Assembly (NCBI GenBank): GCA_038400315.1 | Contig: CP151667.1 | Coordinates: forward strand, 5,777,174-5,841,173 | From: Isosphaeraceae bacterium EP7 | GTDB taxonomy: Bacteria; Planctomycetota; Planctomycetia; Isosphaerales; Isosphaeraceae | DNA length: 64,000 nt | Reading direction: 5' to 3' | In this document: positions 1 to 64,000 of the stretch, in pieces | Layout of the letters: each line of letters starts with the position of its first letter | Position numbering within the stretch: the first letter of the stretch is position 1 | Position numbers and translations under genes: made by a program | The notes under the pieces: generated by a model | The model's input: the letters and a program-made list of their open reading frames with translations, nothing else | Database searches by the model: none | What the model was told of the DNA's origin: nothing

Positions 1-183
1 CTCCCGAGCCATCCGGCTGAAATACGCGATGAAGGCGTCCTTACCGTCGGCCACTACGGGGTTGTGCTGGGTGTAGGTTGCCCCGACGTACCGCCCGACG
101 GCTTCGAATGGCTGGCACTGGTTGAACATCAGATCGTAGAACTCCAGCACGTGCCGCTTGTTCTCGTCGGGCCGGTCGCTCAT
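1..183 (-). CDS. NTF2-like / SnoaL-like protein, N-terminal fragment
   Basis: The minus strand from an ATG at 183 encodes 61 residues that run off the left edge of the window. It opens with [20 protein letters not shown] and continues through a segment with YTQHNP and a helix ending FSRMARE. This pattern (helix, then a T/YxQHNP strand) is typical of SnoaL-like/NTF2-fold proteins, small cone-shaped proteins that act as enzymes or ligand-binding domains. Only the first half is present, so no specific reaction can be assigned. A GGGACG stretch just upstream is a weak ribosome site. Confidence 0.7.
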
Positions 184-228
184 CGGAACGTCCCCTCGTC
201 CTCATGGAGTAAGCCAGCCGTCGAGGCT

Positions 229-321
229 TAGCGACCAAGCTTAGCGGCGGCGGGGGCCCGGTGAGCTTGATGTTTCAGAACCGAATCATGCCCCGCCGTC
301 TGCTGCAGCACCTGGTTCGGC
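229..321. repeat. possible dispersed intergenic repeat after the stop of the 328-804 gene
   Basis: Directly downstream of the minus-strand gene ending at 328 lies about 90 bases without coding character. Read on the minus strand it would give a tail with the words LQQTAGHD and APAAAKLGR. From memory, similar tails recur in spurious planctomycete protein predictions, which suggests a dispersed intergenic repeat. No second copy was found by eye in this window, so this is an inference from recollection only. Confidence 0.25.
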
Positions 322-327
322 GTGCCT

Positions 328-804
328 TTACTCGCCGACCAGATCCGCCCGCAACCGCTCCAGTCGTCCTTCGATCTCGCCGGAGCCGGAATAAACCTCC
401 AGGCACTCGCCCAGCACACGCTCGGTGAGTGCCGCATACTTGCCGAACTGCGGAAAGAACCGGGCCTGGGCTTCGCCCACGCGGGCCAGCGGCCAGACGG
501 CCAGCCCGCCGTTCGACACGTCCGACCACAGCCACAGGCCGCCGAGACTGCACCTCGCCCATTCCAGGCCGGTCTGTCGGGCCAGCACCCGACCCCACAC
601 CAGTGCTGCCGCAGACACCCCGCCAGGCGGGTAGCCGATCCCTTCGTAGTCCAGGTAGTCCAACGCCCGAATGTCTCCGAGGCCACCGCCGAACGGCTCG
701 CCGAACCACGGCATCGACCGCAGAGACTCCCACAGGGCGCAGAACTCGGCGGCTGCCCGATCTACCCCGGCCAAGTCGTCTTGTGTGGCCGGCGTGAACT
801 CCAC
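328..804 (-). CDS. conserved hypothetical protein
   Basis: A 158-residue acidic protein starting MEFTPATQDDLAGVDRAAAE. It has no signal peptide and no membrane segment. The middle carries several tryptophans (ALVWGR, GGLWLWSD, LAVWPL) and the end is a charged helix. I do not recognise a named family. It was preferred over the overlapping plus-strand frames because its composition (Leu/Ala/Glu-rich, few Pro/Arg runs) is that of a real globular protein, whereas the opposing frames are Arg/Pro-rich. The ATG start lies 220 bases from the divergent gene at 1025, leaving room for a promoter. Confidence 0.65.
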   Translation of the reverse strand: MEFTPATQDDLAGVDRAAAEFCALWESLRSMPWFGEPFGGGLGDIRALDYLDYEGIGYPPGGVSAAALVWGRVLARQTGLEWARCSLGGLWLWSDVSNGGLAVWPLARVGEAQARFFPQFGKYAALTERVLGECLEVYSGSGEIEGRLERLRADLVGE

Positions 805-1024
805 CCGCGTACCCTCCGTTCGCAGAACACCCTAGTTCAGCAGACCAACCCGCCAGAGCGACTTTGAATCGTAGCAAAAACTGTCGCGGCGGGGAGGGTC
901 CGCTGCATCAGTCGTCGATCACACCCGACCGGACTCGATCGAATCAAGCCCCTCGGGTATAAGATCACGCCACTGAAGTAGTTGCGGGACGACCTACCGA
1001 GGAAGCGAGACCCAGGAGCCCGGC

Positions 1025-1690
1025 ATGACCGTCGATGAAATCCTCGCTCAGCTCGAGTCGCTCGGCGACGACGCCCGGCGCAAGCACAACACGAAGGCCG
1101 GGGCGCCTGACAACCAGTTCGGCGTGAAGCTTGGCGACATCCGCACGATGGCCAAGAAGATCAAGACGGACCATGAGCTGGCGCTCAAGCTCTGGGAGAC
1201 CGGCAACGTCGAAGCCCAGCTCCTCGCCACGCAGGTCATCAAGCCCAAATCGCTCTCCGTCGACGAAGTCGACAAGTTGACTCGCTCCACCACCTGCGCC
1301 CAGGTGGCCGACTGGCTGAACTCTTACGTAGTCGCAGAGCATACCGAGAAGGAATCGCTTCGTCAGAAGTGGATGAAGGCCAAGGATCGCTGGGCCGCCC
1401 GTGCGGGTTGGCACTTCACCGCCAGCCGCGTGAACAAGGCTGGTGACGGCCTCGACCTCCCCGCTTTGCTCGATCGCATCGAGAAAGAGATGCAGAGGGC
1501 GATGCCCGAGGTCCAGTGGACGATGAATAACACGCTCGCCGCGATCGGCATCCACCACCCCGAACTCCGCGATCGCGCGGTTTCCATCGGCGAGAAGATC
1601 GGCCTGTACCGCGACTGGCCGGTCTCCAAAGGCTGCACTCCCCCCTATGTGCCGGTGTGGGTAGGCGAGATGGTAAAGCGGCAGGGGTGA
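1025..1690 (+). CDS. DNA alkylation repair protein (AlkD-like)
   Basis: A 221-residue protein beginning MTVDEILAQLESLGDDARRK. The conserved early block GVKLGDIRTMAKKIKTDHE, the helix pair around ELALKLWETGNVEAQLLA and the later segment NNTLAAIGIHHPELRDRA match the all-helical HEAT-like repeat family of AlkD DNA glycosylase relatives. These excise bulky or positively charged alkylated bases without base flipping. The C-terminal part KGCTPPYVPVWV is typical of the subgroup often annotated simply as DNA alkylation repair protein. Substrate is inferred from family only. A GAGACCCAGGAG stretch precedes the ATG. It begins a run of three plus-strand genes. Confidence 0.85.
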   Translation: MTVDEILAQLESLGDDARRKHNTKAGAPDNQFGVKLGDIRTMAKKIKTDHELALKLWETGNVEAQLLATQVIKPKSLSVDEVDKLTRSTTCAQVADWLNSYVVAEHTEKESLRQKWMKAKDRWAARAGWHFTASRVNKAGDGLDLPALLDRIEKEMQRAMPEVQWTMNNTLAAIGIHHPELRDRAVSIGEKIGLYRDWPVSKGCTPPYVPVWVGEMVKRQG

Positions 1691-1874
1691 GGTCGCTGCG
1701 GGCCGGGCTTGATACCGGCTTGCCATTCTCTCGTTGGGGTGGGATGCCCTACGATTAGCCGACACGATGCAACCCAGATGCACCGGGTGTCCTTCCACGC
1801 CGCAGCAGCAGACCGACACTGGCATGACTCGATCGCTCGGTCAACAACTTCAGCAATCCGCCGTCGAGGTCGTG

Positions 1875-2459
1875 ATGGACCCGAGCTACTTCGCAACGCC
1901 CGCCGACTTCAGGGCCTGGCTCGCCGCGAATCACGACCAAGCTGAGTTCCTGCTTGTGGGCTTCCACAAGAAGGGAACCGGCCAGCCGAGCTTGACCTGG
2001 CCCGAGTCGGTTGATGAGGCCTTGTGCTTCGGCTGGATCGACGGCGTCCGGAAGGGCGTCGACACCGACCGCTACACGATCCGGTTCACGCCGCGGAAGG
2101 CCGGGAGCATCTGGAGTTCGGTGAACATCGCCAAGGTCCAGGTGCTGACCGAGCAAGGGCGGATGCAGCCCGCGGGTCTGGCCGCGTTTGAAAAGCGGAA
2201 AGACGCCCGCTCGGGCATCTATAGCCACGAGCAGGAAAGCGTCGAACTGACCGAGCCGTATCTCGGGACTCTTCGCGGAAACGCGGCCGCTTGGGAGTTT
2301 TTCGAGAAACAGCCAGCGGGCTACCGGAAGGCGGCCAGTTGGTGGGTCGCAAGTGCCAAGCAGGAGAAGACCCGCCAGTCGCGATTCGAGAAGCTGGTGG
2401 CGTACTCGGCCAAGGCGGAGCGGGTGCCCCAATTCACGTGGAAGAAGTCCGATGGGTGA
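1875..2459 (+). CDS. YdeI/OmpD-associated family protein
   Basis: A 194-residue protein starting MDPSYFATPADFRAWLAANH. The block TWPESVDEALCFGWIDGVRK followed by YTIRFTPRK and the C-terminal SRFEKLVAYSAKAERVPQF are the hallmark of the YdeI family (DUF1905/bacteriocin-protection related). Its biochemical role is unclear; members have been linked to polymyxin or bacteriocin resistance. The frame stays open further upstream, but the conserved family begins here and a GAGG sits 5 bases before this ATG. The 3' end overlaps the start of the next gene by 8 bases. Confidence 0.85.
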   Translation: MDPSYFATPADFRAWLAANHDQAEFLLVGFHKKGTGQPSLTWPESVDEALCFGWIDGVRKGVDTDRYTIRFTPRKAGSIWSSVNIAKVQVLTEQGRMQPAGLAAFEKRKDARSGIYSHEQESVELTEPYLGTLRGNAAAWEFFEKQPAGYRKAASWWVASAKQEKTRQSRFEKLVAYSAKAERVPQFTWKKSDG

Positions 2460-2829
2460 GTCCGCCCGAAGTCCCCTCGACCAGTCATCCGCCCAGAGGT
2501 GCCCCTTGGCGTTCAGCGAATCCCTGGCTGCCCGTACCCGAGATGCCTTGGCTCGCGAGCGTGGCATCACTGAGAAGAAGATGTTCGGCGGACTATGCTT
2601 CCTTCTCAACGGGAAGCTGCTCGTCGGCGTCTTCAAGGACTCCCTACTTTTGCGTCTCGGGCCTGACGGGGCGAAGACGGCTTTGGTCAAGCCTCATATC
2701 AGGGAGATGGATTTCTCCAGCAGACCGATGAAGGGGTGGGTAGTTGTCGAACCGGATGGCATCGATAGCGACCGCGAGTTGACAGCATGGACCCAGCAGG
2801 CGATCGACTTTGTCGGGACACTCTTGTGA
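2452..2829 (+). CDS. TfoX/Sxy N-terminal domain protein
   Basis: A 125-residue protein. After a variable N-terminus it carries the TfoX N-terminal pattern: ARERGITEKKMFGGLCFLLNGK, then VFKDSLLLRLG and MKGWVVVEP. TfoX/Sxy is the competence regulator of gamma-proteobacteria; stand-alone N-terminal domains like this occur widely and their function is not established. The ATG chosen lies inside the last codons of the YdeI gene (8-base overlap), suggesting translational coupling. A longer frame upstream is only a shadow of the preceding gene. Confidence 0.85.
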   Translation: MGESARSPLDQSSAQRCPLAFSESLAARTRDALARERGITEKKMFGGLCFLLNGKLLVGVFKDSLLLRLGPDGAKTALVKPHIREMDFSSRPMKGWVVVEPDGIDSDRELTAWTQQAIDFVGTLL

Positions 2830-2849
2830 ACCCCGATCGCTGCCTCGCC

Positions 2850-3206
2850 TCATTGAGCCATAGACGGGTCAGACGTCTCGGCAAAGGCGATGTGATTGCC
2901 GTCGGGATCGGTGACCATGACGGTCTTCACTTTGGCCCCGGAGGTACGGGTGCCGGTATCGACGCCCATCGCATCCAGGTGGGCCACGGCCTCCTCAACG
3001 CTGCGCACCGCGAGGGTAAACGAGCCCGACCCCGCCCGTTCGGGGAGTTGGTAGACCTGGAGCCACCCGCCGCACTCGGACTTCCACTCGGCGACCTCGC
3101 CCATCGGCCTAGAATCGGCGGGCCTGCCGAAAAGTTTCTCGTACCACTCGGACGCGACGCTCAGATCTTTGACCGCGACGCTGGCCAGCACGTTCTTGAT
3201 CGTCAT
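2850..3206 (-). CDS. VOC family protein (glyoxalase/bleomycin-resistance fold)
   Basis: A 118-residue protein starting MTIKNVLASVAVKDLSVASE. It has one pair of beta-alpha-beta-beta-beta modules: WYEKLFGRPAD, then the strand GWLQVYQLPE, the helix SVEEAVAHLDAMGV and the strand VMVTDPDGNHIAFAE. The final DPDGNxIxFxE is the standard VOC signature, whose Glu is usually a metal ligand. Substrate cannot be told. A start 36 bases further upstream is possible, but this ATG is preceded by GGGGGACC and starts exactly at the first strand of the fold. It lies 14 bases after the stop of the DUF4385 gene and may be co-transcribed with it. Confidence 0.8.
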   Translation of the reverse strand: MTIKNVLASVAVKDLSVASEWYEKLFGRPADSRPMGEVAEWKSECGGWLQVYQLPERAGSGSFTLAVRSVEEAVAHLDAMGVDTGTRTSGAKVKTVMVTDPDGNHIAFAETSDPSMAQ

Positions 3207-3220
3207 CAGGTCCCCCGTAG

Positions 3221-3730
3221 TCAGCCGTATTTTTCCTTCCACTCCGCTTTCATCTTCGCGTAGACGGGCTTCGCCTCGGCCTTCTTCCAGGCGTCGAAGA
3301 AGATCTGGGCGGACTCCGCCTTCACGGGGTCGCCCGTGCCTTTTTCAAGCTGATGCTTGTCCTTCGGGTCGTATTTCCGGCCGCCCTTGTAGTTGGTGTA
3401 GCGCCTGGCCCGGGTGAAGCCCATCTGGAGGAACTTCCGGGCCATGTCCGCCCCGACGAAGTCATTCTGCCGCAGGTAACCCAGGAACAGCTTGTAGATC
3501 GCCTTGCTGCTCGCCCTGGCGATCTCCGGCGTCTTGAACCGCCAATGGGGGACGAGTTCGCCCTTGTACGGCTCGCAGATGAGGACGCCTTGCTCGCCCT
3601 TGCCGACCCGATACTCTTCCGGATTCGCCAGGTAGTCGACGTCAGGACGCCAGTGATATTTCGACTTGTCGAAGTTCAGGTAGCTCGGCTTGTCCATGCC
3701 GAATCGAGATCGCAAGTCGCGGGCCGGCAT
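3221..3730 (-). CDS. DUF4385 family protein
   Basis: A 169-residue protein. The sequence YHWRPDVDYLANPEEYRVGK, followed by EQGVLICEPYKGE, PHWRFKTPEIA, and DFVGADMARKFLQMGFTRAR with RYTNYKGGRKYD, is the diagnostic run of DUF4385. The function of this family is unknown; its small size and charged surface suggest a cytosolic protein. A second ATG at 3697 (MDKPSYLNFDKS) is equally plausible as the start, because neither has a clear ribosome site. The gene is immediately upstream of the VOC gene on the same strand. Confidence 0.85.
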   Translation of the reverse strand: MPARDLRSRFGMDKPSYLNFDKSKYHWRPDVDYLANPEEYRVGKGEQGVLICEPYKGELVPHWRFKTPEIARASSKAIYKLFLGYLRQNDFVGADMARKFLQMGFTRARRYTNYKGGRKYDPKDKHQLEKGTGDPVKAESAQIFFDAWKKAEAKPVYAKMKAEWKEKYG

Positions 3731-3803
3731 GGAAAAGACGAACCAAATCCCGATCGCGGGGGAAGCCGCCGGTCATCGCGGCGGTAGTGGAGCGACTTGA
3801 GGC

Positions 3804-4739
3804 TCACTCCGCGTAGATGCTCTTCACGAAGCCGGTTACGTCCTTGATGGGCCAGTCCGGATACTTCTTTTTAAACTCCTCGGTGAGCTGCTTCCCGGCC
3901 TCGTCAGCGGCAATGCCCTGTTGCTTGAGGGCCAGCCCACGGGTCCGCAGATCGACGATGAATGCCTTCTCCTTGGCCACGAGCGAACCGTCGCCGGCGG
4001 GGCTGTGCGTCGGCATGACGTGCTCGGCCCCGAGATTCTCGACCTGGTCGAGCACGGCGATCCAGCTCGAAGGCGTGCCGCCGTCGCCGAAGATGTTCGG
4101 CACAACCTTGTTCTGCACGACGTCGCCCGAGATCAGAGTCTTGTCGGGCAGGACGAAGATCAGCTCATCGCCCTTGGTGTGGGCACCGCCGAACCACAGG
4201 AGTCGTGCCTTCACGCCGCCTCCGAGGTCCAGCCCATGCTCCTTGTCGAAGGTCTTGTCGGGGGCACGAAGCTTGGCGCCGACGAGGAACTCCTTCCACT
4301 TCTCGTTCCGGTTTGAGAAGAGCTGGATCATCTCCTCCCCATGCTTGTCCATCTCATCCTGCTGCACCTTTGGGCGGATCAGGATCGTCCCTTCAGGGAA
4401 ACCGGCCACGCCCCCGGCGTGCTCGGGATGGAAATGCGTCGTCGTCAGGTAGAGCTTGTTGTCGGGGGCGAGTCGCTTGGCCACCTTCGCAACCGTGGCT
4501 CCATTGCGGGGCCCGAGGCCGGTGTCGACGACCAGCGTCGCCTTCTCCCCCACGACGAACCCGATGTTCGGCCAGCCGACGATCTGCCAGACGTGCTCGG
4601 AAACCTTCACGGTTTCCTCGCCGAGAGGTTTCTCGCGGTCTGCGTCAGTCTGGGCGTGCGCCGTGGCCGCGATCAGGCACAGCGAGGCCAGGGAGAGGAA
4701 GGTCTTCGTGGTGCCGATCTCCAATGTGTTTAGTGCCAC
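3804..4739 (-). CDS. exported metallo-beta-lactamase-fold hydrolase
   Basis: A 311-residue protein with a signal peptide ending ATAHAQ (cleavage near residue 29), so it acts outside the cytoplasm. The MBL-fold metal site is read as TTTHFHPEHAGG, where the usual HxHxDH becomes HFHPEH. Further ligand blocks are GGAHTKGDE, LISGDVV and VMPTHSPAGDG. This resembles the B1/subclass with a Glu in the second metal site, found in many uncharacterised exported hydrolases. Substrate is unknown. Its promoter must lie in the 200-base divergent gap before 4939, where a run of AT-rich sequence is visible. Confidence 0.85.
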   Translation of the reverse strand: MALNTLEIGTTKTFLSLASLCLIAATAHAQTDADREKPLGEETVKVSEHVWQIVGWPNIGFVVGEKATLVVDTGLGPRNGATVAKVAKRLAPDNKLYLTTTHFHPEHAGGVAGFPEGTILIRPKVQQDEMDKHGEEMIQLFSNRNEKWKEFLVGAKLRAPDKTFDKEHGLDLGGGVKARLLWFGGAHTKGDELIFVLPDKTLISGDVVQNKVVPNIFGDGGTPSSWIAVLDQVENLGAEHVMPTHSPAGDGSLVAKEKAFIVDLRTRGLALKQQGIAADEAGKQLTEEFKKKYPDWPIKDVTGFVKSIYAE

Positions 4740-4938
4740 CGGCCTCAGGGCGGGAACTCACGGTTGAATACTATGGTCAATTGACTGAAATGTTTAAGTG
4801 GACGAGGGTTTAGGCGAGGCAGAAGGCTGATCGACGGTGGTGAACTGATCTCGAACTAAACGACCAACCAGTGAGGACGTTTACCCCGACTGGTAGAATA
4901 CGACTGATGAAGAACGATTCAACCGGGCGGGTGTTACG

Positions 4939-5614
4939 ATGCTGACCATCGACGTGATCTCGGATATGATCTGCCCGTGGTGCTTCATCGGCAAGCGGCG
5001 GCTGGAGAAGGCTTTAGATGGCCGCCTTGCCACGGTCCGCTGGCACCCGTTCCAGCTCAACTCGGACATGCCCGCCGAGGGCATCGACCGACGTGGATAC
5101 CGAATCAAGAAGTTCGGGAGCTGGGAGCGGTCGCAGGAACTTGACGCCCAGGTAGCCGCCGCCGGGCGGAACGAGGGTATTACGTTCAACTTCGACCGGA
5201 TGGCGAGCACGCCGAACACCATCGACGCGCACCGGGTCATCTGGCTGGCCGGGGAGCGTGGCGTCCAGGACGCGGTTGGTGGAGTCCCTGTTCCTGGCCT
5301 ACTTCACCGAAGGCCGTGATCTGTCAGACCGAGCCACACTCTCGGCGATCGCGGTCGGTGCCGGACTCGACAAGGCAGAGGTTGACGGGCTCCTGGCGAG
5401 CGAGGCGGGCCTGGATGCCGTCCGGGCTGGGGAGGAACAAGGCCGCCGCCACGGCGTGTCCGGCGTGCCGTTCTTCGTCGTCAACGGGAAGGTCGCCCTG
5501 TCCGGTGCCCAACCGCCGGAGCTATTCCTGCAGGCGTTCGAGCAGGCGGGCGAGACGGTTGTGGCTGGGGAGGCGTGTGATGGACTTCCCCACGAATGGC
5601 GAGCGCCGGGTTAA
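4939..5614 (+). pseudogene. FrnE-type DsbA family oxidoreductase, frameshifted
   Basis: The first frame encodes MLTIDVISDMICPWCFIGKR with the CPWC active site of FrnE-like thioredoxin-fold dithiol oxidoreductases and reads well to IWLAGERGVQDAV. The family then continues in another frame from about 5273 as LVESLFLAYFTEGRDLSD through GVSGVPFFVVNGK, which carries the cis-proline loop. One extra base in the stretch at 5268-5282 explains the break. The last residues are replaced by the IS3 end beginning near 5581. Either a real inactivating mutation or a sequence error; the IS insertion at the 3' end favours a decaying gene. Confidence 0.8.
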
Positions 5615-5618
5615 CGGT

Positions 5619-6473
5619 TTATGAGGCTTTTTCGTACTCGGCGGGTGACAGGTAGCCCAGCGACGAATGCCGCCGGACTCGATTGAAGAAGACCTCGATG
5701 TACTCGAAGATGCTCGCCCTCGCCTCCGCCCTCGTCGCGAAGTTCTCGCCCTGAGTCAGCTCCTTTTTCAGGCTCGCGAAGAAGCTCTCCATCGGCGCAT
5801 TATCCCAGCAGTTCGCCCGACGGCTCATGCTGCCGGTGATCCCGTGCCTGGCCAGCACCCCCCGGTAGTGCTCGCTGGCGTACTGGCTCCCCCGGTCCGA
5901 ATGGGTCACCAACCCCGCGACGGGCCGCCGGCCGGCCAAGGCCATCTCCAGGGCGTCGACGACCAGCCGGCTGTCGATCCGCTCGGACATCGACCAGCCC
6001 ACGATCCGCCGCGAGTGGAGGTCCTCCACCGCCGCCAGGTAGAGCCACCCCTCGGCGGTGGCCACATAGGTGATGTCGGCCGTCCAGGCCCGATCCGGGG
6101 CCCCCGGCTCGAACTCGCGGTTCAGGACGTTCTCGGCCACGGGGCGGTCGTGGTTGGAGTCGGTCGTGACGCGGAACTTCCGCCTCGTCCTGGCGGCGAT
6201 CCCCTCCCGACGCATCAGCTTGGCCACGGTGTTCACGCAGCAGGGCTCGCCCCGTGCGATCAACTCGGCGTGAATTCGAGGGCTTCCGTCGCGGGCCTTC
6301 ACTTCGCCGTGGATCGCCTTGATCGAGACGACCAGGGCCTCGCGCCTCCGGGCCTGCTCGCTGTCCGGCCTTCCCCGCCAGTCGTAGTCGCCGCCGGCGG
6401 AGACGCGCAGGACCCGGCACATCAGCCGGACCGGCCATCGATCCCGGTGGCGCTCGACGAAGCCGTACCTCAT
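5619..6473 (-). CDS. IS3-family transposase OrfB (DDE integrase)
   Basis: A 284-residue protein beginning MRYGFVERHRDRWPVRLMCR. It contains the HTH_21 region (SPRIHAELIARGE), then an rve integrase core with the catalytic triad visible as WTADITYVA, VTHSDRGSQY and NAPMESFFASLKKE. The end HSSLGYLSPAEYE is the usual IS3 OrfB terminus. It starts in an ATGA overlap with orfA, in the -1 frame. A six-A run followed by G lies about 40 bases upstream inside orfA, the classic place where IS3 elements make the OrfAB fusion by -1 frameshifting. It appears intact. Confidence 0.92.
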   Translation of the reverse strand: MRYGFVERHRDRWPVRLMCRVLRVSAGGDYDWRGRPDSEQARRREALVVSIKAIHGEVKARDGSPRIHAELIARGEPCCVNTVAKLMRREGIAARTRRKFRVTTDSNHDRPVAENVLNREFEPGAPDRAWTADITYVATAEGWLYLAAVEDLHSRRIVGWSMSERIDSRLVVDALEMALAGRRPVAGLVTHSDRGSQYASEHYRGVLARHGITGSMSRRANCWDNAPMESFFASLKKELTQGENFATRAEARASIFEYIEVFFNRVRRHSSLGYLSPAEYEKAS

Positions 6474-6766
6474 GACGACTCCCTGGCGAAGAAGGCCGTC
6501 GCTTTTTTCAAGATGTCGCGCTCCATCGTGAGCCGCTTGACCTCGGCCCGCAGCCGACGCAGCTCCTCCTCGTGCGCGGGCGGGTTCCCCTTGCCGGGGA
6601 AGGCCTGGTCACCGCCCTCGGCCGGGGCCCGCTTCCAGCCCCGCAGCAGGCTCTCGGAGAGGTCGAGGTCGCGTGCGACCTCGGCGACGCTCTTGCCCTG
6701 CTCGTTGACGAGCTTGACGGCCTGGGCCTTGAACTCGGGTGTGAAGGTTCGTCGTGTCGTCGCCAT
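6470..6766 (-). CDS. IS3-family transposase OrfA
   Basis: A 98-residue DNA-binding protein starting MATTRRTFTPEFKAQAVKLV. It has the HTH_8 (transposase 8) domain with SVAEVARDLDLSESLLRGWK as the recognition region, followed by the leucine-zipper coiled coil EEELRRLRAEVKRLTMERD and the LKKATAFF segment where the A6G frameshift site sits. It binds the IS ends and regulates transposition. The stop overlaps the start of orfB by four bases (ATGA). Confidence 0.92.
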   Translation of the reverse strand: MATTRRTFTPEFKAQAVKLVNEQGKSVAEVARDLDLSESLLRGWKRAPAEGGDQAFPGKGNPPAHEEELRRLRAEVKRLTMERDILKKATAFFARESS

Positions 6767-6830
6767 CGGGGGACTCCTGGGTTCGAGCTTATGCTCTTAA
6801 CCCGGCGCCCGCTATCCGTGGGAAAGTCCA

Positions 6831-7087
6831 TTCAGCATCTGCTTGTCAAGCAGAGGTCGGCGACCAGCTGCTTGAGCTTCTGGCTCTCCGCATCGAGGAG
6901 CCGCATCCGTTTTGGCTCGGTAGTGCCGAGCTCGCGATATTCGAACTTCCTGCGGAAGTAAGCTGCCTAGCTCACGCCCGGCTTGCGGCACGTCTTCTCG
7001 ACGCCTAGGTCTGCCTTGGCCTTCCTCTGCGCGAAGACGAACTACTCCTCGGTGAACCTTGACTTCCTCGCGAATCGGGCACATTTA
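6831..7087 (-). pseudogene. decayed IS3-family OrfA relic
   Basis: Reading the minus strand from about 7087, one frame gives RFTEE, a stop, FVFAQRKAKADLGVEKTCRK, then another stop, AYFRRKFEYREL and KRMRLLDAESQKLKQLVADL. This is the recognisable order of an IS3-type OrfA (DNA-binding helix-turn-helix then coiled coil). Two in-frame stops and a terminal one-base shift (DKQML in another frame) show that it is dead. It is cut off at 6830 by the intact IS3 element, so that element landed in or next to this older copy. Confidence 0.7.
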
Positions 7088-7184
7088 AGGGGAGCCTTGC
7101 CGCATCCGAGTTCTCGAATAAGACTGTCCACCCTTTCGGGGGCATGTCAGAAATCAAACGTTGGCCGCACCGCCTCGACCCCTA

Positions 7185-8293
7185 TTGACAATCAGGTGGC
7201 CAGGTTCTTGCCGAGGAGGGGGAGTTTCGATCCCCTCCACAGCGACCGGATCATCGCCGGCTGGCCACCGAGTCGCTCCAGATGGCCGTTGATGACTCGA
7301 TCCAGGTCGTGCACGTCTGTGGGCACGAAGTTGGCCATCAGGCCGTGCTTCAGGTGCCCCCAGATGAACTCCACCGGGTTGAGGTCCGGGGCGTAGGCCG
7401 GCAGCCGCCCCTGATGCAGGCGAGGATAGCGGGACAGGAACGCCCGGATCAGCGGGCCCTTGTGATTGCTCCCACCATCCCAGACCACGATGACCCGCCC
7501 CCGAAGGTGTCGCAGCAGGCCCCCCAGGAATGCCACGACTGCCGCCGTGTCGATGGAATGCGCCGGGTCGGTCCGCCAGTAGAGCCCCACCCGCCGCCGG
7601 ACCGGGGCGACGCTGATGGCGGCGATCGTCGAGACCTTGTCGCGGTGCCGGCCGAACCCGGTGAGCACCGGCGTCCGCCCCACCGGGGCCCAGGTCCGGC
7701 GCACCGTGGGGTTGATGAAGAACCCGCTCTCGTCGATCAGGACGAGGTGGGCGTGCTCGTCCCGGGCTTTTTTTCCAGGCGCGGCCAGTCCTCGGCGGCC
7801 CAGCGGGCGATGGCCGGGTTGTCGCGTTCCACCGCCGTGGTCACGGGCTTCTGCGGCGAGTGGCCGCGGCGGCTGAGCCACTCGGCCAGGTCGTTGGAGT
7901 TGAAGCGGACGCCGTACCGCTTGGCGATCACCTCGGCCAGCCTCCGCGTCGTCCAGAGCCGGGTCTTGAATCCGAAGGCCTCGGGGCTGGCGGCCAGCCA
8001 GGAGAGGACCGACCGCTCCTGCCTGCGCGACAGCTTCGGAGCGGGCCCAGGGTGCGGCTTGCCCTTGAGACCGTCCTCGCCGGCGGCGCGATAGGCGGCC
8101 ATCCACTTGCCGACGGCCTTGAGCGAGACGCCCAGGAACGCGGCGACATCCTTCTGCTTCCAGCCCTCATTGACCCGCGTCACCGCCAGGCGGCGTCGGG
8201 CTTCCAGTTCGGCGGCGGATCCCCGGGGTTTCATCCCCCAATGCTACAGTCGATCCGACGGGCGTGACAAGTACCGGGCTACCTGAACGTCAA
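7185..8293 (-). mobile_element. IS630-family element IS630-A, copy 1 (1109 bp)
   Basis: Ends are TTGACAATCAGGTGGCC read inward from 7185 and TTGACGTTCAGGTAGCC read inward from 8293. They are imperfect inverted repeats matching at TTGAC, TCAGGT and GCC. Both sides are flanked by TA (7183-7184 and 8294-8295), the target duplicated by IS630/Tc1-mariner transposition. A second copy of exactly the same length lies at 18323-19431 in the opposite orientation. It carries one transposase gene read in two frames. Confidence 0.92.
7192..8234 (-). CDS. IS630-A transposase, two frames joined by -1 frameshift (copy 1)
   Basis: The first frame (start 8234, MKPRGSAAELEARRRLAVTR) is the helix-turn-helix part and ends shortly after RLEKK. 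The second frame, -1 relative to it, carries the DDE core: LVLIDESGFFINP, VIVVWDGGSNHKGP and YAPDLNPVEFIWGHLK. The join is at seven A residues (T7 at 7768-7774 on the plus strand) read as GAA AAA AAG, giving the canonical slippery heptamer A_AAA_AAG. The same site is kept in copy 2, which supports programmed frameshifting rather than mutation. Confidence 0.88.
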
Positions 8294-8295
8294 TA

Positions 8296-8992
8296 GGCCC
8301 CGAGCAAGGGAGCCGTGCCGTCCTAGTTTTTTTGATAAATTAGTTTCTCCAGCCCCGGTTTTCGCGCTGTAACGTACACCGCTGTTCGAAAGAAGGGCCG
8401 TTTGGTTACGGCCTCGCTCTCGAACAATGGCTTGTAGTTACGAAAAAGTGGCCGAATCTCTCACAAATTCCAATCGACATCTTAGGTTTTCAATTTTTCG
8501 TCACGGTCTCGCCCAGGCCGAAACACTAACCCTCGAATGATCATCCCTGACTTGCACTGGGATTTCGCACAGAGGTCGGTACCCTTCCAGATGCCATCTA
8601 CTGGATGGGCCTGTTCGTGCTCGCACATCGTCTCATCTTGACGATGATCCCTTTATCAGATGGGTTACACCCTTTTATAGGGCTGGTCAAGGAGCCTGTC
8701 GGAGTCGGAAATCCTTCGAGGATGCTCCGTTCCAAACATCGCCGGGATCGGACCTTAGTTGTCCACTTTTGGTCTCAATCGCCGGAAGATATCAATCGCT
8801 CTTCGATCGATCCAAGAACATGCGCTATTTGTTTCTTCCCCCAGTGCGGTCGGGAGGGCGGTTTTGGATCAAGGCAACAAGTTTTTTATGTTAATTTTTA
8901 CTTATGACTTCTCTGTAGAACTAGACCAGGCGACCTCACTTCGAACGGAAGTTGCTCATCATCTTCTCCTAAGGAATACCGAGGTTTTATAG
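8296..8992. other. 697-bp AT-richer upstream region of the large surface protein
   Basis: No convincing gene is seen; the open frames here lack family features or codon character. The region is visibly AT-richer than its surroundings, most strongly around 8876-8915. It ends with AAGGA and GAGG elements 8-20 bases before the ATG at 8993, so it probably holds the promoter and leader of that gene. Exact -35/-10 boxes cannot be assigned. The left boundary is the TA flank of IS630-A copy 1. Confidence 0.4.
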
Positions 8993-11900
8993 ATGTTTAA
9001 CTTCAAAATACACTCTCATCCTCATCGAAATTTGCGGTCACGAGCGATTTTCAGTATTTCGCGGCATAGCACCAGCCTGGAAATGCTGGAAGCTCGAATC
9101 TTATTGGCCGTGAATGCGATTGTGGCCGAAAATCAACTTCCCGGAACGCCCGATACTGTTTGGAACGTCAATGGTGCCGGTGATTCCAGTATCCAAGGCT
9201 TCGCCACCGACATTAGCGTTGATCAGGGACAGACAGTTTCCTTCAAGATCAAAGACACGGATAGTGCCCCTTACCGTGTCGATATTTATCGGATGGGATA
9301 CTACGCCGGACTTGGAGCACGTCTTGTTTCCACGATTCCGTCGTCGCAAACCCTGAGGCAGGTGCAGCCCAATCCCTTGAAGAACAACACGACAGGGTTG
9401 GTCGACGCCGGAAATTGGGCCGTTTCTGCCAGTTGGGCCGTTCCCTCGAATGCGACTTCAGGGATTTACTTTGCACGTATGACCCGTGAGGATACAGGAG
9501 GAGCCAGCCTGGCCTACTTCGTCGTCCGGGATGATGACGGTGGTTCGGATCTACTTTTCCAGACCTCCGACACGACCTGGCAAGCTTACAACACATGGGG
9601 CGGAAATAGCCTGTACTCGACAACCGATCCCTTACCGGCCAGTCGGGCCTTCGCGGTCAGCTATAATCGCCCTCTGACCGTCGATTCGACGTATGGTGGA
9701 TCCGGCAACTTCAATTCGCCGCTGCATGCCGAATACCCGATGGTTCGTTGGCTTGAGGCAAATGGATACAATGTTAGTTATTTCACCGATGTTGACAGCG
9801 ACCGAAACGGGAGTCTAATTCGTACACACAAAACCTTCGTTTCTGTTGGTCACGACGAATATTGGTCGGGGAATCAAAGAGCAAATGTGGAGTCGGCCCG
9901 CGACGCGGGGGTGAACCTGGCTTTCTTCAGCGGCAACGAATGCTTCTGGAAAACCCGATGGGAGAACAGCATCGATAGTTCCGGAACTCCTTACCGAACT
10001 CTCGTTTGCTACAAAGACTCGAAGAACGCTTCGCCTTTGGATCCCTTGTACAGTTCGCCGAATTGGGTCTGGACCGGCACCTGGCGAGATAATCGCTACA
10101 GTCCTCCGGGCGACGGTGGTCGTCCGGAAAATGCACTGAGCGGAAACATGTACATGAACGATCGAGCATCTACGGATCTCGGGATCAGTATGCAAGTTCC
10201 CTCGTCCGACGCCTCGCTGAGATTCTGGCGGAACACCAGCGTTGCAAACCTGGCGCCGGGACAGGTGGCCACGCTTGGTCAATATGTGGTCGGTTACGAG
10301 GTCAATGAGGATCGGGACAACGGATACCGGCCGGCCGGTCTGTTCCAGATGTCCTCGACCACCTTCGATACGTCCTTTCGGGTTCTGGTTCCCTGGGGTA
10401 CTGATGTCGGGCCGGGCACCTCAACCCATAGCATCACGATGTATCGGGCTTCCAGCGGGGCACTTGTTTTTGGGGCGGGGACCATCCAGTGGTCCTGGGG
10501 CCTGGACGGGAGCAACAACAACGTTGCGGTGACCCCTGACCCCGCCATGCGTCAGGCGACCGTCAACCTCTTGGCGGAGATGGGCGCTCAACCGCAAACG
10601 CTTCAGCCGGGGCTCGTGGCGGCGACCGCTTCGACCGATACCACGGCCCCGACAACGACTATCAGTTCCCCCGTCGCGGGGACGATTCTACAAAATGGAG
10701 TGCCGGTCACCATCTCGGGAACGGCCATCGATACCGGTGGAGGCGTGGTGGCCGGGGTCGAGGTTTCTGTGGATGGTGGGTTGACCTGGCACCCGGCGGT
10801 GGGACGATCGAACTGGACTTACAGCTGGACTCCGAACCAGGTCGGGTCGGTCTCGATCCTCAGTCGCTCGGTCGATGACAGCGCGAATCTGGGTCTCTCG
10901 AGTGCGGTGACGACCATCACCTCGCAGGGACCGATCTCGATCTTTGGGACGAAGATTCCTGGGGTGCTTTCCACGCCCGACTCGAGATCGATCGAGCTCG
11001 GCATGAAATTCCGATCCAGTACAAGTGGCACGATCTCATCCGTCAGGTTTTACAAATCGAGCAGTAATACCGGAATCCACATCGGAAGTCTCTGGACAAG
11101 TACTGGGACGCTTCTGGCTCAAGCCACATTCGTCAATGAATCGGCCACGGGTTGGCAACAGGTCAACTTCTCAAGCCCGGTTAGCATCCAGGCGAATACG
11201 ACCTACGTCGTTTCCTATCACACCAACGCGGGCTACTACTCGTCCGACAGCTTGTTCTTCAAAAGGAGTGGGTATTCGAACGGCGCGCTCCAGGCCCTGG
11301 CTGATGGCTTCGACTTTGGAAATGGTCTGTACAAGTACAGTTCAACCAGCACGTTCCCTACGGATACGTACAATTCCGAGAACTATTACGTCGATGTTGT
11401 GTTCGATTCGGGCGGCATCGATTCGACGCCACCCACGGTCGTGAGTCGCTCGCCTGCGCCTAATGCCACCTCTGTTCCCCTGGTCACAACCGTGACTGCG
11501 GGTTTCAGTGAATCGGTCTCGGCGGCCTCGATTGTTTTCACGTTGAGTGGGCCGGGTGGAATCGTTCCATCAACCGTCTCGTACAACTCGATTACCAACG
11601 TTGCCCTCCTGACGTCCGTGAGCCCCCTTTCGCCTTCGACCACCTACACGGTCTCAGTGAGCGGAGCGACGGACGCATCCGGAAATGTCACGGCTCCAAC
11701 GTCCTGGAACTTTACGACGACGGCCCAGACCTCGTCCTCGTCTGATTATTCGATCTGGGGCGACCTGGTGACCCCCTCGATTGCCTCGTTTGCCGATTCG
11801 AGTTCATACGAACTGGGGGTCAAGTTCCAATCGTCGGTGACTGGATCGATCACGGGGATCCGTTATTACAAGGGTGCGGCGAACACTGGAACCCACATTG

Positions 11901-14650
11901 GAAAACTGTGGAGTTCCAGCGGGACGCTGCTGGCATCAGCCACCTTCATCGCAGAAACGACGACGGGTTGGCAGCAGGTTAACTTCAGCACGCCTGTTCC
12001 AATCACCGCCAACACCACGTATATCGCCTCCTACCACACCGACACCGGGGGCTATGCCCTGGACGCCGGATACTTTGCCAACAGCGGCATGACCAACGGA
12101 CCTCTGACCGCACCGGCGAGCGGAACTTCCGGTGGGAACGGCGTGTTCTCTCCTGGGGCCAGTGCGTTCCCCACTCAATCGTTCAATTCCAATAACTACT
12201 GGGTTGACGTCGTCTTCTCGATCCCGACTTCAACACCTACAGCGACCACGACCACGCTGAGCTCGTCGGCCAACCCGTCCGTCTTTGGTCAAGCGGTGAC
12301 CTTCACCGCGACGGTGAGCTCGGGCAGTGGAACACCGGGCGGAACGGTCACCTTCCTGGACGGCTCGACGGTCCTGGGAACCTCGACGCTCAACCCCTCC
12401 GGCGTGGCCACCTTCGTGATCTCCACCCTGGCTGCGGGCAGTCGCACGATCACCGCCAGTTACGGCGGCTCGACCAGCTTCGCGTCCAGTTCATCCACCG
12501 CTCTGATCCAGACGGTCAATCAGATCCAGATCCAGAGTACCACGACCACGCTGAGCTCGTCGGCCAACCCGTCCGTCTTTGGTCAAGCGGTGACCTTCAC
12601 CGCGACGGTGAGCTCGGGCAGTGGAACACCGGGCGGAACGGTCACCTTCCTGGACGGCTCGACGGTCCTGGGAACCTCGACGCTCAACCCCTCCGGCGTG
12701 GCCACCTTCGTGATCTCCACCCTTAATGTGTTCATGGCCGAGGGTGCCCACTCGATCACGGCAAACTATTCCGGTTCGACCGCCTTTGCCCCTAGCACCT
12801 CGGCCGCTCTTGGCCAGGCCGTGGCTCCTGCGCCCACGACGACCACTCTGACCTCCTCGACCAATCCCTCGGCACTAGGGCAGTCGTTGACCTTCACAGC
12901 TACCGTCAGTGCGCTAAATGTCGTTGGTACTTATAGTGGTACCATCGTCTTCAGGGATGGATCGACAACGCTGGGATCCGTGCCGGTCGATGCCTCGGGC
13001 GTGACTACTTTCACCGTCTCCAACCTGATTTTGGGTACCCACTCGATCACCGCAGCCTATGTCGGATCGATAAATTTGGTGTCGAGCACTTCGGCCACTC
13101 TGGTTCAAACCGTAAATCCAGTTGTGGGGCAGGTGACAACGACCACGACACTGACCGTGACACCTACCTCGCGGGTGGCTGGTCAGGCCGTCACGTTCAC
13201 GGCCACGGTTGGCACCAGCAGTGCGAACAAGCCGACCGGAACGGTGACTTTTTTTGATGGCACGACTGCAATCGGCTCAGGTTCGTTGAATACTTCAGGC
13301 GTCGCCACTTTCACAACCACTTCGCTGATCGTGGGAAGCCACTCGCTCAGAGCAGCTTATGGCGGCGACTCCACCTTTGCCACTAGCACCTCGGCTACTC
13401 TGACAAGAACCGTCAGCAAAGCGTCAACGACGACCTCTCTCTCCACGTCATTAACCCCCACAGTCTTCGGCCAGGCTGTTACGCTCACCGCTACCGTTGC
13501 CATCGTCTCTCCCGGTGCTGGAAATGTTACCGGCACGGTGACCTTCTTCAACGGCTCCGTCGCTATTGGTACAGCCTCGCTCAATTCCTTGGGCGTGGCA
13601 ACCTTCACGATCTCGAGCCTGGCAGTCGGGAATCGTTCGATCAAGGCGACCTACGCTGGGGACACTTCCTTCTCCACCAGCACCTCAGCCACACTCACGC
13701 AAGTCGTTAGCAAGGCGTCTACTACCACGAGTCTCGTTGCGTCTTCACAGTCAACAGTGTTCGGCCAGACCGTCACTTTCACCGCCACCGTCGTCGCTCC
13801 AGGGGCCGGGGGCCTCGCAGGAACAGTTAATTTCTTCAACGGCACCACCAATATTGGTTCACGCACGCTCGATGCCTCCGGCGTGGCTACCTTGAGTATC
13901 TCATCTCTTGCCGTGGGTGCCCGATCAATCCGAGCGACTTATGTTGGGAACCCCTCCTTCGCGACCAGCACCTCGGATACGATTGCATTGACCGTCAGCA
14001 AAGCATCCACAACGACCACGCTCACCTCCTCGTCAAATCCCTCAGTCGTGGGCCAGGCGGTGACCTTTACGGCTACTATTGTCGCTGATGCTCCAGGGAG
14101 TGGGACGCCCGCCGGTCGAGTCACTTTCTACAATGGCTCGGCCACACTCGGTTCGGTGACGCTCGATACCTCTGGGTTGGCGACCTTTACCACTTCCAGC
14201 CTGGCCAGTGGTAACCGTTCGATCCGAGCGGTTTACGTTGGTAACACCTCCTTCTTGACCAGTACCTCCGACACTCTGATCCAGACTGTCAACGCCGCTG
14301 CAATAGCAGCCAGTTCCACAGTCGTCGGTTCGCCCAACCTAGTCTCAGCTCCGCCGGCCCAGTCCTCCTTGAATTCCTTGGTTTCCACGACGAATACGAT
14401 GGTATCCGGGTCGAAGCCTGGCTCAGGTGTTCCTCCCATCGACCCGCCGATCTCGACCAACGCCAAGTTCACAGTGATGGTTCAACCAACATCCTCGAAG
14501 ATGTCTGCATACCACGATATTGCATTAGAACAGGTCGAACTGAGCCGAACCGAACAGATCCTGAATTTACTGGCTTCGGACCAGACCTCCAAGCCGTCTC
14601 TTTCGCCGGGTCGGTCATCAAGATCGATCAAACCCGTCAATCTCACCTGA
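8993..14650 (+). CDS. 1885-residue surface protein: LEPR-XLL motif, DMF-ase beta-like domain, DUF4082 x2, Ig-like repeats
   Basis: Domains in order: a basic N-terminus with SLEMLEARILLAV (residues 28-40), a variant of the planctomycete LEPR-XLL sorting motif. At about 43-525 is a domain like the N,N-dimethylformamidase large subunit (VSVGHDEYWSGNQRANVESA, FFSGNECFWKTRW). An Ig-like domain follows at about 545-640, DUF4082 at about 650-800, a Big_5 Ig domain at about 805-905, and a second DUF4082 at about 920-1078. Seven Big_3-type Ig repeats of about 97 residues (TTTTLSSSANPSVFGQ and variants) span about 1082-1772, before a Ser/Pro-rich tail. It is probably a secreted or cell-wall-attached protein; whether the amidase-like head is catalytic is unknown. 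Ribosome site GAGG 8 bases before ATG. Confidence 0.85.
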   Translation: MFNFKIHSHPHRNLRSRAIFSISRHSTSLEMLEARILLAVNAIVAENQLPGTPDTVWNVNGAGDSSIQGFATDISVDQGQTVSFKIKDTDSAPYRVDIYRMGYYAGLGARLVSTIPSSQTLRQVQPNPLKNNTTGLVDAGNWAVSASWAVPSNATSGIYFARMTREDTGGASLAYFVVRDDDGGSDLLFQTSDTTWQAYNTWGGNSLYSTTDPLPASRAFAVSYNRPLTVDSTYGGSGNFNSPLHAEYPMVRWLEANGYNVSYFTDVDSDRNGSLIRTHKTFVSVGHDEYWSGNQRANVESARDAGVNLAFFSGNECFWKTRWENSIDSSGTPYRTLVCYKDSKNASPLDPLYSSPNWVWTGTWRDNRYSPPGDGGRPENALSGNMYMNDRASTDLGISMQVPSSDASLRFWRNTSVANLAPGQVATLGQYVVGYEVNEDRDNGYRPAGLFQMSSTTFDTSFRVLVPWGTDVGPGTSTHSITMYRASSGALVFGAGTIQWSWGLDGSNNNVAVTPDPAMRQATVNLLAEMGAQPQTLQPGLVAATASTDTTAPTTTISSPVAGTILQNGVPVTISGTAIDTGGGVVAGVEVSVDGGLTWHPAVGRSNWTYSWTPNQVGSVSILSRSVDDSANLGLSSAVTTITSQGPISIFGTKIPGVLSTPDSRSIELGMKFRSSTSGTISSVRFYKSSSNTGIHIGSLWTSTGTLLAQATFVNESATGWQQVNFSSPVSIQANTTYVVSYHTNAGYYSSDSLFFKRSGYSNGALQALADGFDFGNGLYKYSSTSTFPTDTYNSENYYVDVVFDSGGIDSTPPTVVSRSPAPNATSVPLVTTVTAGFSESVSAASIVFTLSGPGGIVPSTVSYNSITNVALLTSVSPLSPSTTYTVSVSGATDASGNVTAPTSWNFTTTAQTSSSSDYSIWGDLVTPSIASFADSSSYELGVKFQSSVTGSITGIRYYKGAANTGTHIGKLWSSSGTLLASATFIAETTTGWQQVNFSTPVPITANTTYIASYHTDTGGYALDAGYFANSGMTNGPLTAPASGTSGGNGVFSPGASAFPTQSFNSNNYWVDVVFSIPTSTPTATTTTLSSSANPSVFGQAVTFTATVSSGSGTPGGTVTFLDGSTVLGTSTLNPSGVATFVISTLAAGSRTITASYGGSTSFASSSSTALIQTVNQIQIQSTTTTLSSSANPSVFGQAVTFTATVSSGSGTPGGTVTFLDGSTVLGTSTLNPSGVATFVISTLNVFMAEGAHSITANYSGSTAFAPSTSAALGQAVAPAPTTTTLTSSTNPSALGQSLTFTATVSALNVVGTYSGTIVFRDGSTTLGSVPVDASGVTTFTVSNLILGTHSITAAYVGSINLVSSTSATLVQTVNPVVGQVTTTTTLTVTPTSRVAGQAVTFTATVGTSSANKPTGTVTFFDGTTAIGSGSLNTSGVATFTTTSLIVGSHSLRAAYGGDSTFATSTSATLTRTVSKASTTTSLSTSLTPTVFGQAVTLTATVAIVSPGAGNVTGTVTFFNGSVAIGTASLNSLGVATFTISSLAVGNRSIKATYAGDTSFSTSTSATLTQVVSKASTTTSLVASSQSTVFGQTVTFTATVVAPGAGGLAGTVNFFNGTTNIGSRTLDASGVATLSISSLAVGARSIRATYVGNPSFATSTSDTIALTVSKASTTTTLTSSSNPSVVGQAVTFTATIVADAPGSGTPAGRVTFYNGSATLGSVTLDTSGLATFTTSSLASGNRSIRAVYVGNTSFLTSTSDTLIQTVNAAAIAASSTVVGSPNLVSAPPAQSSLNSLVSTTNTMVSGSKPGSGVPPIDPPISTNAKFTVMVQPTSSKMSAYHDIALEQVELSRTEQILNLLASDQTSKPSLSPGRSSRSIKPVNLT
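12245..12723 (+). repeat. 185-bp perfect direct repeat inside the Ig-repeat region
   Basis: The stretch 12245-12429 is repeated without any mismatch at 12539-12723 (period 294 bp, i.e. 98 codons). It encodes most of Ig repeats 1 and 2 of the large surface protein. The remaining five repeats are clearly diverged, so this pair reflects recent duplication or gene conversion. Confidence 0.95.
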
Positions 14651-14917
14651 GCGTCGATTTTGCTGGATGATAAAGATCTCCTCGTCGCTTAACACAGATG
14701 CATGACTGGAAAGGTCATCCAATCACCCATCGACCAGGTGTGATCCGTAAGACTCGACGCTATCGACGGAGTGCGTCTCACCCGTCGACCGTGTTCGTCC
14801 CTGATTGGGAGCGTTAGCCCGGTTTTCCTTTGAGCGTGTCGGTTGACGCCTCTACCCCGCTCCGGTATCCGCAGTGGCCGAACCAGCCGCGGAGGTCGCC
14901 CGGCTCGACGGCCCTCA

Positions 14918-15765
14918 AAGCGTGTTGAGAAAGGCTATCATTCGAGCTTCTTGACCAGCCTTCGTGCCATCAGGTGGATCATCGCCAGCTTCACGAATGC
15001 CTCGCTGCTGGCGACCGTCCCCTCGTAGTCCTTGGACAAACGACGGCATCGGCCCAGCCAGGCGAAGGTCCGCTCCACGACCCATCGTCGCTTGACGACC
15101 CGGAATCCCGGACCCTCGCGCTCGACGACCATCAGCCGGATCGGGTACGCCCGCCGCCAGGCGAAGACCCAGTCGGTCACACGCCTGTAGATCCCGTCGG
15201 CCCAGACCGACTTCAGCCGGCTGAAACGGCCTCGGATCGACGCGAAGACGAGCGTGGCCCCGTCCGGGTCCTGGACGTCGGCCGAGGTGACGACCACCGC
15301 CAGGATCAGGCCGAGCGTGTCGACGAGGATGTGCCGCTTGCGGCCATTGACCTTCTTCCATGCATCGATGCCGTGGGGCCCCCCCTTTCGGTGGTCTTGA
15401 CCGACTGGCTGTCGAGGATGGCCCCCGAGGGCTGCCGACGCCGCCCCTCGGCCACGCGGAGGTCGCCCCGCAATTCGGCCATCAATCGGTCGAAGGTGCC
15501 GTCCTTCTTCCAGCACCGGAAGTGCCAGTAGGCGATGGTCCAGGGGGGGAGGTCGTGCGGCATTGCCCGCCACTGGGACCCCGTGCGGGCGACGTACAGC
15601 AGGGCGTTGACGATCTCGCGGCGGTCGTATTTGGCGGGTCGGCCCCCGGGCTTGGGGGCCGGGATGAATCGGCAGACCTGGGCCCACTGGGGGTTGGTCA
15701 GGTCACTGGGATAGCGACGTCGTGTGTCCATGCTCCAAGCCTAGGACACCCTTTCTCAACTCGCT
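14918..15765 (-). mobile_element. IS5-family element (IS427-like), nested in IS630-B
   Basis: Terminal inverted repeats AGCGTGTTGAGAAAGG (left) and AGCGAGTTGAGAAAGG (right, read inward). A four-base direct repeat CTCA flanks the element at 14914-14917 and 15766-15769. The sequence on both sides joins into one continuous IS630 transposase frame, which proves the insertion point. About 848 bp, with one transposase gene in two frames. Confidence 0.9.
14938..15731 (-). CDS. IS5-family (IS427 group) transposase, -1 frameshift
   Basis: The first frame starts at 15731 (MDTRRRYPSDLTNPQWAQVC) and carries the DUF4096 N-terminal domain through WTIAYWHFRCWKKDGTFDR to AILDSQSVKTTERGGP. The second frame continues with DAWKKVNGRKRHILVDTLGL, then DGIYRR and RWVVERTFAWLGRCRRLSKD, the IS5 DDE core (D in ILDSQS, D in VWADG, E in VVERTF). 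The frames meet at seven G residues (C7 at 15379-15385), read AGG GGG GGC, so a G_GGG_GGC slip to the -1 frame gives the full protein. Such two-frame organisation is common in the IS427 group. Confidence 0.88.
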
Positions 15766-16789
15766 CTCAGGCCGTCGCCCATCGCACCGATCCGCGCCTC
15801 GACCGTCCGCGCCTTGGCCGACCTCAGGTGCGGCTTCAGCTTGGAGAACATCGACTCGATCGGGTTGAGGTCCGGACTGTACGGCGGCAGGTACCGCACC
15901 TCGGCCCCGGCCGCCGCGATCAACCGGCCGACCTCGGCCGTCTTGTGGCACGGCAAGTTGTCGATGATCACGACGTCGCCCGGACGGAGCGTCGGGGCCA
16001 GGCACCGGCCGATGTCGGCCTCGAAGCAGGCGGCGTTGGTCGCCCCGTCGAAGGCCAGGCAGGCCGCCGCCGGCACGCCGTCGAGGCGAACCGCGGCGGT
16101 CAGCGTCGTGACCTTCCAGTGGCCGTGCGGCACCGGGCCGTCAACGCGGACCCCGCTGGGGGCCCGGCCGTGGGTACGGTCCATCGCCGTGCTGGCGCCG
16201 CTCTCGTCGAGGAAGACCAGCCGCCCCGGGTCGACCGCGGCGAACTCCTCGCGCCAGGCCCGCCGGTGCGCCTTCAACTCGGGGCGATCCCGCTCGGCCG
16301 CCCGCCGCGACTTTTTTGGCGCGTGATGCCCAGTCGCCTCCGCGCCCGGTGCACGGCCGACGGGCAGCAGCCCACGCCGGCGGCCTCGGCCAACGGCGCG
16401 AGCGTGGCGTCGTCGTCGGCCCGGACCGCCTCGCGGAGTCGCCCCGCGGCCTCGCCGTCGAAGGCCGGGGCCCGCCCGCCGCCGTGCGGCCGGGGGGCGA
16501 TCGAGCCGGTGTCGCGCCGCTGCCGCACCAGCTTGCCGATCCAGGTGACGCTGACGGAGAACCGCGCGGCGACCTGCTCGCGGGTGCCGTCGCGCCCATC
16601 GCAGGCGGCGAGGACCCGCGCGCGCAGGTCGGTCGAATAAGCCTTCATCCCCATGCCCTCCATCCAGGAAGGGATAACAAGGGACAACCGGCTCAGTCAA
16701 AGTGAAACCGCTCTAGGGCCTGGAACGAAATAATTTTGCTCTATCTTCTCGCCGTCGCACATAATGACATGATGCACGACAATACGGAA

Positions 16790-18320
16790 TGTGAACGGCG
16801 GCGGGAAAGTGCAGCGCGGGGCGGGGGCCGAACGGCGGCCGAAATGGGCGACACCTTTTGTCTGACTCACTGCTCCTTGCCCACGATGGAGGCCCATAGG
16901 CCGACCATCGAGGGCAAGCGTAGTGAGGCAACGGGGTGTATACCGACATGGAAAACTGGGCCGAGATCCGCCGTCGCGTCCTCGCCGACGGCCTCTCCGG
17001 GCGGGCCGCCTGCCGAGAGTACAGCATCCACTGGAAGACACTCCTCAAGATCCTCGACAACGCCGAGCCGCCGGGATACCGCCGCACCAAGCCCAAGCGG
17101 CCCTCGATCCTCGATCCCTTCCTGCCCGTCGTCCATCAGATCCTCGAGGACGACAAGAAGGCCCCCAAGAAGCAGGGGCACACGGCCAAGCGGATCTTTG
17201 ACCGGCTCAAGGCCGAGCACGGCTACCAGGGCGGCCTGACCATGGTCAAGGTCGCCGTCCGCGCCTGGCAGCTCTCCACGGCCGAGGACTTCGTCCCCCT
17301 GGCCCACCCGCCCGGCGAGGCCCACGCCGAGGGCGTCCTCGACGGACAGCCGGCGAAGGTCACCGTCTTCGTCATGACCTTGCCCTTCTCCGACGCGGTC
17401 TTCGCTTGCACCTTCCCGCGCGAGTGCGCCGAGGCCTTCCTCTAGGGGCACGTCCGGGCCTTCAAGTTCTTCGGCGGCGTCCCCCGGAGGATCAGATACG
17501 ACAACTCCAAGATCGCTGTGGCCAGGATCACCGGCACGCGCGACCGCGAGCTTACCGACAAGTTCCTCCGGCTCGAGAGCCACCACCTCTTCGAGCACCA
17601 CTTCTGCCTGGTCCGTAGGCCGAACGAGAAGGGGCACGTCGCGACGCTCGTCGGCTTCGCCCGCCGCAACTTCCTCGTCCCCGTCCCGGTCGCCCGCGGC
17701 GGCCTGGAGACGCTCAACACCCGGCTCGAGGCCGACTGCAGCCCCGACCTGGCGCGGAGGCTCCGCCGAGGAGCACGCGTCGATGCGGCCCCTGCCGGCC
17801 GAGTCGTTCCTGGCCGCCCGCGTCGAGCAACTCATGGCCGACTCGCTCTCGCTGGTCCGCTTCGACACCAACGACTATTCCGTGCCGACCGCCTACGCCC
17901 ATCACATGCTCACCGCCGTCGGCACGGTGGACTCGCACCGGATCATGGCCGGCGACCGTGTGGTGGCCGAGCACCGGCGATGCTGGGATCGAGAGCGCGT
18001 CACCTATGACCCGGTCCACTACCTGGCCCTGCTCGAGCGCAAGCCCGGGGCGTTGGACTTCGCCGCCCCGCTGGCCTGATGGGGGCTGCCGGTCTGCTTC
18101 GGCGTCCTGCGACGTCGCCTGGAGGCCGAGCTGGGCGGGCCGGGGACGCGGCAATTCATCAAGGTGCTCCGACTCCTGGAGCGGGTTCACCCGCGAGACC
18201 TGACCCGGGCGGTCGAACGGGCCCTGGAGCTGGGGGGTGGCCGATGCCGACGCAGTGCGGCTGATCCTAGAGCACCGCGGCGAGGAGCCGTCGGGCCTGT
18301 TCTGTCTCGACGGCCTCATT
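16790..18320 (+). mobile_element. IS21-family relic, 5' part only
   Basis: At 16790 begins TGTGAACGGCGGCGGGAAAG, which resembles an IS21-type end, and a related GAACGGCGGCCGAAA motif recurs about 40 bases on, as expected for the multiple transposase-binding sites of IS21. A degraded istA follows. The relic is cut at 18320 by IS630-A copy 2. No istB ATPase gene or right end is present in the window. Confidence 0.6.
16936..18320 (+). pseudogene. istA transposase of IS21 family, degraded and truncated
   Basis: Starts MYTDMENWAEIRRRVLADGL with the IstA helix-turn-helix (SGRAACREYSIHWKTLLKIL). The catalytic region is damaged: GEAHAEGVLDGQ stands where family members have a DFGEA-type block. FVMTLPFSDAVFACTFPREC is well kept. 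An in-frame TAG at 17443 interrupts before GHVRAFKFFGGVPRRIRYDN; further frame changes occur between 17650 and 17790. A TGA at 18078 interrupts again before WGLPVCFGVLRRRLEAELG. It ends at the TA of the next insertion sequence. Confidence 0.85.
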
Positions 18321-18322
18321 TA

Positions 18323-19431
18323 TTGACGTTCAGGTAGCCCGGTACTTGTCACGCCCGTCGGATCGACTGTCGCATTCGGGGATGAAACCCCGGGGATCCG
18401 CCGCCGAACTGGAAGCTCGACGCCGACTGGCCGTCACCCGCGTCAACGAGGGCTGGAAGCAGAAGGATGTCGCCGCGTTCCTGGGCGTCTCGCTCAAGGC
18501 CGTCGGCAAGTCGATGGCCGCCTATCGCGCCTCCGGCGACGGCGGCCTGGCGGGCAAACCCCACCCGGGGCCCAAGCCGAAGCTGTCGGGCCGCCAGGAG
18601 GCGGTGGTCCTCTCCTGGCTGGCCGCCAGCCCCGAGGCCTTCGGCTTCAAGACCCGGCTCTGGACGACGCGGAGGCTGGCCGAGGTGATCGCCAAGCGGT
18701 ACGGCGTCCGCTTCAACTCCAACGACCTGGCCGCGTGGCTGACGGCACGCGGCCAGTCACCGCAGAAGCCCGCGGTGGTGGCGGTCGAACGCGACAACCC
18801 GGCCATCGCCCGCTGGGCCGCCGAGGACTGGCCGCGCCTGGAAAAAAAGCCCGGGACGAGCACGCCCACCTCGTCCTGATCGACGAGAGCGGGTTCTTCA
18901 TCAACCCCACGGTGCGCCGGACCTGGGCCCCGGTGGGGCGGACGCCGGTGCTCACCGGGTTCGGCCGGCACCGCGACAAGGTCTCGACGATCGCCGCTAT
19001 CAGCGTCGCCCCGGTCCGGCGGCGGGTGGGGCTCTACTGGCGGACCGACCCGGCGCATTCCATCGACGCGGCGGCAGTCGTGGCATTCCTGGGGGGCCTG
19101 CTGCGACACCTGCGGGGGCGGGTCATCGTGGTCTGGGATGGTGGGAGCAATCACAAGGGCCCGCTGATCCGGGCGTTCCTGTCCCGCTATCCTCGCCTGC
19201 ATCAGGGGCGGCTGCCGGCCTACGCCCCGGACCTCAACCCGGTGGAGTTCATCTGGGGGCACCTGAAGCACGGCCTGATGGCCAACTTCGTGCCCACAGA
19301 CGTGCACGACCTGGATCGAGTCATCAACGGCCATCTGGAGCGCCTCGGTGGCCAGCCGGCGATGATCCGGTCGCAGTCGAGGGGATCGAAACTCCCCCTC
19401 CTCGGCAAGAACCTGGCCACCTGATTGTCAA
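18323..19431 (+). mobile_element. IS630-A, copy 2 (1109 bp)
   Basis: Same ends as copy 1: TTGACGTTCAGGTAGCC from 18323 and TTGACAATCAGGTGGCC read inward from 19431, flanked by TA at 18321-18322 and 19432-19433. Length is identical to copy 1 and orientation is opposite. Its right TA is also the left TA of IS630-C, so two elements abut with a single shared target dinucleotide. It truncates the IS21 relic on its left. Confidence 0.93.
18382..19424 (+). CDS. IS630-A transposase, two frames joined by -1 frameshift (copy 2)
   Basis: Near-identical to copy 1. The N-terminal frame runs from 18382 to the A7 run at 18842-18848 (GAA AAA AAG, heptamer A_AAA_AAG) and would stop at 18879. The -1 frame continues through LVLIDESGFFINP, VIVVWDGGSNHKGP and DLNPVEFIWGH to the TGA at 19422-19424. 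Differences from copy 1 fall into two clusters (residues 44-75 and 118-133), while the rest of the protein is almost unchanged. Confidence 0.88.
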
Positions 19432-19433
19432 TA

Positions 19434-20495
19434 AGCACCTGGACTCGGTCTTTCTATAATTCCTGCATGATCCGCATCCACCTCGAACAACCCACTCGCG
19501 ACGAACTCGTGTCCCTGCGGCGGAAACCCGTGCCGCCCAAGGCCCGTGACCGCATCGAGATGCTCACCCTCGCCGACGCAGGCTGGTCGGCCCCCAGGAA
19601 CGCCGCCCATCTCGGGCATTGCGCCCAGACCGTCCGCGACTTCCTCAAGGACTTCCTCGCTCGCGGATTTGAAGCCCTTCACCCCCGTCGTAGCGGGCCG
19701 GCTCCCGACCTCCGGCGGCGAGACCATGTCGCCGGCGAGCTGCGACGGTGCCTGGCCGAGGATCGGACCTGGACCAGCCGCCAACTCGCCGACGCTCTCG
19801 CCAACCGCGGCATCGAGCTGGGGCCTCGCCAGGTCCGCCGCTACCTCAAGCGGATGAAGGCCGGCGACCGCCGCACCGCCCACTCGCTCGGGCACAAGCA
19901 GGATTCGGTCAAGGCCGAGCGGGCCGGCAAAGTCCTGGCCAACCTGAAGGCCAAGGCAGCGGCGGGCGCGATCCGGCTCTACGACCTCGACGAGTGCGGG
20001 TTCTCGCCGACCCTGCCGGTGGGCTACACCTGGTCCCTGCCGGGCCAGCGGAAGCTGATCAAGTACGAGGCTCCGCAGGGACGGAGAGTCAACGCCTTGG
20101 CCGCTTACAGGCCTTTCGGGCGGAAGCCTCGACTGGACGTCACCACGGCCGAGCGGACGTGGAACTCCCACGACCTGATCGGCTTCCTCAAGGCCCTGCC
20201 GTGGTCGAAGGCGCCTCGCATGGTGGTGCTGGACAACGCCGGTTTCCACACGAGCAAGGTGATCCGCGCAGCCCGCGAGGGGCTGGCCGACCGGAAGATT
20301 TTCCTCTACTTCCTGCCGCCGTACTCGCCGGAGCTGAACCGGATCGAGCCGGTCTTCAGGCAGATCAAATATCAGGAAATTCCACAGCGCAGTCATACGA
20401 CGCGGAGCGGCTTGAGGGAGGCCGTCGAGGCGAGCTTCAATAACTACGCCCAGAGGCTACGCAAAAGAAGTCAAGAAGAACTACGTCCAGCTGCT
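19434..20495 (+). mobile_element. IS630-C (1062 bp)
   Basis: Ends read inward are AGCACCTGGAC (19434) and AGCAGCTGGAC (from 20495), matching at 10 of 11 positions. They are flanked by TA at 19432-19433 and 20496-20497. The left TA is shared with IS630-A copy 2. The single transposase gene fills the element. Confidence 0.85.
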
Positions 20496-20498
20496 TAG
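19467..20498 (+). CDS. IS630-C transposase, single frame
   Basis: A 343-residue transposase starting MIRIHLEQPTRDELVSLRRK. An N-terminal HTH (SAPRNAAHLGHCAQTVRDFL) is followed by a winged region (TSRQLADALANRGIELG) and the DDE core RLYDLDECGFSPT, MVVLDNAGFHTS and YSPELNRIEPVFRQIK. No frameshift is needed. The stop TAG is built from the flanking target TA plus the next host base G, so the end of the protein depends on the insertion site. It appears intact and possibly active. Confidence 0.9.
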   Translation: MIRIHLEQPTRDELVSLRRKPVPPKARDRIEMLTLADAGWSAPRNAAHLGHCAQTVRDFLKDFLARGFEALHPRRSGPAPDLRRRDHVAGELRRCLAEDRTWTSRQLADALANRGIELGPRQVRRYLKRMKAGDRRTAHSLGHKQDSVKAERAGKVLANLKAKAAAGAIRLYDLDECGFSPTLPVGYTWSLPGQRKLIKYEAPQGRRVNALAAYRPFGRKPRLDVTTAERTWNSHDLIGFLKALPWSKAPRMVVLDNAGFHTSKVIRAAREGLADRKIFLYFLPPYSPELNRIEPVFRQIKYQEIPQRSHTTRSGLREAVEASFNNYAQRLRKRSQEELRPAA

Positions 20499-20546
20499 AA
20501 GAAACGCGGGGCGGAACCACCAGATTAGTTACAACTGTAGTACTAG

Positions 20547-22073
20547 TTGGACTGTCACCGATTGCACTGTTGCTTACGCATGCCGGGAGTTAGGATGAGG
20601 GCCGGAGGCCACCGACTGGGAGTGACCGCCATGTCGCTCCTCGATCACCCCGACGCCCGCGCCATCCTGGCCGACTCCCTCCTGACGGCCGAGGCCGTCC
20701 GCGGCTGCGACGACCGTCTCACATCCTTCCTCGGGCGCTACCTGCCCCGCTTCCGGCGGGCCGAGCAGCGCCACAACGCCACCCTCGTCATCCGGGGCCT
20801 GCTCAGCGGCCTGCGGCGCAAGACCTGCGAGCCGATCGCGGTGGAGGCCGGCGTCCACCGCAAGCCGATCCAGTTCCTCGTCGGGGCCGGCCGGTGGGAC
20901 GACGAGGCCGTCATGGCCGAGGTCCGGGGCCACGTCGCCGAGGAGTTGGGCGACGCGCGTGCCGTCCTGGTCCTCGACGCCACGACCTTCCCGAAGTCCG
21001 GGGCCGACTCCTTCGGCGTGGGCCGCCAGTGGTGCGGCCGGCTGGGCAAGCAGGAGAACTGCCAGCGCGGGATCTTCCTGGCCTACGCCGCGGCCCGCGG
21101 CTACGCCCCGCTGGACCGCCGCCTCTACCTGCCGAAGGACTGGGCGGCGGACGCCGCCCGGCGGGCCAAGTGCCACGTCCCCGAGGACGTCGAGTTCCGC
21201 GAGGGCTGGCGGATCGCCGCCGAGCTGATCGAGCGGAGCGGGCCGGGGGTGCCGCACGCCTGGGTCGTCGGCGACGACGAGTTCGGACGCCCGGCCCAGT
21301 TCCGCGCCTGGCTCAGGGGCCGCGGCGAGCGGTACGTCCTCGACGTGCCGAGCGACACGATCGTCCGCGACCTGGAGTGCGCGCCTCCCCCGGGCCGCCG
21401 CCCCGGCCACGGCCGCCCCTGGGCGGTCCCCTTCCGGCGCGTCGATGCCTGGGCGGCCGCCCAGCCGGCGGGCCGCTGGACCCGGCTGACGATCCGGGCC
21501 GGCGAGAAGGGCCCGCTACGGGTCGACGCGATGACAGCCCGGGTGCGGACGAGGCTGGAGCACCGGGTCGGGCCGCAGGAGCGGCTGGTGGTGATGCGCA
21601 CCGTCGAGGCCGAGCCCGAGACGCACTACGCGCTGAGCGACGCGGCGGCCGACGTCCCGTTGGAGGAGCTGGTGCGGGCCCGGTTCGCGCGGCACCGGAT
21701 CGAGGAGGTGTTCGAGGCGGCCAAGGGGGAGGTCGGGCTGGCGCAGTACGAGGTTCGGGGCTGGGTGGGGTGGCACCACCACGTCACGCTCTCGCTCCTG
21801 GCGCGGTGGTTCCTCTGCTGCGAGCGGCGGCGAGTCGGGGGGGAAAACCCGGGCCGTGACGGTGTCGCAGGTGCGCGAGGTGTTCGCCCGGCTGCTGCGC
21901 GTCCCGGCGCCGGGCCCCGAGCGGATCGCCGCGGAGGTGTCGCGCGTCCTGTGGCGGAAGGAGGCGGCGCGGATCGATCACTGGCACAAGGCCACCGGCG
22001 GCTTCCCGCCGCGCCGGCCGCCACCGGATACCAGTTGATCAGGTGAGACTTCGTTGAATCGGTGACAGTCCAA
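20547..22073 (+). mobile_element. IS701-family element (about 1527 bp)
   Basis: The inverted ends TTGGACTGTCACCGATT are perfect over 17 bases at both sides (from 20547 and read inward from 22073). The flanks are CTAG on the left and CTAA on the right, fitting the YTAR-type target of this family though not an exact duplication. It carries one transposase gene with a broken C-terminus. Confidence 0.88.
20631..22038 (+). pseudogene. IS701-family transposase, C-terminal frameshift
   Basis: Starts MSLLDHPDARAILADSLLTA, preceded by GGGAG. The DDE core shows LVLDATTFPKSGADSFGVGR, RQWCGRLGKQENCQRGIFLA, AWVVGDDEFGR and HRIEEVFEAAKGEVGL. After LLARWFLCCERRRVGG a run of seven G (21837-21843) shifts the frame. 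The family continues in the +1 frame as KTRAVTVSQVREVFARLL through WRKEAARIDHWHK. The element may be inactive through gain of one G, or may rely on slippage at the G run; a loss of one G in the transcript would restore the frame. Confidence 0.8.
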
Positions 22074-22121
22074 CTAAGTAGGTCACCAGTAGTGATTGGA
22101 CGACTCCCCGGAGTTGACCTA

Positions 22122-23184
22122 TGGTTGCGATAGCCCCACAGAGGACTCGCGACCATGGCCCTGATCACACTCCAGCCGGCCGAGCGCGAGCACCTGCGCG
22201 GCCTGGCCCGTCACTCCGACGACCGCCGCGTCATCCACCGCGCCCTGGCCCTGCTGGACCTCGATTCCGGCCAGCCGCCGCTCGGCTCGGCGTCAGCCGA
22301 TCGACCGTCTACAACTGGGCCGGCCGGTTCGCCAAGGAGCGAGATCCAAGCCCGTCGCTGGGCGATCGCCCACGCGCCGGCAGGCCGCCGGCCGCCAGGC
22401 GGGCCGCCGAAGAGTTGGCCGAGGCCGCCCTGGGGACGGATCCCCGCGCGGCCGGCTATCGCCACACCAACTGGACCGTGCCCCTGCTGCTGGCCCACCT
22501 GAACCGGGCCTCAGGCCAGCAGGCCAGCGGCACCACCATGCGGCGGGCCTTGCACGGGCTGGGCTATCGCTGGAAGCGGCCCCGCTTCGTCCTCTCGCGC
22601 CGATCGCCCACCTGGCGGCAGGCCAAAGGGGGCTGAGGCGCGGGCTGCCCGGACGCACGCGCACCGTCGTCCTCTTCTCCGACGCCACCATCCTCACCGA
22701 GACTCCGCCGCTGCGGGCCGCCTGGGCCAGGGCTGGCCAGCAGGCCGAGGTGCCGATCACCGGCAACCGCGACCGCCGCGTCCTCTTCGGCGCCATCGCC
22801 GTGGGCCGCGGCACGCTCCGCCTGGACCGCGCCGGGCAATGGAACCAGGACAGTTTCCAGAGCCATCTGCGGCACTTCCGCCCGACCTGGCGCGGCTGGC
22901 GGATCGTGCTGTTCCTGGACCGGGGCTCGCCGCACACGGCCAGGCGGTCGCGGGCCCTGGCCAAGCAGTTCTCCATCGAGCTACGGTTCCTGCCGACGGC
23001 GTGCCCGGAGCTCAACCCGATGGAGGGCCTGTGGCGCGAGATCAAGGGGCAGATCCTGGCCAACGAGCCGACGCCCGAGCTGGACGTTTCGCTGGAGCGT
23101 GCCGTCGATCACCTGATGGCCATGACCGGCAAACAACGACGCCAAACCGCGGGCATCCTCTCCGAGAACTTCTGGCTAGCCACT
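22122..23184 (+). mobile_element. IS630-D (about 1063 bp), inactive
   Basis: Boundaries are tentative. TA occurs at 22120-22121 and 23185-23186, and the ends read inward (TGGTTGCGATAGCC and AGTGGCTAGCC) match only loosely. The length equals that of IS630-C. It truncates the 3' part of a host gene lying to its right on the minus strand. Confidence 0.6.
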
Positions 23185-23187
23185 TAG
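22155..23187 (+). pseudogene. IS630-D transposase, multiply frameshifted
   Basis: Starts MALITLQPAEREHLRGLARH and reads to LDLDSGQPP. It then needs another frame for ARLGVSRSTVYNWAGRFAKE through YRWKRPRFVLSRR. After WRQAKGG there is a stop, and a -1 frame continues LRRGLPGRTRTVVLFSDATI with VLFLDRGSPHTAR and CPELNPMEGLWREIKG. The first break looks like a base loss in the GCCGCCGCT stretch near 22275. The second lies on AAAGGGGGC and could be a slippage site. The final TAG again uses the flanking TA. Probably dead because of the first break. Confidence 0.78.
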
Positions 23188-23550
23188 GCTTGAATCGGTT
23201 CTGCCCCGCGAGCCTTCTTACCCGCGGCAGCCCATGAACGCCGATCGCAAGGCCAAGCTCCCGAAATGCCAACCGTTGCACAGCAGGACGACTGAATAGA
23301 AGCGACGAGTCAATCCCTTGCACGCTTCGCTCGGCCTCGGCCAAGAGGTGATGCAACAGTTCGTGACGTACAATTCCTCGCTCAAAAATCAACTCCGTGA
23401 GTCGCGTTGCGTCATCCAACAAGCCACCGATCCCGAGCGGGTCATCGCTAGCCAAATGAACTTGCGAACACATCCGAGTCATGTCGGCGATGGCGAAGGT
23501 CAGGTCCGCCCCGTCTTCCGGCTCGAACCGCGAGGCTGTTTGCAACTCTA
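23187..23550 (-). pseudogene. 3' part of a host gene cut by IS630-E and IS630-D
   Basis: Minus-strand coding sequence LELQTASRFEPEDGADLTFA, then MCSQVHLASDDPLGIGGLL and RLAFRELGLAIGVHG. Joined across IS630-E at the TA target, it continues in frame from HDPLDGLIT at 24670 and above. It is thus the downstream half of the gene starting at 25271. It ends at the IS630-D target TA and lacks its natural stop. The family is unnamed to me; the sequence suggests an all-helical cytosolic protein. Confidence 0.65.
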
Positions 23551-24667
23551 TTGACTCCAGCCTAGCCAACTGAACCGATAGGCTTTGCCATTCGTATCAG
23601 TAATCATGAGACCCATCGGCACCGCAGAAGAGCTCCAACGTCGCCGCATCCGGGCCGTCGAGCTCGTCGCCCAGGGCGAATCGCCCGACGACGTCGCCCA
23701 CTTCGTCGGGTGCGGCCGATCCTCCGTCTACACCTGGGTGAAACTCGCCAAGGAGTCGATCGAGACGATCGCCGCCAAGCCCCACGCCGGGCCCAAGCCC
23801 CGCCTCGGCTCCGCCCAGTTGGAGCAACTCGAAGACGAGCTGAAGAAGGGGGCCGTGCACCACGGCTGGCGCACCGAGCTGTGGACCGCCGCACGTGTTG
23901 CTGACCTGATCGAGCGACGGTTCAGGATCACGTTCCACCCCGAGCACGTCCGCAAGATCCTCAAGCGGCGCCTCCGCTGGACCAGCCAGAAGCCCGAGAA
24001 GCGGGCCGAGGAGCGAGACGAGGAGGCGATCCGCCACTGAATGGGTCAGGAACTGCCCAACATCGTCCGCAAGGCCCGGCGACGAGGCGAGCAGCTGGTC
24101 TTCCTCGACGAATCGGGCTTCATGCAGGCCCCCACGGTGCGACGCACCTTCGCCCCGAGAGGCCAGACGCCGATCCTCCGACGCTGGGATCGCCACGATC
24201 GGATCTCGGCGATCAGTTGCATCACGGTCGGCCCGGCGAGGCGACGACTCGGCCTGTACTGCCAACTCTCGCCGGATGACACCAACGTGACGGGCGAGCG
24301 GATGGTGGAGTTCTTGCGAGAGCTTCGCCGTCAGCTGCCGGTGCCGATGCGGATCGTGTGGGACCGCGGCAACGTGCACGACAGGAGCAAGGCGGTGCGG
24401 GCATTCCTGGCGGAGCACCCGTCGGTGAAGACGGAGCGTTTCCCGTCGTACACGCCCGAGGCGAACCCCGACGAGGGGGTGTGGCAGGATACCAAGCACG
24501 GACGGCTGGCGAACTTCACGCCCGAGGACACGGCGGAGTTGCGTTCGGCGGTGAGCGGGGAGTTGACGAGGTTGCAGCGGAGTCCGAAGCTGCTGGCGTC
24601 GTTCATCCGGCACGCAGAAGTCCCGATCCGCCTACCCAAATCGTTCCGTTAGCTACGCTGGAGTCAA
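23551..24667 (+). mobile_element. IS630-E (1117 bp)
   Basis: Ends read inward are TTGACTCCAGCCTAGCCAAC (23551) and TTGACTCCAGCGTAGCTAAC (from 24667), nearly identical over 20 bases. TA flanks both sides (23549-23550 and 24668-24669). Removing the element and one TA fuses the two halves of a host gene in frame, which proves the insertion. Confidence 0.92.
23606..24652 (+). pseudogene. IS630-E transposase with one nonsense codon
   Basis: Starts MRPIGTAEELQRRRIRAVEL with an HTH (DDVAHFVGCGRSSVYTWVKL). The frame reaches EEAIRH and meets TGA at 24038-24040, where IS630-A and relatives have a Trp (IARW). It then continues in the same frame with MGQELPNIVRKARRRGEQLV, the DDE blocks FLDESGFMQAPT, IVWDRGNVHDRS and YTPEANPDEGVWQD, and ends at TAG 24650-24652. 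A single TGG to TGA change explains the break; a restart at the ATG following the stop would give only the catalytic part. Confidence 0.85.
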
Positions 24668-24669
24668 TA

Positions 24670-25271
24670 AACAGGTAATCAGCCCATCCAGCGGATCGTG
24701 TTGACCCACGGAAGACACCAGGGGTCGGCTGAGATCAATGCTCATCTTCCACACGAGCCGCGTAGGACCTTCTGAAGGTATTCTGAAGGAAAAACCCTAT
24801 GTGCGTCGCCGCCAATTCGACAGCCCAATTCTGAAAGCAATGCTCACCGGTCTCCTGCCCCATACGATAGAGGGCATGCATCCATTTCGTCAGGTAATGG
24901 AAGTATTGACCAGCCTGCTGCCACTCGAGTTGCGAATCCGGCCGCTGTCCCTCTCCTCGCTCATTCTGAGGCTTGCCGATGCGGAGGCCACCGCGGGTAG
25001 GATGCCGCTCGCCCTCTTCCTGGGACAGGCCGCGAATCCAACCCTTCCGTGGGTCGTCATCCCGATGGCGACCCAGAACATGATGCACCTGGTCGACGAG
25101 TGCCCGTGCAAACCGGAGATAACGGTCCTCGCCGGTTTGCCGAGCGAGGCCGAGGAAGTTACAAACGGCGAACGCGTCGGTCCAGAGATAGCGGCGAGGC
25201 TTCACCTTTCCGGAGACACCGGTGGCGTCCGCGAATTACTCCATCAGCGCCTGAGCGAGTTCGGCTCTCAT
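24670..25271 (-). pseudogene. 5' part of a host gene next to the PCMT/esterase fusion
   Basis: From ATG at 25271 the frame reads MRAELAQALME, then a TAA, then FADATGVSGKVKPRRYLWTD AFAVCNFLGLARQTGEDRY and onward to GQYFHYLTKWMHALYRMGQE. A frameshift near FLQNTF changes to the frame VWKMSIDLSRPLV with GQHDPLDGLIT, where IS630-E interrupts. The protein looks all-helical with Trp/Tyr-rich blocks. I recall relatives encoded beside PCMT/erythromycin-esterase genes but cannot name the family. Nonsense codon, frameshift and two insertions show a dead gene. Confidence 0.7.
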
Positions 25272-25376
25272 GCCGCTTCTCGTGGCTTATCAGGCGGATC
25301 AGTCCAGGAAACTCGAGCGGATCCGTTCGTCGTGGCCGGCCGGGGGCAGATTCCATCGCCGGCCTCGCCAAAATCC

Positions 25377-27383
25377 TCACTCATCAATAATAGCAAATGG
25401 ATGCGGAGGTTCGTGCGTGGCAGACTGTTGAGTCGTGAGCGGGTGAACCGCCGAGGTCCCGTCAAACCAGATCCACTCGTCGAACTGGTTGGGGAGCGAG
25501 GCATCGAAATAATGGCTTAGTCGCTCGGTTTCTGGGCGATAAATCACGCCAATGGCTCGCTCCAACCGCCTCTGCGTCAGTGCGGTGGTCAACTGCTGGT
25601 TGCGCGATTTTGCCAGCGGCAAGAAAAACGAATCCATCTCAGTCAGGTGCATCAACCGCTCGTAGCTGTCCGGAAGGGCGGGACGCACTTGTTTCACCTC
25701 CATCGCACCTTCCCAAGCCGAGGCGGCTGCCACAGTTCCATGGTCCGTCCCCTGTCCAATCGCGTAGACATCCTTGCCAAACGCCTGCCGGCAAAGTTGA
25801 CCGACGTTAAGTTGCCCGTGTTTTCCAAACTGCGTGGCTGCCGCATTTCCCAGGTGAGAGTTGTGCTCCCAGATCACGGCTTTGGATCGGCCCCGGTACC
25901 GGCCGAGCAACAACCGCAATGTTTCGAACATGTGGGTGTCGCGGTGATTCCAGGACTCGTCGGACCCATAATACATGATCCGATAATACTGCTCGGCATC
26001 GGCCACCAGCCGGGCGTTCAATTGGGCGTCGAACAAGTCCTCACCGTCGCGGACGGAGGCCTCCACTCGACGTTGGGTCATCTCTCGGAGCATCCGCACG
26101 ACTTCGGTTTCGCAGCTGTGATACTCCCCGGTCAACGTCGCCCGACCGTAGGTGGCGGGATCCCCTTCCCAGGGCGTCAGGCATCCATAACGGACCCGTG
26201 CCACGGCCGCCGCCTGGGAATCGACGCGGTCAAGATAGTCCAGCACACAATCCACCGAGGTGAACAGGCTGTATAGATCGAGACCGTAAAATCCGACCCG
26301 TCGCTCCGGCAATCGCTGTTGCAGGTTGTAATCACGAAGCCAGTGAATGAAGTCGAGCACTTCCTGGTTGCGCCACATCCATGTCGGGAATCGAGCGAAC
26401 GCCTCCCAATCGTGAGGCTCATCACGCTCTTTGTGAGTGACAAAGTCGTGAATCCGGTATGCATCGGGCCAGTCTGCCTCGACCGCGACAAAATCGAAGT
26501 TCTTCCGCTCGATCAGTGCCTTGGTGATCTCGGCTCGGATGCGATAAAATTCCGATGTTCCGTGACTCGCCTCGCCAATCAACACCAAGCGTGCATCGCC
26601 GATCCGATCTAGGAGAGGCTGCAAGTCTGCGTTTTCTATCGAAGAAAATGGCTCCGCGGCGTTCCGAATCAATTCGGGTAGTCCCATCGACGCTTTGGTC
26701 GGCCGTCTCATGATATTAGGCCGCTTGCTCTCACCTTCCTCCTGCCAACCGGCTTCGCCGATCAAGGGGACAAATCGAACGGCCCCCAACTCTTCATACT
26801 CGAAATCATCGTCTCCTCGTCGGATCGCGCGAATCAGCTGTTGGGTGTCTTGCTCCTCACCGACGGGAATCACGAGACGTCCGCCGATACGGAGCTGTTC
26901 CAGGAGAGCATGCGGGATCCCCGGACCGCCCGCCGCCACAACGATCGCATCAAACGGGGCCTCTTCTGGCCAGCCACGAGTACCATCTCCCCAGAGCACG
27001 TGGACATTCCCGTAGCCCAACCGCTTGAGTCGCTCCCCCGCCGATTCGGCCAATGCTTGATGCCGTTCGACCGTGAACACTTCTTTCGCGATCTGCGACA
27101 GGATCGCCGCCGCGTACCCCGAACCGGCCCCAATTTCGAGAACCCGCTCGTCAGGCGACAGTTCCAGCGCCTCGGCCATATGCGCCACGATCAAGGGCTG
27201 CGAGATCGTCTGTCCGGAGCCGATCGGTAGTGGCGCATTGCGGTAGGCGAATTCCTTCATTTCCTCGGACACGAACGATTCCCTAGGGACGATACGCATC
27301 GCATGCAGGACGGCTTCGTCTCGAATCCCGAGAATCCGCAGTTCGTGCTCAACAAGCCGTTCTCGTTGCCGCTCGAAACTCAT
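25377..27383 (-). CDS. protein-L-isoaspartate O-methyltransferase / erythromycin-esterase fusion
   Basis: A 668-residue two-domain protein. Residues about 5-215 are a PCMT: ESFVSEEMKEFAYRNAPLPI, GQTISQPLIVAHM, VLEIGAGSGYAAAIL (SAM-binding motif I) and GGRLVIPVG. Residues about 235-650 are an erythromycin-esterase-type domain: LVLIGEASHGTSEFYRIRAE, FVAVEADWPDAYRIHDFV, VGFYGLDLYSL and VIWEHNSHLGNA, with the catalytic-type His/Glu residues present. PCMT repairs isoaspartate; the esterase homologue probably hydrolyses an unknown ester. The start MSFERQRERLVEHEL matches the PCMT N-terminus; a longer upstream frame is not conserved-looking. It lies upstream of the broken host gene at 25271 on the same strand. 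Confidence 0.88.
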   Translation of the reverse strand: MSFERQRERLVEHELRILGIRDEAVLHAMRIVPRESFVSEEMKEFAYRNAPLPIGSGQTISQPLIVAHMAEALELSPDERVLEIGAGSGYAAAILSQIAKEVFTVERHQALAESAGERLKRLGYGNVHVLWGDGTRGWPEEAPFDAIVVAAGGPGIPHALLEQLRIGGRLVIPVGEEQDTQQLIRAIRRGDDDFEYEELGAVRFVPLIGEAGWQEEGESKRPNIMRRPTKASMGLPELIRNAAEPFSSIENADLQPLLDRIGDARLVLIGEASHGTSEFYRIRAEITKALIERKNFDFVAVEADWPDAYRIHDFVTHKERDEPHDWEAFARFPTWMWRNQEVLDFIHWLRDYNLQQRLPERRVGFYGLDLYSLFTSVDCVLDYLDRVDSQAAAVARVRYGCLTPWEGDPATYGRATLTGEYHSCETEVVRMLREMTQRRVEASVRDGEDLFDAQLNARLVADAEQYYRIMYYGSDESWNHRDTHMFETLRLLLGRYRGRSKAVIWEHNSHLGNAAATQFGKHGQLNVGQLCRQAFGKDVYAIGQGTDHGTVAAASAWEGAMEVKQVRPALPDSYERLMHLTEMDSFFLPLAKSRNQQLTTALTQRRLERAIGVIYRPETERLSHYFDASLPNQFDEWIWFDGTSAVHPLTTQQSATHEPPHPFAIIDE

Positions 27384-27719
27384 TTGAGTCACTCGATGTG
27401 GTTCCGGGACATGCCGAGTTGGGTTTTTGCTCGAAAGATGCTCGCTAGTGGGCAGGGTCCGCACCGGCTTCCCTGTCTCTCGCCTTGAGTTGTCCGTCCT
27501 TCGAAAACAAATCTGCGCTACGCCGCCGACATCGCGGCCGGTGTGCCAGCTGCGTTCGACCTCGTCCAACATTACTAATAAGTGAATCTTACTCTTGAGT
27601 CCATCTCGAGTCTACTCATGACATGAGATTTTCGATGGATAGGGGGGGGACTTCCGCTCGTTCCCCATGGCCTTTGCATATCGCCCAGTCCGCCGTGCGG
27701 GTGGTCCTGTTATACCCAG
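27384..27719. other. non-coding region upstream of the PCMT/esterase gene
   Basis: About 336 bases with no convincing gene. It is AT-richer near 27570-27640, with several ATGAGATTTT-like stretches that could hold the minus-strand promoter. A GGGGGGG run lies at about 27643-27649. No confident site is assigned. Confidence 0.3.
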
Positions 27720-28376
27720 CCCGCCATGCCTAGATCTTTGAACAGGCATGTACTACAGCCGCAAGATCCCGTTCTGGGATATGCGCTCGCCGACACAGCC
27801 GTCCGTTGCAAAACGACCAATGGCGCCGGCCGAGAGTTGGCGTGCGACCGCGGGGCATTTCGTTGCGAGGCCAACCTCTCCTCGTCGCAGCGGTGATCGT
27901 CCCTCCTGTAGTTGCCCCCCCAGCCCTCGCGGCGAAGCAGAAACGAGAGACGGCGATAAGCGGATCGCACGTGTGCCCGTCCAGATCGCGTAGTTGCCCC
28001 ACGCAGGCCGTAAGGCGAGCTCACCGGCGGAAAGGCCATCGCCGGGCAGCCCCGGGGTACCGCTCATCCAAGGCGTCAGCCAATAGGCCCTCGACGACTT
28101 CGCGACGCCGGGCGGGAGTATCCTTTTTTGACATGTTGTCCCGAAGCATCGCCCTGTCGAGGCTCAGGTCGGCGACAAGTTACTCGAGCTCCCGGTCCTC
28201 CTCCTCGAACTGCTCCGGCCGCTGAAACTCGCCGATGCCCATCCCACCCCACCGAGATGGCTTCTTCCTTCGCAAATAGAGGTGACCTGGCTGACGACCG
28301 GCTCGACCGACCTGACAACCCCGGCATGACCCAAGGCGAAGGCGATTAGTTCTCCAGTGAACTTACGCTTCCACAT
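27720..28376 (-). pseudogene. decayed IS3-family orfA/orfB relic
   Basis: Read on the minus strand from an ATG at 28376: MWKRKFTGELIAFALGHAG (OrfA start), then in shifted frame MGIGEFQRPEQFEEEDRELE, a stop, LVADLSLDRAMLRDNMSKKD and REVVEGLLADALDERY. Further left another frame gives AYRRLSFLLRREGWGGNYRR, a typical OrfB segment. Several stops and frame changes show long decay. It differs from the relic at 6831-7087, so at least two old IS3 copies existed here. Confidence 0.7.
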
Positions 28377-28837
28377 GGTTCCGTCCTCCGGTCCGAGGCC
28401 GACCAATCCCATAGATGTTCTTAAATACAAACGACTCGATTTCGGGTCAATCGAATCCATCGAACGGGACTGCTTCGTGACATCCCCGATGATGTACGGC
28501 AAACTCGGACCGCTCTCGGGCCGCCGAGTCAACGACGATCATGTCGAATAACCGAACACGAAGCCCCGTGAGGAAAGGCCCAGACACTTCCGATTAGGAG
28601 GATTTTGCCGAGCATAAAATGAATAGCGCAATAGCTTCATCGGGAGATCATGGTGATGGAGGAGGTCCTGGCCCGAGTAATCCAGGATTCAGGCGCCGGC
28701 GAATCACCCTGGACGGGGAGCTGACGGCGTGTTCCAATTAGCAGTCCGCTCGGGCGGGCTAGGCCGGGTGGTCGGCCGGAAGGGTCTGATTTTCCGCGGC
28801 GAAGGGCCACCCGCCGCCGATTGCGGAGTCGATAGAG
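28377..28837. other. 461-bp non-coding region before the aldo/keto reductase gene
   Basis: No gene is recognised. The first part may be the outer end of the IS3 relic. An AT-richer stretch at about 28600-28640 is the best place for the promoter of the gene at 28838. No clear -35/-10 pair was identified. Confidence 0.3.
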
Positions 28838-30100
28838 ATGTCTCAGGTCGAGACCAGCGGCAGCGATCGGCGTAGCTTCCTCCAGGCCGGGGCAGTCGCC
28901 ACCGCCGCGGCGCTCGGCGCCGGGGCTTCCAGGGCCGAGGCCCAGGCCCCCGAACAGGCCAAGCCCGCGAAGCCGACCGTCCTCCCCATGCGAACGCTGG
29001 GCAGGACGGGCATCCAGATGACGATGCTGGAGATGGGCACCGGGGCCCTCCGCGAGCGCGGCGTGCTCGACCGCATGCTCCGCCAGTCGTACGCCAGCGG
29101 CGTGCGGACCTACGACACCGCCAAAGCCTACGGCACCGAGCCGGGCTTCAAGCGCTGGTTCGAGCAGTCGCCCGAAGTCCGCAAGGAGATCGTCCTCGTC
29201 ACGAAGGACGTGCCCAAGGCCCCCAAGGACATGATGGCCCAGCTCGACGAGCGCCTGGCCGCCATGGGCACCGACTACGTCGATCTGTTCTTCATCCACG
29301 GGCTGGGCGACGATCAGTCGAGCGTCGACTCGGCGATTAAGTTGGTGACGAGCAAGGAGTTCAAGGAGGCCGCCGACGCCATTCGCAAGTCCGGCAAGGC
29401 CAAGTTCCTCGGCTTCTCCACCCACCACCGCAACCGCGCCGAGATCATTGAGGCCGCTGCCAAGGCCGGCTACATCGACGCCGTGATGCTCCAGTACACC
29501 CCCTGGCTGGAGAAGGATTCGCCGCTGAACAAGGCGCTCGACGTGGCCCACAAGGCGGGCGTCGGCCTCATCTCGATGAAGCAGGTTGCCGGCCAGTTCC
29601 CCGAGAAGCCCAAGGTCAACATCCTCGACGAGGTCGCCAGGCGAGTGCCGATGCTCGCCGAACGGAAACTGACCCCGTATCAGGGCCTGCTCCAGGCGAT
29701 CTGGACCGACGAACGCATCAGCGGCTCGTGTGTGTCGATCAAGACGGTTGACCAGCTTCGCGACAACGCCGACGCAGCCCGCCGTTACGAGCCCCTGAAG
29801 GCCGCCGAGATCGACCAGCTCCGCGACGCCGCACTCGCCTTCGGACCGACCATGTGCGCCGACTGCGACGGCCGCTGCTCCACGGCCGCCGGCACCAAGG
29901 CCGAGCTGGGCAACCTGACCCGGTTCTACACCTACCACGAGCACCACGGCCTGCGCTCCGAGGCCCGCAAGCAATACGCCGCCATGGCCGGCGACGCACG
30001 CGACTGGGCCGGCGCCGACCTGGAAGCCGCCCGCAACGCCTGCCCTAATAAGCTCAATTTCGCCGAACTGCTCCCCCGTACCGACGATCTGCTCGCCTGA
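28838..30100 (+). CDS. Tat-exported aldo/keto reductase with C-terminal cysteine cluster
   Basis: A 420-residue protein. The N-terminus DRRSFLQAGAVATAAALGAG is a twin-arginine-type signal ending near AEAQA, so it is probably folded before export. The AKR barrel follows: TLGRTGIQMTMLEMG, RTYDTAKAYGTEP (catalytic Asp and Tyr), VLVTKDV (Lys) and DLFFIHGL (His). The C-terminal extension has CADCDGRC and a later Cys in ACPNKL, a CxxCxxxC pattern compatible with an iron-sulfur cluster. Many planctomycetes encode such paralogues; substrate is unknown. A hairpin terminator follows at 30126. Confidence 0.88.
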   Translation: MSQVETSGSDRRSFLQAGAVATAAALGAGASRAEAQAPEQAKPAKPTVLPMRTLGRTGIQMTMLEMGTGALRERGVLDRMLRQSYASGVRTYDTAKAYGTEPGFKRWFEQSPEVRKEIVLVTKDVPKAPKDMMAQLDERLAAMGTDYVDLFFIHGLGDDQSSVDSAIKLVTSKEFKEAADAIRKSGKAKFLGFSTHHRNRAEIIEAAAKAGYIDAVMLQYTPWLEKDSPLNKALDVAHKAGVGLISMKQVAGQFPEKPKVNILDEVARRVPMLAERKLTPYQGLLQAIWTDERISGSCVSIKTVDQLRDNADAARRYEPLKAAEIDQLRDAALAFGPTMCADCDGRCSTAAGTKAELGNLTRFYTYHEHHGLRSEARKQYAAMAGDARDWAGADLEAARNACPNKLNFAELLPRTDDLLA

Positions 30101-30125
30101 TCAGTCTGCGATGAATCATGAATCA

Positions 30126-30167
30126 CGCCCGCCTTCGCCTCGATCACGGGTGAAGGCGGGCGTTTTT
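30126..30167 (+). terminator. rho-independent terminator of the aldo/keto reductase gene
   Basis: Perfect 11-bp stem CGCCCGCCTTC / GAAGGCGGGCG with a 15-base loop, followed directly by five T. Confidence 0.9.
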
Positions 30168-30338
30168 GTTGATGGGTTTCGTACTCGGATCGGGGCGCCC
30201 GGCCCGCCCGATCGCGCCAGCTGCCACGTCCCGACCGGCAGGCCTCGGAATGCCTCCCCTGCATTGCGGAATGCCCTCCCTGGTTGCCGAAAGAAAGGGC
30301 GGTCAACCGCCTTCGGTCCTCGTGAGGAGCCCGCATCG

Positions 30339-30707
30339 ATGAATCGCCCCGAGTTGCTGGTGGTCGACGACTGCGAGAGCACCCGCCAGGTCCTGGGTAC
30401 CATCTTCCGCAGCCTGGGGTGGTCGGTCACCCTGGCGGCCACGCTTGCCGAAGGGATGGCGGGCCTGAGGCAGTCCCCCCGTTGCGTGATCCTCGACCTG
30501 GGCCTGCCCGACGGCGCCGGCGAGTCGATCCTGAAGACAGTGCGCTTCGACATGCCGCATACGCGTGTGGCCGTCTGCTCCGGCCTCGACGATCCCCGGC
30601 GGCTCTCGACGGTCCGCGACCTGAAGCCTGATCTGATGCTCTGGAAGCCCTACGAGTTGGCCCCCCTGATGCAGCTCTGCGAGGCCGCCCTCGCCGCACC
30701 CGCCTGA
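30339..30707 (+). CDS. single-domain response regulator (receiver only)
   Basis: A 122-residue protein starting MNRPELLVVDDCESTRQVLG. It is a complete REC domain: acidic pair VVDD, phospho-acceptor Asp in CVILDLGLPDG, the Ser of VCSG and the conserved Lys in MLWKPYEL. There is no output domain. Partner kinase is unknown; no kinase is adjacent. The start is supported by GAGGAG 8 bases before the ATG, while the longer upstream frame covers the preceding terminator. The next gene begins about 100 bases later. Confidence 0.88.
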   Translation: MNRPELLVVDDCESTRQVLGTIFRSLGWSVTLAATLAEGMAGLRQSPRCVILDLGLPDGAGESILKTVRFDMPHTRVAVCSGLDDPRRLSTVRDLKPDLMLWKPYELAPLMQLCEAALAAPA

Positions 30708-30812
30708 CACCCGCCCGCGCCAAGGATTGGCAACGCGGCCCCCTTGCGAGTACGATCGTCGATGGTCCCGATGGGCCAGGTCGACCCGATTCGTGCACGC
30801 GAGGGATCCGCA

Positions 30813-32384
30813 ATGGGGCCAAATTTCCTACGTCGGCCTCGGCCGACGGTTGCTCTCGGGGCGATGCTGGCGCTCGCCCTCGTCGCCTCACCCCTCCGGG
30901 CGGACGAATTCAGATTCCATCATGAAAACGTGATGGGCACCTCGCTCGAGCTACGCGTGAGGGCCGACGACATCGGCATCGCCTCGCGCGCCGAGCAGAT
31001 GGTCCTGGCGGAGATCGACCGCCTCGCCGCGATCGTCAGCACCTATGAGCCGACCAGCGAGCTGAGCCGCTGGAGATCGGCCGGCCCAGGAGCGGCTCCC
31101 CAACGCCTCTCGGCCGAGCTTCACGATCTCCTCGCCACTTCGGACGAATGGACGAACGCCACCGGAGGCGCGTTCGACCCGCGAGTCGAGGCCGTCATCC
31201 AGCTCTGGAAAGTCGCCAGCTCCGCCCCTCCGTCGGATGCCCAGGTCCAGGCGGCCTTGCGGCGAATGAAGCCTCCCGCCTGGCGACTCGATCCGAAGAC
31301 GAAGACGGCCGAGCTCCTCACCGACTGCCCGATCACCCTGGATGCCATCGCCAAAGGAGAGATCGTCGGCCGTGCTTGCGACGCCGCCTTCGACGGCGTG
31401 CCCGGCCTGCACGGGCTGCTTCTCAACGTCGGCGGAGATCTCCGCGCCCGCGGAAATGAGACCTGGCGGATCGGCGTCGCCTCGCCCAGTCAAGATTCCG
31501 AGACGAGCGCCCCGCTGTGCCTCATCGAGATCAATGACGTTGCCGTTGCGACCAGCGGCCGCTCGCAACGAGGGTTCACCGTCGGCGGTCGGCGAGAATC
31601 GCACATCCTGGACCCCCGCACGGGCCTGCCCGCGCGGAGCATCGACGGCGCCACCGTGATCGCCCCGCGTTCAATCGATGCGGACGCCCTGGCCACCGCA
31701 TGCAACGTGCTCGACCCGGCCGCCAGCATCAAACTCGCCGAGTCGATCCCCGGCGTCGAATGCCTGATCGTCGAGTCGAACGGCCGGATCCATCAGAGTA
31801 AGGGTTGGGCCCGATACGAGGCAGTCGCGTTCGCCTCGGCCAGGGAGGTCGCCCTGCCAGCCGCCGAGGAGAAGGCCGCCGAGCCCGCGACCTGGGGCGT
31901 CGATCACGAGGTGGTGGTCGAGTTCGAGATCGTCAAGCCGGCCACCGAGCAGGGACGGTACCGTCGGCCCTATATCGCCGTCTGGGTCGAGGACAAGGAC
32001 GGACAGCCGGTGCGGACCCTGGCCCTCTGGGTCTCGCAAGGGGGCGCAGGGCCGTTCCAGTGGCTGCCCGACCTGCGCCGATGGTTCGCGGCCGACCAAG
32101 AGCGGAAGAAGTTCGACAAGACGGACATGGTGCTCACCATCTCCAGACCGACCCGCCCGCCCGGCAAGTACTCGGTGATCTGGGACGGCAAGGATAACAA
32201 GAAGAAGCCGCTGGGCCCCGGCCAATACACCCTCTGCATCGACTCGGCCCGCGAGCACGGCACGTCCGAATCGATCCGCCAGGAGATCAACGTCGGCGGC
32301 GATACCTTCCGCGTGACCGCCGAGGGGAACGCCGAGGTCTCCTCGGCCGCCTTCGAGTACCGGGTCAAGGCGGTGAAGAAGTGA
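30813..32384 (+). CDS. ApbE-like FAD:protein FMN transferase fused to DUF2271
   Basis: A 523-residue exported protein; signal peptide MGPNFLRRPRPTVALGAMLA with cleavage near SPLRADE. Residues about 30-330 form the ApbE domain: NVMGTSLELRV, DAIAKGEIVGRACDA, LLNVGGDLRARG, SHILDPRTGLPARS and DALATACNVL. Residues about 355-515 form DUF2271: ATWGVDHEVVVEFEI, YIAVWVEDKDG, WFAADQERKKFD and YTLCIDSAREHG. ApbE attaches FMN to Thr/Ser of extracytosolic redox proteins, so it probably flavinylates itself or a partner. It overlaps the next gene by 4 bases (GTGA). Start chosen at the ATG after GAGGGA. Confidence 0.87.
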   Translation: MGPNFLRRPRPTVALGAMLALALVASPLRADEFRFHHENVMGTSLELRVRADDIGIASRAEQMVLAEIDRLAAIVSTYEPTSELSRWRSAGPGAAPQRLSAELHDLLATSDEWTNATGGAFDPRVEAVIQLWKVASSAPPSDAQVQAALRRMKPPAWRLDPKTKTAELLTDCPITLDAIAKGEIVGRACDAAFDGVPGLHGLLLNVGGDLRARGNETWRIGVASPSQDSETSAPLCLIEINDVAVATSGRSQRGFTVGGRRESHILDPRTGLPARSIDGATVIAPRSIDADALATACNVLDPAASIKLAESIPGVECLIVESNGRIHQSKGWARYEAVAFASAREVALPAAEEKAAEPATWGVDHEVVVEFEIVKPATEQGRYRRPYIAVWVEDKDGQPVRTLALWVSQGGAGPFQWLPDLRRWFAADQERKKFDKTDMVLTISRPTRPPGKYSVIWDGKDNKKKPLGPGQYTLCIDSAREHGTSESIRQEINVGGDTFRVTAEGNAEVSSAAFEYRVKAVKK

Positions 32385-33034
32385 CCGAGGACTCCCCACG
32401 GCCGAGACTGCCGCGACGCTCGAAATGGCGCAGTTTCAGCATACGCATCGCGTCGACCATGCGATGGCTGCATATTTACCTGTCGATGCTCGGGCTGGCC
32501 GTCACCCTCTTCTTCGCCGTCACGGGGCTGACCCTGAACCATCCGCAATGGTTCCACACTGAGAGGCGGATCGAGGCCGAGGGAACCATCGAGGGACGCT
32601 GGCTCACCCCCCGCCCCGGTGCCGATGGGGCGACCGACGACGTCGCCAGGCTCGAAATTGTCGAGCACCTGCGGGCCAGCCAGGGCTTCCGCGGTGCGCT
32701 CGCCGATTTCCGCGTCGACGACCGCGAGTGCTCCGTCACCTTCAAAGGTCCCGGCTACTCCGCCGACGCGTTCATCGACCGCGAGACAGGACGCTACACG
32801 GGAAGCCAGACCATCCACGGCCTCGTCGCCGTGCTGAACGACCTGCACAAAGGGCGGGACACCGGCCCGGCCTGGTCGTGGCTCATCGACGTCTCGGCCG
32901 TCGTCCTCGTCGTCATCTCGCTGACCGGCCTGATCCTCCTTTTCTACCTGAAGCTACGCCGCCGCCCGGGCCTGGTTGTCGCCCTGGTCGGATTGATCCT
33001 GTCCGTCGCCGTGGCCTACCTGTGGGTCCCCTGA
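32381..33034 (+). CDS. PepSY-associated membrane protein, partner of ApbE-DUF2271
   Basis: A 217-residue inner-membrane protein with GTG start overlapping the previous stop. Transmembrane segments lie at about 31-51, 166-190 and 197-215. Histidines near the membrane (RWLHIYLSM, LTLNHPQ, TIHGLVAVLNDLHKG) fit the haem- or redox-linked PepSY_TM family. The periplasmic loop holds a PepSY-like unit with RETGRYTG. The tight coupling to ApbE-DUF2271 suggests an electron path across the membrane to a flavin carrier. A DGAT at residues 82-85 resembles, but does not strictly match, flavinylation sites. Confidence 0.83.
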   Translation: MTEDSPRPRLPRRSKWRSFSIRIASTMRWLHIYLSMLGLAVTLFFAVTGLTLNHPQWFHTERRIEAEGTIEGRWLTPRPGADGATDDVARLEIVEHLRASQGFRGALADFRVDDRECSVTFKGPGYSADAFIDRETGRYTGSQTIHGLVAVLNDLHKGRDTGPAWSWLIDVSAVVLVVISLTGLILLFYLKLRRRPGLVVALVGLILSVAVAYLWVP

Positions 33035-33041
33035 ACGGGCC

Positions 33042-35150
33042 TCAGAGGTAGACCCGGCGATTGTAGATATACCACTCGACCAACAGGACGCCCAGGGCCA
33101 GCAGTGCCAGCGGCTTCCACCAGTCGACCCGCGCCGGGGCGCTCTGCCTCGACCCCGACACCGGGTTGTAGCCGATCTTGATCTTATAAGCGTCGGCCTC
33201 CGCCTCCGTGGCGCCCGCGGGCACCAGACCACGGGGGGAGAGGTCGGCCTCGCGCGGGTCGAACTGGTTCACGGCGTAGCCCTTCCCACCCCTCGGCGTC
33301 CAGCTCGCCCGGTAGAATCCGGTCCGGTCGGTGGCGTTGATCACGAACGTCCCCTGAGTCGTCTTCGGCAGGGTCGTCGTCCGCCCCGATGGATCGGTCA
33401 AGTTCACCGTCTCGGTCGCCGCGTCCGCCCGCAGCACGATCGGCTGGCCCGGCGGATGGGCCTCTTCACCCACGGCCTCGCCCACGTTGCCCAGCAATTG
33501 CAGGGCGTTGTACAGGAAGAGCGGAAAGCTGTATTTCAGGACCCAGTCGGTGTTGAACTCCTTGCCGTCGACCAGGCTGAACGTGATCACCGCGTCGGCA
33601 TATCCCCCTGCCCTGGGGGCCAGGAAGGCCAGCGGGCCGCCGTTCCCCTCGATGAGCACGGTCGAGCCCGCGGGCGGCTCGACGGCCAGGGCCTTGGAGA
33701 TCCGGATCGTCGGCAGGTCGCGGATGAACTGGAGGAGCGGGTGGCCGACGTTCCAGTCCATCACGATCGGCGCGGTGACCGGCGTCGACTTCGCATAAGC
33801 AGGGCCCGGGGGTAATGCACCGAAGTAGATGGCGTTCGACTCGGGATCGGACGTCGGGGTCACCCGGTCGAAGATCGCCAGATCATAGGCCCCCGACGCC
33901 AGGTCGCGGGCCACCGGGTCGGTTTTGAGCGCATCCGGGCCCACCACCTCGACGTCGGCGCGTTCCTCGGCCAGGGAAGTCTGGAGCGTGTCGACCAGGT
34001 AGCGATTGCCGGGTGTGACGACGAGCACCTTGGCCTGCCGCAGGTTGCCGACGAGGGCGAACGCGCGGTCGTCGAGCGGTTGCGCGTCCTTCAGGTCGAG
34101 CCTCACCTCGAGCTCGGCGCTCCCCGCGTCGGGCAGGTCGAACTTGAACGACTGCTCCCCCTGCGCGGGCAGTTTCAGGTCGATCTCATCGACGAGCGTC
34201 CCCTCAGCCGAGGGCTTCAAGGGGTCGTGCCGCAGCAGCCTGGCCCGAGTCTCGACGTCCTCCCCCTTGAAGTTGCGTACGCGGCCGAAGACCTGGAACT
34301 CCTCGGGCTTGTCCTCATTTCTGCCCGCCTGAAGGGCCAAGATCGCCACGTTATCCGACGTGGGCGTCCTGGAAGTCGCCACGGGGGTCTCGCCGTCGGC
34401 GGCCGTGGCGTTAGGCGGGGACGGGGGGCCGATCACGACGACCTCGGGCTCCAGGTTCCCCAGGCTGAAGCCCTCGACGTCGGCGAAACCGCCGTCGGTG
34501 TAGATCAGGAGCTTGGGTGCGACGATCGACGTGGCGGCCACCCCCTCGATCATCTTCGATGGATTGGCCAGCCCGGCCGCCACCTGCAACGCCTCGCGCA
34601 GGGAGGTCGACGCTCGGGTGGGCTCGATCGCATCAATGCGCCGGACCAACTCGCGGCGGTTCGCGGTGTAGTTGGAGATCACGCGGGCACGGTCGCTGAA
34701 AGCGATGACCATCGCCAGGTCATTCTCCTCCATCGACTCGACCACCTTGCGTGCCTCCGCCTTGGCCCTGGCCAGCCGGCTGGGCGCGATGTCGGTCGCG
34801 GACATGCTCGCCGATTGATCTATCGCCAGCACGAACCGCCGTCCCTCACCGGCGGACCCGTTGAACCTGGGGCCCGCCAGGGCCAGCATCGCCAGGGCGA
34901 CGGCCAGGAGCTGCAGGAACAGCAGGAGATTGCGCCTGAGCTTCTGGAAGAGGCTGTTGACGTGCATGTCTTCCATGCTCCGCCTCCAGAGCAGGGTGCT
35001 GGGCACGCGCACCGGCTTGCGCCTGAGCTTCAAGAAATAGAGCGCGATGATGCCCACCGGCACGCCCGCCGCGATCGTCCAGGCGGCCAGGTCGAGCGGG
35101 CTGGCGAATTGCAGCCCCGAGGTCGGCAGTCGCAGGCCCAGCGCGTTCAT
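33042..35150 (-). CDS. BatA-like membrane protein with VWA domain
   Basis: A 702-residue protein. The N-terminus has an aerotolerance-type (BatA) region: FASPLDLAAWTIAAGVPVGI, ALYFLKLRRKPVRVPSTLLW and a second membrane helix LLLFLQLLAVALAMLALAG. The VWA domain follows at about 104-290 with the MIDAS motif AIDQSASMS and later IYTDGGFADV. The long C-terminal part ends in a membrane helix LLALGVLLVEWYIYN. It is the last gene of a minus-strand operon with MoxR and DUF58 proteins, a set thought to assist folding or maturation of envelope proteins. Target unknown. Confidence 0.85.
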   Translation of the reverse strand: MNALGLRLPTSGLQFASPLDLAAWTIAAGVPVGIIALYFLKLRRKPVRVPSTLLWRRSMEDMHVNSLFQKLRRNLLLFLQLLAVALAMLALAGPRFNGSAGEGRRFVLAIDQSASMSATDIAPSRLARAKAEARKVVESMEENDLAMVIAFSDRARVISNYTANRRELVRRIDAIEPTRASTSLREALQVAAGLANPSKMIEGVAATSIVAPKLLIYTDGGFADVEGFSLGNLEPEVVVIGPPSPPNATAADGETPVATSRTPTSDNVAILALQAGRNEDKPEEFQVFGRVRNFKGEDVETRARLLRHDPLKPSAEGTLVDEIDLKLPAQGEQSFKFDLPDAGSAELEVRLDLKDAQPLDDRAFALVGNLRQAKVLVVTPGNRYLVDTLQTSLAEERADVEVVGPDALKTDPVARDLASGAYDLAIFDRVTPTSDPESNAIYFGALPPGPAYAKSTPVTAPIVMDWNVGHPLLQFIRDLPTIRISKALAVEPPAGSTVLIEGNGGPLAFLAPRAGGYADAVITFSLVDGKEFNTDWVLKYSFPLFLYNALQLLGNVGEAVGEEAHPPGQPIVLRADAATETVNLTDPSGRTTTLPKTTQGTFVINATDRTGFYRASWTPRGGKGYAVNQFDPREADLSPRGLVPAGATEAEADAYKIKIGYNPVSGSRQSAPARVDWWKPLALLALGVLLVEWYIYNRRVYL

Positions 35151-35181
35151 CGAGGGCTCCCCTCGCGGGATTGGTGCGTGC

Positions 35182-35310
35182 TCACAAGTCGGGCTCGCGA
35201 TCCGGCTCGCCCGGCCTCAGCCCGTGCCGCTTGCGCAGCATGGTGTAGAGCAGGTAGGCCAGCAGCAGTCCGGCGGCGGTGTAGAAGACGAACGGGTCAT
35301 TGATCTTCAT
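35182..35310 (-). CDS. 42-residue membrane peptide in the MoxR operon
   Basis: ATG at 35310 to TGA at 35182-35184 encodes MKINDPFVFYTAAGLLLAYL followed by LYTMLRKRHGLRPGEPDREP and DL. It has one hydrophobic helix (residues about 7-24) then a basic Arg/Lys stretch and an acidic tail, the usual topology of a single-pass peptide with its C-terminus inside. It sits 31 bases from the genes on both sides and on the same strand, filling exactly the gap in an otherwise tight operon. Coding character is good but no family is recognised. Confidence 0.7.
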   Translation of the reverse strand: MKINDPFVFYTAAGLLLAYLLYTMLRKRHGLRPGEPDREPDL

Positions 35311-35341
35311 CGGTCCATCCAACGTCGTACGCCGGGCCGCG

Positions 35342-36235
35342 TCAGCGGACCAGGCCACGCTCGCGCAAATAGTTCAGGACAAGTTGATCGAATGGGTTGT
35401 GCGTCGTGGTGAAGATGTAGGTGATGCCACGCTTGGTGCACCACTCCTTCAGGCCGCCGACGAAACCGTCGAGGGTTTGTTTGTAACGCCTCAGGAGCGG
35501 TGCGCTGATGGTGATCTCGGCCTCGTCATCGTCCTCGCTGTCCACCAGGCGTAGGTCGCCGACGAGCTCCGGCTCGACCTCCTCGCGGCTCAGGACATGG
35601 ATGACGTAGATGTCCATGTTGCGTGCCAGCAGGTAGCGCAACGCATCGGAGTATCCGCGTTTGTCGAGGAAGTCGGAGATGACGACCACCACCCCCTTGC
35701 CGGAATGCTTGATGGCGAACGACTTGGCCGCCGCCGTCAGGTCGCTCCCCCCGGAGGCCGACAGCCGGTCCAGGTACTGCACGACCCGGTACATCTGCGA
35801 CCGTCCCCGCACACCCGGAAGGCCAACCTCGAGGTTGCTGGCGAACGTGTCCATCATCACCCGGTCGTGGTTGACCAGGCCCACGAAAGACAACGCCGCG
35901 GCCACCTGCTTGCCGTAGTGCAGCTTGGTCGGGTCGCCGAAGTCCATCGACAGGCTGGTGTCCAGGAGCGTGAAGATTTGCAGGTCTTCTTCTTCCATGA
36001 AGAGCTTGAGGAACAGCTTGTCCAGCCGCGCGTAGACGTTCCAGTCGATGTGCCGCAGGTCGTCTCCGGTCGAGTAATTCCGGTGGTCGGCAAACTCCAC
36101 GGAAGATCCACGCTGCTTGCTCTTGCGCTCCCCCTTCATCCGGCCCGCGAAGATCTTCTTGCTCACCACCTCAAGCTGCTCGAGCTTGTGCAGGAACTCG
36201 GCGGAGAGCAAGGGGACCGGCGTGGTGGCGGGCAT
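35342..36235 (-). CDS. DUF58 domain protein
   Basis: A 297-residue protein starting MPATTPVPLLSAEFLHKLEQ. It carries the DUF58 signature GRSSV/EFADHRNYSTGDDLRHIDWN followed by RLDKLFLKLFMEEEDLQIF, then a VWA-like fold with LLDTSLSMDFG (DxSxS-type) and VVVVISDFLDKRGY. No membrane segments are seen. DUF58 proteins work with MoxR ATPases and VWA membrane proteins. The ATG chosen begins at the conserved start; an extra upstream frame is Arg/Pro-rich. It is 67 bases after the MoxR gene. Confidence 0.9.
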   Translation of the reverse strand: MPATTPVPLLSAEFLHKLEQLEVVSKKIFAGRMKGERKSKQRGSSVEFADHRNYSTGDDLRHIDWNVYARLDKLFLKLFMEEEDLQIFTLLDTSLSMDFGDPTKLHYGKQVAAALSFVGLVNHDRVMMDTFASNLEVGLPGVRGRSQMYRVVQYLDRLSASGGSDLTAAAKSFAIKHSGKGVVVVISDFLDKRGYSDALRYLLARNMDIYVIHVLSREEVEPELVGDLRLVDSEDDDEAEITISAPLLRRYKQTLDGFVGGLKEWCTKRGITYIFTTTHNPFDQLVLNYLRERGLVR

Positions 36236-36302
36236 CGTCGGGGTTCTCCGTCGGCCAGGGATCGTCTCGCTTCGCAGCCTTGAATCGAATCGTGGGCCGG
36301 GC

Positions 36303-37331
<1,029 letters not shown>

Positions 37332-37386
37332 CGTCTCGGTCCTCGCGGCTTGGTTCGTCGGGGCGTCGGGGATGGGCCGTCTTCGA

Positions 37387-39702
37387 TCAAGGATTTGGAG
37401 GAGTCCTGGGCGGGTCGTCGCCCTTGGCGCGATCTTCCCAGACCTTCTGCTTGGCCTTCAGGAGCCGGTCGGTATAGCTTTCGGGTTGCTCGGACTTGGG
37501 GTCGACCCCCATGCCGGACTTTTGCTCGGGCCCTCGGGGCTTCGGCTCAGCCGGGCCTCGTTTCAGGGGCGTCTCGCCCAGCAACGGCTCGCCGGACGGG
37601 GCGGAGGGTTGCGGCTCGAACCGGTTGGTCGATCGGCTTCGCTCGATCTGCTCGCCCACCTCGGCCTTGCGCCCCTTAAGCTTCTCCATGTACTCGGTCG
37701 ACGGCTGCACTTTCTCGCCCCGAATCCTCTGATACTGGTCGCCCGCAAACTTGCGGATCCGGTCGATATCGGGGGCGATCCGACGCACGGCGACATCGGC
37801 CAGGAAGACGATCAGGGACCACCAGAGCAGGGCCGGCCAGAGGTCCTGGAAGGCCCTGGGCATCTCGACCCCATCTCGGCGGAAGGCGTTGGTCCCGCCC
37901 AGCGTCAGGGGGACGTCGACCGATCCGTCCTTGCGAAACTTCCAGGATAGGACCTCTCCGTCGGTCAAGCTGGCGAGGGTCTCCAGGTTAGGGGCGTTGG
38001 ACTTCAGCTCGCGGTACTCATCGGAGTAGGGGACCGAGACGCCCGAGGAGATCACCCCCTGCACGCCGTCGGACCCGCGATAGCCCAGATTCACGAAGTA
38101 GTTCCCGCTCGCGTCCGCCTCCTCGATGGTCGCCTCATAACGACCGGGTGCGGTCTGGGCCAGCTCGACCGTCCCGCGCTTCAGCGATGGGCTGACGATA
38201 TTCCCCTGGAACTGGAGGAAGTTCAGGAACTGGTTTTCCTTGTCCAGCGCGTCGACCACCACCTTGATCCGCCCCTGCTCGCGTCGCACCGAAAGCGTGA
38301 GGTTCCCCCGATCGACGGGCCGCATGCTCCAGCGGATGACCTGCGACCAGAACGCGGCGTAGTTCTCCCAGTCGGGCCATGAGGTGGCCCAGCGGCGGCC
38401 CGCGTCGGAGGTGAAGGCCACCGACCGGCCCAGACCGTAGGTCCAGTGCGCCAGGATTGGGTTCAACTGCCCGCCGGGGAGCGGCGACGTGATCGGGATC
38501 TCGACAAGCTCGCTCTCCTTCGGGCTGGTCAGCACATAACCGCTGATGGGGGGTAGCTGCTGCGGCAGTCCGGTGACGGGCTCGCTGGTGAAGGCGAGCG
38601 TGGGGCGCCAGGGGGGCTTCTGCTCGAAGATCAGCGGGCGCGAGATGATCCGCGCCTCTTTCTGGTAGATGCGCGGCAGGGCCTTGTTGTTCGTGACGTT
38701 GTAGAACCGCCCCTTCGTCTTGGTCGCCAGGTCGCGCATCACGAAGGTTGCGCCCTGGTCATTGCCGTGGGCGGCCGTCAGCACGGCCGTCACGGTCACC
38801 TTGTTGGCCCTCAGCAGGTTGATCGTTTGCGCCGTGGGCGGCGAGGGGTCGCCGTCGCTGATGACGATGATATGCCGGGTCATCGCGTCGGTCAGCTTGC
38901 CCAGCGCCCTGGCCGACATCTGCAGCGAGGGGTCGAAGGCGGGCATGTCGCCGGGGGTCATCCGGTCGATCGCCCGCAGCATCCGGTTCTTGCCGCCGCC
39001 GATAGCCTGCAGGGAGAAGAGCCAGGCTTCGCTCCCCTCCCAGTGCAGCATCCCGGCGTAGTCGTAGCTGGACATCGTCTTGATCGCTTCCTGCGCCACC
39101 ACCTTCTGCCAGTAGTTCCCCTCGGCGATCTCGCTGGCGTGCATGATCAGGACGAGTGCCCCCTTGCCTTGCACCCGCAGGGCCTTGATCTGCATGTCGA
39201 CGGGCAGGGCCTTCTCGACCGGCGTGTTCATCCAGCCGCCGGCGCCGAAGCTGTCGGGGCCGCCCAGCATCACCAGGCCCGCGCCCATATCGTGCACGTT
39301 CGACTCGAGCAGCGTCTGCTGGGCCTCCGTCAGCGCGTCCTTGGACACGTTTCCCAGGATCACCGTGTCATAAGGCTGGAGCTGCGCCAGGTCGACCGGC
39401 AGTGCGTCGCCCCCCTCGTCGCCGCCGCCGCCCACCTTGGGGGCGGCCAGCACGGTGACCTCCATCTTCTTCTCGCGCAGGGCCTTCACCAGCTCGTTGT
39501 GCTCGCCCCGCGTCCCCTCGATCAGGAGGACCTGGGCGGTTCCGCGGGCGTGGGTAAATCCTTCGGCCACGTTGTTGATCGCCCGCCGGTCGCCGCTCCC
39601 CTTGCCCGGGTTGAATTCAGCCGTGAACGTATAGAAATTCGGCTCGGTGATGAGCTGCTTCAGGGTGAACACGTTCACCCCACGTTTCAGCTCGACCGGC
39701 AC
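37387..39702 (-). CDS. VWA / glutamine-amidotransferase-like membrane protein, C-terminal part (frameshifted gene)
   Basis: This frame contains FYTFTAEFNPGKGSGDRRAI, then a class-I amidotransferase-like segment (AQVLLIEGTRGEH, YDTVILGNVSKDALTEAQQ, GGPDSFGAGGW). A second VWA-like domain follows (ALVLIMHASEIAEGN, HIIVISDGDPSPPT) and a TM helix near the end (LWWSLIVFLADVAVRR) before a charged tail. It reads on from the N-terminal part at 39712-40471 after a +1 shift; the joined sequence would be about 1025 residues. It is most likely one gene carrying a single-base indel or sequence error. The proposed domain order matches large BatA/CoxE-operon proteins of planctomycetes. Confidence 0.8.
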   Translation of the reverse strand: MPVELKRGVNVFTLKQLITEPNFYTFTAEFNPGKGSGDRRAINNVAEGFTHARGTAQVLLIEGTRGEHNELVKALREKKMEVTVLAAPKVGGGGDEGGDALPVDLAQLQPYDTVILGNVSKDALTEAQQTLLESNVHDMGAGLVMLGGPDSFGAGGWMNTPVEKALPVDMQIKALRVQGKGALVLIMHASEIAEGNYWQKVVAQEAIKTMSSYDYAGMLHWEGSEAWLFSLQAIGGGKNRMLRAIDRMTPGDMPAFDPSLQMSARALGKLTDAMTRHIIVISDGDPSPPTAQTINLLRANKVTVTAVLTAAHGNDQGATFVMRDLATKTKGRFYNVTNNKALPRIYQKEARIISRPLIFEQKPPWRPTLAFTSEPVTGLPQQLPPISGYVLTSPKESELVEIPITSPLPGGQLNPILAHWTYGLGRSVAFTSDAGRRWATSWPDWENYAAFWSQVIRWSMRPVDRGNLTLSVRREQGRIKVVVDALDKENQFLNFLQFQGNIVSPSLKRGTVELAQTAPGRYEATIEEADASGNYFVNLGYRGSDGVQGVISSGVSVPYSDEYRELKSNAPNLETLASLTDGEVLSWKFRKDGSVDVPLTLGGTNAFRRDGVEMPRAFQDLWPALLWWSLIVFLADVAVRRIAPDIDRIRKFAGDQYQRIRGEKVQPSTEYMEKLKGRKAEVGEQIERSRSTNRFEPQPSAPSGEPLLGETPLKRGPAEPKPRGPEQKSGMGVDPKSEQPESYTDRLLKAKQKVWEDRAKGDDPPRTPPNP

Positions 39703-39711
39703 CGGCTTCTC

Positions 39712-40471
39712 GTTGCCGGGGCGCGGGGGCGCGATAGTTGTCGGCCTTCTGGAAGACTTGCAGCGTCCCGCTCGTGGGGGCGTTGGCCCGCACCACGACG
39801 TTGATGTTGACGGTCTCCCCCTTCTTCACGTCGGGGGGGAGGCTCACCTTCTCGACGAGGACCTCCTCGTCATACGAGTAGTCGATCGGCAGCACGTCGA
39901 TCGGCACGCCCAGGTTCTTGGCCGAGAGCGCCTGCTCGACCGCGTTGCCCCGGTTCTCGTTGCCGTCGGAGAGGACCACGATCCGCCTGGCGGTGTCGCC
40001 CGGGAACGTCGCCAGAGCCAGCTTGATCGCCGCGGCCAGGTCGGAGTATTCGGGGTCGATCGTGCTCTCGATCCCCATCGACAGGTTCGACTCGATGGGC
40101 GCCGGCGGCGACTCGACGCGCGGGGTCTTGCCGAAGACGACCACACCGGAAAGATCGTCCGGCCCGCGCTTCTTCGACTCTTCGGTGACGTACTGCAAGG
40201 CCGGCCCGCGCATCTCGCGCGGGATGCTCTCCGAGGCGTCGACGACGAACAGGGTCGTCAGCCGCTCGCTGCGGCGGACCGCCTGCAACTCGGCCAGGGC
40301 CAGCACGACCAGAGTGACGACCGTCCCCCGCAGCGCGATCGCCAGCAGCCGCCGCACCCGGCCCAGGCCCGACAGCCCTCGGTAGCTGAACAGGATCAGC
40401 GGGGGCAGCACCAGGGGGAGCAGGAGCAGCCAGAGCGGGCGTCCGGCGTTCAGCGACAGGCTGCCGACCAT
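39712..40471 (-). CDS. VWA / glutamine-amidotransferase-like membrane protein, N-terminal part (frameshifted gene)
   Basis: From ATG 40471: MVGSLSLNAGRPLWLLLLPL with two membrane helices and basic loops (LSGLGRVRR), then a VWA domain with MIDAS FVVDASESIP and RRIVVLSDGNENRGNA. At FQKADNYRAPAP the frame breaks; the continuation GNEKPVPVELKRGVN lies one base later. The break is in a GC-only stretch (39712-39735), where indels or base-calling errors are easy. The original frame runs out at 39617. It is the first gene of the MoxR operon, 94 bases after the NHL gene. Confidence 0.8.
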
Positions 40472-40564
40472 CAGGCCACGTCCCCCTTCTGAAAGAAATC
40501 GCCCTCTCCATTGACCACCGAGCATACGCCCGCCGGCCCCGCAAATCATCGCCCCCGGCCCGGC

Positions 40565-41494
40565 TCAGAACCGGAACCGCTGCACGCGATGATTGTTCGT
40601 GTCGATCACCGAAACCGCCCCCTCACCGTCCACCGCCAGAGCCCAGGGGTTGTAGAGCTGACCTGGCCTGCGGCCCGAGGCACCCCAGACGCCGAGCGGC
40701 TCCCCTTCCTTCGAGAACTTCTGCACCCGGTGATTGCCGTATTCGCACACATAGACCGCGTCATCGGGGCCGATCGCCACGTCGTACGGATAGGCCAACT
40801 GCCCGGGACCACTTCCATGCTCTCCCCAATACCGCAGCAGCTTGCCCTGAGTATCGAAGACCTGGATCCGGTGATTTGTGCTGTCGGCCACATAAATTCG
40901 GTCGTCGGCGTCGATCGCTAGCGCACGGGGACGCAGGAATTCGCCCGGTTCGTATCCGTGGCCCCCCCACTGCCGCAGCCATTTCCCGTCGGGAGAGAAG
41001 GCCTGAACGCGGTCGTTCTCGCCATAATCCGCGACGTAGAAATTCCCGAGCCTGTCGATCACCACGTCCGTCGGATACCCGAACCGGCCCGGAGTCGCCG
41101 CCTGCACCCCGTCGCCGATCTGCTGGAGCAGCTTCCCCTCGGGCGAGAAGACGAGCACCCGGTAGAAATGGGTGTCCGCCACCAGCAAACGACCCAGCTG
41201 GTCGACCGTAAGGCCACTCGGCCCGTCGACGTTGAACTCGGGCATCCGCCATCCGCGCAGATAGTTGCCCTCGCGGTCGAAGACCTGGATCCGGTCGGTC
41301 AGGTCGGCGATGTAGAGCTGATCCTTGCCGTCAAACGCGGCCACCCTCGGCTTCTGCAGCCAGCCGTCCTTCGACCCGTGGATCCCCCAGACGAGGTCGG
41401 CCCTCGAATCTGCGGAGCGGTTGCATCCGGCCAGGCAGGCCACCAGGGCCCCGAGCAACAACCCGCCGAACTTGCCGCGCAAATCGGGTATCAT
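40565..41494 (-). CDS. NHL-repeat lipoprotein
   Basis: A 309-residue protein starting MIPDLRGKFGGLLLGALVAC with lipobox LAGC, so it is membrane-anchored outside the cytoplasm. Six NHL beta-propeller blades are visible, each ending in a phrase like LYIADLTDRIQVFDREG, LLVADTHFYRVLVFSPEG, FYVADYGENDRVQAF, IYVADSTNHRIQVFDTQG, VYVCEYGNHRVQKFS and VSVIDTNNHRVQRF. Likely a scaffold or ligand-binding propeller; no catalytic residues can be assigned. It is divergent from the Rieske gene and upstream of the MoxR operon. Confidence 0.88.
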   Translation of the reverse strand: MIPDLRGKFGGLLLGALVACLAGCNRSADSRADLVWGIHGSKDGWLQKPRVAAFDGKDQLYIADLTDRIQVFDREGNYLRGWRMPEFNVDGPSGLTVDQLGRLLVADTHFYRVLVFSPEGKLLQQIGDGVQAATPGRFGYPTDVVIDRLGNFYVADYGENDRVQAFSPDGKWLRQWGGHGYEPGEFLRPRALAIDADDRIYVADSTNHRIQVFDTQGKLLRYWGEHGSGPGQLAYPYDVAIGPDDAVYVCEYGNHRVQKFSKEGEPLGVWGASGRRPGQLYNPWALAVDGEGAVSVIDTNNHRVQRFRF

Positions 41495-41647
41495 GGGTCG
41501 CCGCGCGGAGCCGGGGTCTCCCTCGCCGGGCGGATGTCGCACGGCCGGGCCTGCCCGGACTGTGTGCTACTTTACAAAAGTCAAAGGTCGTCCCGCAAGC
41601 CGACGCCCGCCCCGTTCCCTCAAGACAATCCGCAGGAGGATTCTCGA

Positions 41648-41959
41648 GTGGCCGAGTTCGTCAAGGTCTGCTCCGTCGGCGATGTCGAGGAGGGCGGATC
41701 CATCACCGTCGAGGTTGGGGATCTGAAGATCGCCATCTTTTTGAAGGGAGAGACCTTCTACGCCATTGCCGACCGCTGCCCTCACGCGGGCGGCTCGATG
41801 GGCCTGGGCTGGATCGACGAGGGAGAGGCCGTCTGCCCGCTTCATCGCTGGCAGTTCAATCTGGACACCGGCCGCTGCTCGACCATCCGCGGTCAGCGGA
41901 TCCGCAAATACGACTGCGAGGCCCGCGAAGGCTCCGTCTGGGTCAGTGTCCCCAGCTGA
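41648..41959 (+). CDS. Rieske [2Fe-2S] protein (ferredoxin subunit type)
   Basis: A 103-residue protein with GTG start preceded by AGGAGG at good spacing. The cluster ligands are CPHAGGSMGLGW (Cys-x-His) and CPLHRWQFNLDTG (Cys-x2-His), characteristic of small soluble Rieske ferredoxins such as those of dioxygenases or nitrite-reductase small subunits. No signal peptide. Partner oxidoreductase is not adjacent. Its last codons are included in the first copy of a tandem 70-bp repeat. Confidence 0.9.
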   Translation: MAEFVKVCSVGDVEEGGSITVEVGDLKIAIFLKGETFYAIADRCPHAGGSMGLGWIDEGEAVCPLHRWQFNLDTGRCSTIRGQRIRKYDCEAREGSVWVSVPS

Positions 41960-42092
41960 TCGGATCGGCCCGCCGAAGGGGACCAGGGCATGAAGTCCCT
42001 CGCCCAGTCGGCGGGCCCGTCACAGCTGATCGGATCGGCCCGCCGAAGGGGACCAGGGCATGAAGTCCCTCGCCCAGTCGGCGGGCCCGTCA
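41953..42092. repeat. tandem 70-bp direct repeat, each unit a long hairpin (duplicated terminator)
   Basis: Two identical units lie head to tail at 41953-42022 and 42023-42092. Each holds a perfect 10-bp inverted repeat GGCCCGCCGA / TCGGCGGGCC (41967-42017 and 42037-42087) with an inner AGGGGAC / GTCCCT pair. It sits between the convergent Rieske and YciE genes, so it probably ends transcription from both sides. Confidence 0.88.
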
Positions 42093-42094
42093 CG

Positions 42095-42583
42095 TCAGAC
42101 GGCTTCGAGATTGATCGTGCTGACGGCCAGGTCGGTCAGCGCTTCGTCTGTCGCCTTCTCCTCCGAGAGCGTCGCGTCGACGAGCTTAACCACCGCGTTC
42201 AGCTTCAGGAGCTTGGCGAACGCCTTGATCGTGCCGTAGCCGGCCATCTCGTAATGCTCGACCCGCTGGGCCGCAGCGATCAAGCCCGCGTCCCGGACCT
42301 CGGGCTCAGCGTCCTCCTTGATCATCTCGTCCCCCTCGGCGATCAAGCCCTTGATCGCCTTGCAGGTCTTGCGCTCGGCCTTCTCATCCAGCGCCTCGAA
42401 CGCCTTGTCCAGTCGGCCGATCTGCCCTTCCGTTTCCTTCAGGTGCTTGCGGAACGCCGCCTTCAGCAAGGTTGAATGCGCCGCCTTCTCCATCTTGGGA
42501 AGGGCCTCGGTGATCCGATGCTCGGCGTCGTAAAGGTCCTGCATCTGTTCGACCAGAAGGTCGCGCAAAGTTTCGAGTTTCAT
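42095..42583 (-). CDS. YciE/YciF ferroxidase-like protein (DUF892)
   Basis: A 162-residue four-helix protein starting MKLETLRDLLVEQMQDLYDA. The DUF892 signature residues are EHRITEALPKMEKAA, HLKETEGQIGRLDKAFEALD, GLIAEGDEMIK and AAQRVEHYEMAGYGTIKAFA; the Glu/His set (E..H, E..H) fits a ferritin-like di-iron centre. Members are stress-linked, possibly ferroxidases. A start 24 bases earlier is possible, but family proteins begin at MKL. Convergent with the Rieske gene. Confidence 0.88.
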   Translation of the reverse strand: MKLETLRDLLVEQMQDLYDAEHRITEALPKMEKAAHSTLLKAAFRKHLKETEGQIGRLDKAFEALDEKAERKTCKAIKGLIAEGDEMIKEDAEPEVRDAGLIAAAQRVEHYEMAGYGTIKAFAKLLKLNAVVKLVDATLSEEKATDEALTDLAVSTINLEAV

Positions 42584-42987
42584 CGTTGCGATCCTGGCAT
42601 CAGCCATTGATTTGGAATCGGGAGCGAAGCCTTCAACACCCGGCAACCAACGCAAACCCCATTCCAAGATCGGTTCGAACTAGCACCCGGGCAGGCGCCA
42701 GGATCACACACCTGTTGAAGTCGCTCTGGGGAACGATTCCGCAGCCGATCCCGCACGTTGGCGAGAGCTTTGCTCCCCGTCAAGCGGAATGGCTGCGCGC
42801 CCTCCGGGGCGACCGTAGCGGGACGCACCTGGCGAATGATGGCCGCGGCCCTCGATAAGCTCGAATTTATCCTCGACTCAGATAGGGCTTAGGATTCGCT
42901 GATAGTCTGCAAGGGCTTGAACAGAGAGTGACGAGGGCACGGGGGGCGACGCCCGGCCTACGATTGGTTGCGAGAGAGGAGCCGACC
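42584..42987. other. intergenic region before the DUF1559 gene
   Basis: About 400 bases without a convincing gene. It must contain the divergent promoters of the YciE and DUF1559 genes. A short AT-richer segment near 42850-42900 is the only visible candidate. The frame of the DUF1559 protein extends to a GTG at 42928, but that part lacks conserved character. Confidence 0.35.
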
Positions 42988-44001
42988 TTGGGACGATTCA
43001 ATCGGTGCCAGAGACGCCTGGTGCGGGGGTTTACCCTGATCGAGCTTCTGGTGGTGATCTCGATCATCGCCGTGCTGATCGGCCTGCTGCTGCCGGCGGT
43101 GCAGAGTGCCCGTGAGGCCGCCAGGCGAGCGCAGTGCGTGAACAACCTGAAGCAGATCGGGCTTTCGCTGCACAACTACCTGTCGGTACACAACACATTC
43201 GCCCCGTTCTCGGTGCTCCCGCGAACCAGGACGGCGCAACCCTGGTCGGCCCTGGCTCGGATCCTTCCGTTCATGGAGCAGACCAACCTGGCCAATCTCA
43301 TCAACTGGGATAGCGACTACGAGTTCCCTTCGAAACCGACCGTCGCGGCCATCCGTGTCGCGGCGTTCATGTGCCCGAGCGAGATCAATGACCGCCCCAG
43401 GCCCACGGCGACCCTGACGTACTATCCGTCGAATTACGCCTTCAACTCGGGGACCTGGTTCTTCTACGACCCAGCCAGCGACCGCGAGGGGGATGGAGCC
43501 TTCGCCCCCAACCGAGCGTTTGCCCCTGCGGCGATCTCCGACGGACTGAGCAACACACTGGGTGCGGCCGAGACCAAGGCTTACCAGCCCAACCTCTGGG
43601 ACACCAAGGTCCCGGCGACCACGGGCACGGCGGCTCCGACCACCCCCGCAACCCTGAACACCTATCTCAGCGGCGGGACGTTCGATAGCAACGGCCACAC
43701 CGAGTGGATCGAAGGAGACATCCACGAGACCGGTTTCACCACCACGTTCACGCCCAACACCAAGGTCCCGTATACCTCCGGCGGCCTGGTCTATGACGTC
43801 GACTTCACGTCGATGCGCGACGGCGAGTCGATCAACCTGCCGACCTACGGGGCCATCACGTCAAGGAGCTTCCACCCGGGCGGCCTGAACGGGATGATGA
43901 TGGACGGCTCAGTCCGGTTCTTCAAGTCGACGATCAACCAGGCGGTCTGGCGTGGGCTGGGCACCCGGGCCGGCGGCGAGGTTATCTCGGCCGATGATTG
44001 A
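42988..44001 (+). CDS. DUF1559 protein with prepilin-type N-terminus
   Basis: A 337-residue protein typical of planctomycetes. The type IV pilin-like leader is [20 protein letters not shown], cleaved after the Gly by prepilin peptidase. [20 protein letters not shown] and [20 protein letters not shown] follow, the invariant DUF1559 opening. The terminal [20 protein letters not shown] is the H-X9-DG motif of the family. Likely a secreted or surface pseudopilin; exact role unknown. A TTG start at 42988 fits because AGAGGAG lies 7 bases before it; a GTG at 42928 is the alternative. Confidence 0.88.
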
Positions 44002-44018
44002 CCCACGGGGCCCGATTT

Positions 44019-44438
44019 ATGTTTGACCGAGACCGCCGATGCACAGCCGCCTGGAAGGCCCTGGTGCTCCCGTTGATCCTGATCACCCTGGCGTCGGCCT
44101 GCTCGGCGCCAGGAGACTCGGCCTCCGACCTCGATTCGTCGAGGGCCGCGGCCGACGCATTCCTGGCGGAGATCCGGACCGGGAAGGTCGACGCCGCCTG
44201 GACGTCGACGACCGCCGAATTCAAATCGATGCTCGGCCAGGAAGGGCTGCGTCAGTTCGTCAGGAGCAACCCCGCCCTGCGCGAACCGGCCACCTTCGTG
44301 TCGGTCGTCCCCGTCACGAAGAACACGCTCGCCATGACCGAGTGCACCTATAAGCCCGCCAAGCGCACGGTCTCGGTCAAGGTGCTGCTCGCCCCCGAGA
44401 CGTCCAGCTGGAAGGTCGAGCGGCTGATCGTCGAATGA
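44019..44438 (+). CDS. small lipoprotein
   Basis: A 139-residue protein with an N-terminal helix and lipobox LASAC (Cys near residue 29), then GDSASDLDSSRAAADAFLAE. The remainder (AAWTSTTAEFKSMLGQEGLR, SSWKVERLIVE) resembles DUF4864/NTF2-like folds that often occur after DUF1559 genes, but I cannot assign it firmly. It begins 17 bases after the DUF1559 stop, so the two are probably co-transcribed. Confidence 0.75.
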   Translation: MFDRDRRCTAAWKALVLPLILITLASACSAPGDSASDLDSSRAAADAFLAEIRTGKVDAAWTSTTAEFKSMLGQEGLRQFVRSNPALREPATFVSVVPVTKNTLAMTECTYKPAKRTVSVKVLLAPETSSWKVERLIVE

Positions 44439-44474
44439 GCTGCCCAGGCTCGCACGGGAAGGTGGTCTGAACGC

Positions 44475-45164
44475 ATGAGCTTCCGTATCCTGGTGGTCGA
44501 GGACGAGTTCCAGCTCGCCGACTTCCTCGTCCGAGGCCTGCGCGAGGAAGGGTTCGTCGTTGAGCACGCCGCGGACGGCGAGTCGGCCCTCGATGCCCTG
44601 AAAGCGGAGACCTGGGACCTGGTCCTGCTCGACTGGTGGCTGCCGGGCCTGGAAGGCCTCGCCGTCCTGCGCCAGTATCGGGCAAGGGGCGGGACGGCGC
44701 CGGTCCTGTTCCTGACGGCCAAGGACTCGGTCGACGACCGGGTCCGAGGCCTGGACGGGGGAGCCGATGATTACCTCTGCAAGCCGTTCGCCTTCGAGGA
44801 GCTGCTCGCGAGGTCACGCGCCCTCCTGCGCAGGCTCGACCGGAGCCCGGCCCTCCAGTTAACTCACGGCGACCTGAGCGTGGACCTGGCCACCCACCAG
44901 GCGAAGCGGGGCCCGAACACGCTGGAATTGACCGCGAAGGAATTCGCCCTCCTGACGTTCCTGCTACGCCATCCCGGCCAGGTCCTCTCCCGCACCAGGA
45001 TCTATGACCACGTCTGGGACGAGCATTTCGACCCCATGTCCAATACGCTGGAAGTGCACGTGATGGAACTGCGGCGCAAGCTGGAGGCCCATGGCCCTCG
45101 CCAGATCCAGACCTTGCGGGGCCGGGGGTATCGGCTCGATGCCTCCCCCGAGGAGGTCCGCTGA
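44475..45164 (+). CDS. OmpR-family response regulator
   Basis: A 229-residue regulator. REC domain: ILVVEDEFQLADFL, phospho-Asp in LVLLDWWLPGLEG, VLFLTAKDSVDDRV and DDYLCKPFAFEELL. A winged-helix Trans_reg_C domain follows with ELTAKEFALLTFLLRHPGQV, SNTLEVHVMELRRKLE and TLRGRGYRLD. It overlaps the histidine-kinase gene by one base (TGATG), so the two form a two-component pair. The signal is unknown; the arrangement resembles CusRS/QseBC-type systems. Confidence 0.93.
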   Translation: MSFRILVVEDEFQLADFLVRGLREEGFVVEHAADGESALDALKAETWDLVLLDWWLPGLEGLAVLRQYRARGGTAPVLFLTAKDSVDDRVRGLDGGADDYLCKPFAFEELLARSRALLRRLDRSPALQLTHGDLSVDLATHQAKRGPNTLELTAKEFALLTFLLRHPGQVLSRTRIYDHVWDEHFDPMSNTLEVHVMELRRKLEAHGPRQIQTLRGRGYRLDASPEEVR

Positions 45165-46675
45165 TGAGCCTGACAGGCCGATTCTCGGCCCTGGTGCTGG
45201 CGGCCATCGGCGTGGTGCTCGTCGGCTTCTCGACGGCCCTGTTCCTGGCCGCGCGCGTCTACCTCGATCATCAGATGGGCGACCGCCTCGCCTCCGCTCT
45301 CGACATCCTCGTCGCGGCCGCCGAGGTCCACCCCAACGGGGTCGAGTGGGAGCCCCACGAGCGGGTCCTCCCCCTGGGCCAGATGACCGGCGAGGGAGAG
45401 ATCTGCTGGGTGATTTACGATGACCGGGGCCATCGCGTCGACCGCTCGCGGAATTTCCCCGAGGCCGACCTGACGGACGTTCGCACCATAAATCGGCGGC
45501 AGACCGGCCTTCCCGCCCAGCAGGTCGACCGCCTGGGCCATGTCTGGCGGATGGATCGCCGCACCATCGTCCCGGGCGCGAAGAATTCGGGATCGCAGGC
45601 AGCCGCCGATCGGACCCTTCCCGTCGAGGTCGACCCGCCCGAAGCCTTCTATCCTTCCCTGACGCTGATCGCTTACGCGCCGATGGCTCCGACCCGCGAG
45701 CTTCTCGCCAGCCTGGCCTGGGGTCTCGTCGTCCTGGGGATGACGACCTGGGGCGTCTCCGCCCTGCTCTGCCGCCGTCTGTCGCGCACGGCGCTCCAGC
45801 CACTGAGCAGGCTGGCCGAGTCAGCCCGAGGGCTCGACACCGCCGGCCCCGGCTGGGTGCTCGAGCGGTCGGGCACGGGTGACGAGCTGGACGACCTGGG
45901 GCAGGCATTCAACGAGTTGCTCTCCAGGATCCACGTCGCCTACGAACGTCAGCGCCGGTTCGGCTCCGACGCCTCGCACCAGTTGCGCACTCCCCTGACG
46001 ATCCTGATTGGCCAGATCGAGGTCGCCCTTCGCCACGAGCGTACCCCCGAGGAATATCGGCGGACTCTGACGTCGGCCCTGGGGGGTGCCGCCCAGCTTG
46101 CCCGGGTCGTCGAGGCCCTGCTCTTCCTCGCGAGGGCCGAATCGGACGCGGCGATGCCCGAGAGCGTGCTGCTGAATCTGGGCTCATGGGCCAGGGCCCA
46201 CGTCGAAGCCATCGCGCCTTCGTCGATGCTTCTCGAATTCTGCGAGGCCGAAGGCGGGCCGATCTGGGTCCGCGCGAACCCGCCGCTACTCGGTCAGTTG
46301 CTGGACAATCTGCTCGACAACGCCCGAAAGTACAGCCCGCCGGGCTCGCCCATCACGGTGGGTCTTGGCTCGGATCGCGACTCGGTCCGCCTGTGCGTCG
46401 AGGACCAAGGGCCGGGCATCCCGACCGAGGAGGCAGACCGAATCTTCGAACCCTTCTTCCGATCGAGGCAGGCCCGTCGCCTGCCGATCTCGGGGGCGGG
46501 CCTCGGACTCTCGATCGCGCAACGGGTCGCCCAGGCGATGGGCGGACTCATCACCTATCGGCCAAGGCCCGAAGGAGGCAGCAACTTCGAACTGCGAATC
46601 CCGCGGGCCGCATCGCCACCGGCCGTCGTCTCAAGGGCAGAGACCGCCTCGCTCAAGGATCTGGTCGCCTCTTGA
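45164..46675 (+). CDS. membrane sensor histidine kinase
   Basis: A 503-residue kinase with membrane helices at about 7-32 and 180-205 bracketing an extracytosolic domain of about 145 residues (GEICWVIYDDRGHRVDRSRN). It then has HAMP (about 205-260), a HisKA domain with H-box FGSDASHQLRTPLTILIGQI, N-box LLDNLLDNARKYSPPG and G-boxes VEDQGPGIPTEEADRIFEPF and GAGLGLSIAQRVAQAMGG. Partner of the regulator encoded just upstream. Confidence 0.93.
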   Translation: MSLTGRFSALVLAAIGVVLVGFSTALFLAARVYLDHQMGDRLASALDILVAAAEVHPNGVEWEPHERVLPLGQMTGEGEICWVIYDDRGHRVDRSRNFPEADLTDVRTINRRQTGLPAQQVDRLGHVWRMDRRTIVPGAKNSGSQAAADRTLPVEVDPPEAFYPSLTLIAYAPMAPTRELLASLAWGLVVLGMTTWGVSALLCRRLSRTALQPLSRLAESARGLDTAGPGWVLERSGTGDELDDLGQAFNELLSRIHVAYERQRRFGSDASHQLRTPLTILIGQIEVALRHERTPEEYRRTLTSALGGAAQLARVVEALLFLARAESDAAMPESVLLNLGSWARAHVEAIAPSSMLLEFCEAEGGPIWVRANPPLLGQLLDNLLDNARKYSPPGSPITVGLGSDRDSVRLCVEDQGPGIPTEEADRIFEPFFRSRQARRLPISGAGLGLSIAQRVAQAMGGLITYRPRPEGGSNFELRIPRAASPPAVVSRAETASLKDLVAS

Positions 46676-46699
46676 ACGAAAGCTGGGGCATACACTCGC

Positions 46700-47164
46700 T
46701 TATCGGCCGACGCCAAGACCAAAAGTCCGGCCGAGGAGATCTTGAACCGAGGGCACGGTCAGCAGCACCCCGACCAGGATCAGGGCCGCCCCCACGACGG
46801 AGAGGGGCCTCAGCGGCTCGCGCAGGACAACGACGCCAAGGGTCATGGCGATAACGAAGCTGAGCTTGTCAATGGGCGCCACGCCAGAAATGGGGCCCGC
46901 CTTAAGCGCCGCGAAATAGAACAGCCAGGACAACCCGGTGGCGACCCCCGACAGCACGAGCGCCGCCCAATCCCGGCCCGAAAGCCTGCCGATCGCCGAG
47001 AATTCGGACCGCGCCCCGACAATCGCCGCGGCGAACGCGACGACCACAACGGTCCGGATAAGCGTCGCCACATTTGACGGCACCTGACTGACGCCGATCT
47101 TGGCTAGCAAGGCCGTCAGGCCGGCGAAGATTGCCGACAGGATCGCATACGACTGCCACCCCAT
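46700..47164 (-). CDS. EamA-like permease, single repeat
   Basis: A 154-residue protein, about half the length of standard DMT transporters, with five predicted helices: AILSAIFAGLTALLAKIGVS, LIRTVVVVAFAAAIVG, WAALVLSGVATGLSWLFYFA, IDKLSFVIAMTLGVVVL and LSVVGAALILVGVLL. One EamA repeat is present; such half-size members probably work as dimers. Substrate unknown. It converges on the histidine-kinase gene. Confidence 0.83.
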   Translation of the reverse strand: MGWQSYAILSAIFAGLTALLAKIGVSQVPSNVATLIRTVVVVAFAAAIVGARSEFSAIGRLSGRDWAALVLSGVATGLSWLFYFAALKAGPISGVAPIDKLSFVIAMTLGVVVLREPLRPLSVVGAALILVGVLLTVPSVQDLLGRTFGLGVGR

Positions 47165-47284
47165 GCGACCATCCCCTCATCAGCTAAGGCCCGATCCTGT
47201 ACGACCTCAACCCCGCGCGACTCGTCTTCCGGCCTGAGGTGAGCAGTCCGTACGCCCCGGCAATTCACTCGAAACTGACACAAA

Positions 47285-47323
47285 ACGAAGAAAGCCCCCT
47301 GATTCACAGGGGGCTTTCTTCGT
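47285..47323 (-). terminator. terminator after tRNA-Ser and tadA
   Basis: Perfect 17-bp stem ACGAAGAAAGCCCCCTG / CAGGGGGCTTTCTTCGT with a five-base loop. On the minus strand it follows the tRNA by 28 bases and ends in a T-rich stretch. Confidence 0.9.
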
Positions 47324-47351
47324 TCAATCCAGCTCGTCCAAACGAATCAAG

Positions 47352-47438
47352 CGGAGGAGGTGGGATTCGAACCCACGATACCCTTGCGGGTACTCCGGTT
47401 TTCGAGACCGGCCCATTCAACCACTCTGGCACCCCTCC
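47352..47438 (-). tRNA. tRNA-Ser (anticodon CGA)
   Basis: On the minus strand: acceptor GGAGGGG pairing with CTCCTCC (one G-T), D-arm with AGAGTGGTTGAATGG, anticodon stem CCGGT/ACCGG around loop CTCGAAA (anticodon CGA, reads UCG), long variable arm TACCCGCAAGGGTA and T-arm GTGGGTTCGAATCCCAC. The long variable arm and G discriminator are proper to serine tRNA. CCA is not encoded. It lies 13 bases after tadA. Confidence 0.97.
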
Positions 47439-47451
47439 GGTGCATCCCGTC

Positions 47452-47952
47452 TCACACCGGCTCGTTCGAGCTGGGAGCGGGCCTGGAAACTCGCCGAGAC
47501 CCGAAGAAATCCGCCAGTACCTCGCCACACTCTCGAGAACAAACACCTGCCGTGACAGCTGCTCGATGATTCAGCCGCGGGTCATCCAGGAGTCGATAAA
47601 GACTCCGGCAGGCACCCCCCTTGGGGTCGGCCGCTCCGTAAACGACCCGAGCAATTCGTCCTTGCAGGATCGCCCCGGCACACATCGGACATGGCTCGAG
47701 CGTTGCGTACAGGACGCAGCCATCGAGATGCCAGGTCCCCATTGCACGACCGGCGAGCGTCAAGGCGAGCCGCTCCGCGTGCGCGGTCGGATCGCCCGTT
47801 GACTCACGGAGATTATACGCTTGAGAAAGTACGCGACCATCTCTGACAATGATCGCGCCGACCGGAACTTCTCCCAGTCGACCGGCCTCCCGAGCAAGCT
47901 CAAGGGCACGCTTCATCCAGATCAGGTCGTTTTCCGCCCCGGCATCGCTCAT
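47452..47952 (-). CDS. tadA: tRNA-specific adenosine deaminase TadA
   Basis: A 166-residue cytidine-deaminase-fold protein starting MSDAGAENDLIWMKRALELA. Zinc site: PTAHAERLAL (His-Ala-Glu) and TLEPCPMCAGAILQGRI (PCxxC); GEVPVGAIIVRDG, RVVYGAADPKGGACRSL and the C-terminal ECGEVLADFF match TadA. It converts A34 to inosine in tRNA-Arg(ACG), an essential step. The start avoids an upstream Arg-rich extension. Followed at once by tRNA-Ser, so both are probably on one transcript. Confidence 0.9.
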   Translation of the reverse strand: MSDAGAENDLIWMKRALELAREAGRLGEVPVGAIIVRDGRVLSQAYNLRESTGDPTAHAERLALTLAGRAMGTWHLDGCVLYATLEPCPMCAGAILQGRIARVVYGAADPKGGACRSLYRLLDDPRLNHRAAVTAGVCSRECGEVLADFFGSRRVSRPAPSSNEPV

Positions 47953-48234
47953 ACGACTTGCGAAGAGCATCCGCCTGCACGTCAACCGACTCAACCGAAA
48001 GGCCAGAATAACACCCGATCTCGGACCCCCGCAAGACCAGAATCACGAGAGAGGTAACTCGGAATGATTCACCGAGTTGCCACCTTTCGAGCAGACGAAA
48101 GGATCCTCTGCGGTGGGTACGGGCGACTCTCATGATAATCTCAGTCGGCCGACGGGACGCGGACCGAGAGCCACTCTCCGTCGTGCTGCCGGGCCACATC
48201 AAACGAACGAAACACCCCTCGCGGCGATCGAACC

Positions 48235-49206
48235 ATGAAAACACCCGACCCTCTCCGTTGGGGCATCCTCGGCTGCGCCCGGATCACTCGTCGCGGGATC
48301 ATCCCCGGGGTCAATGACTCCCAATCCGGCGTATTGCACGCGATCAGCAGCCGCGACGGGACGACCGCGCGAGCCTGGGCAGACGAATTCAAGATCCCCA
48401 GGGCCTATGACTCCTACGAGGCGGTGCTCGCCGATCCCGAGGTGCAGGCCATCTATGTCCCCCTGCCCAACGAGTTGCACAAACCCTGGGTGCTCGCCGC
48501 GGCCGACGCCGGAAAGCACGTCCTCTGTGAGAAGCCGCTTGCGCTGAACTCGGCGGAAGCTCGCGCCATGGTCGAGCATTGCCGCGAGCGTAACGTCATC
48601 CTCATGGAAGCGTTCATGTGGAACCACCAGCCCAGGACTGCCGGCGTCCTGAAACTCGTGAGAGATGGGGCCATCGGCCATCTCAGGCTCATCCGCTCGT
48701 CATTCTCGTTCGCCATCGACATGACCGACTGGCGGCTCGATCCGGCCCGAGGCGGCGGTGCGCTCATGGACGTCGGCACGTACGGGGTAAGCACCGCTAG
48801 GCTCTATGCCGGATCCGAGCCGACACGAGTCGAGGCATCGGCCCACCTGTCTCCCAGCGGCGTCGACATCTCGCTCTCAGCCCTGCTCACCTTCCCCGGC
48901 AACATCAGCGCCCTCATCGATTGCAGCTTCGAACAGCCTTTCCGCTGCTCGTACGAGCTTGTGGGGACCAAGGGGAGCATCGAGGTGCTCGACGCCTATC
49001 TCCCGCCCGAACGCCCGGTCGTCGCCGTGCGAGATCTCAAGGGTAACGCCATCGAACATTCCTTCGACGGGACCAATCAATACGCAATGATGGTCGACGC
49101 CTTCGCCCGTGGAGTCGCCGACGGCACCCTACCCGCCCCGGCTGAGGACGGCCTCGCCCAGATGCAGACGCTCGACGCGATACTTGCTTCGATCAAACGG
49201 GGATGA
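48235..49206 (+). CDS. Gfo/Idh/MocA family oxidoreductase
   Basis: A 323-residue NAD(P)-dependent dehydrogenase. Rossmann start RWGILGCARITRRGIIPGVN, AIYVPLPNELHKPWVLAAAD, catalytic EKP in KHVLCEKPLALNSAEA, substrate domain VILMEAFMWNHQPRT and GGGALMDVGTYGVSTARLY (catalytic Asp region). No signal peptide is seen. The substrate is probably a sugar or cyclitol, as is usual for this family, but not identifiable. It is divergent from tadA across about 280 bases. Confidence 0.92.
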   Translation: MKTPDPLRWGILGCARITRRGIIPGVNDSQSGVLHAISSRDGTTARAWADEFKIPRAYDSYEAVLADPEVQAIYVPLPNELHKPWVLAAADAGKHVLCEKPLALNSAEARAMVEHCRERNVILMEAFMWNHQPRTAGVLKLVRDGAIGHLRLIRSSFSFAIDMTDWRLDPARGGGALMDVGTYGVSTARLYAGSEPTRVEASAHLSPSGVDISLSALLTFPGNISALIDCSFEQPFRCSYELVGTKGSIEVLDAYLPPERPVVAVRDLKGNAIEHSFDGTNQYAMMVDAFARGVADGTLPAPAEDGLAQMQTLDAILASIKRG

Positions 49207-49218
49207 TCCTACGAACAA

Positions 49219-49251
49219 CCCCTCCCCGCGCCGGATCGGCGCGGGGAGGGG
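49219..49251. terminator. GC-rich terminator hairpin between convergent genes
   Basis: Perfect 15-bp stem CCCCTCCCCGCGCCG / CGGCGCGGGGAGGGG with a three-base loop GAT, 12 bases after the oxidoreductase stop. It has no T tract but is symmetrical and placed between convergent genes. Confidence 0.75.
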
Positions 49252-49301
49252 TCGAGTGTGATTCAAGGGCGTGACTCAGATCCGCTGATCGAATCGGAGG
49301 C

Positions 49302-50174
49302 TCAGCGAGGGGCCGGGGCCGGGACGGCGAGGTTGGGGACAGGGGCAACCTCTTCGGGACGACGGCCGCTCTCGATCAGGTTTTTCGCAGAGTTCTGCGG
49401 CTCGGGCACGCGAAGATTGCGGACCTGGTTGATCACAACCTGCTGGGCCGCCTTGGCTTCCTCGGCCGAGATTTGGCCGTCGTTGTTGGCGTCGAGGGCC
49501 TTGAAAACCGCCTTCGACGGCTCGACAATCGCTTTCTCATACTCGGCCACGCTGATCTGACCATTATTGTCGGTATCGGCGGCCTGGAAGCTGGCCTGGG
49601 CCACGGCGCGGGCGGCACCAATCATGGCGGCATTGACCTCGGTCGGGCTCATCTGGCCGTCCCGATTCGTGTCAGCTGTCGCGTACAGACCTTGGACGGC
49701 CGTCTGAATCGCCTGACGGACCTCGGTAGCCTGAAGCTGCTTGTCGTTGTTGCTATCAAGCAGGCTGCCGGCCATCGCCAGCGGATTGCCAGCCGTCCCG
49801 CCGGCGGGAGCCTGGCCGGGCTTTGCATTGTTCGCGGCGCCAGTGCGCTCGAGAACAACCCGAAGCAGCGGCTTCTGGGCGAGGAACGACTCGCGAGCCT
49901 GCTTGGCTTCTTCCTGCGACAGCACACCGTCGCCATTGGCGTCGGCACGGAAGAAGAAGCCGCCTACCATGAGGTTGGCCGCGTCAATCGCCTCTTTCTG
50001 CGAGATCTGACCGTCGTTGTTAGCGTCGGCCGTCTTGAACAGGATCCGGCCGCTTTCCTGCAAATCCTGCAGGCTATCGATCGGTCCGGGGGTGTCTTCA
50101 GCGCGAGCAATCCCCACGGTCGCGGCCAAACCAAGACCAGTCACCAGTGCCCATGTCTTCAAACGCATCATCAC
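49302..50174 (-). CDS. exported calcium-binding EF-hand protein
   Basis: A 290-residue protein with a signal peptide (LKTWALVTGLGLAATVGIAR, cleavage near ARAED). Six EF-hand loops are visible at about residues 50 (DANNDGQISQKE), 78 (DANGDGVLSQEE), 140 (DSNNDKQLQATE), 168 (DTNRDGQMSPTE), 200 (DTDNNGQISVAE) and 228 (DANNDGQISAEE). They fall in three pairs spaced by 28-32 residues. Likely a secreted calcium sensor or buffer; common in planctomycetes. The first of three Met codons is given as start. Confidence 0.92.
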   Translation of the reverse strand: MMMRLKTWALVTGLGLAATVGIARAEDTPGPIDSLQDLQESGRILFKTADANNDGQISQKEAIDAANLMVGGFFFRADANGDGVLSQEEAKQARESFLAQKPLLRVVLERTGAANNAKPGQAPAGGTAGNPLAMAGSLLDSNNDKQLQATEVRQAIQTAVQGLYATADTNRDGQMSPTEVNAAMIGAARAVAQASFQAADTDNNGQISVAEYEKAIVEPSKAVFKALDANNDGQISAEEAKAAQQVVINQVRNLRVPEPQNSAKNLIESGRRPEEVAPVPNLAVPAPAPR

Positions 50175-50437
50175 TCTCCCTTAATTGATCAGTCCGCATT
50201 CGCGGTCGATCGCCGTCGGCATCGATCAGGACGCTCCGAGCGCCCGAGGTCGCCTTGGCATACGTAGGGAGTGAAAAGCAACCGAAGTGCCATAAGCATC
50301 CTGAATCGCTGGACTCCATGATTTTTTGAGAGTGAGCTATCGCAGCTTTCCCATTTCGCTCATATTTCCCGAAAATTCCAGCCGTCGCGCATCCCCGCGG
50401 GATTGAACGCGCAAACGTGTTCCTGATTACCACTTAA

Positions 50438-50848
50438 TCAACGGAAAAACTGCCCCTGCCCCACCGCGTCGAACGCCCCGCGAATATGATCGATCCGGGG
50501 CGTCCCCCCTCCCTCGGGCCAGACGATCGCGACGACATCGAATCGACCACGAACGCCGGGTGCATTCAGTAGCCGATGATGCCTCAGGAAATGCAAGGCG
50601 GCCAGGGTCAACCGACGCTGCTTGCCCGCGTCGACCGCCTCGGCCGGGTTCCCTTGCTGTCGGGTTTTCACCTCGACGAAGACCAGGACATCGCCGTCCC
50701 GAGCAATCAGGTCGATCTCACCCGCCGAGGTCGAGTAGCCGCGGGTGATGATGCGATAACCCTGACTGCGAAGCCATCGGGCTGCTTCACGCTCACCCCG
50801 TGCCCCCAGCCAGCGGGACCAGAATCGACGTCCGCCGGCTCCAGGCAT
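50438..50848 (-). CDS. YraN family protein (UPF0102)
   Basis: A 136-residue protein with the endonuclease-like fold of YraN: GARGEREAARWLRSQGYRII, GEIDLIARDGDVLVFVEVKT (D, E, K of a nuclease-type core) and GKQRRLTLAALHFLRHH. Often found beside rnhB or rsmI; here its neighbours differ. Function probably a Holliday-junction or DNA-repair nuclease, not proved. Confidence 0.9.
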   Translation of the reverse strand: MPGAGGRRFWSRWLGARGEREAARWLRSQGYRIITRGYSTSAGEIDLIARDGDVLVFVEVKTRQQGNPAEAVDAGKQRRLTLAALHFLRHHRLLNAPGVRGRFDVVAIVWPEGGGTPRIDHIRGAFDAVGQGQFFR

Positions 50849-50864
50849 CGTGATTCTCGCCCGA

Positions 50865-51119
50865 TCAGTGGATCCCGAAGTCCTGCTCGATCTCCCGAGC
50901 CTGATCGCTCAGGCCGCCCGAGAGTCGGTTGTTCTTAAATAGCTTGGACTTCGCCGGAGCCTCTTCGGATTCTTTGGAAACGACAGGCGGATCGAGCGCC
51001 GCCAACTCATCGGTACTCGTCTTGGTCCGGACCTGCTTCTTCGTCATTAAATCGCAGCCGGGTCCGGAAACAACCATCCCAAATGCCAAGAACGCTAACC
51101 CCACTCGACGTCCCATCAT
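50865..51119 (-). CDS. small putative lipoprotein
   Basis: An 84-residue protein from ATG 51119 (or the adjacent ATG at 51116): MMGRRVGLAFLAFGMVVSGP then GCDLMTKKQVR, with Cys as lipid-attachment residue. The rest is polar with a Lys-rich stretch. No family recognised. It lies 16 bases upstream of yraN on the same strand. Confidence 0.6.
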   Translation of the reverse strand: MMGRRVGLAFLAFGMVVSGPGCDLMTKKQVRTKTSTDELAALDPPVVSKESEEAPAKSKLFKNNRLSGGLSDQAREIEQDFGIH

Positions 51120-51269
51120 CCAATCACCTCGCGTCCGCGTTCCGCCCAGGCCGCAAGGCCGTGACAAGTCCGCGTTCATCCATGAAGACGCAAGGGTGCA
51201 TGCGGTCGATCCAACGTCGCCGCGACAGAGGGAGACGCCTCGGATCCTGCCACAATCCAAGTCTTCCGT

Positions 51270-52823
51270 CTAGTTCGCTTGAATCGAGTCGGCCTCTCCT
51301 TCCCCCTGAGGACCCCACCCCCAACCGATGATGACTGCGAGTATGCCCAGCAACGGGAGTAAACCGACGACAACGAACACCGAAGAGAAGCTCCCCGTCT
51401 GATCCTTGATCCGGCCCGCAATCGGCAAGAACCCGGCCGCAAAGAGATTGCCCAGAGCGCCAAGAACACCAACAACCAGGCCGGTATATCGAGGGGAGAC
51501 TTCCTGACAGAAGGCGAAATAATTCGCCATGTAGGCCGCTGTGCCGAACGCCACCAACGCGAGTATCAGGATCGTCAAGGCCGGGTGAGACGAACGGCCC
51601 ACGAACAATGCGAGCCCGATGAAGAGGCAACTCACCAGGATCACCTTGGCCCTTGCTCGGTCGGAACGTTCTCCACGCCGGGATAGGAACCTCGAAAACC
51701 AACCTCCGCCGAGATTTCCCAGATCCGCAGCCAGGAACGGGATCGCGCTCGCCATACCGCCAATTAAGTAAGGCATCGAAAGATCAGTCTTGAAGAGGGT
51801 CGCCATCCAGTTCACGAGAAAATGCCAGGAGACGTTCACCGAGCATGCCATGATCACGAGGACCCAGAATCGACGAAGCCGGACGATTTCACCCATCGAC
51901 CTCGCCCAGTCTCGGCCTTTCAACTCGCTGAGCGGAACCAGCCGGGCCACCGCGAGGAGTCCAAACATGAGGAAGGCAATGCTCCACCAAATGGAATTCA
52001 GGCCGAATCGGGGCGCCGTTGCAGCGATGAGGATGGAGAGCAGACCGATCAAGCCAAACGATCCAACAGCTCTAAGGCTCAATCCAGAGTTGCTCAGGTT
52101 TTGATTTGTTGCAACTGGCTCCGGATGCGTCTCGCCGAAGGCCCCATGAGGATCACGGTTCACGACGAACGGCCAGAGCACGACCCAGACAAACCCAAGC
52201 AAGCCGACGATGACGAATGCAGTCCGCCATCCGAAGTAATTCGCCAGCGGCGGAACGATCAAGGGTGTGACCACAGCCCCGATCGCCGCGCCCGAATTGA
52301 AAATCCCATTGCCCAGACTACGACTCTCGGGAGGTAGAACGGTCGCGGTGATCTTCAACGCGCAAGGCCAGTTGAACGACTCGGCGATACCGAGTAGAGC
52401 ACGGAAGGCGAGGAGAGCACTTAATGTGGGGGAAAATGCGACCAGAATAGCCGCCAGGGACCAGCAGCCAACGGCAAAGGCATAGACCTTACGAACATCC
52501 CAGCGATCCGCAAGATATCCAGCCGGGACTTGAAACAACGCATAAGTGAGTTGGAAGGCGGCAAGGACCCAACCGAAGCCTTCGTGATCGATCCTGAATT
52601 CAGCCCTGACATCCTCACCAACGAGAGACATCGACTGACGATCCATATAGTTGAGCGTTGTCGAGGCAAAAAGCATCCAGCAAACGTGCCAGGCCCATCG
52701 ATTGGTCGAGACAGAAGTAGAGTCGCGAGGAACGAGAAAAACCACGTCGAAAGCTCCGGGACGAGATGATCCGAACCGAGGATCAAGTCGTCCCAGAGTG
52801 CCAGGTTGGAATACGTCTCGCAA
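51270..52823 (-). CDS. MFS transporter, ACS (anion:cation symporter) type
   Basis: A 517-residue protein with about 12 membrane helices. The family start is WMLFASTTLNYMDRQSMSLV (NYMDRQ motif of the hexuronate/phthalate-type ACS subfamily), then YALFQVPAGYLADRWDVRKV, RALLGIAESFNWPCALKI and GNGIFNSGAAIGAVVTPLIV; the second half repeats the pattern with LIGGMASAIPFLAADLGNLG. Likely an organic-anion/H+ symporter such as for hexuronates. The first about 45 residues are atypical and the true start may be further in. The opposite-strand frames are shadows. Confidence 0.85.
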   Translation of the reverse strand: MRDVFQPGTLGRLDPRFGSSRPGAFDVVFLVPRDSTSVSTNRWAWHVCWMLFASTTLNYMDRQSMSLVGEDVRAEFRIDHEGFGWVLAAFQLTYALFQVPAGYLADRWDVRKVYAFAVGCWSLAAILVAFSPTLSALLAFRALLGIAESFNWPCALKITATVLPPESRSLGNGIFNSGAAIGAVVTPLIVPPLANYFGWRTAFVIVGLLGFVWVVLWPFVVNRDPHGAFGETHPEPVATNQNLSNSGLSLRAVGSFGLIGLLSILIAATAPRFGLNSIWWSIAFLMFGLLAVARLVPLSELKGRDWARSMGEIVRLRRFWVLVIMACSVNVSWHFLVNWMATLFKTDLSMPYLIGGMASAIPFLAADLGNLGGGWFSRFLSRRGERSDRARAKVILVSCLFIGLALFVGRSSHPALTILILALVAFGTAAYMANYFAFCQEVSPRYTGLVVGVLGALGNLFAAGFLPIAGRIKDQTGSFSSVFVVVGLLPLLGILAVIIGWGWGPQGEGEADSIQAN

Positions 52824-52907
52824 TCGGTCGAGAAGGAAGATTACAAGAATCGAAAAATCAGCTCATGAGAATAGCTACAGGTTGGAAAAGTCCTTCGAAA
52901 CGCCGAA

Positions 52908-52943
52908 CGCCCCGCCGATTCCGTGGGGGGAATCGGCGGGGCG
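52908..52943 (-). terminator. terminator of the rRNA operon
   Basis: Perfect 15-bp stem CGCCCCGCCGATTCC / GGAATCGGCGGGGCG 17 bases downstream of the 5S 3' end in transcription direction, followed by T-rich sequence. Confidence 0.88.
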
Positions 52944-52959
52944 TTGGGCGATTGGGGGA

Positions 52960-53068
52960 TCCCGGCGATGACCGACTTTCGCGCTTGCGCACTATCATGG
53001 GCCTGGCGGGCTTAACGGCCGTGTTCGGGATGGGAACGGGTGTGGCCCCGCCAGTATGGTCGCCGGGA
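52960..53068 (-). rRNA. rrf: 5S ribosomal RNA
   Basis: The minus strand has TCCCGGCGACCATACTGG, then CCACACCCGTTCCCATCCCG AACACGGCCGTTAAG, GTAGTGCGC-type loop and closing ATCGCCGGGA. The complementary ends and CCGAACACGG signature are those of 5S rRNA, about 109 nt. Confidence 0.95.
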
Positions 53069-53331
53069 AAGCGGACGGCGGGCGGTCAGGCCCGACGTTC
53101 GCGGTGGATGCTGCTCTGGCAATCCGGTCAGTCACGCGATCAGAATCTTCGGGCGGGATGCGATCGTCCGCGAGGGGCGTCGTTGGACGCCTCGTCTCGT
53201 GGCGAAAGATGGGCCGGAGCGGTGATTCCGCATTTCGACGGAGGTCGAGGGTGCGGGCACTCGCGGCAGGTTGAGGACTCACCCTGTTCGTCTCGGGTGG
53301 CCCGCCTTGGTGGGGCGGGGCCGAGTCGGGG

Positions 53332-56149
<2,818 letters not shown>

Positions 56150-56711
56150 CGCCGACCCGAACCCGCCCTGTCGGACCCACGACCTTTCGGCCTTGATCCA
56201 GCCTGGCTCATCCGGACCGATGCGGTCCTCTCTCTGCTCTGCAAGTCAATCGTCGCCTCACGGCGAGGACTGACTTATCACTATCGCTCCGAAGGTCCAC
56301 TTTCGTGGAGATGAAACGTGCAAGTCGCCCCTCCGAGGCTCATGGGCCGAAGCCCACGCCCGCCGGAGGCGGAGATGTATCACGTCCTAGAAACTTCTTG
56401 CGTGACTGACACCGGATTGTCAAAGAGTGTCCCTCCGACGGCCGAAGCCGCCGAGAGACCCGGCCACCGGCCGGAGGGCGACGTCCGCACAGTCAAGTGC
56501 AGGCGACGCCCCCCGCCCGGTGAAGCAGGGGGGGGACCGAATCCCCAAACCATCCGAGTGAACAATCGCCGGACGGGACGAACCCGGCCGGCGACTATCC
56601 GCGCGGTGATCGATCGAGCGAGAAGACAGATCCAGCGTGTGAACCTCTGAGGGAAGCCGACGCGTGCCGCCGCGGTTGCGGGCGGTGCCGATAACTTGGA
56701 GACATCCTTAG
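56150..56711 (-). other. 16S-23S spacer, about 560 bp, without tRNA genes
   Basis: No tRNA-Ile/Ala is found on either strand (no T-arm or anticodon arm signature). A boxA-like site is at 56416-56428. The rest is GC-rich and has local inverted repeats that may serve for rRNA processing. Confidence 0.8.
56416..56428 (-). promoter_or_regulatory. boxA-like antitermination site in the rRNA spacer
   Basis: Minus-strand ACTCTTTGACAAT resembles the rrn boxA element TGCTCTTTAACA that binds the NusB/S10 antitermination complex. The same core occurs in the 16S leader (58489-58500). Confidence 0.7.
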
Positions 56712-58235
<1,524 letters not shown>

Positions 58236-58488
58236 AGGTCGAGATAAGAGAAGCGTAGTCCGGGAATAAATCCCCGTCCCGCACTCCTCCTCCGAACCAT
58301 TCCTCTGGGTCGAGGAAAAAAACTTGGTCGCACCAGCCAAGGGCTTTAACCCCCCCGGCCGGAGCTGAGTCCGCCCGCATCATCCGTCCGAGCGACTCCG
58401 AAGAGCCCCCCGTCCCGATGAGTGCGACGACTCGCATCGGCTTCCCTCAAGGGTCCACTCATGTGGACTGTCTTCTCGATCGACCGAA

Positions 58489-58500
58489 TTGTCAAAGAAC
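58489..58500 (-). promoter_or_regulatory. boxA-like antitermination site in the rRNA leader
   Basis: Minus-strand GTTCTTTGACAA matches the boxA core and repeats the spacer element. Its location about 255 bases upstream of 16S is standard for rrn leaders. Confidence 0.7.
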
Positions 58501-58888
58501 CGACTCGAACCGAACAGTCGATACCGGGGCCGCGATCGCTCGCCGCCCGTCGCGACCGGGTCGTCTCCGGGCGTCTGCACGCCCCTCGAACCCCCCGGCC
58601 ACCTTCGACACCCGCATCCGCGTCACCGCGTTTCCGCAGCGTTTCGCGTCAGGAGGGGCCACTGTATCGCGTGGCCCCGTCAGGCGTCAACCCCGATTTT
58701 TTCGGCCCCGTCGTCTCGACCGGGCCACGTCTTGAATGATCCACCCGTCGGGTCTTGCGATCTTTGCCCCGGAGGGCCTGACCGCGGACTCGGATGAACC
58801 GGACGTTTGAGTCACCGTCGTGTCGTTTCGCGTCTCCGCGTCTCGTCACTGGCGACAAGGGGATAGTACCAGGGTCTGGCGGAGTGTC

Positions 58889-58933
58889 AACGAAGTGACG
58901 GCGAAGTTCTTCGGATATTCGCCGCACTTCGTT
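58889..58933 (-). terminator. terminator hairpin after the phosphofructokinase gene
   Basis: Stem AACGAAGTG with one bulge, then CGGCGAA, closing with TTCGCCG and CACTTCGTT; loop 12 bases. It lies about 20 bases after the stop of the gene ending at 58956. Confidence 0.8.
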
Positions 58934-58955
58934 AATTCAGCTGGCTTTACGTCTT

Positions 58956-59987
58956 TTACTTGAAGAAAACAGATGCTTCTTCGTAGTACGTCAGGTCGAG
59001 TGTTTTCGTGCCCGAGACGCCCGCCGCCAGGGTTGTGTCGATGATCTTGGTCCCCGAGAGAGCGACCATGGTCCCGAAACTCTTGCGGACGACGAGATCG
59101 GCGGCGGCCAGACCGAGTCGCGTGGCCAGAATTCGGTCGCAGGCGCTGGGGGAGCCGCCTCGCTGGAGGTGCCCAAGGATGACGCAGCGGGTCTCGTTGC
59201 CCATTTGCTCTTCGATGATCTTGGCGACCGCGTTGCCGACTCCGCCGAGGCGGACGTGGCCGAAGGCGTCGGTCTCGGCTTCCAGGGTCGTCATGCCCGT
59301 CTCGGGGAATTCGGCCCCTTCGGAGACGATGACGATGGCGTACCCCTTCCCTTCCGACTGCCGCCGCTTCAAGACCTCGATGCAGTGCGGCATATTGATG
59401 GGCACTTCGGGGATCATCACGTAGTCGGCGGCGCAGGCGATGCCGGAGAAGCAGGCGATCCAGCCAGCGTGACGGCCCATGGTCTCGACGACCAGGATGC
59501 GCCGATGGCTCTCGGCGGTGGTCCTGATGCGGTCGACGGCCTCGGTGACGATGTTCACGGCGGTGTCGAAGCCGAACGTGAAGTCGGTGACCATCAGGTC
59601 ATTGTCGATGGTCTTGGGGACGCCGACCATCGGCAGGTTGAAGTCTTTATGCAGGCGGTAGGCGACCCCGAGAGTGTCGTCGCCGCCGATGGCCACGATG
59701 GCGTCGAGGCCCATGGCCTTGATGTTCTCGCGGACCTTGGGGATGTCGACGTCGGGATTCTTGTAGGGGTTCGTGCGCGACGACCCGAGAATCGTGCCGC
59801 CTCGAGCGATGATGCCGTCGGTCTCGGAAATCTGGAGGGGACGTTGCAGGCCGTTGACCAGGCCGCGCCAGCCTTCCAGCAGGCCGACGCAGCTCCCCCC
59901 TTCATTGTTGATACGCTGGACGACCGCGCGAATGACGGCGTTGAGCCCGGGACAATCTCCGCCGCCCGTGAGCAGACCAACTTTCAT
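58956..59987 (-). CDS. 6-phosphofructokinase, pyrophosphate-type active site
   Basis: A 343-residue glycolytic enzyme starting [20 protein letters not shown]. The phosphate-donor site reads [14 protein letters not shown] and [15 protein letters not shown]-dependent PFK has Gly where this has the second Asp of GGDDT and Gly where this has Lys of PKTIDND; Asp plus Lys mark the pyrophosphate-dependent group. Further conserved parts are [20 protein letters not shown] and [15 protein letters not shown]. It interconverts fructose-6-phosphate and fructose-1,6-bisphosphate, probably reversibly. The start MKVGLL is the usual one; MDSIA upstream is an alternative. Confidence 0.9.
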
Positions 59988-60131
59988 GGCGATCGAGTCC
60001 AATCCTGGGCCCGGTCCACCCCGTTCGAAACGAGAGGCCGGATCGGGCCGTTGTCAAGGGAGACCGAGGCGAATTCGTTGGCCCAATCTATCGAGTCGGC
60101 GCCTTGGATTCCAGGCCAGACCGCGCGCGGA

Positions 60132-60173
60132 GACGCCTCGCGGCACGTCGGGTGACGTGAGCCGCGAGGCGTC
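60132..60173 (-). terminator. terminator hairpin after accC
   Basis: Perfect 13-bp stem GACGCCTCGCGGC / GCCGCGAGGCGTC, with an inner ACGTC / GACGT extension, placed 25 bases after the accC stop and before the phosphofructokinase gene. Confidence 0.85.
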
Positions 60174-60197
60174 GGGTAGATCGGGTTAGGTTCGGAC

Positions 60198-61559
<1,362 letters not shown>

Positions 61560-61578
61560 CGCGGGAAATCGCCTCGGA

Positions 61579-62070
61579 TTAGGCAGGGTTGACGCGGAAG
61601 AGGGGCTGACCGAACTCGACGGCCTGGCCGTTCTTGGCCAGGACCTCGAGGATGGTGCCCGCGACCCCAGCGGGGATGTCGGTGAAGACCTTCATGGCCT
61701 CGATGACGCAGACGGTCGTCTCGGGGCGGATCGCTCCACCGGCGACGACGAACGGCGGCGAGCTGGGGGAGCTCGCCGTGTAGAATGTGCCGACCATCGG
61801 GCTCTCGATGATCAGGCCGACGGGCGCGGCGGCCGGCGGCGGGGTCGCCGGCGCGGCCGGGAGGGCTGCGGCGGCCGGCGCCTGGGCGAAGGCAACCGGG
61901 CCGACGGCCTGGACGACGGGTACATCGGCGCCTCGGCGTCGGAGACGGATCTTGGTCCCGGCCTCCTGGATGTCGATGGCCGTCAGGTCATAGACCTTCA
62001 TCAGGCGGACGAGGTGGCGGATTCGTTTCACGTCGGGTGATTCGGGTCGATCCGTCGGGTTTTCCGCCAT
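61579..62070 (-). CDS. accB: biotin carboxyl carrier protein of acetyl-CoA carboxylase
   Basis: A 163-residue protein with a short N-terminal dimer region ([20 protein letters not shown]), an Ala/Pro-rich linker and a biotinyl domain [20 protein letters not shown] with the biotin Lys in [16 protein letters not shown]. It carries the carboxyl group between AccC and the transferase. It is 94 bases downstream of the M24 peptidase gene. Confidence 0.95.
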
Positions 62071-62163
62071 GGCAAGCGAGACTCCGGGGGCACTGGCGAC
62101 TGCGGCGAGGGCGGCCTCGGCCTTGTGGCAGGGGCGGCCGAGAGACGAATGAGAGAGTATCGG

Positions 62164-63264
62164 TCAGAGGCGGGTCGAGTCGATCGACTTCGGCAGGGAG
62201 GTCAGAACTTCGTGTCCGTCGGGTCTGATGAGGATGTCGTCTTCGATCCGGACACCCCCCCATCCCGGGAGGTAGACGCCGGGCTCGACGGTGACGACCA
62301 TCCCCGGCTGAAGGATCACGCCGGACTCGCGGTTCATCCTCGGCTCTTCGTGGATGTCGAGCCCGAAGCCGTGTCCCAGGCCGTGAGTGAAGGCCGGGCC
62401 GAAGCCCGACCCGTCCAGCGATCCTCTGGCGACGGCGTCGATCTCGGAGGCGGTCGTGCCCGGCCTGATCGCGTCGATGGCCCTCTGCTGGGCCTTCAGG
62501 ACCGCCCCGTAAACCGCTTCGAATTTCGGCCAGACCTTACCGATGACGACCATCCGAGTCAAGTCGCTTTTGTACCCGCGGGTGCTCGCGCCCCAATCCA
62601 CGAGTACAAATTCGTCGGGGCCAACCTGGCGTTCCGCCGAGGGCCTGGCGTGCGGCAACGCGGCGTTCTCGCCGGCGGCAACGATCGGGGGGAAGGCCGC
62701 TCCGTCGGCGCCGGAGCACCTCAGGGAGCCTTCGAGCAGGTCGGCCGCGTCCTTCTCGGACTGGCCGACCTGGAGGCCGGCGCGGAATAAGAGGAAGGCA
62801 CGCTCGGCCTGATCGACGGCGCGGCGAATCTCGTCGATCTCCGCATCATCCTTGACCATCCGCAGCCCTTCGACCAGCCCGTCGACGGCGACGAGTTCGA
62901 TTCCGGGTGCATTCTCGGATAGCTTCCGGTGCTGAGCGACGGTGAGGGAGGCCGGCTCAAAGCCGAGCGATTGAACGCCGAGCTTGGCCGCGACCTCGCC
63001 GATTCCCGCTGCGAGGGGCTGGCCGATCGGCCGGATGTGGGCCTCGACGTCGGGGCATTCGCCGGAAAGTTGGGTGGTGTAGCGGCCATCGGAGATGGCC
63101 AGGACGCGGCCTGGCAGCACGAGCAAGGCCGTGGCATCGCCGGTGAAGCCGGTGAGGTAGCGGACGTTGGTCTCGGACGTGATGAGCAGTGCGTGGACGT
63201 GGACGTCCGTCGCCATCCACGTGGCACGAAGCCGCTCTCTCCGCCCCGCCTCGCGATCCGCCAT
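62164..63264 (-). CDS. M24 family Xaa-Pro peptidase (PepQ/PepP-like)
   Basis: A 366-residue enzyme starting MADREAGRRERLRATWMATD. The creatinase N-terminal domain contains ALLITSETNVRYLTGFTG. The catalytic pita-bread fold shows the metal ligands in FVLVDWGASTRGYKSDLTRM (two Asp), FTHGLGHGFGLDIHEEPRM (His), MVVTVEPGVYLPG (Glu) and GVRIEDDILI (Glu). A M24 gene before accB-accC is a long-standing arrangement (as in Bacillus). The start avoids an upstream Arg-rich extension. Confidence 0.92.
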   Translation of the reverse strand: MADREAGRRERLRATWMATDVHVHALLITSETNVRYLTGFTGDATALLVLPGRVLAISDGRYTTQLSGECPDVEAHIRPIGQPLAAGIGEVAAKLGVQSLGFEPASLTVAQHRKLSENAPGIELVAVDGLVEGLRMVKDDAEIDEIRRAVDQAERAFLLFRAGLQVGQSEKDAADLLEGSLRCSGADGAAFPPIVAAGENAALPHARPSAERQVGPDEFVLVDWGASTRGYKSDLTRMVVIGKVWPKFEAVYGAVLKAQQRAIDAIRPGTTASEIDAVARGSLDGSGFGPAFTHGLGHGFGLDIHEEPRMNRESGVILQPGMVVTVEPGVYLPGWGGVRIEDDILIRPDGHEVLTSLPKSIDSTRL

Positions 63265-63354
63265 GCGTCCGTGCCCGCTTCTTGAGATCTCGACTCGCCC
63301 CAAGGCGTTGCGCTAACAGTTACCAGACCCGGCGCCCCGGGGCAATCGAACAGG

Positions 63355-63777
63355 TCAGCGATATTGGTTCAGCAGGGCGCGGACTTGCTCAGGATCGGGG
63401 ATTCCCGCGACGTCGATCTCGACTCCACTCTGGCCCGAGCTGGAGATGCCGACCGAGCCGACACCCAGGATGCGCTGGAAGAAGGACTGGTTGAGCTGGA
63501 TGTTGCGGACATCTTCGTTGCGGATGTCGCTGAGCCGCTTGGAGAGGATGCCGGTGCGCAGGACCGTCCGGCGATTGGTAACCGTGAGGGTGGTCCCCTG
63601 GCAGTGCAGCCACCAGCAGAGCAGGATCAGGAAGCCGACCCCGAACAGCGGGACCAGGAGCAGGCAGACGACGTAATCGATGGGCCGGTTGCGAAACATT
63701 GACGGGTGGGCGTTGTAGAGGACGACCTCCTCGTCGAAATCGAGGCCGGAAACCAGGGCGGGCTTGGTGGCGAGCAT
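63355..63777 (-). CDS. PH-domain membrane protein (bPH2)
   Basis: A 140-residue protein with VVLYNAHPSMFRNRPIDYVV, then two close helices LLLVPLFGVGFLILLCWWLH and a bacterial PH domain: TTLTVTNRRTVLRTGILSKR, DIRNEDVRNIQLNQSFFQRI and VGSVGISSSGQSGVEIDVAG. Such small bPH2 proteins sit in the membrane with a cytosolic PH domain of unknown ligand. It lies upstream of the M24 gene on the same strand, 90 bases away. Confidence 0.9.
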   Translation of the reverse strand: MLATKPALVSGLDFDEEVVLYNAHPSMFRNRPIDYVVCLLLVPLFGVGFLILLCWWLHCQGTTLTVTNRRTVLRTGILSKRLSDIRNEDVRNIQLNQSFFQRILGVGSVGISSSGQSGVEIDVAGIPDPEQVRALLNQYR

Positions 63778-63851
63778 AGCGTGCGAGTCTCCCGGACGGG
63801 TGGGGCCCCGGGGAAGATTCGCACGCCACGCCCGATTCTTGGATCAGAGGC

Positions 63852-64000
63852 TCAGCCGGTGGCGCCCAGCACCATCCGCTCGACGGCCCCTCGGGCGAGC
63901 TGGATGAGGAACTCGCCGTAGGCCAGGCCCGCGGCTTCCAGGGCTTTCGCCAGGCCGCCGTGGGGGCCGAGGTCGGGGTTGGGGTTCACTTCCAGGAGGA
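63852..64000 (-). CDS. ATP-grasp D-Ala-D-Ala ligase-like protein, C-terminal end
   Basis: The last 49 residues of a minus-strand gene enter from the right edge: LLEVNPNPDLGPHGGLAKAL then EAAGLAYGEFLIQLARGAVE. EVNPNPDL and the following helix are the C-terminal metal-site block of D-alanine-D-alanine ligase-like ATP-grasp enzymes. The rest is outside the window, so the reaction is not certain. Confidence 0.75.
   Translation of the reverse strand, partial: LLEVNPNPDLGPHGGLAKALEAAGLAYGEFLIQLARGAVERMVLGATG

Follow-up and report, generated by a model that had tools for sequence, protein, structure and literature searches.

A fused ApbE-DUF2271 protein beside a PepSY membrane protein in a planctomycete: motif loss around a retained acceptor residue

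In the planctomycete Isosphaeraceae bacterium EP7, an ApbE flavin transferase and a DUF2271 domain are encoded as a single protein, and the gene for a three-helix PepSY membrane protein overlaps its end. The flavin attachment motif is mostly lost from fused DUF2271 domains while the attachment residue itself is kept, which suggests that the enzyme may modify itself. The best explanation, in which our confidence is about evenly balanced, is that the fusion flavinylates its own Thr447, that tethering takes the place of the motif, and that electrons pass between the flavin and the PepSY protein. The stretch of DNA analysed (hereafter the window) comprises 64,000 nucleotides of contig CP151667.1, and all coordinates below are counted from its first base.

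The fusion gene and its membrane partner

The features of the locus, all on the forward strand, are the following:

30813-32384, +: ApbE-DUF2271 fusion gene, ATG to TGA, 523 aa, with an N-terminal signal-like segment (signal read by eye)
30933-31769, +: ApbE flavin transferase domain, aa 41-319 (PF02424), with S248, H264 and D291 kept
31932-32342, +: DUF2271 domain, aa 374-510 (PF10029 profile match)
32133-32153, +: candidate acceptor segment LTISRPT, aa 441-447, with the putative FMN acceptor Thr447; D-x-x-[ST]-G-A-[ST] not kept
32381-32384, +: GTGA overlap, start of the PepSY gene over the stop of the fusion (read from the sequence)
32381-33034, +: PepSY_TM_like_2 membrane protein, 217 aa (PF16357), GTG to TGA, with H31, H54 and H156 invariant

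The fusion proposed in the original prediction is borne out by Pfam, both domains exceeding their cut-offs within one open reading frame (PF02424 at 205.6 bits against 25.6, PF10029 at 119 bits against 27.3). An AlphaFold model of the mature protein, built on 50 sequences, has a mean pLDDT of 91.5 and a pTM of 0.88, with a weak stretch at residues 314-326, between the ApbE and DUF2271 domains; when the first part of the model was searched with Foldseek, the top 39 rows were all solved ApbE, Ftp or FmnB chains (best E 2.3e-22). The first 30 or so residues resemble a Sec signal by eye, and the protein is probably exported.

The active-site positions of ApbE are intact in the window protein on alignment: S248, H264 and D291 would correspond, through that alignment, to the Ser-His-Asp residues of characterised ApbEs named in PMC12052999 (this and the other papers are cited from excerpts). 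Over 50 fusions the Ser and His are invariant and the Asp nearly so. The catalytic motifs, on the absence of which the original prediction would have been given up, are thus present, and FMN transfer activity is predicted for the fused domain. A degenerate or dead ApbE was considered and rejected, as the AKGE of the window protein, in place of the usual AKGY, falls inside the variation of its homologues.

The PepSY protein matches PF16357 at 161.9 bits (cut-off 27), and its model contains helices at 15-53, 163-189 and 191-215, in line with hydropathy and with the three helices originally predicted. H31, H54 and H156 are present in 49 of 49 alignment rows, which answers the earlier suggestion that conservation of the membrane histidines be checked. 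PepSY-type proteins are seen as heme-containing membrane electron carriers, and Pseudomonas aeruginosa FoxB (7ABW) and Vibrio cholerae VciB share with the window protein PepSY-type helices and the conserved family His (PMC11334425); heme b is probably bound here via the conserved histidines. A FoxB-like fold was found by neither structure nor sequence search of the PDB: the model has no match at E<=0.001, and the sole sequence match (E 0.33) is to an unrelated protein, so that the likeness to FoxB is one of family and histidines only. In contrast to the window PepSY, VciB has no link with flavinylation genes in the excerpts of PMC8238504 used here.

Two further claims had been made for this gene. 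The GTGA overlap at 32381-32384 is indeed there and places the PepSY-like gene inside the flavinylation gene cluster, while translational coupling of the two genes, which had been claimed along with it, is what such an overlap would suggest. The residues DGAT at PepSY positions 82-85, named as a weak candidate flavin site, were rejected as an acceptor, lying in a gappy alignment loop and occurring in one of 49 rows (the window's own); [ST]GA[ST] also occurs in one of the 49, and that row is not the window's.

Spread of the fusion and neighbouring genes

The nearest named records of the window DUF2271 domain are mostly Isosphaeraceae, Aquisphaera or Singulisphaera. Within the window's order, Isosphaerales, DUF2271 was found in 34 of 45 genomes, at 37 places; ApbE and DUF2271 share one open reading frame at 36 of these, the remaining one starting at a contig edge, and a PepSY gene adjoins the locus at 31 of the 37 (the window included). 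In a draw of 392 genomes from the phylum, DUF2271 was present in 39. The window genome itself (7.2 Mb, five contigs) encodes four ApbE proteins, two DUF2271 domains (both fused) and one PF16357 protein, and neither a second PF16357 gene nor a separate DUF2271 was found in it. Because it also has no FMN_bind, DUF3570 or NqrB/RnfD proteins, the two fused DUF2271 domains are the only members that it has of the substrate classes searched (FMN_bind, DUF3570, NqrB/RnfD and DUF2271, from a published set that also holds Flavodoxin_4 and FMN_red).

The neighbours of the fusion/PepSY pair (two genes upstream, one downstream) are an aldo/keto reductase, a receiver domain and a VWA/BatA gene. Clusters of PepSY, DUF2271 and ApbE have been described before, as the original prediction had said, with mention of a one-gene ApbE-DUF2271 (RUL87804.1; Meheust 2021, PMC8238504). 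The window resembles these PepSY-like flavinylation clusters in that ApbE, DUF2271 and a PF16357 protein are adjacent, and differs from them, as far as the excerpts of PMC8238504 describe them, in its acceptor, which is not [S/T]GA[S/T], and in that DUF4198, TonB receptor and VIT1 (iron-uptake neighbours that are frequent in such clusters, though not required) are absent from the three genes scanned.

Several other observations concern the surroundings. The aldo/keto reductase (28838-30100, +; PF00248) has a Tat-like signal just under the Pfam cut-off and, by eye, a Cys cluster near its C-terminus. In a 731-aa open reading frame at 25377-27572 (-), a protein-L-isoaspartate methyltransferase domain (71-273) is followed by an erythromycin esterase domain (354-706), and at 23585-24652 (+) lies a transposase, which we take to be of the IS630 type, as two adjoining open reading frames for the helix-turn-helix part and the DDE_3 part.

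Outside the window, fusions often follow an EF-hand gene. At 30 of 77 fusion loci (the window is without it) such an open reading frame is found on the fusion's strand, no more than 500 bases upstream; as a control, sequence of these loci beyond 3 kb, 388,754 bases in all, contained a single one. Counted were open reading frames with at least two EF-hand loops by our own pattern, omitting fusions with less than 700 bases upstream and near-duplicates. The loci belong to planctomycetes, acidobacteria and others (e.g. L084, L140, L148, L177), and six of the EF-hand genes end within 3 bases of, or overlap, the mechanical start of the fusion. Pfam EF-hands exceeded the cut-off in all six plain-type open reading frames submitted (L084, L085, L140, L148, L164, L177). 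In some planctomycetes the upstream protein combines Kelch, DUF3386 and EF-hand (L076, where EF-hand_1 scores 26.5 against a cut-off of 25.4 and EF-hand_5 stays under its cut-off). The second ApbE-DUF2271 fusion of the window genome (L091, G000:C1:3170000-3186000, at C1:3.177 Mb), with the motif SRAT, has an EF-hand gene 93 bases upstream and no PepSY neighbour. This genome (G000) and two others (G408, G410) have two fusions each, one linked to an EF-hand gene and one to PepSY, and the two kinds of partner thus seem to be divided between the copies. Among the PubMed Central matches listed, as judged by titles and the starts of abstracts, none dealt with this EF-hand link.

The acceptor site in fused and separate domains

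DUF2271 is flavinylated by ApbE at [S/T]GA[S/T], and changing the T to A abolishes flavinylation (Meheust 2021, PMC8238504). The original prediction had left it unclear which protein is flavinylated; since that work shows DUF2271 to be a substrate of ApbE, DUF2271 is the published default answer. The window DUF2271, however, is without the published motif, a point that the original prediction had passed over: SRPT at 444-447 stands in its place, the upstream Asp is also lost, and [ST]GA[ST] occurs nowhere in the whole 523 residues. Throughout the 37 Isosphaerales loci the Thr is kept and the motif Gly is replaced by Arg or Gln.

The comparison was widened to 170 DUF2271 domain entries (147 + 23), of which 150 were used after removal of truncated or odd pieces (L107, L122, the L070 remnant and the first piece of L155), entries gapped at the motif, and duplicates. 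One of these 150, L247, a 518-aa protein without a match to ApbE, was excluded from the fused and separate counts, which therefore cover 149 domains; L155, which a stop divides in two, went in unmended as fused, and L150, possibly a broken fusion, as separate. The sample is non-random, the window's order and close hits being over-represented and 15 of 62 places of Alteromonadales matches having been taken. With this composition, [ST]GA[ST] is found in 10 of 91 fused (the ten fusions having kept SGAT) versus 47 of 58 separate domains, which leaves 11 separate ones without it, and the motif Asp in 13 of 91 versus 55 of 58. The acceptor position, by contrast, holds Thr or Ser in every domain (91/91 fused, 58/58 separate; 149/149 in total). 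The L070 remnant (L070:15093-15428, -) is a truncated DUF2271 by a full-length PepSY open reading frame, with the ApbE part missing and the acceptor Thr changed to Pro; because it is truncated, it was kept out of the evidence.

The loss falls on particular places. When retention was counted at 75% clustering (62 fused, 33 separate domains), 17 of the 24 columns that are conserved in separate domains, the acceptor included, stood at >=0.87 in fused ones, and the fused domain is therefore not decaying overall; losses concentrate on the motif and a few other positions. In the seven remaining columns retention is 0.08 for one Gly, 0.10 for the motif Asp, 0.18 for one Arg as for the motif Gly, 0.32 for a further Gly, 0.65 for a further Arg and 0.66 for the motif Ala, so that the motif Asp and Gly are among the four least retained of all 24; three of the poorly kept non-motif columns lie 13 to 21 alignment columns ahead of the motif. 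The Fisher p-values of this column comparison carry no correction for phylogeny and are not taken as proof.

Genomes with both forms (n=12) permit a comparison within one organism: eleven of them have a canonical separate copy and three a canonical fused one. For the five planctomycetes among them (L068; L071; L064/L077; L065/L076; L069/L074), Asp is present in 5/5 separate and 0/5 fused copies, and [ST]GA[ST] in 4/5 and 3/5, respectively; for the seven gammaproteobacteria (G440, G445, G452, G453, G455, G505, G525), [ST]GA[ST] is found in 7/7 separate and 0/7 fused copies. There are cases against the trend. In G105 the fused copy reads GVISGAT and the separate copy DGISAPS, two split ApbE/DUF2271 pairs (L165 and L170) are without the Asp though unfused, and SRAT occurs in two separate domains, L119 and L120, with the Asp kept.

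The gammaproteobacterial fusions (L235-L239 and L244-L246, eight rows, plus the unclassified L247) form one clade (SH-aLRT 98), which sits among otherwise separate domains with a support of 92, under the tool's mark of 95. Their motifs are AGAT (five) and AKPT (three), none of the eight being canonical, and the Asp is kept in 8/8. This clade is likely a second fusion event with a partly convergent outcome, although not a proven one, because the tree columns are few, the branches long and the composition of these fusions odd. An independent-pairs test on two tree sets is under-powered, and no such test reaches significance because supported branches provide just three independent pairs: Asp goes in the expected direction in 2.6 of the 3 on average, and [ST]GA[ST] gives a mixed picture (of the 3, 1.5 agree with the expectation and 0.7 run counter to it). 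As for L247 (G516:C4), its DUF2271 carries AGAT and its N-terminal part, without a Pfam match at E<=0.01, is perhaps a far-diverged ApbE.

Mechanism, alternatives and related systems

In the proposed mechanism, FAD would supply the FMN that the exported fusion attaches to Thr447 in its own DUF2271 domain, either in cis or between the chains of a dimer. With donor and acceptor tethered, the D-x-x-[S/T]-G-A motif of separate substrates would be dispensable and only the hydroxyl residue would need to be kept. The flavinylated DUF2271 would then exchange electrons with the adjacent PepSY protein, probably a heme b protein, which would connect electron pools of the membrane or the cytosol with an acceptor outside the cell, perhaps ferric iron. 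The extracytosolic flavin-based electron path of the original prediction is thereby retained as the most likely role.

Other readings of the same evidence have to be weighed. It is possible, though we consider it unlikely, that the fused DUF2271 is no longer flavinylated, that ApbE with its bound FAD or FMN serves as a redox or flavin-delivery module for PepSY, and that Thr447 is structural. The loss of the motif D and G, and often of S and A, fits this reading, as do the Arg that follows the acceptor Thr in 81 of 82 fused domains and a Gly present in 82 of 82 (because these neighbours are as invariant as the Thr, the latter could be structural) and the FAD hydrolase activity of some ApbEs (PMC12052999); the restriction of the acceptor column to Thr or Ser, as a hydroxyl acceptor would predict, and the intact ApbE active site speak against it. 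More doubtful is that the fused ApbE acts mainly in trans, on an exported protein of an unrecognised class, with DUF2271 as a docking domain. In its favour are the four ApbE proteins of the genome and, in some planctomycetes (L068, L071), a canonical separate DUF2271 within 10 kb of the fusion; however, the window genome is without FMN_bind, DUF3570, NqrB/RnfD or a separate DUF2271, and the acceptor Thr/Ser of fused domains is still constrained.

Equally improbable, in our view, is that this is an ordinary PepSY-like cluster whose motif changes are drift within tolerated recognition, the fusion being mechanistically meaningless. Single changes are partly tolerated (G to A or A to V at ~50%, D to A with a minor effect; PMC12052999), and the SRAT of L119 and L120 arose in separate domains, albeit with the Asp kept. 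Drift of this kind sits poorly with the window protein having lost D, G and A together and with the difference between fused and separate domains, and self-flavinylation of Thr447 remains our preferred reading.

Among related systems, fusions are also found in another phylum. COG1477, the N-terminal part of Alteromonas macleodii MASE_18630, is presumably ApbE. That protein shares with the window fusion its arrangement, COG1477 followed by a C-terminal DUF2271, and is enriched under iron limitation (PMC7190382); the gammaproteobacterial fusions examined group separately from that of the window. ApbE and DUF2271 are common members of PepSY-like clusters, several of which are tied to iron (PMC8238504, PMC12004947, PMC7190382), so that a role in iron for the window pair is perhaps to be considered, by analogy with this work on Caulobacter, Alteromonas and Vibrio. 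The closest parallel is FRDg, a trypanosomatid fumarate reductase that carries an ApbE domain of its own: flavin transferase and acceptor are likewise in one chain, and Ser can stand for Gly in its motif, D(g/s)x(s/t)(s/g)AS; it is unlike the window protein in having an N-terminal acceptor, in being a glycosomal enzyme and in lacking DUF2271 and PepSY in the account used here (PMC8065229). A broader reading, tentative and held a little short of even confidence, is that these proteins are intramolecular flavin transferases resembling the trypanosomatid enzyme, in which tethering replaced motif recognition at least twice in bacteria: once in a group made up mainly of Planctomycetota and Acidobacteriota and once in Gammaproteobacteria, where the results converged in part (SRPT/ARPT in the former, AKPT in the latter).

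While ApbE/DUF2271/PepSY clusters and one-gene fusions were already known, motif loss in the fusions seems to be new: among the PubMed Central matches listed (titles and starts of abstracts, a set outside which most subscription papers fall), none addresses it, and a dedicated study of such an outward electron path in planctomycetes was not among the literature matches listed. ApbE substrates are predicted by D-x-x-[S/T]-G-A-[S/T], and should fused ones function in its absence, surveys that rely on it count too few. A flavoprotein that labels itself and has no motif would, if true, offer a natural way of testing what ApbE requires of a substrate, and the fused flavoprotein together with PepSY would constitute a compact two-gene path for outward electron transfer in planctomycetes.
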